56,308 nt of DNA from NCBI GenBank assembly GCA_029262275.1, contig JAJCZS010000045.1, positions 1 through 56,308 of the forward strand. Direction: 5' to 3'. The stretch is from Deltaproteobacteria bacterium (GTDB lineage: Bacteria > Desulfobacterota_D > UBA1144 > Nemesobacterales > UBA2774). This document shows, piece after piece, positions 1 to 56,308 of this stretch (positions are counted from its first letter, which is position 1; each line of letters opens with the position of its first letter). The notes beneath the pieces are model-generated. The model worked only from the letters and a program-made list of their open reading frames with translations. It did not search any database and had not been told where the DNA came from. The position numbers and the translations under genes are program-made.

Positions 1-100
1 CAATAAATATATAAATATAGGGTCTCATAATTCCTGTCTCCGTTTACTACTAAAAGCGATAGTGTTTATTACCCTATACGGTGATTACCGTCTAATAGAT

Positions 101-1450
101 TCATTCTCCTCTCTGGACCTTCCACCAGTCACCTGCTCTTAATAGAAGTGCTCTTGCGTACTCTGCGTGAGACCACATAAGAGGGGCAGCGAACTGTATA
201 TAGCCGCCTTCTGAAAGCTTGTCATCTCTTATTATGCAGTGGCTTCCTGTTTCCTCATAAGATTTTTGCATGTGGTTTGCTTCTTCTAATATCTTATCAA
301 AGTCTACGTTGTCTAGTAGGATCGGCTTGTAGAACTCTTTTTGAAAGTCTATGCCCGGACTCCATTCTCTCTCCATAAACTCTTCAAATCTCCGGCAAGT
401 TGAAAGGTGCTCGGGGATCTCTCCCTTCTCGTTCTTATAGGAATCAATCATCCCGAGTAGTTCATCACCTCTGGATTTATTTCCGTTCCAAAAATGGTAT
501 TGTGCTAAAACAGCCGTGTACTGAAGCCACGGACCATTGCCTGCGTGAACATGTGTTGAGAAATCTTTGTAGAAAGGCAGATAACGCATTATCATTCCCA
601 ACTCAGGGTCCCATAATTGTTTCTCCAGATAACGCACACCATTATCCATCTGAGTTTTATAGTGAAGAAAACCAAAGTAAAAAGGGCTAAGGAGTGTGAA
701 GTCTGGCCTCATATCCCTAGTGCCGTCAGGAGCTGTTCTTCTAATATATCTATTGTCTCCAATAAATAATTCACTCACTGAATATAAGAACTGGTGGCGG
801 AAATTAAGAAAACCTGGTTTTATGATATTTTTTTTATCCTTTTTGTCAGCTACTTCATTAGCGAGAGAATAAGCATATAGGAATGAGAAATTGACCCAGC
901 AGGTGTAACCCTCTTCCATTGCTGATTCGTGAATGGAAGTTGTTGAATAGAAAAGGTTGAGTTCCTTCTCATATAGATAAGTATAGCTATAATCAAGAGC
1001 TTTATTTATACAGACAAAGAAATCATCCATATCTTTTACTTCTCTTTTTAAAAAGCGCGCAGTAAGGAGGTAGTTACATATTATTGCAATTCCGTGAGCT
1101 ACGTTGTCTTCCTGCTTATAAATACTCTTGTCCTCTCCATCTAAGCTGTAGCGCTGTCCCCAGCTACCTTTATCTGAGATACAATCTTTCATGAAATAAG
1201 CCATGGACTTCAGTATTTCAAAAGCCTGTTCCCGGCAGTCATAATCATTTGTAGACCCAGCCAGCCTTCTCAATAACTGAGTGGCACAGTTGGTATCTCT
1301 AGGATATACGTAGGGGTAACGGGAAGTAGGAGGAGAGGCTAATAAAAGTCTGCCGTATTTCTTGTTTTCAATAGTGCATTTTAGGATGATTCCCATATGC
1401 TCATTCAATTGATCATTGAGTTTGTCTAGCTCTTTAGTTCTTTTTCCCAT
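101..1450 (-). CDS. GH15-type glucoamylase-like glycosidase
   Basis: Predicted six-hairpin (alpha/alpha barrel) glycosidase of the GH15 glucoamylase type, which removes glucose from the non-reducing ends of alpha-glucans. Family marks are an early aromatic-rich block with YPRDTNCA near residue 50, an internal QEDNVAHG stretch near 115, and a C-terminal PLMWSHAEYARALL block typical of GH15 enzymes. At 449 residues it is about the size of the catalytic domain alone; the N-terminal beta-sandwich of bacterial glucoamylases is absent. There is no signal peptide, so it is probably cytoplasmic and may act on glycogen or trehalose-type substrates. The start is supported by a GGGAGGA ribosome site 7 nt upstream. 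It is the last gene of a minus-strand run behind the anti-sigma gene. Family is fairly sure; substrate is not. Confidence 0.75.
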   Translation of the reverse strand: MGKRTKELDKLNDQLNEHMGIILKCTIENKKYGRLLLASPPTSRYPYVYPRDTNCATQLLRRLAGSTNDYDCREQAFEILKSMAYFMKDCISDKGSWGQRYSLDGEDKSIYKQEDNVAHGIAIICNYLLTARFLKREVKDMDDFFVCINKALDYSYTYLYEKELNLFYSTTSIHESAMEEGYTCWVNFSFLYAYSLANEVADKKDKKNIIKPGFLNFRHQFLYSVSELFIGDNRYIRRTAPDGTRDMRPDFTLLSPFYFGFLHYKTQMDNGVRYLEKQLWDPELGMIMRYLPFYKDFSTHVHAGNGPWLQYTAVLAQYHFWNGNKSRGDELLGMIDSYKNEKGEIPEHLSTCRRFEEFMEREWSPGIDFQKEFYKPILLDNVDFDKILEEANHMQKSYEETGSHCIIRDDKLSEGGYIQFAAPLMWSHAEYARALLLRAGDWWKVQRGE

Positions 1451-1482
1451 CGTTATATCCTCCCTATATTTCTTTAGGTGCT

Positions 1483-2259
1483 CTATAGTGCTCCTACTAA
1501 ATAGGTCTCACCTGTAGGATGAGGCATACCGCCTTCAGGTTCAAGAGTAACAAGCACTTGCATGTCTTTTGATGGTTTTGGCATAGAGTCTATTTCCATC
1601 ATACTTTGGCCTTTTTTATTTACAACAAAAGTTCCAAGACTAACAGGCTCGTTGTTTTCCATACACCAAACTTGATATTCCATTCCTTCATCAAGAGTAG
1701 GTATGTTAGATACTAATAACAATGCCCCTGTAGTGTCTTTATCCCACATAAGTTTCCCTGAAGAGTTTAAATCAGACATGGTCCCTGCAAGTTTTACTGT
1801 TTCCACATTCGGGTCCAGCATAAAATCCATCATATCTGTATCTTTTTGAAGACTGGCTTGGAGACTCTCTAGACCCTGTTTCTGATTTGTAAGTTCATTC
1901 CGTAAAGACATATTGTTTACAAAAAGAATTATCAATAATCCGACTGCTACAGCAGATCCTAGATTTAGCCACATTGGTTTAATTGTGCTCCAGAAGCTCT
2001 TTGTCTCGGTTTTTAGAGGCGCAGGCTCTTGCTCATCTATTTTCTGAAATATTTGACTCTCGATCTGAGGAGATAGAGGGCTGTCATCCAAAGAATAAGC
2101 GAGTGAGGATAAAACAAGTTCGTTGTCTCTTAATACTTGCAGACAAATCTCGCAACCTGTTCCCAAGTGCTCTTCTAACATTCTCAGCTCATAGCCTTTT
2201 AATAAACCTAGTGAGAATAATGTTAGTTCGTCTTGGTATTTTTCTTTATTGTGGCTCAT
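1483..2259 (-). CDS. RskA-like anti-sigma factor, membrane-bound
   Basis: Anti-sigma factor that should hold the sigma factor encoded immediately upstream. The N-terminal ~70 residues form an anti-sigma domain with a His and two Cys near residues 31-39 (HLGTGCEIC). One membrane segment lies near residues 95-112, and the outer C-terminal half matches the RskA domain (YQVWCMENNEPVSLGTF, residues ~195-211). The start codon follows the sigma stop directly (TAGATG), so translation is coupled, and an AGAGGA site sits about 9 nt upstream. The architecture predicts release of the sigma factor by regulated proteolysis after an envelope signal. The signal itself cannot be read from sequence. Confidence 0.85.
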   Translation of the reverse strand: MSHNKEKYQDELTLFSLGLLKGYELRMLEEHLGTGCEICLQVLRDNELVLSSLAYSLDDSPLSPQIESQIFQKIDEQEPAPLKTETKSFWSTIKPMWLNLGSAVAVGLLIILFVNNMSLRNELTNQKQGLESLQASLQKDTDMMDFMLDPNVETVKLAGTMSDLNSSGKLMWDKDTTGALLLVSNIPTLDEGMEYQVWCMENNEPVSLGTFVVNKKGQSMMEIDSMPKPSKDMQVLVTLEPEGGMPHPTGETYLVGAL

Positions 2260-2973
2260 CTAATTCAAATCCTCTATATACGGCATAATTTTATCTTTTA
2301 ATTTCATTACACCCAATCTTATTCTGGTTTTTATTGTTCCAACTGGTGTGTCCAATTTCTCTGCGGTTTCCACATGGGTAAATCCTTCAAAGTAAACCAG
2401 TTCTATAGCTTTGCGTTGATCTTCAGGCAATGAGTCGAGAGCTTGTCTTATTACATTTCTGCTCTCTTCCCTATCTTCTATAGTACGAGATAAGTCCTCA
2501 TTTGAGTTCACTTTTTCTTCGTCAATCTCAATATTCTTTGCTTTATAACCTAAGGTTCTTAGTTTGTCGATTGATCGGCTTCTAGCAATATTGAGAACCC
2601 AAGTGGATACAGCTCCCCTATCAGGATCATACGTATATGCTTTATTCCAGACTTGTAAGAAGATCTCCTGCACTACTTCTTCAGCATCTTCCTTGTCTCT
2701 TAGCATTCTAAGTGCTAGGTTGTAAGTTACTTGAGAAAAACGGGAGTAAATTTCTTTAAACGCAGTCTTGTCGCCATTTTTTACTTGACTAATTAACTCT
2801 TGATCTAGTTCTCGATTAGATTTTTGTTGCATAACCGGAATACCAACCAACCTTTGAACCATTGTAGTTAAATCATAATTTTTGTCAATCGTTAGTCCCG
2901 TGTTTTGGTAATTGGAGTTATATGGCTTACGTTCAATAATACAGATATTGAAAATTGTCTGGTTAGCTAGCAT
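2260..2973 (-). CDS. ECF sigma factor (SigK-like)
   Basis: RNA polymerase sigma factor of the extracytoplasmic-function group. Region 2 (DAEEVVQEIFLQVWNKAY and a following TWVLNIARSRSIDKLR block) and region 4 (LPEDQRKAIELVYFEGFTH, then the helix-turn-helix VGTIKTRIRLGV) are both complete. The open frame gives 237 residues. A start at the internal ATG at 2832 would give about 190 residues, the usual ECF length, and the first 47 residues look unlike a sigma factor; a GGA-type ribosome site lies 15 nt before the upstream ATG, so the choice is open. It is coupled to the anti-sigma gene downstream and lies 33 bp after another ECF sigma gene. Confidence 0.88.
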   Translation of the reverse strand: MLANQTIFNICIIERKPYNSNYQNTGLTIDKNYDLTTMVQRLVGIPVMQQKSNRELDQELISQVKNGDKTAFKEIYSRFSQVTYNLALRMLRDKEDAEEVVQEIFLQVWNKAYTYDPDRGAVSTWVLNIARSRSIDKLRTLGYKAKNIEIDEEKVNSNEDLSRTIEDREESRNVIRQALDSLPEDQRKAIELVYFEGFTHVETAEKLDTPVGTIKTRIRLGVMKLKDKIMPYIEDLN

Positions 2974-3006
2974 TTTTGAACTAAATGTTCCTTTCTCTTA
3001 GATTCT

Positions 3007-3699
3007 TTATAAATAACCTGATATTTTTTCTTTAAGTGCAAGCCTTGTTCTTAAGACCCTTGATTTAACTGCTGAGATTGATAGACCCAAAGATTCTCCA
3101 ACCTCGGCATTTGAGAAGCCTTTTATGTCTTTTAGCTGAAATATCTTTTTATTGCTCTCATTTAATTCGCCTACAGCGCGCCCTATTATGTTCCTTGTTT
3201 GCTGGGAAAGCATCATTTCATCAGGTGTTTTAGCCCAAAGGGGCAGGGTAGGGAATTGGTTTGTATAATAATCCTCAAAAATTACTTCTTTTTTAGTTCT
3301 TTTGTTTGAATCGTTTAAATATTTATAGCATGTATTTAATGTTACTTTATAGAGCCAAGTTGAGAATTTAGAGTTCCCTTTAAAGGTATGTAGCTTCGTT
3401 ACCAGTATTAAAAATACATCTTGTTTAATTTCCTCTGCATCATGACTGTTTCGACACAATTTCGTTGCAAAACCTATGATAATATCATTGTATCGACTGG
3501 CAATTTCATTAAAAGCCTCCTCACTTTTACTATCTACATATATTGCTACTAGGGCTTCATCTGAAGCCTCACAATAATTAAAGGGTAGAGAGTGTAAATT
3601 CTTTTCCTTACTATCGTCGGCAACTACTTCTCTGTGATATTCACGATTATGTTGATAGGAATCTTCAGTAATTTTAAGTGCAGTGTTGGATTGTTTCAT
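3007..3699 (-). CDS. ECF sigma factor
   Basis: A second ECF sigma factor, only distantly similar to the one 33 bp downstream. The N-terminal ~45 residues are a polar extension. Region 2 follows (EEAFNEIASRYNDII; DAEEIKQDVFLILVTK; STWLYKVTLNTCYKYL), and region 4 contains IFQLKDIKGFSNAEVGESL and the HTH segment SAVKSRVLRTRLALK. The start is supported by an AGGAG site 8 nt upstream. No anti-sigma gene of its own is adjacent; the RskA-like gene two places downstream may serve one or both sigma factors. A 20-bp dyad lies about 83 bp upstream of the start codon. Confidence 0.88.
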   Translation of the reverse strand: MKQSNTALKITEDSYQHNREYHREVVADDSKEKNLHSLPFNYCEASDEALVAIYVDSKSEEAFNEIASRYNDIIIGFATKLCRNSHDAEEIKQDVFLILVTKLHTFKGNSKFSTWLYKVTLNTCYKYLNDSNKRTKKEVIFEDYYTNQFPTLPLWAKTPDEMMLSQQTRNIIGRAVGELNESNKKIFQLKDIKGFSNAEVGESLGLSISAVKSRVLRTRLALKEKISGYL

Positions 3700-3781
3700 A
3701 TATTTAACGTCTCCTATTTGTAGTATGACAAATATGATGAATCTGCTTACAGTTAAATATACGAAGCGGGCCTATATTTGG

Positions 3782-3801
3782 TTCCATTTAACTAAATGGA
3801 A
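3782..3801. promoter_or_regulatory. 20-bp inverted repeat upstream of an ECF sigma gene
   Basis: TTCCATTTA and TAAATGGAA are perfectly complementary arms separated by two bases. The dyad lies between the marC stop and the sigma gene start, 83 bp before the sigma start codon. There is no T-run on either side, so a protein-binding operator is likelier than a terminator. It may take part in autoregulation of the sigma gene. Confidence 0.4.
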
Positions 3802-3843
3802 TTACGATGAGTGATTTAAGAAGGTTAGTCGAGAAGGATTTAG

Positions 3844-4473
3844 TTAGGCAAGTCCCGGGAAGAGAGCCTTAAACCCATTTGCCATCATACCAAAGGCAAT
3901 AGAAGCAAGGATTATTCCCATAATACGGGTTACGATATTGATCCCCGATGGACCCAACATACGACTTACTGGTGCCGAGAAATAGAATGCAATCCAGAGG
4001 ATTAAGGCAATAATTATTGAGACTGCTGTTATCATCAACTTGTCATCAATTGTTGAGTAATGATGAGTGTTAACAACTATTGTTGTTATAGCACCCGGGC
4101 CTGCAACTATAGGAATGGCAATAGGGACAACAGCTACATTGGTCTTAGCTTCTGCATCAGATTGATCTTTCTCTCCATGATGTATGGGGCTTGTCTTTGC
4201 ATGGAGCATAGATATACCCATAAGCGCAATTATGAGGCCCCCAGCTGTTTCAAAAGATGCAATATCAATTCCAAATGCTCTAAGAATCAGATCCCCTGAC
4301 CATGTGACTAGGATAAGGATTATTAGAATCGCTACACCTGCAACAAGAGCAGTCTTCCTTTTTTCTTTAACTGTCTTGTCGCCCGTCAGACTGGCAAAAA
4401 TAGCCAGGTTTCCAATAGGGTTCGTAATGGCGAGCATTGCGATAACAAAAGTGATAAGTTCAGCTTTACTCAT
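3844..4473 (-). CDS. MarC family integral membrane protein
   Basis: Six-helix inner-membrane protein of the MarC/NAAT family, whose transport role is poorly defined. The N-terminal ITNPIGNLAIFASLTGD block, the central PIAIPIVAGPGAITT motif and the late NIVTRIMGIILASIAFGMM block are diagnostic. At 209 residues it has full family length. No good ribosome site precedes the ATG. A possible promoter lies so close upstream that the transcript could be nearly leaderless. Despite the name, members are not proven multidrug pumps. Confidence 0.85.
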   Translation of the reverse strand: MSKAELITFVIAMLAITNPIGNLAIFASLTGDKTVKEKRKTALVAGVAILIILILVTWSGDLILRAFGIDIASFETAGGLIIALMGISMLHAKTSPIHHGEKDQSDAEAKTNVAVVPIAIPIVAGPGAITTIVVNTHHYSTIDDKLMITAVSIIIALILWIAFYFSAPVSRMLGPSGINIVTRIMGIILASIAFGMMANGFKALFPGLA

Positions 4474-4485
4474 GGTCTTGAGCAG

Positions 4486-4514
4486 ATTATTACCGTTAAT
4501 AATTTAAAGGTCAA
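4486..4514 (-). promoter_or_regulatory. possible sigma70-type promoter for marC
   Basis: On the minus strand TTGACC (4509-4514) is followed after 16 nt by TAATAA (4487-4492). The -10 region overlaps a dyad with arms ATTATTA (4486-4492) and TAATAAT (4497-4503). Transcription would start within about 10 nt of the marC ATG at 4473, which suits the missing ribosome site. AT-richness makes chance matches common. Confidence 0.25.
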
Positions 4515-4638
4515 ACAAGTCTCATCTACAACTGATATAGCATCAATATAGTTTTAAAATAAAGCTTTAAATGGCCTTATATTATAGTTAGTTCTCTATA
4601 ATTATTTGCTAGGTAATGAAGTGCGAAAATTATTTTTC

Positions 4639-4666
4639 TTGCCTATGGATATTTCATAGCTATATT
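4639..4666 (+). promoter_or_regulatory. possible sigma70-type promoter for htrA
   Basis: TTGCCT (4639-4644), a 16-nt spacer and TATATT (4661-4666) lie upstream of the protease gene. The expected start point near 4673 leaves a short leader carrying the AAGGAGG ribosome site at 4686-4692. Confidence 0.4.
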
Positions 4667-4696
4667 ATTTCTAGAACAAAAATCTAAGGAGGCTTT

Positions 4697-6238
4697 ATGA
4701 AACGCCCATTAGCATTATTTATTTATATCCCAGTACTCTTTTTATTGGCAGCATCAATCGCATGTGAAAGACCGGATGGAGTCAGTGTTTCTAAAGACAC
4801 TTCGCCTGCTAAAGAAACACAAGCAACAACAGATTCTAAAACTGAGAAAGCCTCTGAAACTAAACAACACAAATCTGCAGTATCAAATCTTCAAGGGACA
4901 GAGCAATTTCCTTCTTTTGCAGATCTTGTAGAAAAATTACAACCATCTGTAGTAAACATCAGCACAACCAATGTTGTTAAGCAAAGAAGCCCTTTCCAAA
5001 GAGGCCCAGGGGCACCGAATGATCCATTTAATGAATTCTTTGAGAAGTTCTTTGGGGGACAAGGTGGTCCTGGAAAGGAATTTAAACGCCAAGGTCTCGG
5101 ATCAGGATTCATTATGACTGAGGACGGATATGTAGTTACCAATAATCATGTGATAGATAGAGCAGAAGATATTGATGTCATTTTACAAAATGGTGATAAA
5201 TATGAAGCCAAGGTCGTTGGTAAAGATCCAAAGACTGACCTAGCAGTTTTAAAGATTGAGCCTGATGGTAAAGTTCCGGCGGTTCAATTCGGTGATTCTG
5301 AGAATCTTAGAATTGGTGATTGGGTTATAGCTATAGGTAACCCCTTTGGCTTGGGTTATACCGTAACTGCAGGGATTGTAAGCGCTAAAGGCCGTTCTTT
5401 AGGGCTTGGAGCATATGATGATTTCATACAGACTGATGCATCACTTAACCCAGGTAACAGCGGTGGACCGCTGTTTAATCTAAAAGGCGAGGTTGTAGGT
5501 GTTAATACTGCAATAGTTGCAAGAGGTCAGGGCATAGGGTTTGCAATACCTATAGATTTGGCAGAATTTGTTATTGATCAGCTTAAATCCGACGGCAAGG
5601 TTGTCAGAGGATGGTTGGGCATATATGTGCAAAAGATAACACCAGAGATTGCATCCAGTTTTGGTCTCAAAGAAGATGAAGGAGCTTTAGTTAGCGATCT
5701 TGCTCCCGATGGACCGGCTGAGAAGGCGGGAATTAAAAGAGGGGATGTAATAGTAGAATTTGATGGCAAGAAGGTTAAAGATATTTCCGACATTACAAGT
5801 TACTCAGCTGAGACTGCTCCTGGGACTGAAGTAGAAGTAAAAGTGATTGAAGATGGTAAACCAAAGACAATAAAAATTACGCTTGGGGAGTTTCCTGACC
5901 AGAAAACGAAAGCAGAAACAGAAGTTAGCGAGAATCTTGGCATTAGAGTAAAACAACTTACTCCACAGGTTGCAGAAAGATACAATTTGGCTCAGGATGA
6001 AGGTGTAATAATATCAGATCTTCAGCAGGGTAGTGCGGCTTCAAATGCTGGACTCAAAATAGGCGACATAATCTTAGAAATAGATAAAAGTCCTATAAAA
6101 ACATTAGCCAACTACTCAGATGTGCTAAAAGATATCAAGCCTGGCGATACGGCATTATTTCTTGTAAAGAGAGGAAACAATACGATATATGCAGCTGTAA
6201 GGGTTAACAAGGACGAAAAAGAAGATCAGAAAGAATAA
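4697..6238 (+). CDS. degP: HtrA/DegP-type periplasmic serine protease (Do family)
   Basis: Envelope quality-control protease and chaperone. A hydrophobic export signal ends in SIAC at residue 23, which could be a non-ideal lipobox. A Ser/Thr/Lys-rich linker follows, then the trypsin-like domain with the full catalytic triad: His151 in NNHVID, Asp181 in TDLAVLK and Ser255 in GNSGGP. Two PDZ domains occupy about residues 300-390 and 410-500, as in DegP. The Gly/Phe-rich PFNEFFEKFFGG segment before the protease domain is the usual LA-loop region. The start is certain from an AAGGAGG site 4 nt upstream. It stands alone, next to two ECF sigma genes that could control envelope stress, but no direct link is visible. 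Confidence 0.93.
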   Translation: MKRPLALFIYIPVLFLLAASIACERPDGVSVSKDTSPAKETQATTDSKTEKASETKQHKSAVSNLQGTEQFPSFADLVEKLQPSVVNISTTNVVKQRSPFQRGPGAPNDPFNEFFEKFFGGQGGPGKEFKRQGLGSGFIMTEDGYVVTNNHVIDRAEDIDVILQNGDKYEAKVVGKDPKTDLAVLKIEPDGKVPAVQFGDSENLRIGDWVIAIGNPFGLGYTVTAGIVSAKGRSLGLGAYDDFIQTDASLNPGNSGGPLFNLKGEVVGVNTAIVARGQGIGFAIPIDLAEFVIDQLKSDGKVVRGWLGIYVQKITPEIASSFGLKEDEGALVSDLAPDGPAEKAGIKRGDVIVEFDGKKVKDISDITSYSAETAPGTEVEVKVIEDGKPKTIKITLGEFPDQKTKAETEVSENLGIRVKQLTPQVAERYNLAQDEGVIISDLQQGSAASNAGLKIGDIILEIDKSPIKTLANYSDVLKDIKPGDTALFLVKRGNNTIYAAVRVNKDEKEDQKE

Positions 6239-6282
6239 TTCTTCTAAAAAAACATATCTTGTAGACTTTAACAAAGCCTTTA

Positions 6283-6312
6283 TTGACAAGAGATAACATT
6301 TCGTGAGACAAT
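6283..6312 (+). promoter_or_regulatory. sigma70-type promoter for the NDH-2 gene
   Basis: A perfect TTGACA (-35, 6283-6288) is followed after 18 nt by GACAAT (6307-6312, four of six matches to the -10 consensus). It lies about 70 nt upstream of the NDH-2 start codon. An inverted pair ACATGC/GCATGT (6323-6328 and 6344-6349) lies in the leader. Confidence 0.45.
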
Positions 6313-6383
6313 GGATGGTAGTACATGCATAAGCGGTAATGTAGCATGTCTTGCTTAAGATTATTAAGGAGGGCAAGGGCCAG

Positions 6384-7709
6384 ATGGCTGATCAAAGTAC
6401 TAAGCGCATCCTAATACTTGGCGGAGGTTTTGCAGGATTAGAAGCTGCAGAAACTCTTGAGAAAATCTTTTCAGAAAAAGATAACGTAGAAATAACATTA
6501 ATAAGTAAAGACAACTACTTAGTCTTTACCTCTATGTTAGCTGAAGTGGTTTCTAGCAGCATTGAGGCTAAACATGTTGTTATACCTCTTAGAGAATGCC
6601 TTAATAGAACTACCTTTAAAGAGCTTGAAGTACAAAGTATAGATCTAAAGAAGAAAGTAGTTGTGGGTTACCATTTTCATACCTGCGAAACTTTTGATAT
6701 TGAATATGACTACCTTATTATTGCCATGGGCTCCATAACTGGTTATCACAACGTGCCCGGCGCTGAGCAATACTCTTTCCCCCTAAAAAATCTTGCAGAT
6801 GCTATGGTTTTAAGAAGCCACGTGATTGATATGTTTGAAAGGGCCGATTTAGAACAGGATCCGGATGTTAGAAAACGTTTGCTTACATTTGCAGTGGTTG
6901 GTGGAGGTTATACGGGTATTGAAGTGGCTGCTGAGCTTAATGACTTTGTATCCTCTAGCAAACGGTTTTATAAACATGTAAAAGCAGATGAAGTTAAAGT
7001 TGTTGTAATAGATCCTGGCGATAGGATTATGCATGAGATGAGTGAAGGGCTTGCAGAGTATGGTCTTAAGTTACTCAAAAAACGCGGTATGGAGTTTCGT
7101 CTGCAAACAAGAGTCGCCGGTGTTACAGCTGATTCAGTAGAAATACAGGACAGCGGTAAGATAGAAACTCATACGGCTATATGGGCCGCAGGAACAGCTC
7201 CTCAACCTGTTATAGCTGCACTACCCATAGCTGATAAAAGAGGAAAAATTGAGGTGAACGAATTTATGGAGGTAGCCGATTACCCTGGAGTATGGGCTCT
7301 TGGGGATTGTGCTGTCATTCCTGACCCTCATACGGGTAAGCCATATCCTCCTACAGCACAGCATGCTATTCGTGAGGGTGCCAGAGCGGCTCAAAATGTA
7401 GCTGCAGTAATTAAGGAAAAGGATGATGATAGAAGAGCTTTCGTATTTCACACTCAGGGGATGCTTGCGCCTCTTGGGCATAGATCAGCTGTTGCGGATA
7501 TAAAAGGTTTTAAATTCTCAGGATTTTTTGCCTGGCTTATGTGGAGAGCCATTTATCTTGGCAAACTGCCGGGCTGGGACAGAAAAATAAGGGTCGCGAT
7601 TGACTGGTTCTTAGATATCTTCCTTCCAAAGGATATGGTTCAGCTTAAGTTTTTAATGAAAGGCCGTGAGGCTCCTCAGTCTTCTCCCGATGATAAATCT
7701 GCTTCCTGA
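6384..7709 (+). CDS. ndh: type II NADH:quinone oxidoreductase-like flavoprotein
   Basis: Two-dinucleotide-binding flavoprotein of the NDH-2 type, which passes electrons from NADH to quinone without pumping protons. The FAD-binding ILILGGGFAGLEAAE lies at the N-terminus, the NADH-binding VVGGGYTGIEVAAEL is mid-protein, and an ALGDCAVIPD motif closes the second FAD site. The C-terminal GFFAWLMWRAIYLGKLPGW amphipathic stretch is the usual membrane contact. The ATG at 6384 is chosen over one at 6351 because AAGGAGG (6366-6372) precedes it by 11 nt. Its last 34 bp overlap the convergent cytochrome b gene. A second NDH-2-like gene lies at 42.3-43.7 kb. Confidence 0.85.
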   Translation: MADQSTKRILILGGGFAGLEAAETLEKIFSEKDNVEITLISKDNYLVFTSMLAEVVSSSIEAKHVVIPLRECLNRTTFKELEVQSIDLKKKVVVGYHFHTCETFDIEYDYLIIAMGSITGYHNVPGAEQYSFPLKNLADAMVLRSHVIDMFERADLEQDPDVRKRLLTFAVVGGGYTGIEVAAELNDFVSSSKRFYKHVKADEVKVVVIDPGDRIMHEMSEGLAEYGLKLLKKRGMEFRLQTRVAGVTADSVEIQDSGKIETHTAIWAAGTAPQPVIAALPIADKRGKIEVNEFMEVADYPGVWALGDCAVIPDPHTGKPYPPTAQHAIREGARAAQNVAAVIKEKDDDRRAFVFHTQGMLAPLGHRSAVADIKGFKFSGFFAWLMWRAIYLGKLPGWDRKIRVAIDWFLDIFLPKDMVQLKFLMKGREAPQSSPDDKSAS

Positions 7710-9112
7710 TTTTGCTTGGTGCGGGATTTCAAGAAGATAACCAAATCACCCAACTCCTCATTTGTCAGAGTTCCACCGAATCCCGGCATATTTAGCCCAC
7801 CGTTCATGATACGCCATGTGAGCTCATCTGAGGAAAGTCTATCTCCTATGTAGGTCAGATTTGGTCCTCTTAAGCCACCATGGCCCGAGATAGTATGGCA
7901 ATATAGACATCCTTTATTATTGAAGTGCTCACCCCCTCTATAGATTGGGCCGCTATCAGCACCTATTATCTCCACAGTCAGTGGCTTCGCATGAAAATGC
8001 GGTGACCATGGTGAGCTGATACCAATAGCCCAGAGACCTGAGATTGATGCTATTGTAAGAGCTACTATTGCGACAGCCCAAGGACGACGCAGAGGACTTC
8101 TCTCTCCCTTGTTTGAAATAAACGGGAGGAAGAATAAAAGCGCTCCTACTAAGAGTGGGCCAAATACCATCAAGTATGTTTCCATCTGAGGCGGCATCAG
8201 CGCTAGAAAAGCAAAGTAGAAGACAAAATACCAATCCGGCACAGGAAGTGCGTCAATATTAGACGGGTTAGGGGGCGGACCAAGAGCTGGTGGTCCTATT
8301 ATTATAGCAATAAGAAGTATTGTAGTGATTACAACAAATCCAAAAACCATATCCCTCCAGGCAGCATCCGGCCAGAAAGGAATTCCCTTTTTCTTAACTA
8401 AGTCCTCATATTCTTTTCTATAGGTTTTTGGATCCACTGGTTTTCCAGCTTTTGGAAACTCAGATATCCCGTTTTTAATTACCAGATATAAATGCAGACC
8501 AATGAATAAAAATAGTAATGCAGGCACTATGAATACATGATAGGCGAACATGCGGCTTAGTGTGGCGGCTCCTATTGTTTCACCACCAATTAAGAATTGT
8601 GCTACCCAAGTTCCTATAAATGGAATTCGACCCGCCTGCTCGGAGGCCACAATGGTTGACCATACTGCGGTCTGGTCCCATCTGATTACCTGGCCTGAGA
8701 AAGCCATTATTACGGTAAGTGCCCAAAGCACAACTCCTGAAATCCAGTGCATCTCTCTTGGGAACTTATAGGAGGCGGTTAGGTAGACGCGTACCATGTG
8801 AACGCCAATGAGGAGTATCATGGCTGAGGCGCCCCAATTGTGCATACCTCTTACGATTCTTCCAAATGTAGTTTGGTCTGTTATAAATTGAAGACTCTGA
8901 TAGGCCTCGCCTGCTGAGGGAACGTACATAAATGCGAGAGTTACTCCTGTTGCAACTTGGAGCATGAATGCAAATAGCGTTGCGCTTCCAAAAACATAGA
9001 ACCAGGAAGCGGAGTTTGGCGGCACCGGGTGCTTAATTACAGGACCGAGCGCACTACCAAGCCCAGTACGGTCATCGAACCATAGCCATGCACGTTTTAA
9101 TGATTCCATCAA
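7676..9112 (-). CDS. cytochrome b with fused C-terminal cytochrome c domain
   Basis: Quinol-oxidising subunit of a Rieske/cytochrome b complex. Residues ~1-220 are the four-helix heme-binding part, with His pairs spaced 13 apart (HNWGASAMILLIGVH) and 14 apart (HVFIVPALLFLFIGLH); the second spacing is of b6f type. The quinol-site motif is PDWYF near residue 290, followed by the subunit IV-like helices. After the last membrane helix, residues ~390-478 form a periplasmic c-type cytochrome with CLYCH and a candidate Met ligand in NMPGFGG. This domain would replace cytochrome c1. It is the last gene of the respiratory operon, 45 bp after the Rieske gene. Confidence 0.93.
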   Translation of the reverse strand: MMESLKRAWLWFDDRTGLGSALGPVIKHPVPPNSASWFYVFGSATLFAFMLQVATGVTLAFMYVPSAGEAYQSLQFITDQTTFGRIVRGMHNWGASAMILLIGVHMVRVYLTASYKFPREMHWISGVVLWALTVIMAFSGQVIRWDQTAVWSTIVASEQAGRIPFIGTWVAQFLIGGETIGAATLSRMFAYHVFIVPALLFLFIGLHLYLVIKNGISEFPKAGKPVDPKTYRKEYEDLVKKKGIPFWPDAAWRDMVFGFVVITTILLIAIIIGPPALGPPPNPSNIDALPVPDWYFVFYFAFLALMPPQMETYLMVFGPLLVGALLFFLPFISNKGERSPLRRPWAVAIVALTIASISGLWAIGISSPWSPHFHAKPLTVEIIGADSGPIYRGGEHFNNKGCLYCHTISGHGGLRGPNLTYIGDRLSSDELTWRIMNGGLNMPGFGGTLTNEELGDLVIFLKSRTKQNQEADLSSGED

Positions 9113-9157
9113 GCAAACTCCCTATTGTCTTTTATCGACATTCTCTTCATCTCTTAG

Positions 9158-9667
9158 TTAAACCGTTGTAATTGGTATTGGGCTCGTAAGTATCTCTACC
9201 TGCCCGTTATTAACTCTTACAGGGTAATTATATAATCCTCTTGGCGGCGGTCCTGCTGCAACGGAGCCGTCCTCATAATAAACACCACCGTGACAAGGGC
9301 ACATAAATAGCCTTGCCCCAGCTACCCATCTTACTGGGCAACCTAGGTGAGCACAGTTAACGGAGAAACAAATAAATTCTTCATTCCCTTCTCTTCTTAG
9401 CCAAGCAGCAGTCTCTGCAGTAACTCCAGCCCAAGGCAAGGGCGAGGAGTCTATGAAAGACACGATAACCGTATCACCAACTGTAAAACTCTTAACCTCT
9501 CCCACGGGTCTCCATATCGGTTTAGGCTTCTTTACTATAGGAGCTAGGACTGAACCTACAATAGGTATTCCAACCATAAGAGCAGCCAATCCGCCCAAGG
9601 TATAGCTTATATGGGTGAAAAATTGTCTTCTACTGCAATCTTCACTCGTTTTGGTCTTTTCGTTCAT
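9158..9667 (-). CDS. Rieske [2Fe-2S] protein of the cytochrome b complex
   Basis: Carries the iron-sulfur cluster that takes the first electron from quinol. Both cluster-binding loops are intact: CAHLGC and CPCHGG, each giving one Cys and one His ligand. The N-terminus has SRRQFF before one membrane helix (residues ~20-45), matching a twin-arginine (Tat) signal-anchor as in other Rieske proteins. At 169 residues it has the usual bacterial length. It overlaps the end of the COX4 gene by 26 bp; GGAG about 9 nt upstream supports the ATG. Confidence 0.93.
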   Translation of the reverse strand: MNEKTKTSEDCSRRQFFTHISYTLGGLAALMVGIPIVGSVLAPIVKKPKPIWRPVGEVKSFTVGDTVIVSFIDSSPLPWAGVTAETAAWLRREGNEEFICFSVNCAHLGCPVRWVAGARLFMCPCHGGVYYEDGSVAAGPPPRGLYNYPVRVNNGQVEILTSPIPITTV

Positions 9668-9977
9668 CTCTTAAGTCTCCTATCCATCCTGCCAACGCTA
9701 AGGAAAACAAAATTAGTCCTATTAGAACTAGGATAACAATTGTGCTAACCACTTCGTTAAACCCAACAGCCAATCCCCAAAGCATAAAGGTTATACCTAG
9801 GGCCATAATAGCCGGCCAGTAAGCAGCTTTTGGCAAGTGTTCAGGAAGCGGTTTATGCCATCCTGGTGGAATATTTTCACTACTTGCGCTTATGGCTGGT
9901 TGATTACCTGTTGACGGTTGATTAACCGCTGACTGGTTTCCAGTGCCTGGAGCGTTGAATTCACTTCCGTTACTCAA
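9642..9977 (-). CDS. cytochrome c oxidase subunit IV (small two-helix subunit)
   Basis: Small inner-membrane subunit of the oxidase. The first ~45 residues are Asn/Gln/Ser/Pro-rich and low in complexity, followed by a WHKPLPEHLP stretch and two membrane helices at about residues 50-70 and 72-95. Assignment relies on position and topology more than sequence. It starts with TTG at 9977: an AAGGAG site 9 nt upstream fits only this start, and that site is formed by the last codons of ctaG, which it overlaps by 8 bp. Its own end overlaps the Rieske start, so the three genes are translationally linked. Confidence 0.7.
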   Translation of the reverse strand: MSNGSEFNAPGTGNQSAVNQPSTGNQPAISASSENIPPGWHKPLPEHLPKAAYWPAIMALGITFMLWGLAVGFNEVVSTIVILVLIGLILFSLALAGWIGDLRDERKDQNE

Positions 9978-10800
9978 AGTTCTTTATCTCCTTGTAATGA
10001 GTAGTTGATATTTCATAGTTTTCTTCTGTACTGTACCACCTTGCGAGTGTAACCATGCTTGCTGTCAGATAAATAAGACACCCGGGTACCCACATTGTAA
10101 GACCGCCAATTTGCTGGTCCACTCCTGGTGTCAGACATAGCTCGCCTCTAAGTAAGGGCAATATTCCCATTGTATCAACTGGGGTCATATAGGCTGCATA
10201 AAGACCAGCGCCCGCAAAGGTGATTAGCATTCCTAAAATAGTGCATCCCAAACATGCGGAGGATAAGTAGAGCGTGGATGTAAGTGGCGAGAGTCTTCTG
10301 GACTCAACTGGGGCAAATACAGGCCACCAGAATATCATACCAATTAGAACAAAGCTTATTTGCTGGGCTATGTAGAGGTTATCATTAGCAAGCACCATAT
10401 CGTGCAGTGAAGGTAAGTGCCATACCCACATTGCGCCTACTCCTAAGAACCATGCAATTAGAGGGTGTCCAAGCACTTTCATTATAGAACCAAAAGGTTC
10501 CACACTAAGAGCTTTTTTCGCGAGTTTCTCTGGAATTGCCAGAAGAAGCAAAAGAGGCACTATTAGTAATAATAGAATGTGCTGAATCATATGAGCACTA
10601 AATAGATAGGTTCTGCCCAGGTAATCAAGAGGAGATACAAGAGCAAATACATAAAGAGCAATTCCTGATACGAACAGTGCCGATAACTTAGTAAACTTAA
10701 ATCCTGTAGCAATACCGTAGCCTATTAATAGAAATAGGGCAGATATAAGCACCCAAGGCTCCATATTCCATGTCGAACTAAGTACTTGCCATATGTTCAT
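9970..10800 (-). CDS. ctaG: CtaG (caa3-type) cytochrome oxidase assembly factor
   Basis: Multi-helix inner-membrane protein of the caa3 CtaG family, needed for assembly of caa3 oxidases and probably for copper delivery. It is unrelated to the Cox11-type CtaG. Family marks are a conserved HMIQHILLLLIVPLLLLLA segment, a PLIAWFLGVGAMWVWHLP segment with conserved His, and FWWPVFAP. About seven hydrophobic helices can be counted in 276 residues. AGAGGA stands upstream of the ATG. It sits inside the oxidase operon between COX3 and COX4. Confidence 0.88.
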   Translation of the reverse strand: MNIWQVLSSTWNMEPWVLISALFLLIGYGIATGFKFTKLSALFVSGIALYVFALVSPLDYLGRTYLFSAHMIQHILLLLIVPLLLLLAIPEKLAKKALSVEPFGSIMKVLGHPLIAWFLGVGAMWVWHLPSLHDMVLANDNLYIAQQISFVLIGMIFWWPVFAPVESRRLSPLTSTLYLSSACLGCTILGMLITFAGAGLYAAYMTPVDTMGILPLLRGELCLTPGVDQQIGGLTMWVPGCLIYLTASMVTLARWYSTEENYEISTTHYKEIKNFE

Positions 10801-10829
10801 AATTTTTCCTCTTTAACCTCTACTAATGA

Positions 10830-11381
10830 TTATAAAAATGCCCATAGATAAATAACGGAATAAACCACTATCCAGACCCCGTCCACAAAATGCCAGTATA
10901 TGGAGACGCATTCCACGCCGTCTGATTTAGGCCCTTTGAAATCGCCAAACATCGCTAGACCCAAGAGGATTGTTAACATCAACAATCCCACGCACACGTG
11001 GAACCCATGGAATCCAGTTAATGTGAAAAAAGTAGTACCAAAAACGTTTCTGCTTATTGTTATATTCTGATCTATTAAACCCAGCCATTCACTAGCTTGA
11101 CCGTAAATAAATAAAGCGCCTAGTAAAATCGTTACCACTAACCATATCTTAAGCATGAAGTGGTTTTTCGATGCCATACTTCTACCTGCAAGCCATACTG
11201 AAAAACTGCTTGCTAATAAGAACAGGCTAAAAATCCCCGTTCTAAGAGGGTCTAGGCTATTTGCTGCTGTAGGCCCGTCAGTAATCGTTCCATGAAAGTT
11301 AACATAGGCAAGAATCAGCATAAGAAAAAATATTGATTCTGATGCTACAAAAAAACCTATGAGCATTTTATTGTTGGCCAT
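10830..11381 (-). CDS. ctaE: cytochrome c oxidase subunit III
   Basis: Subunit III of the haem-copper oxidase, helping proton uptake and stability. It shows the short five-helix form (183 residues): N-terminal FFVASESIFFLMLILAYVNFH, a mid-protein FFTLTGFHGFHVCVGL and a final YWHFVDGVWIVVYSVIYLWAF, all diagnostic. AGGAG precedes the ATG by a good distance. It lies between COX1 and ctaG in the operon. Confidence 0.95.
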   Translation of the reverse strand: MANNKMLIGFFVASESIFFLMLILAYVNFHGTITDGPTAANSLDPLRTGIFSLFLLASSFSVWLAGRSMASKNHFMLKIWLVVTILLGALFIYGQASEWLGLIDQNITISRNVFGTTFFTLTGFHGFHVCVGLLMLTILLGLAMFGDFKGPKSDGVECVSIYWHFVDGVWIVVYSVIYLWAFL

Positions 11382-11407
11382 TCATAATTCTCCTAAAAAT
11401 TTCTCAC

Positions 11408-13078
11408 TTAAAGAACTATCTTTGCATTAGGCTCATCCGGATTATCCGGGTGCTCCAAATCCCATAGTGGACGTCTTCCCCTTACAGGCGGAACTAAATC
11501 GAAATTATGCACCGCTGGAGGTGAGCTTGTGGCCCATTCCAATGTCCAAGCGTTCCATGGATTATCCGGTGCTTTTTCTCCGTGTTTTAAACTGCGTCTT
11601 ATATTCCAAATAAAAATAAGAACAGATATAGCTAGAACAAAAGCCCCTATTGTTGAAAGCAGGTTCATTGAACCCCAGTAAGGGAAATCGTGATATGTAT
11701 ATGTTCGTCTGGGCATTCCCATGAGCCCAAGAAAATGCTGAATGAAGAAAGTCATATTAAATCCTATTACAGTCAACCAGAAGTGCCATTTCCCTAGCCT
11801 CTCAGACATCATTCGACCTGTAAATTTAGGGAACCAGTAGTAGACCCCTGCAAATATTGCAAACAAAGAGCCCCCAAAGAGCACATAGTGGAAATGAGCC
11901 ACAATAAAATAAGTGTCTGTTGCTACCCAGTCTATTGGGACTGATGCTATAGCAACACCTGTCAATCCACCTAAAACAAATTCTATAATAAATGCTGTGG
12001 CAAACAGCATCGGAGTTGCAAACCAGATTTTACCGCCCCACATCGTAGCAACCCAGTTTAAGACCTTAATGCCTGTGGGTATAGCAATGAGCATACTCGC
12101 CAGTGAAAAATATAGGTTGGCTACGTTTCCTAATCCTACAGCAAACATATGGTGTGCCCATACTCCCATGCTTAAAAGTCCAATTGCCACAGTTGAACCG
12201 GCTACAAATTCGTAACCATAAATTGGCTTTCTTGAAAACACTGGAATAACTTCTGAGATAATTCCAAATGCCGGAAGGACCAGTATGTAGACTTCAGGGT
12301 GGCCAAAGCCCCAGAAAAAATGCTGCCATAGTATTGCTGAGCCACCGTGTGCTGGTGTGAAAAATGTGGCGTCTAGAAGACGGTCAAGAAGCATCATAGC
12401 AAAAGCGGAGGCAATGATAGGAATTACGAAAATTAGCAAGAATGAGGTTACGAGTATCATCCAGACAAAAAGCGGAAGCCTCCTCATAGTCATGCCTTTA
12501 GTTCTCATAGTTAATATCGTTACAATGTTATTAAGCCCGGAGGCAACTGAGCTAATTCCAGTTGCAAGTAGCCCGAGAGCCCAATACGTAGGACCTTTAT
12601 TTAATGAAAAAGGTTTTTCACTTAATGGAGCATATGCAAACCAACCAACTTCAGAAGGTCCACTTTGAGTTAGAAAGCTATAGTAGAGTAAAATTCCTCC
12701 GAATACGACTAGCCAGAAGCTTAGAGCGTTGAGCCTTGGAAAAGCCATGTCTCTAGCTCCGATCATAAGGGGCACAAGATAAACCCCAAGGCCGATTAAA
12801 AACGGCATTACAACAAAAAATATCATCGTAGTCCCGTGCATAGTGAACATTTGGTTATATACTTCAGGCGAAACAAAGTCGAACTCGGGCTTGGCGAGCT
12901 GCATACGGATTACTAATGCTTCAAGTCCTCCAATAACAAAAAACACCATAGTGGAGATTAGATACATAATTCCTATTTGTTTATGGTCAACTGATGCAAC
13001 CCAGCTTAACATTCCCTGATTTTCTCCAAGGGCGGGAAGTGGTTTCGTATTCTCTGGGACTAGTGGAATTTTGCTCAT
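11408..13078 (-). CDS. ctaD: cytochrome c oxidase subunit I (A1-type)
   Basis: Catalytic subunit that reduces oxygen at the haem a3-CuB site. Twelve or more helices fit in 556 residues. Visible marks are GHPEVY (the A1-type glutamate of the D channel and the cross-linked His-Tyr), WAHHMF (CuB histidines), IPTGIKV (K-channel Lys), ARDMAFPRLNALSFW (D-channel entrance Asp) and HFHYVLFGG (haem ligands). The first Met overlaps the COX2 stop by 4 bp (ATGA type), so the two are translationally coupled. An A1 enzyme indicates a low-affinity, strongly proton-pumping oxidase. Confidence 0.97.
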   Translation of the reverse strand: MSKIPLVPENTKPLPALGENQGMLSWVASVDHKQIGIMYLISTMVFFVIGGLEALVIRMQLAKPEFDFVSPEVYNQMFTMHGTTMIFFVVMPFLIGLGVYLVPLMIGARDMAFPRLNALSFWLVVFGGILLYYSFLTQSGPSEVGWFAYAPLSEKPFSLNKGPTYWALGLLATGISSVASGLNNIVTILTMRTKGMTMRRLPLFVWMILVTSFLLIFVIPIIASAFAMMLLDRLLDATFFTPAHGGSAILWQHFFWGFGHPEVYILVLPAFGIISEVIPVFSRKPIYGYEFVAGSTVAIGLLSMGVWAHHMFAVGLGNVANLYFSLASMLIAIPTGIKVLNWVATMWGGKIWFATPMLFATAFIIEFVLGGLTGVAIASVPIDWVATDTYFIVAHFHYVLFGGSLFAIFAGVYYWFPKFTGRMMSERLGKWHFWLTVIGFNMTFFIQHFLGLMGMPRRTYTYHDFPYWGSMNLLSTIGAFVLAISVLIFIWNIRRSLKHGEKAPDNPWNAWTLEWATSSPPAVHNFDLVPPVRGRRPLWDLEHPDNPDEPNAKIVL

Positions 13079-14013
13079 TTTAGAGCCTCCAAATATGCTA
13101 CAATGGCTTTTACTTCTGAATCGCTGAGTTTCATGTTAGGCATAAGCGAGCCTTGTTTGTATTTTTGTGGGTCAATTAACCATTTAGCTAGGTTTTCAGG
13201 GCTATTGGTAAGTACTCCAGCTCCGATTGTTTGTCTGTTGTTAAGGTGGGTTAGATTGGGTCCAATGCGTGCAGCAGCAGGAGTGCCAAAAATAGTATGA
13301 CAGTTCATGCATGCCTTTGTTTGAAATAACTCAGCCCCTTCAGCTGCAATACCAGATCTAGGAGTTTTTGGCACCACGAGTTCTTCTTCTTGCCATTTGT
13401 CGAAATCCTCTTGAGTTTGAGCTACAACTCTAATTCGCATATTAGCATGCTGTGTACCGCAAAACTCAGCGCAAGCGCCTAGATAAACACCAGGCTCAGC
13501 AGCAGCAAACCACAAATGATTTGTGTGCCCGGGGACGGCGTCTATTTTAGGTCCAAGCTCTGGAAGCCAAAAGTCGTGTATTACATCTATCGATTCTACT
13601 CGGAGCAGCAGCTTTTTGCCGGCCGGTATATGCATCTCGTTAGCAGTAATAACACCGGAATCAGGGTAGTAGAACTCCCACCACCATTGATGTCCAATAA
13701 CAACTATGTCAGGCTCTCTATCTCCTATTGGAGGATCAATAACCTTCATAGTGCTACATGTAAGCTGAAAAAGTACTGCTACTATTGCTATCGGGATTAC
13801 GGTCCAGACTATTTCTAGTCTTGTATCTCCAAAATTTTGGTAGGGTTCGGTCTTATCGCCAGGAGTTTTTCTATAACGGATGATTATATAGGTAACAGCT
13901 ACTACTATAATTGCTAATATTACTATAGATATAGCAAGTATATAGTAAGTTAAATCTGTCATTGCCTCCATATCTGGAGAACTTGGATTAAAAAGGCCAC
14001 CTAGATTTTCCAT
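13075..14013 (-). CDS. ctaC: cytochrome c oxidase subunit II with fused cytochrome c (caa3-type)
   Basis: Electron-entry subunit. Two N-terminal membrane hairpin helices (residues ~20-45 and ~70-88) lead to the periplasmic cupredoxin domain with complete CuA ligands in GACAEFCGTQHANM and an aromatic WWWEF electron-entry patch. Residues ~225-312 are a c-type cytochrome with CMNCH and a Met ligand in MPNMKLS, making this a caa3-type subunit. No classic cleavable signal is visible at the N-terminus. It is the first gene of the seven-gene operon, about 60 nt after a near-consensus promoter. Confidence 0.96.
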   Translation of the reverse strand: MENLGGLFNPSSPDMEAMTDLTYYILAISIVILAIIVVAVTYIIIRYRKTPGDKTEPYQNFGDTRLEIVWTVIPIAIVAVLFQLTCSTMKVIDPPIGDREPDIVVIGHQWWWEFYYPDSGVITANEMHIPAGKKLLLRVESIDVIHDFWLPELGPKIDAVPGHTNHLWFAAAEPGVYLGACAEFCGTQHANMRIRVVAQTQEDFDKWQEEELVVPKTPRSGIAAEGAELFQTKACMNCHTIFGTPAAARIGPNLTHLNNRQTIGAGVLTNSPENLAKWLIDPQKYKQGSLMPNMKLSDSEVKAIVAYLEALK

Positions 14014-14082
14014 AGTAGAGTTTTTGTTCTAAATGTCTTTGTCACATGCCTTTATCAAAAGAAACTACCCATCCATGATTGG

Positions 14083-14112
14083 AGTATAAAGACTTTGAAC
14101 AGTTATTGTCAA
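14083..14112 (-). promoter_or_regulatory. sigma70 promoter of the respiratory operon
   Basis: On the minus strand a perfect TTGACA (14107-14112) is followed after 18 nt by TATACT (14083-14088, five of six). The predicted start near 14076 gives a leader of about 60 nt to the COX2 ATG at 14013. It is the best promoter match in the window and the only strong one seen for the seven genes down to 7676. Confidence 0.6.
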
Positions 14113-14263
14113 TAGCATGCTAAAATAAATAGCTAATTCTCTTAAATTGTTGGATAAATAGAATTAAAATTGTGGTATTATGTTGCATATTAAGTTAAGC
14201 TCAGCATAATAAAACTTGTTTCTCATCAGTAAAATCAGGAAAGCAATCTAAAATATATTTTAA

Positions 14264-16264
14264 ATGAATAAAATTTTCCTAATATTTCTATTCACTTTTC
14301 TCTCATTTCTCTTCTCTATTTGTTTCTCTTTCATGACTTTTTCTCAAGAAACAGAGAATGAACAACCCCAAGTGGAAGATAGTACTTCTTTAGAGCAACA
14401 ACAGGATGATGCCCCCCCACAACTGGATGAGATTCTTGATAACAAAGAGACTCAAAAAGAGAATCCATCTTCGAGTACTGAATCAACTGATAGTTCGCAG
14501 TCGGATGCTGCTGACGAAACAGGTACGACTGACGAGACGATTGTGCGTATCTCTAAGGTAAAGATAAAAGGTGCCAAGGTAGTAACCAAAACCCAGATTG
14601 AGCAAGTAATTGGTACAGAATTCCCATCAATTAGATTCTGGGTAAAAAAGCCTCCATTTGATGAAGAGGTTTTAAAGGACGATATGGTTAGAATTCAAAG
14701 ATTATATGCCAACAATGGTTACTATGACACCAAGGCAACTTATGAAACTAAATATAATAAGGATGAGACCAGAGTAGAGATTACTATAAACATTGAAGAG
14801 GGAGAGCCTGTAATACTTACCGATATAGATCTTAGGTTTGAAGGCGATCTGAGTGATGATATTAAAGAGCAGATACGAAAAGCAATACCACTTGAAGTTG
14901 ATAAAACATTCTCCCCAAACGGTTATCAACAAACTAAAGGCGTAATATCTGAGATTCTAGCTAACAATGGGTTCCCAAAATCAGAGATTGAAGGTGAGGC
15001 TCTTGTAAATAGAAGAGAGAAGTGGGCTAGGGCCAAATTTGTTGTGAAGCCGGGGTTGATATATAAATTCGGAGTAATGAAAGTTGAGGGTACTGTAGAT
15101 GTAGCCAACTACATAATCGAAAGAGAGGCGGAGTTCAAAGAAGGTGAGACTTTCTCTCTAAGCAAAATTAATGAAACTCAGGCAAACGTCTTTCAGCTGG
15201 GCTTGTTCCGATCAGTAGTAATAGATCCTGTATATGACGATGACAAACAGATAGCCGATGTTGCTATAGTGGTTAAAGAACGTAAACAAGGCTCGATTAA
15301 AGTAGGTGGTGGATTCGGAACGGAGGATAAGCTCAGAGGGCAGCTGATTTGGACCCAGAGAAACTTTTTTGGCGGTGGGAGACGTCTTGAGGTGTCCGGA
15401 AAAGCATCCTTTATTACTCAAAGAATTGAAACTACGGTTATACAGCCTTTTATACTTGGAAAAAACTCTGAACTATCCGGTACGCTGAATTTCCAAAGAG
15501 ATGATGTGCCTTCTTTTAAGGGTAGAAGCTTTCTTACAACTGCTGCTTTAACAAAGGACTTCTGGAAGTATTATTCTGTTTTCGGCTCTTTAAACCTGCA
15601 GTTCTCTAATGTTGAAGACAGTGCCACTAGAACTCCTGAGGAGAGGAGTCGGGAAAATTTCTTTCTTACATATATTAATCTTGGTTTTGAGAGGGATACT
15701 ACAGATAACGTTTTGAACCCCACACGTGGAACGGTAATCTCAACTGGTTTAGAATCTTCATTTAGGGCCTTGGGATCTGATGTTAATTATTTAAAAGGAA
15801 CAGTAGAGCTCAGAGGATATAAGAAATACCGGAGCATTGTCTTTGCAAAAAAATTCACAATTGGTGTAATTCAGCCATTTGGAGAGACCCAGACATTAGA
15901 TGTTCCAATCTTTAAAAGATTCTTTGCTGGTGGTAGCACTAGTATGAGAGGTTTCCCTTTCCAGAAACTTGGACCTTTGGATGATAACAATGACCCCTTG
16001 GGTGGTAACTCACTATTGGTAGGTAGCTTCGAAGTTAGATATCCGATATATGGAGACTTCGGCGGAGTTGCTTTCTTTGATTATGGTAATGTCTATACCG
16101 AGGAGTGGAGTTTCCCTCTAGAGAGATTAAAATATGCTCCTGGTTTGGGGCTTAGGTATGACACCATTATTGGTCCTGTGAGGTTTGATGTGGGCTATGC
16201 GCTCAATCCAGAGCCCGGTATTAGAAGAATACAGTTTTTTATAAGTATTGGTCAGGCTTTCTAG
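14264..16264 (+). CDS. Omp85-family outer membrane protein (TamA/BamA-like)
   Basis: Outer-membrane beta-barrel that inserts or translocates other envelope proteins. An export signal (residues ~1-27) is followed by a Glu/Gln/Asp/Ser-rich linker to about residue 95. Roughly three POTRA domains come next (~97-345; first begins VRISKVKIKGAKVV). The 16-strand barrel region follows, with GFGTEDKLRG, the conserved MRGFPF motif (lid-lock RGF) and a terminal Phe. Three POTRAs rather than five and 666 residues fit TamA better than BamA. No tamB-like gene is next to it. No strong ribosome site is visible before the ATG. Confidence 0.85.
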   Translation: MNKIFLIFLFTFLSFLFSICFSFMTFSQETENEQPQVEDSTSLEQQQDDAPPQLDEILDNKETQKENPSSSTESTDSSQSDAADETGTTDETIVRISKVKIKGAKVVTKTQIEQVIGTEFPSIRFWVKKPPFDEEVLKDDMVRIQRLYANNGYYDTKATYETKYNKDETRVEITINIEEGEPVILTDIDLRFEGDLSDDIKEQIRKAIPLEVDKTFSPNGYQQTKGVISEILANNGFPKSEIEGEALVNRREKWARAKFVVKPGLIYKFGVMKVEGTVDVANYIIEREAEFKEGETFSLSKINETQANVFQLGLFRSVVIDPVYDDDKQIADVAIVVKERKQGSIKVGGGFGTEDKLRGQLIWTQRNFFGGGRRLEVSGKASFITQRIETTVIQPFILGKNSELSGTLNFQRDDVPSFKGRSFLTTAALTKDFWKYYSVFGSLNLQFSNVEDSATRTPEERSRENFFLTYINLGFERDTTDNVLNPTRGTVISTGLESSFRALGSDVNYLKGTVELRGYKKYRSIVFAKKFTIGVIQPFGETQTLDVPIFKRFFAGGSTSMRGFPFQKLGPLDDNNDPLGGNSLLVGSFEVRYPIYGDFGGVAFFDYGNVYTEEWSFPLERLKYAPGLGLRYDTIIGPVRFDVGYALNPEPGIRRIQFFISIGQAF

Positions 16265-16292
16265 GTAGTTCTTGAAGATCTAACAAGGATAG

Positions 16293-16877
16293 TTACCGCT
16301 TAAAGACCAGAGCCACCCACTCTCTTTCTTGATATTCCTCATCTAACTTATAGCCAAGCTCGTTGAACTTGTCGATAGCCCTTATTTTTTGCTCGTCTTT
16401 GATACCAGAGAGAAGGATTGTTCCTGAGGGTTTTGCTTTTTCCTTAAGCTCGCCACTAATAGCAACTATTGAGTCTATTAGTATATTCGCTACTACTAAG
16501 TCGAACTCACCGGGTACATCTTCAACTGATCCCAGGACAATCTGTATTTTGGACGAGAACCCATTTGTCTTAGTGTTAGATTTTGCCTCAATAGTAATTA
16601 CATTATCTATATCTACTCCAACTATGTACTCGGCTCCTAGAGCGGCGGATGCTATGGAAAGTACCCCGCTCCCACAGCCTACATCAAGGACAGTCTTAAT
16701 TTGCTCGGTCTTAAATAATCTCTCAAGAGCCCCTATGCAGAGCTTAGTTGTAGGATGGTCTCCTTTCCCAAAAGCCCAGCCAGGGTTTATCTCTATTTCT
16801 GTCTCCTCTCCGTTTGGGAGATTCAACTTAATATTGGATGTTTCCGGATAGTATTCAAATACAGCTACTTTGCTCAT
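16293..16877 (-). CDS. PrmA-like methyltransferase lacking the N-terminal domain
   Basis: Class I SAM-dependent methyltransferase related to ribosomal protein L11 methyltransferase. The core motifs are complete: NPGWAFGKGDHPTTKLC (PrmA signature with FGTGxHxTT variant), the SAM-binding VLDVGCGSGVLSIAS, the acidic VGVDID and the catalytic-site VVANIL. At 194 residues it lacks about 95 N-terminal residues, which in PrmA form the L11-recognition domain, so the substrate may differ. No in-frame start extends it: the tatA stop lies 4 nt upstream (TAAaattATG), so translation is coupled to tatA. Confidence 0.78.
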   Translation of the reverse strand: MSKVAVFEYYPETSNIKLNLPNGEETEIEINPGWAFGKGDHPTTKLCIGALERLFKTEQIKTVLDVGCGSGVLSIASAALGAEYIVGVDIDNVITIEAKSNTKTNGFSSKIQIVLGSVEDVPGEFDLVVANILIDSIVAISGELKEKAKPSGTILLSGIKDEQKIRAIDKFNELGYKLDEEYQEREWVALVFKR

Positions 16878-16881
16878 AATT

Positions 16882-17157
16882 TTATATGCGTGATGATGGT
16901 ATATTCCCTAGATCAGGAGGCTCCGGGTCATCATCTTTATCGTTTTTTGAAGTGTCCTTTTCTACGGTTTTCTTAGAATCAGCTTCATCTTTCTCAGCTT
17001 CAAACTCAATGCTTTCTTTTAATTCGTCTTTTGCTCGCTCAAGTTCTCTCATTCCTCTTCCAATTGTTCTTGCAATTTTAGGGATTTCTTTGGGTCCAAG
17101 AAGAAGCAAAGCGATTACTAAAACAATAAGTACTTCAGTCGTGCCGATTCCAAACAT
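16882..17157 (-). CDS. tatA: TatA/B-type twin-arginine translocase subunit
   Basis: Pore or adaptor subunit of the Tat pathway, which exports folded proteins such as Rieske subunits. One N-terminal helix (IGTTEVLIVLVIALLLLGP), the FG-type hinge region with PKEIPKIAR, an amphipathic helix and a Glu/Lys/Asp-rich tail are classic. A Glu at position 8 and a long acidic tail make TatB a possible alternative. GAGGAG lies 6 nt before the ATG. A second copy is at 42.1 kb; tatC is not in the window. Confidence 0.87.
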   Translation of the reverse strand: MFGIGTTEVLIVLVIALLLLGPKEIPKIARTIGRGMRELERAKDELKESIEFEAEKDEADSKKTVEKDTSKNDKDDDPEPPDLGNIPSSRI

Positions 17158-17239
17158 TAAATCTCCTCAATAGTAACTATCTAAATTCAAGGCTACCCCA
17201 ATTAATTTATATCTTCAACAATCATAGTTTTAACCCCAA

Positions 17240-17268
17240 TTGATAATTTGCACTTCAGTTTTTATTTA
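17240..17268 (+). promoter_or_regulatory. possible sigma70-type promoter for the quinone oxidoreductase gene
   Basis: TTGATA (17240-17245), a 17-nt spacer and TATTTA (17263-17268) would start transcription near 17275, 50 nt before the ATG at 17325. It lies in the divergent region shared with tatA. Confidence 0.4.
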
Positions 17269-17324
17269 AATGTAGTAAAATGATTCGAGCTGAAAACAAA
17301 TTTGTTTTACATAGGAGCCTCAAG

Positions 17325-18320
17325 ATGAAAGCAATTCGTTACCATGAAGTTGGAGAGGTTGATGTGCTTAAATATGAAGAAGTGGACATGCCTGAGATAG
17401 GAGACGATGAAGTTCTAGTACGTGTTAGGGCAGCCTCGCTTAATCATCTAGATTTAAGACTGAGAGCTGGAAAATCCCCTCGACCTGTAGAATTGCCTCA
17501 TATTGGTGGTGTTGATGCTGCTGGGGATATTGAAGCAGTAGGAAAGAATGTAGCGGATTTAGCTCCTGGTACTCGAGTTGTTGTAGATCCTACCATAAAA
17601 ACACCAAAAGGACCTTCTGTTATGGGAGTGAATTTTTATGGAGGTTTCGCCGAATATCTAAAGATTCCTGCTACAAATGTTGTACCTATCCCCGATGAGG
17701 TCTCATATGACGATGCGAGCACTTTGCCAATCTGCTATGTGACCGCTGCGTATGGACTATACGACAGGGGCGGGCTCCAAAAAGGTGAAACTGTTCTTGT
17801 ACACGCTGCAGGCAGCGGAACAGGAAGCGCTGCTGTGCAGGTAGCAAAGGAAGGCGGGGCTACTGTTATAGCAACAGCAGGAAGTGACGAGAAGCTTGAG
17901 AAGGTGAAAGAGATAGGGGCTGATGCAACAATAAATTATAATACGCAAGACTTCGCAGAAGAAGTTAAAAAGATAACTGAAGGAAAGGGCGTAGATCTCA
18001 TCTTTGATCAAGTGGGTGCTTCTGCTTGGGACAACAATCTGAAATCTGTTAAAGCAAAGGGAAGAATTCTTCTTGTTGGGGTAGTTGGCGGAGGTCAGAC
18101 GACATTTAATTTTGGCCCTGTAATTATGAGAGACTTATCAATTCTAGGCGTTACGGTTTTTAATGCTCCAAGACAAAGTTTAATTAATGCAATCAATCTG
18201 GTTTCCAAAAATGGGGTAAAACCTGTAATAGATAAAACATTTCCTTTATCTGAGGCAGCACAGGCTCAAAAAATGCTTGAGGATAGAAGTCAGTTTGGAA
18301 AGGTTATTTTAAATCCGTAA
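17325..18320 (+). CDS. MDR-superfamily quinone oxidoreductase / alcohol dehydrogenase-like protein
   Basis: NAD(P)H-dependent medium-chain reductase. It shows the N-terminal GroES-like fold (MKAIRYHEVGEVDVLK), a PHIGGVDAAGDIEAVG segment and the nucleotide-binding VLVHAAGSGTGSAAVQVAK. The catalytic zinc Cys position is replaced (SLNHLDLRLRAG), and no structural-zinc Cys cluster is seen, so it belongs to the zinc-free quinone oxidoreductase branch. The ATG at 17325 is preferred over 17280 because AGGAG lies just before it. It is a single-gene unit; the substrate is unknown. Confidence 0.82.
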   Translation: MKAIRYHEVGEVDVLKYEEVDMPEIGDDEVLVRVRAASLNHLDLRLRAGKSPRPVELPHIGGVDAAGDIEAVGKNVADLAPGTRVVVDPTIKTPKGPSVMGVNFYGGFAEYLKIPATNVVPIPDEVSYDDASTLPICYVTAAYGLYDRGGLQKGETVLVHAAGSGTGSAAVQVAKEGGATVIATAGSDEKLEKVKEIGADATINYNTQDFAEEVKKITEGKGVDLIFDQVGASAWDNNLKSVKAKGRILLVGVVGGGQTTFNFGPVIMRDLSILGVTVFNAPRQSLINAINLVSKNGVKPVIDKTFPLSEAAQAQKMLEDRSQFGKVILNP

Positions 18321-18326
18321 GTTTGT

Positions 18327-19802
18327 TTAGCCTAGGAATTTTTCAAATGTTTTGAGCAAATTGGTTATGTCTGGATCTCCAAGTTCATATTCTTGAGATA
18401 TGACTTTTGTGGAGGTCCTTCCTCCAGTTTCCCAGATCTTGTACAGAAGATCGCTGGCTTTTTTGTTTCTCCACCACTGCTCATCGTAATTATCTATCAA
18501 AAAAGCCCTAAGATCCGTCTCACTCATAGTTGCTCTAAATTCATCCAGTGAGCTTAGGTGGGGCTGAATGTTGAACAAGTAATCCTTGGCGTCAATTTCA
18601 CAATGAGTAGCAATCTCCATTATCTCTTTATACATTTCAGCTTTATCTTCTTGTCTTTGGTATAGACCAGCTTCAAATATCACTTTGGCCGAGAGAACTC
18701 TGATCTGTAGAAGTCTTCTTAAATACAGAAACTTGAGAAAGTCGTTGTCAGCGTCGATCTTTAAATGCTTATTGAGCCAACTAGGTTCAAATATTAGATT
18801 CTTAAATAACTGGGCGAATATTTTCAAAAATGACTTTTCTCTCAAATAAGCAAATTCAAAATAATCATCTCTGTCGGTGAATCCATAACTAAGGCACTCT
18901 CCAAAAGACCCGAGGAAGGATTCATGATCTGAAACACTGCCAATAAGATTTGTGGAGATTAACATTTCAACACCCGGGTTTGAAATGTATGGAAAGCTTC
19001 CTATGATATGTCCCTTTCTTTTCTCTGAGTCGAATTTTATGGTAGCAGGCAGATTAATTTTCATGCCATCTAAAATTGCTTGAGCCATAGAGTGAGTTTT
19101 TAATTTAGGAAAGAGTTCCTTTAGCTCAAATGAATTAATAAGATAGAACAGGTCTGTTGTGCTTACATCTTTAAGCTTGAGATCCATTCGCTTAAGGGCG
19201 AACCATGTAAGCAAATCTCGTGAAATATATTCTGTGTCCCTTATGAATTCCTTTGCTTTTTCTACTAGATCCACAGAGCTATGGTCCTTGGTAAACTCAT
19301 GTAAATCTAAATAACTCGAAAAGCCAAGGTCATGAGAATCCTTTTGTAAATAGGCATACTGTCTTAAATAAAGCTGGTTTAATTTTGATGATATGTTGTC
19401 CCTTTTCTCTTCAATCTCTTGGGTCTCTTGTTTCTTGGATTTTTTAAGCAGAGCTTTTCCCGATGCTCTAAAGGGGACTTTGGTTTTGCCTACTGTAAAT
19501 ATGGATGAGGCTTCAAGATCTAATATCCCATCTTCTATTTGTGAAGACTTGCTAAGAAGAATGGTTTCGGCCAGGAACTCCAGCATCAGTCTTATGCCAT
19601 TTCCCTCTTCCTGGGTGTTAGATGTAATACTTTTTAATGACTCAAAGATCTCAGGTTCTAAAAGATCCCGGAAGGACTTAAGAATTTTTGTGATTTCTGT
19701 TTTGCTCTTTTGTCCCGAGTGGTTTAAATATAGCTCGCTTTTGAGGGCTTGATAGAGCGCTTGACCTTCTTCTCTGACCAATCGTATTGTTTCTGTGCTC
19801 AT
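18327..19802 (-). CDS. degenerate M3-type peptidase-like protein (no HExxH)
   Basis: A 491-residue, largely helical soluble protein. Its C-terminal ~230 residues follow the order of M3/oligoendopeptidase-F proteins: an EKRKGHIIGSFPYISNPGVE block, GSVSDHESFLGSFGECLSYG where active enzymes carry HExGH (residues ~285-305), and FLKIFAQLFKNLIFEPSWL where the third zinc ligand normally sits. All three zinc-ligand positions appear replaced (HEFGH read as GSFGE, and the later Glu lost), so it should not be a zinc protease. A scaffold or inhibitor role is possible but unproven. No ribosome site is visible before the ATG. It is convergent with the neighbouring oxidoreductase. Confidence 0.6.
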   Translation of the reverse strand: MSTETIRLVREEGQALYQALKSELYLNHSGQKSKTEITKILKSFRDLLEPEIFESLKSITSNTQEEGNGIRLMLEFLAETILLSKSSQIEDGILDLEASSIFTVGKTKVPFRASGKALLKKSKKQETQEIEEKRDNISSKLNQLYLRQYAYLQKDSHDLGFSSYLDLHEFTKDHSSVDLVEKAKEFIRDTEYISRDLLTWFALKRMDLKLKDVSTTDLFYLINSFELKELFPKLKTHSMAQAILDGMKINLPATIKFDSEKRKGHIIGSFPYISNPGVEMLISTNLIGSVSDHESFLGSFGECLSYGFTDRDDYFEFAYLREKSFLKIFAQLFKNLIFEPSWLNKHLKIDADNDFLKFLYLRRLLQIRVLSAKVIFEAGLYQRQEDKAEMYKEIMEIATHCEIDAKDYLFNIQPHLSSLDEFRATMSETDLRAFLIDNYDEQWWRNKKASDLLYKIWETGGRTSTKVISQEYELGDPDITNLLKTFEKFLG

Positions 19803-19835
19803 TTTTTTAGTCTGTCATAAAAATGCTTTGTAATA

Positions 19836-21098
19836 TTATACTGAGGAATCAATTTGAACTGGTTTTTTTGTTGGTTTCTTTAAAAAGAATGTTCCAAATG
19901 CAGCTATGTAGGCACATATTATGGCGAATAAGAAAGGATAGTAATAGCTGCCTGTTAAATCAAAAACATAACCTGCAAGAATTGGAGCACTAATTGCTGC
20001 TATGGAATAGGAAGTGCCGAATATTCCGTAGATTGTGCCCATTGCCTTTAATCCAAAAAACTTTGCCAGCACTGTTGGGAAGATTGGTATACAAGCGCTG
20101 TAGAAGAATCCGAATAATAAGCCGAATAGATAAAATGCCCAGATTTGATCAAATGTGAGAAGCAGTATGATCGAGCTTCCCTGAGCAAGTAGACAGACAA
20201 ACAGAACCTTTCTGTATTCTAATACCTCGGATAATAAAGAAGTGAGAACTGTCCTTCCAATTATGCTGCCCAAACCTATAGCCGCAGGTGGACCTGCAGC
20301 AGCTAGTGCTGAGATATTCAAGTCAATTTCAAAGTTGTAAAATTGAGTAACAATTATTAAGAATGTGATAAATGCAAGTGCGAACATAACATACATAATC
20401 CAATAATATGGAGTCGATATTGCCTCAAGAGCCGTCCAGTCTTGGTTCTTGCCATTCGAATTTGTACCATTTGCTGAGGTATTCTCGTCATCAAGGTCCT
20501 CTTCTCCATAGGGTTTTAAGCCTATATCTTTTGGATATCCTCTCATGACAAATGCGGCTAGTAAAGCAATGAACATGATTGCCCCTAAGGCAATAAAAGC
20601 GCTGTTGAGGCCTAATTTGTTAACAAGAGTTGCTGTAAGGGGGTTGGTTAATAATCCACTTAATGGAACTCCTGTTGTGATAATTCCAATTGCCAAAGCC
20701 CTCTTTTTCGTAAACCACCTGCTAACAACTGCAACGCAAGTAATATATAAGACCGTGTCTCCTAGTCCTACAAACACGCTGTAAAACAATATTAACTGCC
20801 AAGTGTTTTCAGCAAAGCCTGAGAGTATCATCCCTAATGCGGCTAATGCTCCCCCACCAAATATTACAAATCTGGGGTCGTATTTATCTATCAATCTGCC
20901 AGCTATAATGAACCCTGGAGCTGCAATTAAAGCCCTATAAGAAAATAGAGCAGACCCTTCGGTTCGTGTAAGACCAAATTCATCATTAATGTAGGGTAAG
21001 AAAACTCCGAAGGAATAGAGCAGGAGACCATCGAGAATAATAATTAACAGTGAAGCTGCTACTATGTACCAGCCGTAATATATCTTTTTGCCGAACAT
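19836..21098 (-). CDS. MFS transporter (OFA/monocarboxylate-like)
   Basis: Twelve-helix major facilitator carrier. The start FGKKIYYGWYIVAASLLIIIL and SFGVFLPYINDEFGLTR are typical of the oxalate/formate and monocarboxylate-type branch, and a GRLIDKYDPR loop follows helix 2-3. A polar loop (Asp/Glu/Asn/Ser-rich, residues ~200-222) separates the two halves. An organic acid is the likeliest substrate. AGGAAA lies before the ATG. The HEAT-repeat gene lies 132 bp upstream in the same direction. Confidence 0.85.
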   Translation of the reverse strand: MFGKKIYYGWYIVAASLLIIILDGLLLYSFGVFLPYINDEFGLTRTEGSALFSYRALIAAPGFIIAGRLIDKYDPRFVIFGGGALAALGMILSGFAENTWQLILFYSVFVGLGDTVLYITCVAVVSRWFTKKRALAIGIITTGVPLSGLLTNPLTATLVNKLGLNSAFIALGAIMFIALLAAFVMRGYPKDIGLKPYGEEDLDDENTSANGTNSNGKNQDWTALEAISTPYYWIMYVMFALAFITFLIIVTQFYNFEIDLNISALAAAGPPAAIGLGSIIGRTVLTSLLSEVLEYRKVLFVCLLAQGSSIILLLTFDQIWAFYLFGLLFGFFYSACIPIFPTVLAKFFGLKAMGTIYGIFGTSYSIAAISAPILAGYVFDLTGSYYYPFLFAIICAYIAAFGTFFLKKPTKKPVQIDSSV

Positions 21099-21230
21099 GT
21101 AATTTCCTGAATCTCTCTAGGCCAATTAACCAGTATTAAGCCTGAGCTCTATTATGTATGGGTATTAAAAGTTGGGTAATGATACCTGAAAATATAAAAT
21201 TATTTTATCAGAGTGATGAGGTTCTTAGGT

Positions 21231-23669
21231 TTATCCACCAACCTCATTAATTTTGACGCTTATTGTTTCCGCTTCATCCTTGAAACCGTTTGCTACAAGG
21301 ATTTCTTGCGCTTTTCTAAGATTTGCTACATTGTCCTTTGACCAATTACCCTTACTAGATACCTCAGATATGGCCGCCACAAGTTCATCTCTCATTTCTT
21401 TTCTTGATTCCGTGAAATCCCAGCTTTCTAAGAGAATATTTAGGGTCTGCTCACTGTTTTGAATATCTGCTTCTGAAACAGTTTTCTTGGCACTTTTTCC
21501 CAACCAAGAGATCAAGATTTCTGATTCTTCATCTCCACCAGCAACCTGGTGAGCGAGAACTCTCAGCTTTGTTGTATCTGAAGGAAACTTATATGTGGAA
21601 GCAAGAATCAATAGAACTGTATTGTTATGTAGAGGCGCCATCTTTTCTAAAGTATAAAATGCATTTGAGCGGACATTATCGTTTGTTCCCAATAGAAGTT
21701 GAGCCACAATTGGGCCTTGTTCATTTGCTGCATTGCCCATTATGCCTAGTGTCTCTAGACCCCCTACTATTTTGACTCTGTTAGTCCTTGGGTCTTGGCT
21801 GAGATTCTTTATATACGTCCCTATCTCTGCTGATTGGTCTGTTGCTTCAGGTCCTAATTCTCCCAATGCTTTTGCTGCGCTTCTGTTTACAAGCTCATCA
21901 GGATCCTTCAAAAGACTTGCAACTTGAGGTGCATATATGCTGGCTGGAGGCCCGATTTGTCCAAGAGCTTGAGCGGTTCTAGAGCGAACTTTTTTATCTT
22001 CATCATCCAAAAGAGCTGCAATCTGTGCTATCTGATCATCATTTAGGGATCCTATCTTAGCCAAAGCATACGCTGCATCACCGCGAACATCACGGTCATC
22101 GTCACTTAGAAGAACTACAATATTTTCAACTTGCTCGGTTGCGTGAGGACCCATATTTCTTAAAGCTCTAAGACTTGAAGAACGGATTACAGGATTATTG
22201 TTTTTTAGTAATTCTTCTAATTTAGGCAGTGCTGGCTTGGCATATTCTCCAAGTTCTCCTAATGTGTAGCTGGCTATACTGCGATATTTGCTATTGTTAT
22301 TTGATAATAGCTCGACAATTAGAGGTATTTGTGGAGTAGCTTTCTCACCTGCTATTGCTAACGTCTGAGAAGCTCTTACACGAATTATGTCATCATTGTT
22401 CTTAAGCAGTTCGACAAGTGTATCAGTATAATCTCCAATTGGGTCTTCCATTTTTCTAATTGCACTCATTGCATTTAGTGCAACTTTTTTATCAGGATCT
22501 TGAAATAATTTAGCTATATTCGGAGCTTGAGCTATCCCGGCATCTCCCATTTTAGATAGTGTGTTTATTGATAGTGCTTTAATATCAGGATCCGGATGTT
22601 CTAGTAGAATTGCAACGTCAGGGGCTTTCTCCTTAGCTTTTTCACCAATTTTGCCAAGTGCAAACAATGCTCCTTCTTTTGCATTAATTTCAGGATTTCT
22701 CAATTCCAAGGCAACCATATTTATAGCTTCGCTGTTGGTCTTTCCTATATTGCCTAGAGATTCTGATGCCATTTTTCTAATTGATATATTTTTATTTGTT
22801 AGAAAACCAATTACCAGTTCTATTTGTTCATTATTTATTTCACCCATTTTTCCTAGTGCTTGTATAGCGGCAATTTTAACAAACAGATCAGAGTCGTTGG
22901 TTAATTGCGCTACTTGGTTAGTATAAGATTTGTCAGAAGGCCCGAGATCACCTATTGCTCTTACTGCGTTAGCTCTTACCCTATGGTCACTATCACTAAG
23001 GAGTGGAAGAATAGACTTTATATTGTTTTGGCCCGATTTTCCCAATTTGCCCAAAGCTGTAACTGACGAGGCTCGAACTTGTGGATCTTCATTTTTTAAT
23101 AATTGCAAGATTTGAGGTATTTCTTTTGTGGAAACCTCTGGATTGTTCTGAATTATAACTATAGCGCTCTGTCTAACTCTGCTGTCTTTATCACTTAAGA
23201 GTTCAATTATTTGAGAACCTTGATTTTCATTTAGGTTTTTGTATTCAGATAGTGCTTTGGCTGAGAAATACCTTGCTTTTACATTCTTACTGCTTAGGTT
23301 ATCAATTATTAACTGAGCGCTCTCGGGAGTTAGTTTGTCCATATTGACTACAGCATTTGTAGCCGCTGCTTTGGTGTAGATGTTTTTAGCTTTTATGAAC
23401 TCAAGAATCTGAGGCAGGGCAGGGCCATAATTTGCTTCCGATAGCTTGTTTATAGCATTTGCCTGCACTTTAGGATCGCTATCATTAAGAGCAGACAGAA
23501 GACCATCCACTTGAGACGCATTAACTTCTTTAACAGTCTCATCTGAGAAAGAATCAAGAGTATGGATCGATAAATTTACTAGAATTGCAAATAGGAATAA
23601 TTCTAATACGAACTTTAATCTAGTTCTCTTATATCTTGAAGGATTTATGAATCTCTTAAAATAGTACAT
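21231..23669 (-). CDS. membrane-anchored HEAT-repeat protein
   Basis: A long array of HEAT/PBS-lyase-type helical repeats (812 residues). After a basic segment and one hydrophobic helix (residues ~23-40, a signal anchor or uncleaved signal), about 17-20 repeats of ~35-39 residues run to about residue 690. Each has the pattern DxxVRxxAxxALGxLG (for example DPQVRASSVTALGKLG). The last ~110 residues are non-repetitive and charged. The fold suggests a protein-binding solenoid outside the cytoplasmic membrane; no enzyme motif is seen. The ATG at 23669 is chosen over 23699 because a GGAG site lies a few nt upstream only of the former. Confidence 0.82.
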   Translation of the reverse strand: MYYFKRFINPSRYKRTRLKFVLELFLFAILVNLSIHTLDSFSDETVKEVNASQVDGLLSALNDSDPKVQANAINKLSEANYGPALPQILEFIKAKNIYTKAAATNAVVNMDKLTPESAQLIIDNLSSKNVKARYFSAKALSEYKNLNENQGSQIIELLSDKDSRVRQSAIVIIQNNPEVSTKEIPQILQLLKNEDPQVRASSVTALGKLGKSGQNNIKSILPLLSDSDHRVRANAVRAIGDLGPSDKSYTNQVAQLTNDSDLFVKIAAIQALGKMGEINNEQIELVIGFLTNKNISIRKMASESLGNIGKTNSEAINMVALELRNPEINAKEGALFALGKIGEKAKEKAPDVAILLEHPDPDIKALSINTLSKMGDAGIAQAPNIAKLFQDPDKKVALNAMSAIRKMEDPIGDYTDTLVELLKNNDDIIRVRASQTLAIAGEKATPQIPLIVELLSNNNSKYRSIASYTLGELGEYAKPALPKLEELLKNNNPVIRSSSLRALRNMGPHATEQVENIVVLLSDDDRDVRGDAAYALAKIGSLNDDQIAQIAALLDDEDKKVRSRTAQALGQIGPPASIYAPQVASLLKDPDELVNRSAAKALGELGPEATDQSAEIGTYIKNLSQDPRTNRVKIVGGLETLGIMGNAANEQGPIVAQLLLGTNDNVRSNAFYTLEKMAPLHNNTVLLILASTYKFPSDTTKLRVLAHQVAGGDEESEILISWLGKSAKKTVSEADIQNSEQTLNILLESWDFTESRKEMRDELVAAISEVSSKGNWSKDNVANLRKAQEILVANGFKDEAETISVKINEVGG

Positions 23670-23761
23670 TCTTTCTCCGTGTCCCAAATTTTCTATCAAA
23701 ATAAATTATTTTATAAGATATTACCCTAGGGGTGGCAATTGTACCTCTATATTATTTATTA

Positions 23762-23789
23762 AGAATAATTAATCCCGCTGCTCAGTCAA
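23762..23789 (-). promoter_or_regulatory. possible sigma70-type promoter for the HEAT-repeat gene
   Basis: On the minus strand TTGACT (23784-23789) is followed after 16 nt by TATTCT (23762-23767). The predicted leader to the ATG at 23669 is about 85 nt. Confidence 0.35.
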
Positions 23790-23889
23790 TTACTTTTGAC
23801 GATTTCAAGATATATTTAGTTTTGCTGCGGGGCATATTCAAGTATCTTATTTATCTACTAAGAGAAGAAGTTTGTCAAGGAGAGATAAG

Positions 23890-24321
23890 ATGTCCGAAGT
23901 GTCTGAAGCCCAATATCTGTTTAATAAATTCAAAGAGGGCGTGAACAGAGGGCTTAAGATTTTAAATGTTAGATCAAAAGAAGCCTACGACACAGTTCTG
24001 ATAAGAAACCGCATTAGGAGTCTTAGAAAAAGAAGAGAGGACACTGTGTTAGAGATGGGGAATGCCCTTTATAGAACATTTAAGTATAAAGGGACAATAA
24101 ATCAAGAGATTGTAGAGACTAAATGCAAGGACATTGAAAATGTCGAGAAGGAAATTGAGAAGTGTGAACAGGAATTAGAGTTTGTTCACTTAAATGCTGA
24201 CAAAGCTCTTGGGAGTGTAAAAGCACTAGTTAAACCTAAAGTCGTATCAGTGTGTGAGTGTGGAGCTGATATATTCGAGGGAGCGCAGTATTGTGCTCAG
24301 TGCTCCAAAAAAGTGGGATAG
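23890..24321 (+). CDS. coiled-coil protein with C-terminal zinc ribbon
   Basis: A 143-residue protein not recognised as a named family. Residues ~40-115 form a charged, heptad-like coiled coil (RIRSLRKRREDTVLEMG; a later IENVEKEIEKCEQELEFV). The C-terminus has two Cys pairs, CEC and CAQC, spaced as in a small zinc ribbon. There is no signal or membrane segment. The start at 23890 is set by an AAGGAG site (23877-23882); an upstream TTG at 23872 would place that site inside the gene. Its divergent partner is the HEAT-repeat gene. Confidence 0.7.
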   Translation: MSEVSEAQYLFNKFKEGVNRGLKILNVRSKEAYDTVLIRNRIRSLRKRREDTVLEMGNALYRTFKYKGTINQEIVETKCKDIENVEKEIEKCEQELEFVHLNADKALGSVKALVKPKVVSVCECGADIFEGAQYCAQCSKKVG

Positions 24322-24329
24322 ATCTGTTT

Positions 24330-25592
24330 TTAGGATTTAAACTTCTGGTAAGCGTCTACAACTTCATTGATCTTTATATCTTCCTCTGAGCTCTCATTCA
24401 TGTTTCTAACTTTTACGACACCTTTTTCCAATTCTTCTTCGCCCAAAATAAATGTGAAACCGGCTCCTAATTTATCTGCTCGTTTCATTTGGCTTTTAAG
24501 ACTTTTGTTGCCGTAATCCATTTCAACAGACACGTCTTTTTGTCTAAGCTCTATAGCTAGTGGGAAAGCAGCTTTCCGGGCTTCATCTCCCAAGTGTGCA
24601 ATAAATACATCTACTTTCTTTGGAAATCCTTTAGGGATAGCTTTCTCTTGAAGAAGTACGATTCTTTCAATTCCCATTGCAAACCCGACTGCTGCTATGT
24701 CAGGACCACCAAGTTCTTCTACCAGCCCATCATAACGCCCTCCCGCAGCCACTGCATTCTGTGATCCAAGCTCCTGGGTTGTTACTTCAAACACGGTTCT
24801 TGTATAGTAATCGAGGCCTCTCACAATCTTTGGATTGATTACAAACGGGACTCCAACTGCTGTTAAATTTTCTTTAACTGCATTAAAGTGGTTCTCGCAT
24901 TCTTGGCATAAGTTGTCTAGCATTGAAGGAGCTTCAGCTGCAATTTCTTTGCATTTTTTCTCTTTACAGTCGAGTATCCTAAGCGGATTTGCTTGGAGCC
25001 TTCTCTGACAGTTCTCACAGAGATCGTTTTTTTGAGGAGTAAAGTATTCAACCAGCTTCTCTTTATACTGTGGTCTGCAGTTCTGATCTCCTAATGAGCT
25101 AATTTCAAGCTCCAAGAACTGAGTAAGTTCGGTTTCTTCGAAAAATCTCCAGAGCATTGTAACAAGTTCTGCATCAGAGGCTGGCTCCTGTGGTCCAATC
25201 AGCTCAGCTCCAATCTGATAAAACCCTCTAAAACGGCCTTTTTGAGGCCTCTCATGTCTAAACATCATTCCAGTGTAGTAGAGTTTGGAAATTCCAGACT
25301 TGGCATGCATTGAATCTTCTATATATGCCCTTACCACACCTGCTGTGCCTTCAGGGCGTAGAGTTAAGGATGAACCGTCTCGGTCTTCAAACGTATACAT
25401 TTCTTTCTCGACTATATCAGTTGTGGTGCCGAGGCTTCTTGCAAACACATCTGTAAACTCAAGCACAGGAATTCTAATTTCAGAAAAACCATAAAGCTCA
25501 AAGATCCGTCTTGCTGCATCTTCAATGAAGTGCCATCTCCGTATGCTTTCTGGAAGTATGTCGTGAAATCCTCTAATTGATTTTATTTTCAT
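24330..25592 (-). CDS. hisS: histidyl-tRNA synthetase
   Basis: Class II aminoacyl-tRNA synthetase that charges tRNA-His. Motif 2 (FRHERPQKGRFRGFYQ), the histidine-specific loop GLDYYTRTVFEV, AAGGRYDGL and motif 3 (AAVGFAMGIERI) are all present, and an RPEGTAG motif lies near residue 78. The bacterial Cys-containing insertion (CENCQRRL to CQEC) is intact. At 420 residues it is full length, with a C-terminal anticodon-binding domain. It is a single-gene unit facing away from the glycosyltransferase gene. Confidence 0.97.
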   Translation of the reverse strand: MKIKSIRGFHDILPESIRRWHFIEDAARRIFELYGFSEIRIPVLEFTDVFARSLGTTTDIVEKEMYTFEDRDGSSLTLRPEGTAGVVRAYIEDSMHAKSGISKLYYTGMMFRHERPQKGRFRGFYQIGAELIGPQEPASDAELVTMLWRFFEETELTQFLELEISSLGDQNCRPQYKEKLVEYFTPQKNDLCENCQRRLQANPLRILDCKEKKCKEIAAEAPSMLDNLCQECENHFNAVKENLTAVGVPFVINPKIVRGLDYYTRTVFEVTTQELGSQNAVAAGGRYDGLVEELGGPDIAAVGFAMGIERIVLLQEKAIPKGFPKKVDVFIAHLGDEARKAAFPLAIELRQKDVSVEMDYGNKSLKSQMKRADKLGAGFTFILGEEELEKGVVKVRNMNESSEEDIKINEVVDAYQKFKS

Positions 25593-25712
25593 TGGTTAAA
25601 TCCACACCTTTCCGATAATATGCTCAGATAGGTGGTAAGAATTCTTTAAGTCCCGCTTATTATATCTTAGACTAGATCTTATTTCTATTTTGTATCTGAA
25701 GAGAAAATAGAG

Positions 25713-25741
25713 TTTACTGTTTTGTGTTTGTCTAATATTAT
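25713..25741 (+). promoter_or_regulatory. possible sigma70-type promoter for the glycosyltransferase gene
   Basis: TTTACT (25713-25718), a 17-nt spacer and TATTAT (25736-25741) lie about 70 nt upstream of the proposed ATG. Confidence 0.3.
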
Positions 25742-25811
25742 ATAAGCAATCTAAATAAATCCTGAAACCAAAATAGCAATAAGTGAAAATATTGTGTCTA
25801 AAGATAAAGAA

Positions 25812-26954
25812 ATGAGAGTTCTATATGTTGGAAGCCCGGCGCTCTTCTCTAAGGGAGCAAGCGCAATACATATATTTAAGATGTGCCAGGCCATGACAAA
25901 GCTTGGAATAGAGGTCGAGCTCATTATCCCTGCTAATCGAAGCCGCACAGAATTATGCGAATATTATGGTGTAGAACAAAATTTCAGGATAACTCAGTTC
26001 CCATATTTTAATAATACTTCGTTAAGAAACATCGTTCATGGTTTTTTTGCCTCTTTGTACATTAGATTTTTCAGATCCAATCGCTATGACATAGTTGTGA
26101 CGAGAAATATAGTGTTTGCATATTTTGCAACCAAGTATTTAAAAATCCCAACCGTGTATGATGCTCATCATCCATTAGTTAAGGGTGGAGCTTCTCTTTT
26201 TAACTCTTTTAAGGACTCGGAGTATCTAGTTAGGTTCTCTACGAATTCAGACGGGCTCGCTCAAATTTATCTAAGCCAGGGATTGCCTAAAGATAAATTG
26301 GTTGTAGCTCATAATGGGGTTGAGCTTGGAAGATTCGAAGACGCTCCTTCTAGGACCAAGTGTCGCGAAAATTTTGGGCTTCCATTGGATAAAAAGATTG
26401 TCTGTTATTCAGGCAATATCTATGAGGGTAGGGGTATTGAATTACTCATAGACGTTGCTCTTCAATTAAAAGATGTCATATTTCTAATAGTTGGCGGCTT
26501 AGATGAGGATGTAGATAGATATAGGCGGATAGCTCAGAAGAAAGGTGCTCAAAACTTTGAACTAACTGGTTTTGTTCCCCATAAAGATGTTTCTTTGTAT
26601 CTCCTGGCCTCAGACATTTTGGTAATGCCCTATACCCGGAAAATGACTATTAAAGGGGGGACTCAAGCTGAGCAATTCACGTCCCCAATAAAGTTGTTTG
26701 AGTATATGGCCGCTGCGCGCCCCATTGTTGCGACTTCTATCTCGTCTGTAAATGAAGTCTTGGAGGACGGAGTAAATTCTGTTCTTGTTGAGCCCGACAG
26801 CGCAGATTTGCTTTATAAAGGTATTCAAAAAGTACTCGAAGACAGAGATTTAGCTGAGAAAATTGCAGTACGTGCGGGGTCTGATGTTAAAAAATATACT
26901 TGGGAAGAACGAGTAAAAAAATTGCTCGACATAAACAAGGGCTTTAAATCTTAG
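25812..26954 (+). CDS. GT4-family glycosyltransferase
   Basis: Retaining GT-B glycosyltransferase. The N-terminal MRVLYVGSPALFSKGAS and GVEVEL-type strand start the acceptor domain. The donor domain has VCYSGNIYEGRGIELLI, and the EX7E-type SPIKLFEYMAAARPIVATS motif near residue 310 binds the nucleotide sugar. The protein is soluble or peripherally membrane-bound. The ATG at 25812 begins the canonical first strand; a GTG at 25794 would add six polar residues, and neither has a clear ribosome site. No other cell-wall or capsule genes flank it, so the product cannot be inferred. Confidence 0.85.
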   Translation: MRVLYVGSPALFSKGASAIHIFKMCQAMTKLGIEVELIIPANRSRTELCEYYGVEQNFRITQFPYFNNTSLRNIVHGFFASLYIRFFRSNRYDIVVTRNIVFAYFATKYLKIPTVYDAHHPLVKGGASLFNSFKDSEYLVRFSTNSDGLAQIYLSQGLPKDKLVVAHNGVELGRFEDAPSRTKCRENFGLPLDKKIVCYSGNIYEGRGIELLIDVALQLKDVIFLIVGGLDEDVDRYRRIAQKKGAQNFELTGFVPHKDVSLYLLASDILVMPYTRKMTIKGGTQAEQFTSPIKLFEYMAAARPIVATSISSVNEVLEDGVNSVLVEPDSADLLYKGIQKVLEDRDLAEKIAVRAGSDVKKYTWEERVKKLLDINKGFKS

Positions 26955-27023
26955 AGTCTCTTATGTATCTTATGTCCCCAAATTATATTTGCATCTTAAG
27001 AGCTTTTTTTGGTCAGAACTTCT

Positions 27024-28538
27024 ATGATAAGAATATGTAGTTCAATATTAATTGTTTTAATTTTGTCAGGATTAGTAAATCCTTCCTTTGCGGATGATGA
27101 TATAGAAATTCGCGATCTCTACTATAACGAATACAGAGAAAACTTGCTTCGGGGCAGATTCAATGATCCCGTAGAGCAAGATAGAGTTTTAGGTCCAGTT
27201 CCTAGAGAGCAGGAATTAGGTGTAAACGAATTTCTTCGTGATACCGCAATTGCCTATACCGCCCAATGGGCTGGAAGATGGTTCTATGTAAGGAACAAAA
27301 ATAGCCGTATATTCGACACCTCCTTTTCTAAGTGGTGGGATAATATCAGCCAGTGGCCCGAGTTTGATGACGGGGATAACTTTTTTACTAATCTTGTGAC
27401 ACATCCTATAATAGGTTCTCTGAACTTTTTATACTATAGAGAGATGGGCCATAGCTTTTGGGTCTCGGCTATAGGCTCTGTGGTGCAAAGCACGCTTTTT
27501 GAATACACCATTGAGGGTCTAGTAGAAACTCCTTCAGGGTCTGACCTCATTTTTACTCCACTTCTTGGCGTTCCCCTTGGTTATGGAATGGAGAAAACAT
27601 CCGACTGGCTTGAAGACACGGGTTTTGTTCCGGCAAAAATCTTAGCCTATATAATAAATCCAATGAAAAATTTTATTCATGACAGACAAGTAGGAGTTAT
27701 TAATCCATTCTCAAAACAGTTTATGTCTGTTAGTGGCCCCATTAATTTCACGTCTAATAAGACTGAAGCAATTGATCTAGCGTATTCATTCAACCTTGAA
27801 TCACCTATACCGACTGGAAGATTTATTGGTGATATTCAGATTGTTAATGTAAAAGAAGACTTGGGTGGAGAATTTATTTTTTATTCTCTCAGGGCAGATG
27901 TTCCCTCGGCTGATAATAGATGGGGAATTTATGTCAAGATTGCACAATCTGGAGTCAATGCCGTATCTGTTGGTGATGATAATATTAGTGACGGTTTTGA
28001 GTTTGCCAATGTGTTAGTTGGTGGGAAGCATGTTATAACCCAAGGGCCAAATTACGCTCTAACTGGGGGAACAAGTCTTGTCCTTCCAACAGCGTTTAAA
28101 GATAATATAGATAGATTGCAAACTGTTTTGAAGTATAGAAAGAATTTTCCTATAAACCTGCAATCAGCTTGGACTGTAACTCCATATCTCTCGGGAGCTC
28201 TTTGGGGAGACATCTTCAATATAATGGCAAATGTATCCACAGACTATGTTTTTAATGCCAGCAAGCTTGAGGGAAATGATTTTGAATTTAGAGTGAATTA
28301 TGGCGCTGCGTTTGGAGCTAATATCCCCGTAATTGCATCTCCTGTGATATTTGTAGAATTTGATGGTTACTCACTTTTAACATCTGATACAGAGGGTAAA
28401 ACCAGCACTTTTGTTTCCTCAGGTGTGCGCCTAGGTAGAAAGTTCAGCCCAGGGTTTGGCATCCAGGTTCCCGTTTCTGGACCAGATAGCGACGTTTCTA
28501 AACTTAGTTTCTTCGGTGATTTCCAGGTCCGTTTCTAA
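27024..28538 (+). CDS. DUF3943 outer-membrane barrel-like protein, copy 1
   Basis: Exported protein of about 504 residues. A clean signal peptide (MIRICSSILIVLILSGL to a PSFA cleavage site) is followed by a DUF3943-type block: FSKWWDN, HPIIGSLNFLYYREMGH, GSVVQSTLFEYTIEGL, ETPSGSDLIFTPLLGVPLG. The rest is rich in alternating beta-strand patterns and ends in FQVRF, a terminal Phe typical of outer-membrane barrels. Function is unknown. The ATG at 27024 opens the signal peptide; a TTG at 27009 is less likely. It lies 130 bp from a paralogue in the same direction. Confidence 0.78.
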   Translation: MIRICSSILIVLILSGLVNPSFADDDIEIRDLYYNEYRENLLRGRFNDPVEQDRVLGPVPREQELGVNEFLRDTAIAYTAQWAGRWFYVRNKNSRIFDTSFSKWWDNISQWPEFDDGDNFFTNLVTHPIIGSLNFLYYREMGHSFWVSAIGSVVQSTLFEYTIEGLVETPSGSDLIFTPLLGVPLGYGMEKTSDWLEDTGFVPAKILAYIINPMKNFIHDRQVGVINPFSKQFMSVSGPINFTSNKTEAIDLAYSFNLESPIPTGRFIGDIQIVNVKEDLGGEFIFYSLRADVPSADNRWGIYVKIAQSGVNAVSVGDDNISDGFEFANVLVGGKHVITQGPNYALTGGTSLVLPTAFKDNIDRLQTVLKYRKNFPINLQSAWTVTPYLSGALWGDIFNIMANVSTDYVFNASKLEGNDFEFRVNYGAAFGANIPVIASPVIFVEFDGYSLLTSDTEGKTSTFVSSGVRLGRKFSPGFGIQVPVSGPDSDVSKLSFFGDFQVRF

Positions 28539-28668
28539 TACTCTCAACTAGTTTTTATGCTCAGAGCCATAATTTTACTGAATTCCCTTTCAATTTAGTC
28601 GAATAATTGTTAGAATTGGATTTATAGGTGGAGTGGTATTTCTAATTTAGTTATAGAGAGGATGAAGG

Positions 28669-30168
28669 TTGAGAGCAGTAAGGGTTTATTTAATCACTTT
28701 TCTTTTTTTAGTTGGTGCTCCCCTTAGCGATGCTATATCCAATGAGGAACCAATTGACCTATTTGCTTCAGATCAATCTGAGGAAACTAATTTAGATAGC
28801 GAAATAGTAATTCAGCCTGAACCAGAAATAGTTCCTACTCAAGTTAATTTAAGACAAGCCGGTTTTAAAGAGTATATGTACGATACTGGTATTTGGTACA
28901 GCGTGCAGTGGGGTGCAAGGCTTTATTGGGTCAGGGATAAGAGCCTCAAGATCTTCAACACTTCATTCTCAAAGTGGTGGGATAACGTAACTGAGAAGCC
29001 AGAGTGGAATGATGGAGACGCTTTTGTAGTGAACTGGGTCGCGCATCCGTTTTTTGGTATGTTATCGTACCAATTCTACAGAGCTAGAGGACATGACAGG
29101 TGGTCGTCTGCTCTTGGATCAGTTATTCAAAGCACCCTTTTCGAATATGCAATTGAGGGGCTTGCTGTGCAGCCTTCTGCGACAGATCTTATCGTTACTC
29201 CTGGTATAGGTGTGCCCCTTGGAATGGTCATGGAAGAGCTCTCCGAGTGGCTCATAGAGCAGGACAACTCTGCTGCTAAGGTTGGAGCTTATCTCACAAA
29301 TCCCATGAGGCTTTTTGTTAAAGACAGGCAAATTGGAATTATTAATCCAGTTGCGGGAACTTTTGAATTCAGCGGGCCTTTTACCATTGGTGCTGCTAAA
29401 GATAAGGCTTTAGATCTAGGTTATCTGCTATTTATGGAAACTCCTCTTCCGCTAGGAAGGGTAATGGCTGATTTGGAAATTGTAGTTTTGGATAAAGATT
29501 TCGGCGATCAGATGTTTTTCTATTCAATAAGATTGGATCTTCCCTCAGAAAGCGGTTTTTTTGGTCTCTACATTGATGCTCCTTATGGTGGCGTAAATAA
29601 TGTGGAACCAGCCAGAAACGGCTACGAGTTCTCAAACATTACGATAGGCGCAAAACAGGTATTATTGAAATCGACTAATTTTGTTATGTCGGCAGGCTTA
29701 GAGTTTGCACTTCCTACCGCTTTTACAGATGGGCAGGATAGGCTGTCGGTTGTTACAAATTATAGAAGAGATCTTCCAACATATATATATCAAGCTTTTA
29801 CCGCCACTCCATATCTTGCCGCAGCTATTTGGAAGGATGCGTTTAGTTTACAGGCAAATCTAGGCACGGATTACATATTCAATGCTGAGAACTTTGAAGG
29901 AAACAGTTTTGAATTCAGACTTAATTATGGAGTAGCAGGCGGTGTTAATGTTCCTATAAAATTGATCACACCAACTGTCTTTATGGAGTTAGATGGCTAC
30001 ACATTAACTTCAGATAATATTGATAGAAAAACAGATTTATTCATTACTCCTGGTGTTAGATTTGGCAAAAGGATTAGCCCGGGTTTTGCAGTTCAATTCC
30101 CAGTAGCAGGGCATACGAGTGATATTGCAGAGGCTAATTTTATTTTTGATTTTCAGATTAGGTTCTAA
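28669..30168 (+). CDS. DUF3943 outer-membrane barrel-like protein, copy 2
   Basis: Paralogue of the preceding gene (499 residues). It shares FSKWWDN, the GSVIQSTLFEYAIEGL and PSATDLIVTPGIGVPLG blocks, a KDRQIGIINP segment and the FQIRF terminus. It has a signal peptide and an acidic linker (residues ~25-60) absent from copy 1. It starts at TTG: a GAGAGGA site at 28656-28662 lies 6 nt upstream, and the nearby ATG at 28662 is out of frame. The end overlaps the convergent GYD gene by 4 bp. The two barrels probably act together or on related ligands. Confidence 0.76.
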   Translation: MRAVRVYLITFLFLVGAPLSDAISNEEPIDLFASDQSEETNLDSEIVIQPEPEIVPTQVNLRQAGFKEYMYDTGIWYSVQWGARLYWVRDKSLKIFNTSFSKWWDNVTEKPEWNDGDAFVVNWVAHPFFGMLSYQFYRARGHDRWSSALGSVIQSTLFEYAIEGLAVQPSATDLIVTPGIGVPLGMVMEELSEWLIEQDNSAAKVGAYLTNPMRLFVKDRQIGIINPVAGTFEFSGPFTIGAAKDKALDLGYLLFMETPLPLGRVMADLEIVVLDKDFGDQMFFYSIRLDLPSESGFFGLYIDAPYGGVNNVEPARNGYEFSNITIGAKQVLLKSTNFVMSAGLEFALPTAFTDGQDRLSVVTNYRRDLPTYIYQAFTATPYLAAAIWKDAFSLQANLGTDYIFNAENFEGNSFEFRLNYGVAGGVNVPIKLITPTVFMELDGYTLTSDNIDRKTDLFITPGVRFGKRISPGFAVQFPVAGHTSDIAEANFIFDFQIRF

Positions 30169-30479
30169 TTCTTCTTTGACTTCTTCTTTGGCTTCTTATT
30201 CAATTGCTTCTCAAAGTCCTTAATTGGTATAGCTGCTAGAGTCATTATTTGAACAGTGCCTCGTGCGCCTAGCTCTGTTGATACTTTAGTAATAGTTTCG
30301 TTATCAGGCGCTTCAACAATGTTAATGAAGTCATAAGGACCAATTACTGCATATTGAGTAATTACCTTTACCCCCATCTTCTCCATTTCCTTATTAACTT
30401 CTTTAATTCGCTCAGGCCTCATCTTCATAGTCTTTCGGCCTTCATCTGTTAAAACGCTCATCATTATGTATTTTGCCAT
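30165..30479 (-). CDS. GYD-domain protein
   Basis: Small cytoplasmic protein (104 residues) of the GYD family, a ferredoxin-like dimeric fold of unknown role. The family-naming segment appears here as GPYDFINIVEAPD near residue 47, preceded by the YIMMSVLTDEGRKTMK strand-helix. The C-terminus is a very lysine-rich tail (KKPKKKSKK) that could bind nucleic acid or acidic surfaces. It lies 60 bp downstream of a lipoprotein gene in the same direction. Confidence 0.82.
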   Translation of the reverse strand: MAKYIMMSVLTDEGRKTMKMRPERIKEVNKEMEKMGVKVITQYAVIGPYDFINIVEAPDNETITKVSTELGARGTVQIMTLAAIPIKDFEKQLNKKPKKKSKKN

Positions 30480-30539
30480 TTTTATATGCTCTTAAAGTTC
30501 TTAGATTTAGTTGCCCGGTATCAACAACTCATAGAAAGT

Positions 30540-30815
30540 TTAGTTAATCTGGAGTGTAGCGTATTCCTCTACATCCTGGTCGTAAGCCTCTTTTTGATTT
30601 CTGCATTTTGATTCATCACCTGAGTAACTCTCAAGACAATCATCCAATTCTCTTCTAGACTTTTCTACTTCTTGTCTGGCTTCACTTAATGATTTGTGAT
30701 TGCGAGAATTTTTAAGAGGTGAGTCAATTGCGTAGTCTTTCCCAGTCTTTACAGTACTACAAGCAAATAAAGGAAGAACAATAACTAATATTGCTAAAAT
30801 TAAGTGCCGATGCAT
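30540..30815 (-). CDS. small lipoprotein
   Basis: A 91-residue exported lipoprotein of unknown function. The signal MHRHLILAILVIVLPLFAC ends in a good lipobox (LFAC, Cys19). The mature part is polar, with a predicted helix of alternating Glu/Arg/Lys (SLSEARQEVEKSRRELDD) and two further Cys about 13 residues apart that could form a disulfide. There are no close relatives in the window. Confidence 0.7.
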   Translation of the reverse strand: MHRHLILAILVIVLPLFACSTVKTGKDYAIDSPLKNSRNHKSLSEARQEVEKSRRELDDCLESYSGDESKCRNQKEAYDQDVEEYATLQIN

Positions 30816-30942
30816 TTTATTCTCCTAACTAGGTAGTAAGCTGAAATTTATGAAGCTAGCATACATTATTATACCAATTATTTATAGGACGAAAGCAAAT
30901 AATTTCTTGATAATAGGATTTCCTGAATGTTAAATATTTAAT

Positions 30943-31626
30943 ATGAAGTATCACCTAAAGCCTCTAGATAAAAATATTTGGACTGCTCAATCAGTACAGA
31001 AATTGCTCGGAGTGGATTTTGGCGGCAGGATGACTGTAATCCGTTTGAGTTCAGGCGATCTCTTCCTTCATTCTCCAGTAAAGCTAAATGATGATCTATC
31101 TTTGGAGTTAGAAGCTCTAGGAGAAGTAAAGTATCTGGTTGCACCAAACAAATTCCATCACTTACATTTAACTGACTATATAAGCAGGTATCCCAGTGCT
31201 CAAGTATGGGGTGCTCCAGGACTTTCAGAAAAGAGAAGTGATATTAACTTCACTGCAGAGTTTGGAGAGGATGTTAGTTTGGACCCAGATGATGAAATTA
31301 AATGGGTGTTATTTGACGGTGTGCCTCTTTTCAACGAGGTGGTTTTTTATCATCCTCAGAGCAGAACTGTGATATTTACTGATTTCATTTTTAACTATTC
31401 TACTAATGAGAGTCTATGGGTTAAATTGTATGCTTGGATTGATGGGGTATATGGCAGGCCTGATCTTTCAAGATTAATAAAATATATGGTTCGGGATAGA
31501 GAAAAGGCGAGAGAATCAGTACAAAAAATACTTTCTTGGGATTTTGATCGTGTGAGTTGTACTCACAGGGATATCATAAATTCTGGCGGCAAAGAAATAA
31601 TTACTAAAGCACTTAGTGTTATATAG
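30943..31626 (+). CDS. DUF4336 (metallo-beta-lactamase-fold-like) protein
   Basis: A 227-residue soluble protein of the DUF4336 family, related to metallo-hydrolases of the MBL fold. VIRLSSGDLFLHSPVKL, VAPNKFHHLHLTDYISRYP and VWGAPGLSEKR are typical. A single HHLH stretch stands where MBL enzymes have HxHxDH, and no second Asp is seen, so a classical two-zinc site is doubtful. No ribosome site precedes the ATG. A TTGATA-N17-TTAAAT element (30907-30935) ends 7 nt before the ATG, so the mRNA may be leaderless. Confidence 0.75.
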   Translation: MKYHLKPLDKNIWTAQSVQKLLGVDFGGRMTVIRLSSGDLFLHSPVKLNDDLSLELEALGEVKYLVAPNKFHHLHLTDYISRYPSAQVWGAPGLSEKRSDINFTAEFGEDVSLDPDDEIKWVLFDGVPLFNEVVFYHPQSRTVIFTDFIFNYSTNESLWVKLYAWIDGVYGRPDLSRLIKYMVRDREKARESVQKILSWDFDRVSCTHRDIINSGGKEIITKALSVI

Positions 31627-31664
31627 GGAACGCAGAGTCTCTACGCTCCCTATATAATTTTTTT
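31622..31664 (+). terminator. rho-independent terminator
   Basis: Arms 31622-31635 and 31641-31654 pair over 14 positions with two A-C mismatches on the plus strand (G-U wobbles on the minus strand), followed by seven T at 31658-31664. It lies between two convergent genes, so it ends the DUF4336 transcript and probably stalls fumC transcription too. Confidence 0.75.
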
Positions 31665-31670
31665 GATAGT

Positions 31671-33077
31671 TTATTTTTTTGTTCCTGGCTCTGTCATTGA
31701 CATTGGATCAAGTAACTCGTTTAATTTGGCTGCAGGAAGTACTTTCTTCTCTAGTGCAACTTCACGTACAGTTTTACCTGTAGCATATGCTTCTTTAGCA
31801 ATACTAGCAGCGTTGTCATAACCTATTACAGGCGCTAGGCTTGTGCACATAGCCAAGCTCTTTTCGATCATTTCTTCACAACGTTCTTTATCTGCTTTAA
31901 TTCCTTTTATGCATTTGTCAGCAAACACATTTGATGCGCTTCCCATGAGCTCTATTGATTGTAGAAGGTTGTGCCCCTTAACCGGCATCATAACGTTTAG
32001 CTCAAAGTTTCCGAATTGTCCGCCAATTGAGATTGTTAAGTCATTACCCATAACCTGGGCTGCAACCTGACACACGGCCTCTGGAATAACAGGATTTACT
32101 TTGCCTGGCATAATCGAAGATCCGGGCTGTACTGGAGGAATAAGTATCTCGCCGATACCGCATCTAGGACCACTTCCAAGCCATCTGATATCGTTTGCGA
32201 TTTTCATTAGACTTACTGCCAGTGTTCTAAGTGAGCCACTAGCTTCTACAACTGCGTCCTTTGATCCTTGAGCTTCAAAGTGGTTGTCTGCTTCTCTTAA
32301 TTTGTTCTTTGTACCTTTACTAAGTTTTTTAGCAACTAGTCCACCAAATTTTGGGTGTGTGTTTATCCCTGTACCCACTGCTGTACCACCAATTGCAAGC
32401 TCAGATAGTTCTTGTTTTGCATACTCAACTCTCTTGATACCGTGCTCAATCATACTTGCATAGCCGCTAAATTCCTGCCCCAGTCTAATAGGGGTTGCGT
32501 CTTGTAAGTGAGTGCGTCCTATCTTAACTATTTTATCAAACTGACGCGCTTTAGATGCCAGTGCTTTATGTAAGTTTTTTAGTCCTGGAATTAACAGTTG
32601 GTCTATAGCAAGTATTGCTGAGACATGAACTGCTGTCGGATAAACATCATTACTAGATTGACCATAATTGACGTGGTCATTTGGATGTACTCCTGTTTTG
32701 CTTCCTTTTTTAATGCCTAGTATTTCATTCGCACGGTTAGCTATTACTTCGTTTGTATTCATGTTTGTTGATGTCCCAGAGCCTGTCTGGAAAACATCTA
32801 GAACAAAATGGTCATCTAATTTTCCATCTATTACTTCTTGTGCGGCTTTAACTATAGCTCGTCCATTTTTTTTGCTTATAAGTCCAAGCTCCATATTGGA
32901 CTCGGCTGCAGCCTGTTTTATCATGCCCATTGCTTGAACCAATAGACTATGTTTTTTTATTCCGCTTATTGGGAAATTCTCGATTGCTCTTGCGGTCTGA
33001 GCTCCATAATAAGCATCTGACGGGACAGACATCTCTCCCATTGAATCGCTTTCAATTCTATAACCCTTTCTGGCCAT
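31671..33077 (-). CDS. fumC: fumarate hydratase class II
   Basis: Iron-independent, homotetrameric fumarase of the TCA cycle (fumarate + water to L-malate). The superfamily signature GSSIMPGKVNP is present, together with TSTNMNTNEVIANRA and the substrate-site GRTHLQDATPIRLGQE. At 468 residues it has the normal length. AAGGAGGAG (33085-33093) precedes the ATG closely. Part of that ribosome site falls in one arm of an inverted repeat (33078-33122). Confidence 0.96.
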   Translation of the reverse strand: MARKGYRIESDSMGEMSVPSDAYYGAQTARAIENFPISGIKKHSLLVQAMGMIKQAAAESNMELGLISKKNGRAIVKAAQEVIDGKLDDHFVLDVFQTGSGTSTNMNTNEVIANRANEILGIKKGSKTGVHPNDHVNYGQSSNDVYPTAVHVSAILAIDQLLIPGLKNLHKALASKARQFDKIVKIGRTHLQDATPIRLGQEFSGYASMIEHGIKRVEYAKQELSELAIGGTAVGTGINTHPKFGGLVAKKLSKGTKNKLREADNHFEAQGSKDAVVEASGSLRTLAVSLMKIANDIRWLGSGPRCGIGEILIPPVQPGSSIMPGKVNPVIPEAVCQVAAQVMGNDLTISIGGQFGNFELNVMMPVKGHNLLQSIELMGSASNVFADKCIKGIKADKERCEEMIEKSLAMCTSLAPVIGYDNAASIAKEAYATGKTVREVALEKKVLPAAKLNELLDPMSMTEPGTKK

Positions 33078-33122
33078 AATTACACTCCTCCTTGGACGTC
33101 CTTGTTCTTGGGAGTGTTAATT
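33078..33122 (-). promoter_or_regulatory. inverted repeat spanning the fumC ribosome-binding site
   Basis: On the minus strand an arm AATTAACACTCC (33111-33122) can pair with GGAGTGTAATT (33078-33088), which ends at the base before the fumC ATG; one base is bulged. The paired arm includes the 3' part of the strong AAGGAGGAG ribosome site. An 8-bp palindrome GGACGTCC lies in the loop. If transcribed, the hairpin would limit ribosome access. Confidence 0.4.
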
Positions 33123-33144
33123 ATGCCATAAGAAAGAAATTTTT

Positions 33145-33933
33145 CTATTTTGCCTTGTGGGAGTTGTCTACGATTGCACCTTGAGGTTTTTGAAAGACTT
33201 CGGAATTGGGGTTCTCTTTTTTAAACGAAACGTTCTCAAAAGTCATAGAGCCAACTTCGGTATCTCCTAATTTATCATCAGACCACTCGAAGAAACTGAT
33301 CTTTTTAGGAACTATGAGACCATCTGCTTCCTGCCACTCTTCATATACGGCAGCGTGGCGTTCAAGCTCTTCAATAGACTTCCCCCTCATGAGAGGTGGG
33401 TAAGTAACTATGTAGTGCAGAACCTTTATTTGATTGGTGTCTTTATCTATGTACGCAACATAATCATCATCAGGTGTATCACCAACTCCCGGATCATATG
33501 TAGCCTTTACGACATTGTACTCTTTGCCATTTAATTCTTTAGTACCAAGAGCCTCCAGATTTACCCCTGGGTCTGCAAAGAGGAAGGGTAGTCCAAAGAA
33601 ATAAAACGGTGTAAGAGCATAGAATCTGGGCGGCAATCCCAAAGCTTCAACATTGGGAGTAATCCAGGCTTCAGTACCATCAAAACCTACTTTATAGTTG
33701 TCGCTTGTGATAAGAGCTTTTCGGGAGTTTAGATCAAAAAGCTGATTATCTTCTACTTTTACTATGCCGGTGATTTCCATCTCTTGATCATATTGCAGAG
33801 TTCTGTAATTCTTAAAGTTCTCAAGCCCCCCATGTGCATCATATGCCTCATCAAGCTGAGCATTTGATAATATAGAAAGTTGAGTTACAAAAATTAAGGC
33901 TAACGTCAAAATAGAAAATACTTTTTTCATCAC
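33145..33933 (-). CDS. secreted DUF6503/LolA-fold-like protein
   Basis: Exported protein of 262 residues. The signal peptide is MKKVFSILTLALIFVTQLS with a SNA cleavage site near residue 25. The mature N-terminus, LDEAYDAHGGLENFKNYRTLQY, resembles proteins annotated as DUF6503, which share a LolA-like half-barrel. The rest is beta-rich with repeated acidic turns. It may bind lipid or another hydrophobic ligand in the periplasm; this is inferred from fold resemblance only. GGAG lies upstream of the start. It is divergent from the sigma/anti-sigma/VWA operon across a 206-bp region that holds two palindromes. Confidence 0.6.
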   Translation of the reverse strand: MMKKVFSILTLALIFVTQLSILSNAQLDEAYDAHGGLENFKNYRTLQYDQEMEITGIVKVEDNQLFDLNSRKALITSDNYKVGFDGTEAWITPNVEALGLPPRFYALTPFYFFGLPFLFADPGVNLEALGTKELNGKEYNVVKATYDPGVGDTPDDDYVAYIDKDTNQIKVLHYIVTYPPLMRGKSIEELERHAAVYEEWQEADGLIVPKKISFFEWSDDKLGDTEVGSMTFENVSFKKENPNSEVFQKPQGAIVDNSHKAK

Positions 33934-34014
33934 AAGTGTCTCCGTTATACATGGTTTTCAGTTTTTAATTATAAATGATTATCTCTTGGAATGATCCTTT
34001 GATAAAAATTTGGG

Positions 34015-34054
34015 TTATTATCTATAGATAATAAAAGCTAAAACTTTTAGCTTT
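34015..34054. repeat. two abutting perfect palindromes
   Basis: A perfect 20-bp palindrome, TTATTATCTATAGATAATAA (34015-34034), touches a 21-bp dyad with arms AAAGCTAAAA (34034-34043) and TTTTAGCTTT (34045-34054). The right half of the first can also pair with bases just after the second (TTATTAT, 34053-34059), giving alternative folds. They lie between divergent genes, upstream of an ECF sigma operon, and may be operators or an attenuator. Confidence 0.65.
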
Positions 34055-34139
34055 ATTATTCGTATTAATATTTATAACGCTTGTTGATTTAGATAAGATG
34101 CCTGGCAAATCTACTAATTGAGATTGGACAAAATTTAAA

Positions 34140-34781
34140 GTGCTCGGACTATTTGCTAAAAAAGAGATTTCAGATGAAGAGGCTATGAGAGGGTTTCAAA
34201 ATGGCAAGGCCGAGAGTTTTGATATTCTCCTTAAGCGTCATAGTGGAGGTTTGCTCAGATTCATTATGAAGATGACTGCTGGTAATAAAATTCATGCTGA
34301 AGATTTGCTTCAGGAAATATTCCTTAAAATAATTGAGCGCAAAGATAGATATGATTCTAAGCAAAAGTTTACAACTTGGCTCTACAGCATTGCCCGCAAT
34401 CACTGTATTGATTATCTCAGATCAGAGAGCTACAGGAGGCACAGCTCACTTGATGCCCCACTGTCTGACACAGACCAGGCGGGAGCCGTTGTTCTAGAGA
34501 TAGTAAAGAGTGAAGACCCAGGGCAGGAAGATAAGATCTATAATAGAGAGCTTAAGGAGTTATTGGATTTGGGAGTTAATTCTTTAAAAGAGGAGTTTAA
34601 AGAGGTTTTTATCCTAAAAGAAATAGAAGGGCTTTCCCTAAATGAGATTGCAGATATTACAGGGTCTCCTCTGGGTACTGTAAAGAGCCGTTTGAGATAT
34701 GCATATCAGAATCTAAGGAAAGTTTTTAGTGAATCAGGGTATTTTGAGGAAAGGCAAAAAGCTAAAGGAGTATCATCGTAA
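34140..34781 (+). CDS. ECF sigma factor (third)
   Basis: RNA polymerase ECF sigma factor of 213 residues. Region 2 is complete (DEEAMRGFQNGKAESFDIL; AEDLLQEIFLKIIERKD; TWLYSIARNHCIDYLR). Region 4 has LKEEFKEVFILKEIEGLSLNEIA and the HTH PLGTVKSRLRYAYQNL. The proposed start is GTG; a later ATG at 34182 would cut into region 2, so it is rejected. Two nt separate its stop from the anti-sigma ATG. It heads a three-gene module with an anti-sigma factor and a VWA protein. Confidence 0.9.
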   Translation: MLGLFAKKEISDEEAMRGFQNGKAESFDILLKRHSGGLLRFIMKMTAGNKIHAEDLLQEIFLKIIERKDRYDSKQKFTTWLYSIARNHCIDYLRSESYRRHSSLDAPLSDTDQAGAVVLEIVKSEDPGQEDKIYNRELKELLDLGVNSLKEEFKEVFILKEIEGLSLNEIADITGSPLGTVKSRLRYAYQNLRKVFSESGYFEERQKAKGVSS

Positions 34782-34783
34782 TC

Positions 34784-35731
34784 ATGAAATGCAAAGATTG
34801 CACAGAGCTTTTAATTGATTATATGCATGGTGAGCTCAGCTCAGAGGATAAAGCTGCGGTTAAAGAGCATCTAGATAGCTGTAGCAAGTGTTTAAGTGAG
34901 TTTGAGGAATACTCTCAAATTCAAATGGCAGCTCAGGGGGAAGTATTGCCTGAAGTCTCTCCTGAAGTACTTGCAAAGATATCTGAGGCTGCTAATGAGG
35001 ATCTTAAAAACAAGAGGAGACCTTTTTGGAAGAAATGGTCATATTCTCCAATCTTGGTTCCAGCCCTTACTACTGCCATTGCTCTATCTGTCTGGTTTTA
35101 TTACGGATATGACGGGGTTAACATTAGCCCTGAAGTTGCTTCTAAAAAGAGAGAGATGGCCTATCAAACTCAGGCAGAGTCTGTAGAACCTGAATCTAGA
35201 AGCATGGGTGCTATTGTGGATGACAACCCAGTAATGGATCATGCTGTTGTACTTGAGCAGCAAATAGATTCGCCCGAAGAAGGACCTGTGAGTCAACCTG
35301 CAGAAAAGCCTCAATCCTTTGCATATGAAGAATTGCCGGCATCCCCAGCAGACTCCGAAATCTCATCAAGTTCTCAATTTGCAGAAGAATCCGACTCTGC
35401 AAATCTAAGATCACAGAAAGAACCTTTATCTATGGCTGCTCAAAAGCAAAAAGAGGATCGGTGTGATGTTTCTATAAGAGCGAATGAAGCCATAGTCAAC
35501 TCAACTACACCGCCTTCCAAATCTGCTCAGAAAAAGTCTTATAAATTGCTTGCAGAATGCTATGAGCAAAAAGGGGATTTTGATAATGCAATTTCAAACT
35601 ACATAAAATTAGAACAAGTGGCTCCAGAAGAATCTGCTTTTGCCAACAGCAGAATTGAAGAGATCAGAAATAGAGTTGAGTTAGATCATGAACAGCAAAG
35701 AAAGTTGTCAGATCCAGTTCCTGCAAATTAA
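34784..35731 (+). CDS. zinc-finger (HC2) anti-sigma factor with TPR-like outer part
   Basis: Partner of the sigma factor encoded just upstream. The N-terminal anti-sigma zinc finger has the HxxxCxxC signature (HLDSCSKC, residues ~28-35) after an earlier CKDC pair. A single membrane helix lies near residues 85-108. The extracytoplasmic part has a long Ser/Glu/Pro/Ala-rich linker (~115-220) and then a helical hairpin resembling one TPR unit (KLLAECYEQKGDFDNAISNY). An anti-sigma factor with a periplasmic TPR suggests signal reception by protein contact, possibly with the VWA protein encoded next. Confidence 0.85.
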   Translation: MKCKDCTELLIDYMHGELSSEDKAAVKEHLDSCSKCLSEFEEYSQIQMAAQGEVLPEVSPEVLAKISEAANEDLKNKRRPFWKKWSYSPILVPALTTAIALSVWFYYGYDGVNISPEVASKKREMAYQTQAESVEPESRSMGAIVDDNPVMDHAVVLEQQIDSPEEGPVSQPAEKPQSFAYEELPASPADSEISSSSQFAEESDSANLRSQKEPLSMAAQKQKEDRCDVSIRANEAIVNSTTPPSKSAQKKSYKLLAECYEQKGDFDNAISNYIKLEQVAPEESAFANSRIEEIRNRVELDHEQQRKLSDPVPAN

Positions 35732-35808
35732 ATTACTCCACACCTATTAAATCTTTTGTAAACCCCATTCGTAATAATCCATATCAAATCATAAAAGGAG
35801 ATTGCATT

Positions 35809-37194
35809 ATGAAATTCTCTGCAAAGTTATTACATATGGGAGTTTTCTCTCTAGTCTTTTTTGTTACAGTTGGAAGCAGTTTAATATCATTGTCCATGGT
35901 TACATCTGCTGATGCCAAGGCGTTGAATACAGTTGGGTGGGACGTGCAGATTAGCCATCCCTATGTTCAAAAAGGAACTTATAGTGACGAGTTAATAAAC
36001 ATCAAACTTTCAGGAAGAGACGCCGTTCCGTTATTTGCCAGAACGCCAGTTAATCTGGTTTTAGTAATAGACAGAAGCGGTTCTATGAGTGATCGGGGGA
36101 AAATTGACTATGCAAAAAAGGCTGCAAAGGAAATAGTAAATAGATTAGCAAGTAATGACAGACTTTCTATCGTAGCTTATTCCACAGAAGTCCAAGTACT
36201 ATTTCCAATGCAGACTCTAAAAAATAAAGAGCTTGCAATCTCAGCTGTTAACTCTCTTTATCCAAGTAATTCAACTAACCTCTCCGGAGGATTGATTGCA
36301 GGGATAAACCAGCTAGAGTCGGTTGAAAGATCTGGTTTTATAAATAGAGTGATACTCCTTTCTGACGGGCTTGCCAACACTGGAATAACCGATATAGCTG
36401 AGCTTAGTCGGGTGTCCAGTAGGGCATCTGAGAAGAACATTCATATAACTACAATGGGCTTGGGTTTAGACTATGATGAAAACCTTATGATGAGCCTGGC
36501 ACAGTATGGTGCGGGTAACTACTATTTTATAGAATCACCTAACCAGCTTGCTGCAATTTTCCAAAGAGAGTTCGGTCAGCTTTCTAGAACCATAGCAAAA
36601 TCACTTATTCTTACAATTACTTTAGAGCCGGGTGTTAGTTTGCAAGATGTGTACGGCTACACATACTCAACTACCAAAGACGGTAAGATAAGAATTAAAC
36701 TTGGAGATATATATGCTGGCCAACATAGGGATATCTTGATAAAGATGCGAGTTCCCTCAAATAAGTTAGGTGAGAGGGGATTTATAAAAGCTTCTCTTAA
36801 CTATGAGGATCTCTTAAACAACAACAAGAGTGCGGGATTTAAGAGAGAGCTCTCCTACAATGTTACTTCTGATGACGAAACGGTTAGAGCAAATGAGAAT
36901 AAAGAAGTCTCAGCAAGGGGAGTATCCGTGGATGCTGCATTATATTTAGATAGAGCTACTAATGAATATGAAAGTGGAAATTCAGAAAAAGCACTATCGT
37001 ATATGAAGAATGCCTACCAAAAGATTAATACCGTTAACCAAACGCCACAGAGAAATCAGCAAACTCTAAGACAAGAGGAAGAACTCCGAGAAGCAATTCA
37101 AGATATGGAAACGTATTCTTCCTCTCCTATGTCAGACGAAGGGAAGGGGTTGATTAAAAAACAAAAGGCAAAAGCGCTTGAGTATCAGCAGTGA
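35809..37194 (+). CDS. exported von Willebrand factor A-domain protein
   Basis: Exported 461-residue protein. A long hydrophobic signal with a probable ADAKA cleavage region near residue 40 is followed by a short beta-rich segment and a VWA domain (~85-260). The metal-ion site is complete: DRSGS in VLVIDRSGSMSD, Thr in STNLSGG and Asp in LLSDGLANTG. A beta-sandwich part follows, then a helical C-terminal segment (~365-461) with a TPR-like ATNEYESGNSEKALSYM. AAGGAG lies 9 nt before the ATG. VWA proteins next to ECF sigma systems often bind envelope partners; the partner here is unknown. Confidence 0.87.
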   Translation: MKFSAKLLHMGVFSLVFFVTVGSSLISLSMVTSADAKALNTVGWDVQISHPYVQKGTYSDELINIKLSGRDAVPLFARTPVNLVLVIDRSGSMSDRGKIDYAKKAAKEIVNRLASNDRLSIVAYSTEVQVLFPMQTLKNKELAISAVNSLYPSNSTNLSGGLIAGINQLESVERSGFINRVILLSDGLANTGITDIAELSRVSSRASEKNIHITTMGLGLDYDENLMMSLAQYGAGNYYFIESPNQLAAIFQREFGQLSRTIAKSLILTITLEPGVSLQDVYGYTYSTTKDGKIRIKLGDIYAGQHRDILIKMRVPSNKLGERGFIKASLNYEDLLNNNKSAGFKRELSYNVTSDDETVRANENKEVSARGVSVDAALYLDRATNEYESGNSEKALSYMKNAYQKINTVNQTPQRNQQTLRQEEELREAIQDMETYSSSPMSDEGKGLIKKQKAKALEYQQ

Positions 37195-37225
37195 TATTAG
37201 GCTTGCAACCTGTATGATTTAACTA

Positions 37226-37250
37226 AAGGGGAGGCGTCCGGTCTCCCCTT
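37226..37250 (+). terminator. hairpin after the VWA gene
   Basis: Perfect 8-bp arms AAGGGGAG (37226-37233) and CTCCCCTT (37243-37250) enclose a 9-nt loop, 30 nt after the VWA stop. There is no following T-run, so it may stabilise the mRNA end or act with other factors. Confidence 0.5.
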
Positions 37251-37337
37251 GAATTAATACAATTTAATACCCAGATATTGAGCTTTTCTATTTTTCCAAT
37301 AGAATCTATAGCACTAAAAGTTTGAGGAGTTGTTAAG

Positions 37338-37547
37338 TTGGGTGACGTCGGAACTTTTCCATTTGGTTGGGTCAGAGAATTCAGAGATGATAATTGGCAG
37401 ATTATCTGGGATCCTAAATCAGGGCTCTTAATAGCTCAGGGGGCAATCTCTAAGAAGGTTGTTGAGTTAGGTAAGTCCCCAAAGTGGATGGATGCCAAGG
37501 TTTATGCGGATAACGTTAAGAGTGATCCAGAATCATTTTTTGATTAA
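37338..37547 (+). CDS. small hypothetical protein (69 residues)
   Basis: Unrecognised small soluble protein with no signal or membrane helix. It begins MGDVGTFPFGWVREFRDDNW and contains IIWDPKSGLLIAQGAISKKVVEL, suggesting a compact alpha/beta fold. The TTG start has a GAGGAG site 8 nt upstream, which makes a real gene likely. It ends 19 bp before the first of two alpha/beta hydrolase genes on the same strand and may be cotranscribed with them. Confidence 0.65.
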   Translation: MGDVGTFPFGWVREFRDDNWQIIWDPKSGLLIAQGAISKKVVELGKSPKWMDAKVYADNVKSDPESFFD

Positions 37548-37566
37548 CCTGTAGTAGGATATCTAA

Positions 37567-38487
37567 ATGAAAGATGTTAATTCTACAAAATATATGGAGC
37601 AAGAGTTAGTTTCTATCCCCTTTGGAAAAAGTAAGATAGACGGGCTCTACTATAATAGCACTATTCATGAAGAAGATAATAAAAACAATGATACTGCTAT
37701 AATCCATGTCCATGGTTTTCTTGGGAACTTTCTTGATGGAAGCCAGCGCTTTCTTCCACCTATTTTGGCTGAGGGAGGGTATTCCTCTCTTGCAATAAAT
37801 ACCCGTATGGCAAATTTCGGTTTGTTTTTTGGCTACGGCATTCTAAATGACACAATTCCCCAAATTGATAGAGTCGTTGAATATTTGCAGGAGCTTGGTT
37901 ACAAAAACATCATACTGTCAGGATATAGTCTCGGAACTAGTATTGTTCTTAGATACGCAGCACTTAGAAAAGATGCTAAAATATTTCCTAGCCTAAAAGG
38001 CGTAATCACACTTGCAGCGCCTTATTCAATGCCAGACTCTATTCGCCGCAGATGGAACAGTTTGGGAAGCGAACCTTCTTATGATGAAGTGCTTGAAGAA
38101 GCTAAAGAGATAATTAAACCTGGAAGAGAGGGTACAGGGCATGACCGTACTATATTGATTTATAAAGCTCGTGGGGATTCCTACCGCCCTGAGCATACTG
38201 AGATATATACATACAGAACATGGTGGTATTTGGCAGGCCCTGAAGCCAACACCGCTATGGGATATAAACAGATCAAAGAGATTAAAGTTCCAATACTTCT
38301 TATCCAGGGTTGGTATGACCAGATTGTGAAACCAGAGGAAACTCATGATCTTGCTCAAGTTGCACTTGATGCGGGGAACAAAGATGTCTCTGCATTTTAT
38401 GTTAATGCTGGGCACAAATTTGAGGATAAAGAAGAAGAGCTGGGCGACATTATTGTGAGATGGCTAGATAGAAGATTTAAAGATTAA
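37567..38487 (+). CDS. alpha/beta hydrolase, copy 1
   Basis: Serine hydrolase of the alpha/beta fold (306 residues, cytoplasmic). The oxyanion-strand HVHGFLGNF, nucleophile elbow GYSLGTS, acid in QGWYDQIVKPEE and His in NAGHKFEDKEE make a complete triad. A central YRTWWYLAGPEA segment in the lid region is shared with the next gene. The substrate is unknown; an esterase role is the default guess. It is clearly paralogous to the next gene (21-bp gap) and both run toward the L-2-hydroxyglutarate oxidase gene. Confidence 0.82.
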   Translation: MKDVNSTKYMEQELVSIPFGKSKIDGLYYNSTIHEEDNKNNDTAIIHVHGFLGNFLDGSQRFLPPILAEGGYSSLAINTRMANFGLFFGYGILNDTIPQIDRVVEYLQELGYKNIILSGYSLGTSIVLRYAALRKDAKIFPSLKGVITLAAPYSMPDSIRRRWNSLGSEPSYDEVLEEAKEIIKPGREGTGHDRTILIYKARGDSYRPEHTEIYTYRTWWYLAGPEANTAMGYKQIKEIKVPILLIQGWYDQIVKPEETHDLAQVALDAGNKDVSAFYVNAGHKFEDKEEELGDIIVRWLDRRFKD

Positions 38488-38508
38488 CTTTTACAAACAC
38501 TAATAGAG

Positions 38509-39399
38509 ATGGTTTCCAGACAAAGACGACTACTAAGTTTTCCAGCTGAAGACGGCTTTCTTATTAACGCACTTTTAGTCTCAGGTGAGTTTAGTAAGGA
38601 AGAGAACCTATACGATGCTCCCATAGTCCTTCTAGTTCACGGGGTTCTCGGACATTTCCTTGCAAGAGGAACACCAAGGCAATTACCCAACGCATTTGTA
38701 GAAAATGGCATCAGCTCCTTCTCAATTAATACCAGAATGGCTTTTACCGGGCAGATGTTTGGTAGCGCTATTTTTGATGAATCCATCATGGATATCGAGG
38801 CTGCTGTAGATGTGCTAGTTAAAGAGGGATTTCGTAAAATAATAGTTCTTGGCTGGAGTCTCGGGGCAAATATTAGTGTTTACTATGCCGTGAATGAACC
38901 TCATCCAAATGTGAAGGGTCTTATTCTAGAGGGCTGCTCCTCTTCGTTACCAGAGTCAAACAAAAATAGGCTTAAGAAATGGAACAGTGTTCCTTCTTAT
39001 GACCATATTTATGATATTGCTAAGAAAGTCTTAAAACCGGATCCTGTGACAACTCAAAATGATAGGGTCTTTATTGTATACAGAGCCTGGGGCCCCACTT
39101 TTGACCCAAACGATGTTGAGCTCTTCACATATCGCACCTGGTGGTTTATGAGAAGCCCTGAGGCCTATAATGCCAAAACAAATGAAATAATCCAAGATGT
39201 TAAAATCCCCATTCTATTTATACACGGTGATAAAGACTATATAGTTGGTGCTGAAGAACCTGAGAGTTTGGTAGAAATATTAAACAATGCTGGAAATAAG
39301 GATGTGCAATTGACGTTTATTCCAGATGCAAGACATGATTGTATGGAAAATCCCACCGATACTGTAGATGTTTTAGTAGACTGGCTGTCCAAATTCTAA
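38509..39399 (+). CDS. alpha/beta hydrolase, copy 2
   Basis: Paralogue of the previous hydrolase (296 residues). It has LLVHGVLGHF, the nucleophile elbow GWSLGAN, acid in HGDKDYIVGAEE and His in DARHDCMENP. YRTWWFMRSPEAYNA matches the lid segment of copy 1, while strand edges and loops differ, suggesting an old tandem duplication with a changed substrate. The ATG lacks a good ribosome site and may rely on coupling to copy 1. Confidence 0.82.
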   Translation: MVSRQRRLLSFPAEDGFLINALLVSGEFSKEENLYDAPIVLLVHGVLGHFLARGTPRQLPNAFVENGISSFSINTRMAFTGQMFGSAIFDESIMDIEAAVDVLVKEGFRKIIVLGWSLGANISVYYAVNEPHPNVKGLILEGCSSSLPESNKNRLKKWNSVPSYDHIYDIAKKVLKPDPVTTQNDRVFIVYRAWGPTFDPNDVELFTYRTWWFMRSPEAYNAKTNEIIQDVKIPILFIHGDKDYIVGAEEPESLVEILNNAGNKDVQLTFIPDARHDCMENPTDTVDVLVDWLSKF

Positions 39400-39440
39400 G
39401 ACCAGTTTCACATTTTAATTCTGAGTGATAGGTTTATCAT

Positions 39441-40625
39441 ATGGAACTTAGCTGCCATACACTAATTGTAGGTGCAGGTATTACAGGTCTTACCATAGCA
39501 AGAGAACTCCTTGCGCGCGGTACTGAAGATATTGTAATTATCGAGAAAGAAAACTCTCTTGGTGCTCATGCAAGCGGGAGAAACAGCGGGGTTCTTCATG
39601 CTGGGATTTATTATTCTCCCGGCACATACAAAGCTAAATTTTGCGTAGAAGGCAACCGCCTTATGAAAGAGTACTGTTTGGATCATGAACTTACTTTAAA
39701 TCAGACAGGAAAAGTTATTGTAACAGATGATAGCAGAGTAGATTCTCTATATGAGCTCAAAAAAAGGGCTGATCAGAGTGGCGCTGAATCTACAATAATT
39801 GACCGCAACAAACTATTGGAGTTTGAGCCTTATGCAGTGCCTAGTGAAAAAGCTCTTTATTCACCAAACACCGCAGTTTTTAATCCAAAACAAATCTTAG
39901 CTTCAATAAAACAGGAGCTCGCAGACTCTGGAAAAGTGAAATTTATATTTGGCACTGTATATAAAAGACTAAAAGGAAGCAGTCTTGCAATAACTAATGA
40001 TGGAAATATTAAGTTTGAGAAATTCATTAATGCTGCGGGTAGCTTTGCTGATAAGGTAGCCCATTCTTTTGGAGTGGGCTACGAGTATAAGGTTCTCCCT
40101 TTTAAGGGCACATATAAAAAACTGGTTAAGAGCAGAGACTATATGGTGAGGGGAAACATCTACCCTGTTCCGGATTTGAGAAACCCTTTTCTGGGGGTTC
40201 ATTTCACAAGAGGATATGACGGGTGTGTTTATATAGGCCCAACTGCCATTCCAGCGTTTGGACGTGAGGAATATGGTCTTCTAGACGATCTCTCGTGGGA
40301 AACAATTTCTATTCTCGGACGAGACGCTCTTCTCTTTTTTACAAATGATGCATTCAGAACTGCAGCAATGGGTGAGACCAAGAAATATTTTAAGACATAT
40401 ATGTATTCAGAGGCCAGGAAGTTAGTGCCTGAGCTTAAAATTGAGGATATTGAAGATACTCCCAAAGTTGGAATACGTCCACAGCTTGTCGATTGGAAAA
40501 ACAAAAAGTTGGTTATGGATTTTATTATATTGAAAGATGGAGACTCTCTGCATATCTTAAACGCTATTTCTCCTGCATTTACTTGCTCTATGGCATTTGC
40601 CAAGCATGTGGTTAATGAATTGTGA
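39441..40625 (+). CDS. lhgO: L-2-hydroxyglutarate oxidase/dehydrogenase
   Basis: FAD enzyme oxidising L-2-hydroxyglutarate to 2-oxoglutarate, with electrons going to quinone in bacterial homologues. The FAD-binding VGAGITGLTIARELLARG lies at the N-terminus, followed by the family mark GAHASGRNSGVLHAGIYY and YKAKFCVEGNRLM. Late residues include GIRPQLVDWKNKKLVMDF, typical of this DAO-family branch. At 394 residues it is full length. It would feed reduced quinone to the cytochrome b complex in this window. Confidence 0.87.
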   Translation: MELSCHTLIVGAGITGLTIARELLARGTEDIVIIEKENSLGAHASGRNSGVLHAGIYYSPGTYKAKFCVEGNRLMKEYCLDHELTLNQTGKVIVTDDSRVDSLYELKKRADQSGAESTIIDRNKLLEFEPYAVPSEKALYSPNTAVFNPKQILASIKQELADSGKVKFIFGTVYKRLKGSSLAITNDGNIKFEKFINAAGSFADKVAHSFGVGYEYKVLPFKGTYKKLVKSRDYMVRGNIYPVPDLRNPFLGVHFTRGYDGCVYIGPTAIPAFGREEYGLLDDLSWETISILGRDALLFFTNDAFRTAAMGETKKYFKTYMYSEARKLVPELKIEDIEDTPKVGIRPQLVDWKNKKLVMDFIILKDGDSLHILNAISPAFTCSMAFAKHVVNEL

Positions 40626-40739
40626 TTAATGCTTTATGGTTATTTTTGAGAATAACTTGCCAATGTTTGCAAAAGCCATATAAAATAACATTCCTGTAAT
40701 CGCTTTTATGTCCATACAATATCCAGCTAGAGGTAATAA

Positions 40740-42029
40740 ATGCCAGAACTGAGAATAATTCGTAATTATGTTGGTATAAAAGATTCTCATACCATAGAGT
40801 CTTATATGTCCAGAGGCGGCTATGCCGCACTTGGTAAAGCTCTTAAGATGGATCCAGATGAGATAATTGATGAAATTAAAAGAGCGGGGCTCAGGGGTAG
40901 AGGTGGAGCAGGATTCCCGACCGGAGTGAAGTGGAGTTTTATACAAAGGGATTCTAAAAAGCCCATTTATCTATGCTGTAATGCTGATGAGAGTGAGCCT
41001 GGTAGTTTTAAAGATAGAGAAATACTTGAGCAGGATCCTCACCAGATGCTAGAGGGCATGATGATAGCCTGCTACACGATTAACTCTCATAAAGCATATG
41101 TATATATCAGGGGAGAGATGCCTTATGGCGCCAGCATTATTGAGGGGGCAATAAAAGAAGCATACGATAAAGGATATCTTGGCAGGAACATACTTAACTC
41201 AGGGTTTGATTTGGACATTGTTTTGTTTAGAGGGGCAGGGGCATATATCTGCGGTGAAGAAACAGGACTTTTAGAATCAATTGAAGGGAAAAATGGTGAG
41301 CCTAGACCAAAGCCGCCTTTCCCAGCACAGATTGGTCTATTTGGATGTCCCACTATTATCAATAATGTAGAGACGCTTGCATTTGTTCCTCATATTATAA
41401 ACAAAGGGCACCAGTGGTTCTCAGCCATTGGTCTTCCCAAAAACACCGGTACAAAAATTTATGGGCTTTGTGGAGATGTGAACAAGCCTGGGTTATATGA
41501 AATCCCGCTTGGTATTACTGCGCGTGATCTAATTGAAGAGTATGGGGGAGGAATACCAAACGGTAGAAAAGTAAAAGCCATTTCTCCTGGAGGATCCTCG
41601 GCACCACTGCTTACAGCTGATGAGCTTGATATTACGCTCGACTTTGATTCGCTTGCTGAGGCGGGTTCTATGCTGGGTACAGCTGGCGTTACTGTTATGG
41701 ATGATAACGCATGCATGGTTAGGGTTGCCCAAAACCTTGCACATTTCTATAGAGATGAATCCTGTGGCCAGTGTGTCCAATGCAGGGAGGGAACATGGTG
41801 GCTTGAGAAGATGTTAACAATGATAGAGCAGGGCAGGGGAAAGATGGAATATATTGATACGCTGCTTGATGCCTGCTCACAAATGAGGGGTACCACAATC
41901 TGCGCTCTGGCAGATGGCTGCGCTATGCCTGTTGAGTCAATTGTAAAGAAATTCCGTCACGAATTCGAAGAACATGTAAGGCTTGGAAAATGCCCGTTTG
42001 AAAACAAGCATATGGGTGACTGGTCTTAG
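40740..42029 (+). CDS. nuoF: NADH-quinone oxidoreductase subunit F (solitary)
   Basis: NADH- and FMN-binding subunit of complex I or a related diaphorase. The NADH loop GRGGAGFPTGVKW, the FMN region CNADESEPGSFKDRE, ICGEETGLLESIEG and the [4Fe-4S] ligands (CGQCVQCREGT plus the Cys in TTICALADGCA) are all intact. At 429 residues it is full length. nuoE, nuoG and the membrane subunits are absent from the window; neighbours are lhgO and tatA. It may complete a complex I encoded elsewhere or serve another NAD-linked enzyme. AGAGGT precedes the ATG. Confidence 0.92.
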   Translation: MPELRIIRNYVGIKDSHTIESYMSRGGYAALGKALKMDPDEIIDEIKRAGLRGRGGAGFPTGVKWSFIQRDSKKPIYLCCNADESEPGSFKDREILEQDPHQMLEGMMIACYTINSHKAYVYIRGEMPYGASIIEGAIKEAYDKGYLGRNILNSGFDLDIVLFRGAGAYICGEETGLLESIEGKNGEPRPKPPFPAQIGLFGCPTIINNVETLAFVPHIINKGHQWFSAIGLPKNTGTKIYGLCGDVNKPGLYEIPLGITARDLIEEYGGGIPNGRKVKAISPGGSSAPLLTADELDITLDFDSLAEAGSMLGTAGVTVMDDNACMVRVAQNLAHFYRDESCGQCVQCREGTWWLEKMLTMIEQGRGKMEYIDTLLDACSQMRGTTICALADGCAMPVESIVKKFRHEFEEHVRLGKCPFENKHMGDWS

Positions 42030-42056
42030 TTTGAATAGTGATGGAATGCTAAGTGG

Positions 42057-42296
42057 TTATTGAACTTTCTCTTTCTTCTCAGAAGTCTCTGATTTATCGA
42101 GGTCCGTGTCTTCAATTCTTTTAGAGCTGTCTTTCTCGGGAGTTACATCAATTTCGTCATCCTTAATTGATTTTCTAAACCCTTTGATACCTTTACCCAA
42201 AGAAGAGCCAAGGTCTCCTAGTCTGCTAGGGCCAAAAATCAAAAGCAGAATGCCCAAAATTATTAGTAATTCCCAAATGCCTAATCCACCGATCAT
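42057..42296 (-). CDS. tatA: TatA twin-arginine translocase subunit (second copy)
   Basis: A 79-residue TatA: one short N-terminal helix (IGGLGIWELLIILGILLLIFGP), the FGPSRLGDLGSSLGKGIKGFRK amphipathic stretch and a charged tail. It matches TatA better than the copy at 16.9-17.2 kb, which has an early Glu and a longer tail; the two may act as TatA and TatB. It is convergent with nuoF, 27 bp away. Confidence 0.9.
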   Translation of the reverse strand: MIGGLGIWELLIILGILLLIFGPSRLGDLGSSLGKGIKGFRKSIKDDEIDVTPEKDSSKRIEDTDLDKSETSEKKEKVQ

Positions 42297-42346
42297 ATAT
42301 ATACAGTACCGATATGACTTACCAAAGTCAACTTAACTCGTATCAT

Positions 42347-43681
42347 TTATTCCTTTTTCTTAGGGTTTATGAGAGGAAATGGATCCTCACCAGTTATTAG
42401 CCTAACGCCTCTTTGTCTAGTGAAATAGTTCCAGCCCCAACGGAAGAGTACTAAAACTTTGCTGTCAAACTCAATTAAATATCTAATGTGAACAAAAGCC
42501 CATATTAGCCATGCAAAAAAACCTGCGAATTTAAGTGATCCCCCCAAATCTGCAACAGCAGAGGTTGTTCCTATAACAGCTAAATTGCCTTTTTCTTTGT
42601 ATATAAATGGCCCGGTATCGCGACCAGCTAATCTGTTCAGAATAAGCTTGGCAACATATTTTCCTTGCTGCATAGCCACTGGTGCTACTCCCGGCAATGG
42701 ATTTCGACCAAAGTGTGCAAGATCCCCTATGACGAAGATGTCCTGATGACCCGGAATGTTAAGAAAGGTATCTACAAGAACTCTACCTGTACGGTCAAGT
42801 TCCGCCTCTGAGTTTTGAGCCAAGGCTTTTCCTAAAATGGAGGCTTTAACACCAGCTGTCCATAAAATAGTTCTAGAATATATAGTTTCACTACTGCCGT
42901 TTCTTTTGATAACAGCATTGCTCCCGCTAATATCGGTTACCATGGTGTTTACTTTGATAGTTACCCCTAGTTTTTTGAGAAACCCTTGAGCTTTTTGAGA
43001 TAGATCTTTAGGGTAAGTTGGCAGAACCTGATCCAGACCTTCAACTAAGATAATCTTAGCATCCTCAGTGTTTATGTTTCTGAAATCGTCTTTTAATGTG
43101 GTACGAGTGAGCTCTCCAATGGTACCTGCAAGCTCAACTCCAGTTGGCCCAGCCCCAATTATTAAGAAAGTCATCCATTCCTGTTGTTTCTCAGGGTCCG
43201 TTTCTCTCTCCGCAGCTTCAAAAGACAGAAGTATCTTTCTTCTCATCTCAAGCGCGTCCTCTACTGTTTTTAATCCAGGAGCTTTGCTTGCCCAGTCGTC
43301 ATGGCCAAAGTAATGATGGTTAGATCCCGTTGCAACTATAAGCGTATCGTAGGTTATCTCTCCATCTCTGAAAATTACTTTTTTCTGATCTGGAACAATA
43401 TCAGTTACTTCCGCTTTCACTACGTATGTGTTTTTATAATCATTTAGAACAACTCTAAGAGGAGAGGCTATTTCTCCAGGAGAGAGCCAGCCAGCTGCTA
43501 CTTGGTATAAAAGGGGTTGAAAGAGGTGAAAGTTCCGTTTGTCCACTATAGTAACTTTCACTTTACCCTTCGAGAGCATTTTAGCGGCATATAGACCTCC
43601 AAAACCACCTCCCAAAATTACGATATGGTGCAGTTTCTCCTTACCTGTTTCTGTATCAGAGTTGTTTTCTCTACTAGACAT
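42347..43681 (-). CDS. ndh: type II NADH:quinone oxidoreductase-like flavoprotein (second copy)
   Basis: Second NDH-2-like enzyme (444 residues). It has IVILGGGFGGLYAAKML, FHLFQPLLYQVAAGWLSPGEIA (the quinone-site region typical of NDH-2), the NADH-binding LIIGAGPTGVELAGTIGEL, and VIGDLAHFG. The C-terminal FAGFFAWLIWAFVHIRYLIEF forms the membrane anchor. It fits classical NDH-2 better than the enzyme at 6.4-7.7 kb, with which it shares order but limited identity. ATG at 43681 or TTG at 43687 could start it; an AGGT lies 7 nt before the TTG. Confidence 0.9.
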   Translation of the reverse strand: MSSRENNSDTETGKEKLHHIVILGGGFGGLYAAKMLSKGKVKVTIVDKRNFHLFQPLLYQVAAGWLSPGEIASPLRVVLNDYKNTYVVKAEVTDIVPDQKKVIFRDGEITYDTLIVATGSNHHYFGHDDWASKAPGLKTVEDALEMRRKILLSFEAAERETDPEKQQEWMTFLIIGAGPTGVELAGTIGELTRTTLKDDFRNINTEDAKIILVEGLDQVLPTYPKDLSQKAQGFLKKLGVTIKVNTMVTDISGSNAVIKRNGSSETIYSRTILWTAGVKASILGKALAQNSEAELDRTGRVLVDTFLNIPGHQDIFVIGDLAHFGRNPLPGVAPVAMQQGKYVAKLILNRLAGRDTGPFIYKEKGNLAVIGTTSAVADLGGSLKFAGFFAWLIWAFVHIRYLIEFDSKVLVLFRWGWNYFTRQRGVRLITGEDPFPLINPKKKE

Positions 43682-43875
43682 AGGCAATGAATTTACCTGT
43701 AGATTTTAGATTGGGAATTGTCCCACACCTAAACATCCTATATCATTGGCTAATATCAAAATATTCTTATAGAAAATATCCATTGATTTTATGATAGCCT
43801 GTGAAATTAATTTTCATCTGGTAACTTAGTGAAACATTTAAAATTAAGATTTAATGGGATTGTTAAGGGATATAT

Positions 43876-45681
43876 ATGTCTGAGCATTTATTAGTTGGTT
43901 TAGCAGCAATAATAGTTTTAGGTATAGGAGCTCAGTGGTTAGCTTGGCGTGTTAGCCTTCCTGCAATCTTACTTTTGCTAATTTTTGGTTTTATTGCAGG
44001 CCCGGCCACTGGTTTTCTTAACCCTGACGAAATTTTTGGAGACCTCCTTCTTCCATTGGTCTCCGTATCGGTTGCAATAATACTATTTGAAGGTGGTCTA
44101 AGCCTTAAATTCTCTGAGGTAAAGCAGCTTACTGGGGTTATAAGGAACATGGTTACAGTTGGTGTCCTGGTGTCCTGGGTGCTGACCTCCTTTATTTCAT
44201 ATTTTATTTTTGGGCTTGGTTTGCAAATCTCAGTTCTTCTGGGTGCCGTGCTCGTAGTAACTGGACCTACTGTAATTGGCCCTTTGCTCAGGCATGTGAG
44301 GCCCTCTGGCAGAGTTGGATCCATAATTAAATGGGAAGGGATTATTATCGATCCCATTGGAGCTGTACTAGCAGTGCTAGTTTTTGAGGTGATTATCTCT
44401 GGTGGATTGGAACAAGCTACAACACTGGTTCTGATAAGTATATTTAAAACTATAGTAATAGGTCTGGTTTTAGGACTTGCTGGTGCCTATTTAGTTGTTG
44501 TCATACTTAGGAGGCATTGGGTGCCTGATTTTCTTCAAAACCCTGTGTCTCTAATGATTGTTGTATTTGTTTTTGTTTGCTCAAATGTAGTGCAGATTGA
44601 GTCAGGATTACTTTCTGTAACAATAATGGGAATTGCTCTTGCCAATCAGAAGTGGGCAAGTATAAGGCATATAATTGAATTTAAGGAAAACCTTAGGGTC
44701 TTATTTATTTCGAGTCTTTTTATTATTCTTGCTGCACGGCTTACGACTCAAGAATTAAGTAACGTGATAAATTTTAAAGGCTTAATATTCCTAGCTCTTA
44801 TGATAGTTGTGGTAAGACCTCTTAGTATTTTTATATCTACTTACTTTAGTGATCTTAATTTAAAAGAGAAACTTTTTCTCTCTTGGATGGCACCTCGCGG
44901 TATTGTAGCTGCGGCTGTGGCCTCTGTGTTTGCTCTTAGGTTAGCAGATGCGGGTTACGAGCAGGCAGAGCGCATTATAGATATAACATTTCTTGTTATT
45001 ACGGGTACTGTGGCTATATATGGACTCAGTGCATTTTCGGTTGCAAAGCGCCTGGGTATTGCCAAACCTAATCCTCAAGGGATTTTGATGGTAGGTGCGC
45101 ATAGCTGGGCACGGTCTATAGCAAAGATTCTTCATGACAACGGGTTCCTGGTGTCTCTTGTTGATTCTAACTGGGCAAATGTTTCTGCAGCACGCCAAGA
45201 GGGGTTGAGGTCATATTATGAAAATATATTGATAGAAGACCTCTCAGAAGATATTGAGCTTGATGGAATAGGGAAGCTTATTGCCATTACTCGCAACGAT
45301 GAGGTGAATTCTCTCGCAGCTCTTCATTTTATTGAGGACTTCGGCCGCGCTCAAGTGTATCAACTCGCTAAGATTTCTAAATTCAGCGCCAAGAGTGAGG
45401 AGAGTATCCCACAGCATTTACGTGGTAGATTGTTGTTTGGACCTGAGTCCACTTTCGCCTTTCTAGATGAAAAATTTGCCTCGGGAGCAACATTAAAAAG
45501 GACTCCTCTTACAGGTGAGTTTAACTACGATTCTTTTAAGGAAATGTACGGGGATAAAGCGCTTCCAATGTTTATAATAAAAGAGAGTGGGGATCTTGTA
45601 GTACTTGCATGGGACAATACTCCCAAACCACTTCCAGGTCAGTATTTAATTTCTCTTGTAGATAAAGATGAAGGGGATTAA
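43876..45681 (+). CDS. CPA-type cation/proton antiporter with C-terminal RCK/TrkA-like domain
   Basis: Sodium or potassium/proton antiporter. About twelve to thirteen helices fill residues ~1-400; the family motifs GPATGFLNPDEIFGDLLLPL, LFEGGLSLKF, VTGPTVIGPLLRHVRPSGRV and SWMAPRGIVAAAVASVFAL are present. After ~405 a Rossmann-like RCK part begins (GILMVGAHSWARSIAKILHD) and may sense NAD(H) or another ligand; a short beta-rich tail follows. At 601 residues it matches the long, gated form. AAGGGA is a weak ribosome site. Confidence 0.9.
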   Translation: MSEHLLVGLAAIIVLGIGAQWLAWRVSLPAILLLLIFGFIAGPATGFLNPDEIFGDLLLPLVSVSVAIILFEGGLSLKFSEVKQLTGVIRNMVTVGVLVSWVLTSFISYFIFGLGLQISVLLGAVLVVTGPTVIGPLLRHVRPSGRVGSIIKWEGIIIDPIGAVLAVLVFEVIISGGLEQATTLVLISIFKTIVIGLVLGLAGAYLVVVILRRHWVPDFLQNPVSLMIVVFVFVCSNVVQIESGLLSVTIMGIALANQKWASIRHIIEFKENLRVLFISSLFIILAARLTTQELSNVINFKGLIFLALMIVVVRPLSIFISTYFSDLNLKEKLFLSWMAPRGIVAAAVASVFALRLADAGYEQAERIIDITFLVITGTVAIYGLSAFSVAKRLGIAKPNPQGILMVGAHSWARSIAKILHDNGFLVSLVDSNWANVSAARQEGLRSYYENILIEDLSEDIELDGIGKLIAITRNDEVNSLAALHFIEDFGRAQVYQLAKISKFSAKSEESIPQHLRGRLLFGPESTFAFLDEKFASGATLKRTPLTGEFNYDSFKEMYGDKALPMFIIKESGDLVVLAWDNTPKPLPGQYLISLVDKDEGD

Positions 45682-45696
45682 TCTGCTTTATTTAAG

Positions 45697-45718
45697 ATTA
45701 GCCAGTGTTCTGGTTAAT
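45697..45718. terminator. possible bidirectional hairpin between convergent genes
   Basis: Arms ATTAGCCAG (45697-45705) and CTGGTTAAT (45710-45718) pair over nine positions with one G-U, around a TGTT loop. The flanking T-run is short. It overlaps the stop of the minus-strand gene ending at 45714. Confidence 0.4.
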
Positions 45719-46025
45719 TTCCTACAGCTGCGGTTGCAAAGATAATACTTAGCAATACAAACACAGAGATAATGAGAAGCATGATTACAGGCGGTGTAGT
45801 ACTGTATCCTTTATGAGCATTTGGAACGCTTGATTGTGCGAAACTTGGCCTTCTTTGCATGAGCCCTTTCTTTTCAGCAGGAGCTGGAGGAGCAGCTTGT
45901 TCTTGGACTTCTTCTTCTGCCGCTTCCAGTTCTTGTGATGCTTCTTCTGTTTTTACTTCTTGTAGCTCTTCAGAAGTTTCTTGTATTTGTTCTTCGGTAG
46001 TTTCTGAACTTTCTTTCTCTGACAT
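45714..46025 (-). CDS. glutamate-rich, C-terminally membrane-anchored small protein
   Basis: About 103 residues, unrecognised. The first ~50 residues are almost only Glu, Gln, Ser, Thr and Ala (low-complexity, strongly acidic), then an Ala/Pro-rich linker, a small basic patch (KKGLMQRRPS) and a C-terminal membrane helix (PVIMLLIISVFVLLSIIFA). This is a tail-anchored layout with the acidic part probably in the cytoplasm. The start is placed at the second ATG of a pair preceded by AGAGGA; a longer frame to 46145 would overlap the CBS gene and lacks a site. It lies 35 bp after the CBS gene in the same direction. Confidence 0.55.
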   Translation of the reverse strand: MSEKESSETTEEQIQETSEELQEVKTEEASQELEAAEEEVQEQAAPPAPAEKKGLMQRRPSFAQSSVPNAHKGYSTTPPVIMLLIISVFVLLSIIFATAAVGN

Positions 46026-46060
46026 CATTTCCTCTTGTGCTTTCAGATTTGGCTGATGCT

Positions 46061-46504
46061 TTAATATGGGCCAAAAGCGTATTCTTGAGCCATCTTGAGT
46101 TGATACTTCAACTCTTCTACTAATCTTCTCTGCAGATCGCTCCAAGCTACCATGCCGTAGTACTGATCTTCCTCATCCAATATGAATAGATGAGAAATCG
46201 CATGTTTATTCATGAGGTCCATACAAGCAAGCATTGAAGTGTCTAATTTAACAGTATGAAGTGTGGTACTCATAATCTCTGCTACTTTTACTTCAGTTGG
46301 TTTTTTCCCGAGAGCTACCACCTTTGTGGAGAAATCGGTATGACCTACGACGCCTACAATCTTACCATCACTTATCACACCCGTTGTTCTGACTTTGAAA
46401 TTCCTCAGTTTAAGAGCAGCTACGTTGGCGGTATCTTTCGCATCCACAAAGAAAACTCTGTCCCTTTCGCCAATTAAATCACGAACTTTTAATTCTTCTA
46501 ACAT
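46061..46504 (-). CDS. CBS-domain pair protein
   Basis: A stand-alone Bateman module (147 residues). Two CBS units can be followed: FVDAKDTANVAALKLRNFKVRTTGVI to about residue 60, and VAEIMSTTLHTVKLDTSM to ~130 with HAISHLFILDEEDQYYGMV. Such modules bind adenine nucleotides and signal energy state to partners. GGGAGG about 10 nt upstream supports the ATG. The following gene encodes an acidic tail-anchored protein that may be its partner. Confidence 0.85.
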   Translation of the reverse strand: MLEELKVRDLIGERDRVFFVDAKDTANVAALKLRNFKVRTTGVISDGKIVGVVGHTDFSTKVVALGKKPTEVKVAEIMSTTLHTVKLDTSMLACMDLMNKHAISHLFILDEEDQYYGMVAWSDLQRRLVEELKYQLKMAQEYAFGPY

Positions 46505-46853
46505 GGATGCATACCTCCCATTTGTAGATTCTAAAGCACCTATTGTTCAGAATTCTTAAATCCCCAAAAAATATAACTGAAATTGCAATATTTCGAAATT
46601 CCCCAACTAACTAAAATAATATCATAAAAATATCTATGAATGAAGAGCCTTTTTGCAGGTAGTGTACATCTCTATAAAAGTTCTATGTATACTATAATCT
46701 GTAGCCTATCAAATCTTAAATATAAAGATGATATATAAAACCGTGAAGAACTTGCATTCACGAATGCTAACAAATAAAATATTTGCTATGGGTTTTGAAG
46801 CAATTTAGTGTTTTTTACATCTAAATTTTAAGAAATTAAATATTAGGAGGAAC
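46505..46853. other. 349-bp intergenic region, no gene seen
   Basis: AT-rich gap between the divergent CBS and rhodanese genes. It contains an imperfect dyad TAGTGTACAT (46660-46669) / ATGTATACTA (46685-46694), a small hairpin CGTGAA (46742-46747) / TTCACG (46757-46762) and a 10-bp palindrome ATTTCGAAAT further left. It presumably holds both promoters, but no clear -35/-10 pair stands out. No tRNA or convincing small ORF was found. Confidence 0.5.
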
Positions 46854-46856
46854 ATG

Positions 46857-47699
46857 ATGGCAGAATATGTACATCCAGAAGTATTAGTGAGTACCCAGTG
46901 GGTAGCAGATCACGTAGATGACCCTAGTGTCAAGATTGTCGAGTCTGATGAGGACGTGCTTCTATATGAAGTGGGACATATTGAGAATGCTATTAAAATA
47001 GACTGGCAGACAGATCTGCAAGACCAGCTAGTAAGGGATTACATTGATAAGGAGAAGTTTGAACAACTTCTATCTGATAAAGGCATTTCTAATGATTCCA
47101 CAGTAGTTTTTTACGGTGATAAGAGTAACTGGTGGGCATGTTATGCTATGTGGGTGTTTAAGCTCTTTGGCCATGAAAATTGCCTTATAATGAACGGCGG
47201 CAGGCAAAAATGGATTGAAGAAGAAAGACCAATTACGAAAGATGTTCCAGGTTTTCCAAAGACGGATTACAAAGTATCAGGCACAAATGACTCAATAAGG
47301 GCCTTTAGAGATGATGTAGTGGCTCATATTGGTTCTAACAACCCACTTATTGATGTGCGCTCCCCTAAGGAATTCTCGGGTGAGCTTCTTCATATGGAAG
47401 CATATCCTCAGGAAGGTGCTCTCAGAGGCGGTCATATCCCAGGTGCAGATAATGTTCCATGGGCTACAGCTGCGAATGAAGACGGTACTTTTAAATCTGC
47501 AGATGAGCTTCAGTCTATCTACATGGAAGGCAAGGGGTTAAAAGAAGGTGATGATATTATTGCATACTGCAGAATAGGTGAGAGATCATCCCACACATGG
47601 TTTGTCCTTACTTATTTACTCGGTTTTGAAGGCGTAAGGAATTATGACGGTTCATGGACTGAGTGGGGCAATCTAGTAAAAGCGCCAATTGAAAAGTAA
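46857..47699 (+). CDS. thiosulfate/3-mercaptopyruvate sulfurtransferase (rhodanese)
   Basis: Two-domain rhodanese (280 residues) moving sulfane sulfur to cyanide or thiol acceptors. The inactive N-terminal domain ends with [17 protein letters not shown]; the catalytic domain has [14 protein letters not shown] and the active-site loop [12 protein letters not shown] with the persulfide-bearing Cys. A CRIGERS loop is typical of thiosulfate-type enzymes. The second of two adjacent ATGs fits the GGAGGA site best. It lies just upstream of sufE/sufU-like genes, so it may supply or scavenge sulfur, though a terminator separates them. Confidence 0.92.
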
Positions 47700-47727
47700 C
47701 TTAATATAAAATTGCGATGTTAAATTT

Positions 47728-47760
47728 AGGGATGCTTTGCAAAACATAGCATCCCTTTTT
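47728..47760 (+). terminator. rho-independent terminator after the rhodanese gene
   Basis: Perfect 9-bp arms AGGGATGCT (47728-47736) and AGCATCCCT (47748-47756) with an 11-nt loop, followed by a run of T to 47760. It ends 14 nt before the sufE ATG, so sufE needs its own promoter or read-through. Confidence 0.8.
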
Positions 47761-47774
47761 GGTTTTAGAATCCT

Positions 47775-48200
47775 ATGACAAAAATTGAAGAAATAATTGA
47801 GGCATTTCAGCAAGCAGATTATCAAGAGACTTTGGCAATGCTGCTTGATTACTCCGAGAGTCTCCCTGTGTTGCCGGAGAAGTATATAGAACAAAGGGAC
47901 GCCGGTTTTAACCGTGTTCCTGAATGTGAGACACCAGTTTTTGTCTGGATTGAATTAAAGGACGGGCTAGTTCATATAGATGCTGATGTTCCCGAGGAAT
48001 CTCCTACTGTAAGGGGTTTTGTAAGTCTCCTTGTAGACTCATTCAATGGTGTGACTCCTCAAGAGGTTGAGTCCGCTCCACAAAACCTAGTCCACAATCT
48101 AGGGCTTGATCAAAAACTAGGCACAAGGCGCATGTTTGGCTTAAGTGCGGTATATAACCGAATCAAAAGCGAAGTGAAAGAAGTAAGCGATCTTCAATAA
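47775..48200 (+). CDS. sufE: SufE-type sulfur acceptor
   Basis: Accepts persulfide sulfur from a SufS cysteine desulfurase for Fe-S cluster assembly. It has the SufE/NifU-like fold, with the acceptor Cys in NRVPECETPVFVW and the conserved SPTVRGFVSLLVDSFNG segment; 141 residues is the normal length. SufS and SufBCD are not in the window. No strong ribosome site precedes the ATG, which lies directly behind a terminator. The SufU-like scaffold gene follows by 30 bp. Confidence 0.9.
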   Translation: MTKIEEIIEAFQQADYQETLAMLLDYSESLPVLPEKYIEQRDAGFNRVPECETPVFVWIELKDGLVHIDADVPEESPTVRGFVSLLVDSFNGVTPQEVESAPQNLVHNLGLDQKLGTRRMFGLSAVYNRIKSEVKEVSDLQ

Positions 48201-48230
48201 AGATTCCACCAATACTTTACAAACCACAAA

Positions 48231-48632
48231 ATGATGAATCAAGAACAGCTTATGGAAATGATTCTGGACCACTATGAAAATCCGCGCAACTATGGAGAGA
48301 TTGAAACTGCTGACGTTGTCCAAGAAGGCGGTAATCCAGGTTGCGGTGATATTCTTAGGGTTTATTTGGAGGTAGATTCTCAGGGTGTTGTTGAGGAGGT
48401 TCGTTTCTCAGGAGAGGGCTGTATGCTAAGCCAGTCTGGGGCTTCTATTGTGCTTGAGAATATGAGAGGCAAGAGTATTTCTGAAATAGATGAAATTCCT
48501 GCAGATATTGTGGTTGAAATGCTGGGCAAGAAAATGGTTGCAACTCGTCCGGACTGTGCGCGTCTGGGATTTAACACACTTAAAAAAGCAGTAAAGAAAT
48601 GGCAAAAAAACCAACAACTTGCTAATATCTAA
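48231..48632 (+). CDS. SufU/IscU-like Fe-S scaffold or sulfur-transfer protein
   Basis: NifU N-terminal-type protein (133 residues). The three ligand Cys and the Asp are present: GNPGCGD, SGEGCMLSQSGAS and RPDCARLG. The GEGC form and lack of the IscU LPPVK loop point to SufU, but the ~20-residue insertion of Firmicutes SufU is missing, so its length is like IscU. SufU proteins usually replace SufE as zinc-dependent partners of SufS; having both together is odd. It starts with a double ATG and no clear ribosome site, probably coupled to sufE. It is convergent with the next gene, 2 bp away. Confidence 0.85.
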   Translation: MMNQEQLMEMILDHYENPRNYGEIETADVVQEGGNPGCGDILRVYLEVDSQGVVEEVRFSGEGCMLSQSGASIVLENMRGKSISEIDEIPADIVVEMLGKKMVATRPDCARLGFNTLKKAVKKWQKNQQLANI

Positions 48633-48634
48633 AA

Positions 48635-49108
48635 TTATTCAGACTTGGATTTTACCACATACATGTTTGGGTTTTGGAGTCTGACTGCTTGAAGTCTTTG
48701 CTGCATAATAAAAGCAAATCTTTTTAGCAGCTCATAACCTAGGTCATGATCTTTTTCGCATTGCTCTAAGATGAAGTTTCCGTCCAATGAGACTGCCTTT
48801 GTAGGGGCTACAGCCTTGGAGTCAAAGTGAGCTTTGTATGGTGGAAATAACCAACCCCAGCCCAATATATCTCCTTCACCCAACATCTGTATAGTGATTG
48901 GATCTCTATCTGGAGCAAGAGTAGTCTCCAGGGCCACGATGCCCTCTTGAATTATATAGAACTTGTCTGCTTTTTGATTCTCACCAAATATCAGCTCCCC
49001 CGTGTCAAAACTTACATCGGAAGCTTTTTCTATTATCATGCTCAAGTAGTTTTGGTCTAATCCTTTGAAACAGTAGTGTTCACTAATTATGGATTCGAGT
49101 GTTGGCAT
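48635..49108 (-). CDS. cyclic-nucleotide-binding-domain protein without HTH
   Basis: A single cNMP-binding beta-barrel domain (157 residues). The ADKFYIIQEGIVALE strand pattern and MLGEGDILGWGWLFPPYKA are in place, but the Arg-containing phosphate cassette is altered (the WLFPPY region), so cyclic nucleotide binding is doubtful. No DNA-binding helix-turn-helix follows; the C-terminus is one helix (LLKRFAFIMQQRLQAVRL). It probably acts as a ligand or redox sensor by protein contact. It lies in the same direction as the multicopper oxidase gene, 124 bp downstream. Confidence 0.8.
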   Translation of the reverse strand: MPTLESIISEHYCFKGLDQNYLSMIIEKASDVSFDTGELIFGENQKADKFYIIQEGIVALETTLAPDRDPITIQMLGEGDILGWGWLFPPYKAHFDSKAVAPTKAVSLDGNFILEQCEKDHDLGYELLKRFAFIMQQRLQAVRLQNPNMYVVKSKSE

Positions 49109-49232
49109 AGCTTTCTCCGGTGCTCAGGATATTTTAATAATTATTATATCACGATTGTAGAGCTCCGCTACATAATAACTTTCAAAATCTATATACACTC
49201 GAATATTGCTTTACAGATATCCTAGATCACAA

Positions 49233-51080
49233 TCATGGAAGAACATCTAATTTCTGCATCATTCCAACATCTTCATGTGTCAGAATATGACAATGAAAAA
49301 CAAAGCTTCCAATTCCTATAGGATCAAGGAAGGTTCTGAAAGTTACAGTTCCAAAGTCAGCGAGGTTAATGTTGCGAGAGTTACTGCCAGGAACCTGACC
49401 TCCTGTTGCTGCGGGTACGAGGATTGTGTCTCGCCATTCGGGTTCTGGAAGCGCCTGACCATTTATATGGGTAACCAGAAACGGATTTACATGTATATGA
49501 AAAGGATGATCAGAGAACGAACGGTTTATAAGTGTCCATTCTTCGAAATTGCCTGCGAACATATTGTTATAAAGAGACTCAGCACTTGTGAAGAGACCTT
49601 CTTTTTGATAGTCAATACGAGGTAGTAACGGGTCAATCTCTGGATTTGGTATACCCATATCATCAGCATCTCTTGCCATAAGGAGATTCTCGAAAGGTAC
49701 TCCTCCCCAGTAATCAGCATTATAGAGATTGGTGTACCAACCACAGGAAGGCAGACGGAATTCAGGCATTGTCTGTTGTCCACCCTGACCACATAGCTCA
49801 AACGCCATGTTGCGCTCGGCGTCAAGAGGGGCACTTAGCATCTCTTGTCTTGAGGGAATACCGGAGGTTTGAGGAAGAGGCCCATCGGGAAGATCCATGT
49901 CCTTCTCATTTCCTTCAACCACTACGGTTGCTAGTGTGATAGGAAAAGTTGGCGCAGGGAAATCAAGCCCGATTCGTGCCCTTCTTGGTCCAGGGTCTAT
50001 ACCTTGAGGTGTAATTGAATAAGAACCTGTGGGATCAAGCACCTGAAGATGGTATGTGCCGGGCTCGCCTGCTTTAACGAGAACGTCAACACGGTTTCCA
50101 GCACCCATAACGTAGGGTTCTTCAACACCTAAAGAAATCATCTCTTCTTGATTTATGCCATCATTGGCAAGTATATGTAGGCTGTGTCCCTCAAGTGCTA
50201 TAGGGAGTGTCTCTCCGGAAGCAGCGTCTAACATCCTCCAACGCTGTACTTCGCCTGGGCGCATCCTAAGCGTTGGGTTTGTCACTCCGTTTATTACATA
50301 ATAAGAATTGCTGTTTAGATACTTAGACCAGAGACCGGGGCCTCCGGCATCCGTGGAAAACTGCTGTGCCGTTTGGTCTACAAAAGGAACGTCTCCGTTT
50401 GCGTCGGTTCTGATGACCTGAAAAGCCATAAGGACCTCTTTGGCAGCAGCTATCTCAGGAACTTCATTTAAATCTCCTGGACCACCTTCGATAATTATAA
50501 AACCTGCCATCCCTCCGAAGAATGAAAAGCTTACGGAGCCATGCTTGTGCGGATGGTACCAAAATGTTCCGCTCTGGTGGTCTGAGTGAACATCAACTTG
50601 AACTGGGCCTGTAGTGCCCGGTTGTATGCGGCGAAACACATTGTCAGAAATACCATTCGGATCTACGGTTAATCCATGTGTATGATAGTTTGTTGTATAA
50701 GGATCTTTGGGAAAAGCTCCGAGTCTTTGGTTCTCAGGATTCTCAGGGAAATTGTTTATTAAGTCAAATTGTATGGAGTCTCCAGGGTTAATACGAAATG
50801 TAGGAGCTATTAAAGCTCCGTTATACGTGGGCGTATTAATTTCATCCATCTCACCTGTGTCAGAATTCTCTACGAAGTTCGTTGCTATAACTGTCTCAAT
50901 TGTGGTGCTAAGAATACCGTTTCGGGATTTTATTTCAGGCGGTTGAGGAAAACTGTCCCTATTATTGCTGTTGCTGCAACCTCCCATACTCCAAAAAGAA
51001 ATTGCTCCTATTAAAAAGAATACTCCTACAATTTGAAATATGTTTCCTCTTGAAACATTTAAAAGTTTTTCCCTAGACAT
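49233..51080 (-). CDS. multicopper oxidase, probable lipoprotein
   Basis: Three-cupredoxin multicopper oxidase (615 residues) coupling oxidation of a metal or organic substrate to reduction of oxygen to water. All four copper motifs are present: HTHG, WYHPHKHG, HPFHIHVNPF and HCHILTHEDVGMM, the last giving the T1 copper Cys and a Met ligand. The N-terminal basic and hydrophobic segment ends in a MGGC lipobox-like sequence near residue 35, so it is probably a periplasmic lipoprotein. It resembles CotA/bilirubin oxidase-type enzymes; no Met-rich CueO insert is seen. AAGGAGG precedes the ATG. Confidence 0.92.
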   Translation of the reverse strand: MSREKLLNVSRGNIFQIVGVFFLIGAISFWSMGGCSNSNNRDSFPQPPEIKSRNGILSTTIETVIATNFVENSDTGEMDEINTPTYNGALIAPTFRINPGDSIQFDLINNFPENPENQRLGAFPKDPYTTNYHTHGLTVDPNGISDNVFRRIQPGTTGPVQVDVHSDHQSGTFWYHPHKHGSVSFSFFGGMAGFIIIEGGPGDLNEVPEIAAAKEVLMAFQVIRTDANGDVPFVDQTAQQFSTDAGGPGLWSKYLNSNSYYVINGVTNPTLRMRPGEVQRWRMLDAASGETLPIALEGHSLHILANDGINQEEMISLGVEEPYVMGAGNRVDVLVKAGEPGTYHLQVLDPTGSYSITPQGIDPGPRRARIGLDFPAPTFPITLATVVVEGNEKDMDLPDGPLPQTSGIPSRQEMLSAPLDAERNMAFELCGQGGQQTMPEFRLPSCGWYTNLYNADYWGGVPFENLLMARDADDMGIPNPEIDPLLPRIDYQKEGLFTSAESLYNNMFAGNFEEWTLINRSFSDHPFHIHVNPFLVTHINGQALPEPEWRDTILVPAATGGQVPGSNSRNINLADFGTVTFRTFLDPIGIGSFVFHCHILTHEDVGMMQKLDVLP

Positions 51081-51250
51081 CGTGTTTCCTCCTTGGATTT
51101 AGATGAGTAGAGGCTTAATTAGAAACAAAGTATTACAAGATAGAGCCTCCACCAGGCGCCTAATCATATCTTATAGCAAATTGGTAATATGATGTCAATA
51201 TAGATTGGGTACAATAGATCTGTTTTTAATTATTTCACGGATATATTATT

Positions 51251-51604
51251 ATGAAGAAACTCTACATACCATCCAATGAATCAGAGCTAGTTTTTATAAA
51301 GAGTGTATTTGAAGCGGACGAAATTCCTTTCTATGTGCAGAATGATAATTTTGGCTCTCTATACTCAGGTGCTTATATGAATTATTTTAATGCCAAAACT
51401 ATTCTGGTTCCCGAAGACTATTATGAGGATGCAAAAGAAATAATTAAAAGCGTTGTAGAGGATGCAGAGTTTCCAGAATTTAATGATAAACAACCTCCCG
51501 GTGTCTCCGATCTATTTAAAAGTCTCATTACCATACTTACCTTAGGACTTTATTCTCCAGGTAGCAATCAAATTGAAAATTCAGAGAAAAAAGACGATAG
51601 ATAG
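51251..51604 (+). CDS. DUF2007 family protein
   Basis: A 117-residue soluble protein with the DUF2007 (PII-like ferredoxin-fold) core: KKLYIPSNESELVFIKSVFE, IPFYVQNDNFGSLYSG and ILVPEDYYEDAKEII. Such proteins are thought to be small signal-transducing modules. The tail after residue ~90 is divergent (LFKSLITILTLGLYSPG), hydrophobic enough to touch a membrane. It ends in a terminator. Confidence 0.8.
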   Translation: MKKLYIPSNESELVFIKSVFEADEIPFYVQNDNFGSLYSGAYMNYFNAKTILVPEDYYEDAKEIIKSVVEDAEFPEFNDKQPPGVSDLFKSLITILTLGLYSPGSNQIENSEKKDDR

Positions 51605-51635
51605 GTTGCTTTAGTAGCCAGCCTAATAATTTTTT
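51603..51635 (+). terminator. rho-independent terminator after the DUF2007 gene
   Basis: Bases 51603-51610 pair with 51616-51624 with one bulged C (one G-U), around a 5-nt loop, and six T follow at 51630-51635. The hairpin begins inside the stop codon. It separates this gene from the pnt operon. Confidence 0.7.
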
Positions 51636-51728
51636 CTTGATCTGGTATTGTGTTCTTTAAAATTTACAGGTATAAATTCCTTCTCTAATTTTTAACAATT
51701 TCATATCATAAGGAATAAGAGTCGGGTC

Positions 51729-52877
51729 ATGATAGTTGGAATTCCTAAAGAGACATATCTTGGAGAAAATCGCGTAGCGATAGTACCCAGTACTGTTCCA
51801 TCGCTGCAAAAAGCGGGATTTATCGTCCACATAGAATCCGGAGCGGGGCTTGAAGCAGGTTTTCCTGATAAGCTTTTTGAAGACCAGGGAGCTGTAATTT
51901 CTGACCGTTCTGAAATATTTGCTAAAGCTGATGTGATTTTGCAAATCAGAGCCGTTGGCACAAACCCAGAGACTGATTCGGAAGATTTAAAAGCACTTAG
52001 AGAGGGTCAAATAGTGATAGGGCTAATAGACGCACTCTCAAACCTAGAAGCAGTTAAGTCCCTTGCTTCTAGCAAGGTTAAATCTTTTGCACTAGAGCTT
52101 GTTCCAAGAATCACAAGAGCGCAGGCTATGGACGTTCTTTCTTCCCAAGCCAACCTGGCAGGCTACAAAGCAGTATTAATTGCTGCAGACTCAATGCCTA
52201 GAATATTCCCTATGATGATGACAGCAGCAGGGACAATTACTCCTGCGCGTGTTCTAGTTATAGGAGCGGGTGTAGCTGGCCTTCAGGCGATTGCTACGGC
52301 TAATCGTCTAGGTTCTATTGTCTCCGCATATGATATTCGCCCTGCAGTAAAAGAGCAGGTGCAGAGTTTGGGCGCTAAATTTGTTGAGCTTGAGCTAGAA
52401 ACTGGGGAAGCCGAGGACAAGGGTGGTTATGCCAAGGCTATGGATGAGGAGTTCTACAAGAAGCAGCGAGAACTGATGGCAAAAGTAGTTGCAGAAAATG
52501 ACGCTGTTATTTCAACTGCTGCTATACCAGGAAAAAAAGCTCCTATCCTGATTACTCAAGAAATGGTAGAGGGAATGAAACCAGGCTCCGTAATAGTTGA
52601 TCTGGCTGCTGAAAGTGGTGGAAACTGTGAAGCTACGAAAGCTGGAGAGACCGTAGATGTTGGAGGAGTTAAGGTGATTGGTCCTGTGAATGTTCCTTCA
52701 AGCGTGCCTTATCATGCAAGTCAAATGTATGCAAAAAATATAGCAAATCTCCTTCTTCTAATGGTTAAGGAAGAAGAAATAAACATAGATTTAGAAGATG
52801 AAATATTAAAAGAATCACTCGTCACTGACGGGGGAAGTGTTGTAAATGATAGAGTTAAAGAGAGTTTGAGTCTATAG
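51729..52877 (+). CDS. pntA: NAD(P) transhydrogenase subunit alpha part 1 (domain I)
   Basis: NAD(H)-binding domain I of the proton-translocating transhydrogenase, exchanging hydride between NADH and NADP. It shows GIPKETYLGENRVAIVPS at the start, the Rossmann core VLVIGAGVAGLQAIATANRLG and the mobile loop ending in AESGGNCEATKAG. The protein ends after ~380 residues, so this is the three-gene form with the membrane part on a separate gene. AAGGAA lies about 13 nt upstream. Confidence 0.94.
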   Translation: MIVGIPKETYLGENRVAIVPSTVPSLQKAGFIVHIESGAGLEAGFPDKLFEDQGAVISDRSEIFAKADVILQIRAVGTNPETDSEDLKALREGQIVIGLIDALSNLEAVKSLASSKVKSFALELVPRITRAQAMDVLSSQANLAGYKAVLIAADSMPRIFPMMMTAAGTITPARVLVIGAGVAGLQAIATANRLGSIVSAYDIRPAVKEQVQSLGAKFVELELETGEAEDKGGYAKAMDEEFYKKQRELMAKVVAENDAVISTAAIPGKKAPILITQEMVEGMKPGSVIVDLAAESGGNCEATKAGETVDVGGVKVIGPVNVPSSVPYHASQMYAKNIANLLLLMVKEEEINIDLEDEILKESLVTDGGSVVNDRVKESLSL

Positions 52878-52903
52878 AGATTTTATAAAGGAGGTTTATT
52901 GTA

Positions 52904-53185
52904 ATGGATAGCTTTGCAATGGTTTTTACAATCTTTGTTCTTGCCGCTTTTATAGGCTTTGAAGTTATAGCTAAGGTTCCTCCTACTCTACATACTCCTT
53001 TAATGTCAGGCTCAAACGCAATTTCAGGAATTATCTTAATTGGTGCGATCTTATCTGCAGGAGCACAGCACACTTGGCTTACCGCAGGCCTTGGTTTCGT
53101 TGCAGTAGTTCTTGCAACAATTAATGTTGTAGGTGGATTCATGGTAACAAATAGAATGTTGTCGATGTTTAGGAGGAAAGACTAA
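52904..53185 (+). CDS. pntAB: NAD(P) transhydrogenase subunit alpha part 2
   Basis: Small membrane subunit (93 residues) forming part of the proton channel (domain II). Three helices are visible: FAMVFTIFVLAAFIGFEVI, then LMSGSNAISGIILIGAIL with the conserved Ser/Asn region, and a last helix ending in GGFMVTNRMLSMFRR. AAAGGAGG before the ATG and 3 nt to pntB show a tight operon. Confidence 0.95.
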   Translation: MDSFAMVFTIFVLAAFIGFEVIAKVPPTLHTPLMSGSNAISGIILIGAILSAGAQHTWLTAGLGFVAVVLATINVVGGFMVTNRMLSMFRRKD

Positions 53186-53188
53186 GAC

Positions 53189-54598
53189 ATGTCTTCTGGA
53201 TTAGTAAATATTGCATATCTAATAGCTGCAAGCTTATTTATATTTGGCCTTAAAGGTTTATCACATCCAAGGACCGCTGTGAGAGGAAACCAGTTAGGTG
53301 CTCTTGGTATGCTTTTGGCTATAGTAATCACTTTGCTAGATCAAAACATTATCGGCTATGAAATAATTATTGCGGGTGTTGTTATTGGTGGTGCTATTGG
53401 TGTCATCTTGGCAGTAAGAATACAAATGACAGCAATGCCCGAGCTTGTTGCACTGTTTAACGGTTTTGGTGGACTTGCATCTATTTTAGTTGCTGGTGCA
53501 GCTTTATTAGAAGTTTCTGTACTTAAAGGCACTGCAGGAGCAATCGCTCTTAATGCCCAGTTTTCTATCTCAACTTTTGCATCAGGTTTAATTGGAGCAG
53601 TAACATTCTGGGGAAGTTTAGTAGCGTTTGGAAAACTTCAGGGAAAAGTTAATGATGGCGCAGTCAGATATCCGTTTGATCAGGCCGTTAAAATTATACT
53701 TGCTATAATAATTCTGATCTTTGGTTATCTCATGGTAGTCAATCCTGATTCCTCAATTCCTTATTGGGTGATGATAGTACTCGCTTCTGTTCTAGGAATT
53801 CTTTTTGTAATACCAATTGGCGGCGCGGATATGCCGGTTGTGGTTGCACTTCTTAATTCATTCTCCGGTCTAGCAGCAGCTGCTGCAGGCTTTGTGCTTT
53901 TCAACAGCGTTCTTATTGTAGCAGGGACTCTGGTTGGAGCTTCAGGAATAATTCTTACAATCATTATGTGTAAGGCGATGAACCGATCTCTTACAAATGT
54001 GCTGTTCGGGACCTTTACAGTTACTGAAGGCGGCCCTTCGGCAGATGAAGTATATGGTGGAAAAGTAAAATCTACTTCAGCTGAAGAAGTAGCCATGCTT
54101 CTTGAAGGAGCAAAAAGAGTTTGCATAGTACCAGGATACGGTATGGCTGTTGCTCAAGCTCAGCATGCAGTAAGAGAGCTTTTTGATCTACTAGAAGGCA
54201 ACGGAACCACCGTTGAATTTGGTGTTCATCCAGTTGCTGGACGTATGCCGGGACACATGAATGTTCTTTTGGCAGAAGCTGATATCCCTTATGAAAGACT
54301 TAAGGATATGGATGAGATTAATCCTAATTTTAAACAGATTGATGTGACAATCATTATTGGTGCCAACGATGTTGTTAACCCTGTTGCAAGAACCGATCCC
54401 GATAGTCCAATAGCTGGAATGCCTATTCTAGATGTGGATTACTCTAAAACGGTTATTGTGATCAAAAGAAGTTTAAGCCCTGGGTTCGCTGGTATCCCTA
54501 ATCCGCTATTTGCTGCCGATAATGCTCTTATGTTCTTTGGAGACGGTAAGAAAGCAGTGGAAGATATGGTTAAGTGCTTAAAAGAAGAGATTGGTTAA
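53189..54598 (+). CDS. pntB: NAD(P) transhydrogenase subunit beta
   Basis: Beta subunit (469 residues). About nine helices form the rest of the proton channel (including HPRTAVRGNQLGALGM and MPVVVALLNSFSGLAAAAAGF); the C-terminal domain III binds NADP(H) with VPGYGMAVAQAQHAVREL, VHPVAGRMPGHMNVLLAEA, IIIGANDVVNP and a late KRSLSPGFAGIPNPLF. It would supply NADPH at the cost of the proton gradient. Its end overlaps the convergent RND gene by 4 bp. Confidence 0.96.
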   Translation: MSSGLVNIAYLIAASLFIFGLKGLSHPRTAVRGNQLGALGMLLAIVITLLDQNIIGYEIIIAGVVIGGAIGVILAVRIQMTAMPELVALFNGFGGLASILVAGAALLEVSVLKGTAGAIALNAQFSISTFASGLIGAVTFWGSLVAFGKLQGKVNDGAVRYPFDQAVKIILAIIILIFGYLMVVNPDSSIPYWVMIVLASVLGILFVIPIGGADMPVVVALLNSFSGLAAAAAGFVLFNSVLIVAGTLVGASGIILTIIMCKAMNRSLTNVLFGTFTVTEGGPSADEVYGGKVKSTSAEEVAMLLEGAKRVCIVPGYGMAVAQAQHAVRELFDLLEGNGTTVEFGVHPVAGRMPGHMNVLLAEADIPYERLKDMDEINPNFKQIDVTIIIGANDVVNPVARTDPDSPIAGMPILDVDYSKTVIVIKRSLSPGFAGIPNPLFAADNALMFFGDGKKAVEDMVKCLKEEIG

Positions 54599-56308
54599 TC
54601 CAATCGTCCTTCCCATTTCACAATCTTAAGATCTAGAACAAAGAAGGCGTAGAATACTGGGACTAGTATTAGTTCAATTATTGTTGCCAAAGCAAGCCCG
54701 CCTATCTGTGCATAGCATAGTGGCTGCCAAAGAGGACCTCCATCAATTGCTAGAGGGAATAGGGCTAAGATGGTAGCTCCGACTGTTATAAGAATTGGCC
54801 TCAGGCGCTGAACCCCTGCATCAAGTAGTGAATCCTTAAACGGCTCGCCTTTATTGTGCATCTCCTCTACATAATCAAATAGCACAATTACATGGCTTAC
54901 AATAACCCCCACAAGGGCTATCATTCCAAGAAATGCCATAAAACCAAAAGGCTCACCCATAATAGCCAGCGCTATTAGAGAACCCACGATACCATACGGT
55001 ACAGCAGCAAATACCAGAAGTGGTTTAATTGCGTTTTTGAATTGGATTAATAGTGATAAGAATATGCCAATTAATGAGATAAGTAACACCATTGAAAGAT
55101 TTTTGTTTCCCTGTTGTGATTTGGCTTTCTCTCCACCCCAAACGAGTTCATATCCAGGGGGAAGTTTCTCAATAAAAGCACTTATCTTTTTGTCAGCTTT
55201 TTTTAATATTGTAGATGGGAGTTGGTCTGGGCCAGGGAATGCAATTACTGTTAATGCTCGAAAATGATTTCGTCTAATCACCCTTGATGTCTCTATTCCG
55301 TAATTTATATCAGCCACTTGAGCGATAGGTATCTTTACATCGTTTGCAATTCCGTAGACATACATGCTTTGCAAGTCAGAAAGCTCAGCTCTCTCGTTTA
55401 TACGAAGCCTTGCCATTACAGGTATGTTCTTATCACCCTCTTTATATGTAGTAAATTCATATCCGCTAAGAGCTGTGAGTGAAGAGGTGGCTACATCCTG
55501 ATTTGTAACACCTGATAGGCTTGCGCGATCAGGATCTACTTCAAGCTTCACCACAAAGCTATCTTCAAACCAGTCATCTCTTACTATTTGAGTCTCAGGA
55601 ATTTCTCTCAAAATAGTTTTAAGTTCCTCCCCAAGTTCTCTGAGTGTTGCAATGTCTTGCTCTTCAGTTTCTAGGTCAGAGTTGATGTCCGCTCTTCCTA
55701 TAAGATGTATCTGAATAGGGTAGTCGACAGCATTTAGCTGTATCTGTCTAACTTCAATATGGGCTCCAGGGATTTGTTCTGAAATAGCTTGTTGAAATAG
55801 TGGAGCTAATTTCGGAGTATCTTTCCTATCGTTTAGTCTTATAATGAGCTGAGCATAGTTTCTTTGTTGTTGCTCTGGAGCAACGGTGCTCCAAAACCTA
55901 GGGCTTCCTCCTCCAATAAATGAGGCTATGGATACAAGTGGGTTGTCCGCATTATTATCTTTTGCATATTGTTCTGCTACATCTCGTATTACCTGACCCG
56001 TTTTAATCACTGTTTCATTTGTAGAGGAAAGCGTAGCTTCATTAGGCATCCAGACGTCTACATAAGACAGATACTGAACATCTAGAGGGAAGAAGGAGGT
56101 TTTCATCGTGGATGCAATCAATCCTCCGATAACAAAGAATACCAACGAGAAGGCAAAAGCTTTCTTCCTGTTTTCTATAGACCATTTTGCTATGCGGTAG
56201 TAGTGCCCTGTTAATCCCTGGTTTCTCTTTTCCTCCAAAGTGAGTTCTTTTTTCCTAGGTTGAAGCAGATAATATCCTAGCATTGGGACAAAGGTCATTG
56301 AGACGATT
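54595..56308 (-). CDS. RND efflux permease, C-terminal part (cut by window end)
   Basis: Inner-membrane proton-driven pump of the AcrB/RND type, working with a periplasmic adaptor and outer-membrane channel. The visible ~570 residues hold the second periplasmic porter region (RNYAQLIIRLND; VVKLEVDPDRASLSGV) and helices VIII-XII, with FGFMAFLGMIALVGVIVSHVIVL and GVQRLRPILITVGATILALFPLA, a typical RND pattern. The open frame continues past the right edge; the N-terminal half lies outside. The ATG seen at 56298 is internal. The substrate class cannot be assigned. Confidence 0.92.
   Translation of the reverse strand, partial: IVSMTFVPMLGYYLLQPRKKELTLEEKRNQGLTGHYYRIAKWSIENRKKAFAFSLVFFVIGGLIASTMKTSFFPLDVQYLSYVDVWMPNEATLSSTNETVIKTGQVIRDVAEQYAKDNNADNPLVSIASFIGGGSPRFWSTVAPEQQQRNYAQLIIRLNDRKDTPKLAPLFQQAISEQIPGAHIEVRQIQLNAVDYPIQIHLIGRADINSDLETEEQDIATLRELGEELKTILREIPETQIVRDDWFEDSFVVKLEVDPDRASLSGVTNQDVATSSLTALSGYEFTTYKEGDKNIPVMARLRINERAELSDLQSMYVYGIANDVKIPIAQVADINYGIETSRVIRRNHFRALTVIAFPGPDQLPSTILKKADKKISAFIEKLPPGYELVWGGEKAKSQQGNKNLSMVLLISLIGIFLSLLIQFKNAIKPLLVFAAVPYGIVGSLIALAIMGEPFGFMAFLGMIALVGVIVSHVIVLFDYVEEMHNKGEPFKDSLLDAGVQRLRPILITVGATILALFPLAIDGGPLWQPLCYAQIGGLALATIIELILVPVFYAFFVLDLKIVKWEGRLD

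Follow-up and report, generated by a model that had tools for sequence, protein, structure and literature searches.

A predicted pseudopeptidase of the M2/M3/M32 superfamily encoded next to an MFS transporter gene in Dadabacteria

Introduction

The closest described systems to the protein reported here are the metallopeptidases of families M2 (ACE), M3 (thimet oligopeptidase, neurolysin, Pz peptidase and oligoendopeptidase F) and M32 (carboxypeptidase Taq). The protein shares the order of conserved blocks with all three families, and its whole-length fold resembles those of M2 and M3, but its 491 residues contain no HExxH, no third Glu ligand and no active-site Tyr. Unnamed bacterial relatives, of which L085 is an example, belong to the same subfamily but have kept the active-site residues.

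Inactive homologues of ACE have been described in animals and include ACE3, four ACE-like proteins of Drosophila and ACN-1 of Caenorhabditis elegans (PMC1925091). The present protein has in common with them the fold class, the loss of zinc-binding and catalytic residues and the retention of the gene (PMC1925091). However, the animal proteins belong to M2 proper, and ACE3 has lost only the catalytic Glu (HQxxH), whereas the protein studied here is bacterial, apparently cytosolic and without the whole centre. A further point of reference is ACE2, an active, membrane-anchored peptidase. This protein, which has the ACE fold, is also the obligatory partner of the amino-acid transporter B0AT1 (PMC8194517), and the pair is a functional analogy for the linkage to an MFS transporter described below, where a contact is proposed from gene order.

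The table of metallopeptidase pseudoenzymes in a 2024 review covers families M1, M12–M16, M24 and M41 and contains none from M2, M3 or M32 (PMC11266112). A search of the literature by title and opening of the abstract found no inactive bacterial member of M3 or M32, and the relevant passages of a paper on Dadabacteria genomes mention peptidases in general terms (PMC8115339). The known dead peptidases are mostly those of animals, fungi and organelles, and the case described here lies in a bacterial branch of the M2/M3/M32 superfamily.

Results

The Gene and Its Product

The window, the whole stretch of 56,308 nucleotides that was analysed, is contig C45 of a 2.48-Mb Dadabacteria genome. The gene and the parts of its product that are discussed below are as follows.

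18327..19802, minus strand: predicted pseudopeptidase gene, 491 amino acids; ACE/M3 peptidase fold, zinc site absent, no Pfam family over its cut-off
18897..18911, minus strand: GSFGE, residues 298–302, in place of the HE-x-GH of intact relatives (column alignment with 26 intact relatives)
18822..18824, minus strand: K327, in the column of the third-ligand Glu/Asp of intact relatives (alignment)
18540..18554, minus strand: residues 417–421, with S417 and E421 in two columns that are 88% and 96% Tyr among intact relatives (alignment)
18468..18485, minus strand: D440-E-x-W-W-R445 block, which hardly varies among the Dadabacteria proteins (at 440, 441, 443, 444 and 445 the entropy is close to zero)

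The frame starts with ATG and its translation runs through 491 codons without a break, as the initial annotation had read it. Searches of the protein against Pfam, NCBIfam, PADLOC and the sequences of the PDB gave no match beyond chance level; the lack of a PADLOC match led us to reject a role in a defence system. When the PDB was searched with the orthologue alignment, a single unrelated chain was returned (E 1.6). A mixed alignment of intact and dead members (A2) gave an M32 carboxypeptidase as the best match (E 0.0045) and ACE chains from E 0.026, so these matches do not choose between the families. The protein has no long hydrophobic stretch (the highest mean over 19 residues is 1.09) and is therefore predicted to be soluble.

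Fold and Family Placement

An AlphaFold model of the window protein, built from the 23-row orthologue alignment (A1), has a mean pLDDT of 92.4 and a pTM of 0.92. The top Foldseek matches of the model are Pz peptidase A, testis ACE and thimet oligopeptidase, with E values near 1e-8, and the matches to ACE and M3 structures span residues 1–491. Superposition with VIA-align gave a Z of 26.1 for the C-domain of ACE (9gbm_A; rmsd 3.4, 483 residues aligned) and of 25.2 for Pz peptidase A (rmsd 3.7, 469 residues aligned). Since these Z values are tied, the fold points to the M2/M3 superfamily and does not choose a family within it. M32 is absent among the fold matches listed, which excludes nothing. 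A model of the intact relative L085, obtained by the same procedure, has a pLDDT of 95.9, and ACE is the best of the 50 matches listed for it (Z up to 27.5).

Profile comparisons lead to a similar placement. The profile of the family matches that of the intact relatives with an E of 8.8e-88, a similarity that, like the structural match, chance could not produce, and hhalign, using alignments of 4, 12 and 30 rows, gave the combined family values of 98.0% for M2, 97.9% for M32 and 97.2% for M3 (95.6% without row L026), as compared with 0.2% for an unrelated MFS control. The M3 models themselves are not reached: the window protein has no match to PF01432 at E ≤ 1, one of the 23 orthologues has a Pfam M3 match (E 0.0062) that falls short of the curated cut-off, and L085 scores 20 bits against PF01432, where the cut-off is 27, and matches TIGR02289 with an E of 3.4e-10, far under its cut-off. 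The initial annotation had proposed a free-standing, catalytically dead peptidase of the M3 type. A peptidase fold predicted over the whole length, together with the purifying selection described below, bears out the free-standing pseudo-enzyme, and the comparison with known structures that the annotation recommended finds both ACE and M3 structures that match along the entire chain of 491 residues. M3 as a definite family was given up, because M2 and M32 profiles score equally well and M2 and M3 are tied by fold. With the three families tied by profile and the M3 models below cut-off, the proteins are best filed, on their sequences, as a branch of their own within the M2/M3/M32 superfamily that is not clearly M3.

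The Catalytic Centre

The segment DHESFLGSFGECLSYG comprises residues 292–307 of the window protein. Within it GSFGE aligns column for column with the HELGH of intact relatives, so that Gly, Ser and Glu stand where His, Glu and His would be expected; this substitution and the missing later Glu ligand had both been recognized from the sequence at the outset. The residues in the ligand and catalytic columns are G298, S299, E302 and K327, and the combination of HExxH and a third Glu that defines M3 and M2 is absent. The flanking blocks keep the order of the family, again as first described, with IKFDSEKRKGH...NPGVE corresponding to ITFDTEPRPTK...VPDQV before the site and EPSWL to NPLWL after it. 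In the intact relatives, columns 417 and 421 presumably hold the transition-state tyrosines, with the role that these have in ACE and neurolysin. The protein thus combines homology to active peptidases, loss of the catalytic residues and retention under selection, and is, as far as aligned residues can tell, a pseudopeptidase without a zinc site of the family type, from which the ligands, the catalytic Glu and the active-site Tyr have all gone.

Orthologues in Dadabacteria

A match to the gene was obtained in 23 of the 60 near relatives searched, and all of these 23 belong to four families (f1–f4) of the order to which the window belongs. No match was found in families f5–f7 of the same order or in f8, a small-genome family of the same class; within f1, it was not found in 2 of the 15 other genomes, G012 (59% complete) and G013 (80% complete). 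None of the 23 matches contains an inner stop, and at least three of them are cut by contig ends. Pairwise dN/dS is 0.119–0.28 in 10 of 12 pairs, dS being saturated in both pairs that include the window gene, and 44 columns have an entropy below 0.3 bit across the order. The family is under purifying selection.

H-E-H is present in none of the 22 orthologues that cover the motif. The second His is replaced in all 22; the first His is kept in three and the catalytic Glu in three, and rows L011 and L021 retain HE. Six of 21 rows retain Glu as the third ligand, which together with the HE in two rows indicates that degradation has been uneven. The initial annotation had suggested asking whether the ligands are always lost and the pocket conserved. 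A full set of ligands is indeed lacking throughout, but the pocket at the old active site is not conserved: over 20 full-length rows, the entropy of columns 298, 302 and 327 falls at the 86th, 94th and 89th percentiles, which makes them some of the most variable positions, and their replacements are patternless. The Tyr columns have drifted as well (417 at the 67th and 421 at the 77th percentile), and column 268, which is Arg in 85% of intact rows, is at the 84th percentile in the Dadabacteria rows. In the same 20 full-length rows D292, E294 and G301, on the same helix as the old site, are invariant. The drift of the catalytic columns while D292, E294, G301 and W443-W444-R445 stay constant argues that selection keeps something other than the old metal site.

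Relatives Outside Dadabacteria

A search of 386 genomes with the orthologue profile gave matches in 52, of which 23 are in the order of the window and 29 outside it. The stretches around the 29 outside matches contain 33 homologous frames, this being every frame found in the stretches that were fetched; L114, L115 and L117 are remote members of the set, and L115 and L117 have M3 matches of their own. HE-x-GH and a third Glu or Asp are kept in 26 of the 33, the site is lost in six, and one (L111) does not cover HExxH. The full site in these 26 frames indicates that its absence from the window family is a real loss. Intact relatives keep H, E, H, E/D and R127, and mostly both Tyr; the nearest of them in score, L085 (genome G153), has an intact HE-x-GH and is 26% identical in sequence. 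A structural match exists, and intact homologues occur in other lineages, not among the orthologues, so neither finding that was to have counted against the initial annotation was obtained.

A bootstrapped tree of 52 rows groups the Dadabacteria proteins in a single clade (support 100/99), and on it the intact and lost states imply five changes. A tree of 85 rows, made by a quick method that gives no bootstrap, implies at least seven, with six forced by the starred branches. It adds frames from further genome searches and 16 stretches picked by hand, and 21 rows (duplicates, fragments and remote rows) were dropped; because the hand-picked stretches are mostly weaker-scoring matches, its 22 lost and 43 intact rows do not represent a frequency. 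Taking regain of lost ligands to be unlikely, we count about 11 separate losses, a number read off the printed tree rather than computed. Motif variants in other dead rows include HLLGM, SALGR, GAWGE, HEMGV and HQMGH, and G30, D217, G301, R368 and W443 are kept in intact and dead rows, as expected for residues required by the fold. No transitional forms were found in four genomes of the phylum to which the nearest intact relative belongs or in four genomes of the G150 order.

Two other orders contain dead forms. All four genomes of the G150 order have one (L203–L206, with SALGR, GALGR, NASGR and AACGR), and in the two loci examined (L102 and L104) the gene is near one for a protein with a SurA/rotamase domain. 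In the G231 order, where large genomes are common, there are mostly two copies, and many of those sampled have no zinc site and have lost it in different ways; examples are L112 (3940–5577, minus strand), L116 (2990–4468, plus strand) and L227–L235, with motifs such as HELGA, GAVGQ, HEMGV, GAWGE and HQMGH.

Gene Neighbourhood and the MFS Transporter

The neighbours of the gene in the window are listed here.

19836..21098, minus strand: MFS transporter gene, directly upstream of the pseudopeptidase gene with a gap of 33 bp (adjacency and family comparison)
21231..23699, minus strand: HEAT-repeat protein of 822 amino acids, upstream of the MFS gene; synteny holds in family f1 loci only, not in f2–f4
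17280..18320, plus strand: quinone oxidoreductase (PIG3-like) gene, convergent, often the downstream neighbour; outside the unit

In all 19 loci in which this could be tested (18 relatives and the window), the same MFS gene immediately precedes the pseudopeptidase gene and shares its strand; four further pseudopeptidase loci end at a contig edge. The gap between the two genes is 26–290 bp, and in 3 of the 19 loci it is 216–290 bp, which leaves room for a separate promoter. The nearest named families of the transporter are L-lactate and oxalate-formate transporters, both below their cut-offs. The MFS gene is present in 52 of the 60 Dadabacteria genomes, including lineages that have no pseudopeptidase, and the transporter therefore does not need the pseudopeptidase in general. 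Other genes follow it in the genomes without the pseudopeptidase (14 stretches examined). Residues 185–233 of the transporter, which we take from MFS topology to be the cytoplasmic loop between TM6 and TM7, correspond to 45–51 residues in 20 carrier genomes as compared with 38–43 in 14 non-carriers. The longer loop may reflect a co-adapted contact, but it also fits common ancestry, since the carriers may all come from a single lineage. Outside Dadabacteria, neighbours were tabulated for 10 loci, from intact or dead relatives, and none of these neighbours is an MFS gene.

Within the genus of the window the pseudopeptidase is 60–68% identical, as compared with 81–85% for the MFS transporter, 85–89% for the oxidoreductase and 51–57% for the HEAT-repeat protein, which outpaces its neighbours (81–90% for most others). 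The HEAT-repeat gene was considered as a constant part of the unit and rejected, because it adjoins the MFS gene in f1 loci and not in those of f2–f4. In several f4 loci the gene after the pseudopeptidase encodes a histone-deacetylase domain, identified as PF00850 in L127 (7058–7885). Elsewhere in the window, positions 27009–28538 encode a DUF3943 protein of 509 amino acids with relatives in other Dadabacteria loci, and a frame of 449 amino acids at 101–1450 on the minus strand has no Pfam match at E 1e-5.

Discussion

The zinc-binding and cutting residues are gone, yet the gene is intact beside the same transporter gene across the group, which makes it probable that the product is a binding or helper protein. 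We consider it likely that it is a cytosolic, metal-free pseudopeptidase retained for binding and not for catalysis. On this reading its ancestor was a zinc peptidase of the subfamily that is still present in other bacterial lineages, and the site was lost once, before families f1–f4 diverged. The complete two-lobed fold of the ACE/neurolysin type that is predicted for the protein has been kept since then for a non-catalytic job. Binding would take place not through the old metal site but through surfaces that are invariant in the clade, for which the candidates are the start of the helix at D292-Y-E294, the group Y192/D196/W200, N223-S224-x-E226 and D440-E-x-WWR. The upstream MFS transporter, of monocarboxylate type, would be the partner, and the pseudopeptidase would assist or regulate it as a subunit bound on the cytoplasmic side. 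On the evidence of gene order this transporter, or its regulator, is the likeliest candidate partner, although we put it forward only tentatively.

The initial annotation had also proposed that the protein is kept for binding, as a peptide sensor or scaffold. The pseudo-enzyme part of that proposal stands; the linked MFS gene and the patches conserved in other parts of the protein suggest a surface other than the old centre. As a sensor or sponge for peptides or small ligands, the protein would bind uncut peptides in the cleft between the lobes, and the complex would signal or act as a buffer. The intact predicted peptidase fold would suit such a role, and pseudo-active sites are known to bind partners in Tma108, Ebp1 and HIP on Shh (PMC11266112). 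However, columns 298, 302, 327, 417, 421 and 268 vary freely, and the drift of the old catalytic and Tyr columns makes sensing of peptides through the old centre less likely; we regard this role as possible but not probable. It is unlikely that the protein serves an active M3 peptidase of the cell as its dead counterpart, in a heterodimer or as a decoy, comparable to α-MPP with β-MPP. Inactive/active pairs are known from the M16 peptidase MPP (PMC11266112), and the genome does encode two M3 peptidases whose motifs are intact (HELGH and HEAGH), but their genes are on other contigs (C14 and C7) and belong to a different branch of the family, and M3 peptidases are present in 60 of 60 genomes, with or without the pseudopeptidase.

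It is distinctly improbable that the protein has been repurposed as an enzyme, with a putative new non-peptidase site formed from D292, E294, D440, E441, R445, Y192, D196, N223 and E226. In Dadabacteria these polar positions change little or not at all, and several of them carry other residues than in intact relatives, but W443 and G460 are conserved in intact and other dead relatives as well, and conservation of this kind may be structural. Decay of a functionless gene, to which evolution faster than that of most neighbours (60–68% identity within the genus of the window) might point, is hardly credible and is in the main ruled out by open frames (no inner stop in 23 matches) and purifying selection (dN/dS 0.12–0.28, and the 44 columns below 0.3 bit).

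Retention for binding in partnership with the transporter has a wider counterpart that we offer as speculation and think rather unlikely to hold in full. There would be an unnamed, widespread bacterial family with the ACE fold, its role partly or wholly non-catalytic, in which the zinc site has disappeared repeatedly and independently but the fold has stayed, and the zinc-free version in Dadabacteria would be the cytosolic subunit of a monocarboxylate-type MFS transporter and a counterpart of ACE2-B0AT1. The constant link to one transporter gene provides a concrete, testable partner. Annotation by fold or similarity alone would mislabel such proteins as peptidases. Because it contains both intact and dead members and has lost the site repeatedly, the family represents a natural experiment on the keeping of peptidase folds that do not cut.
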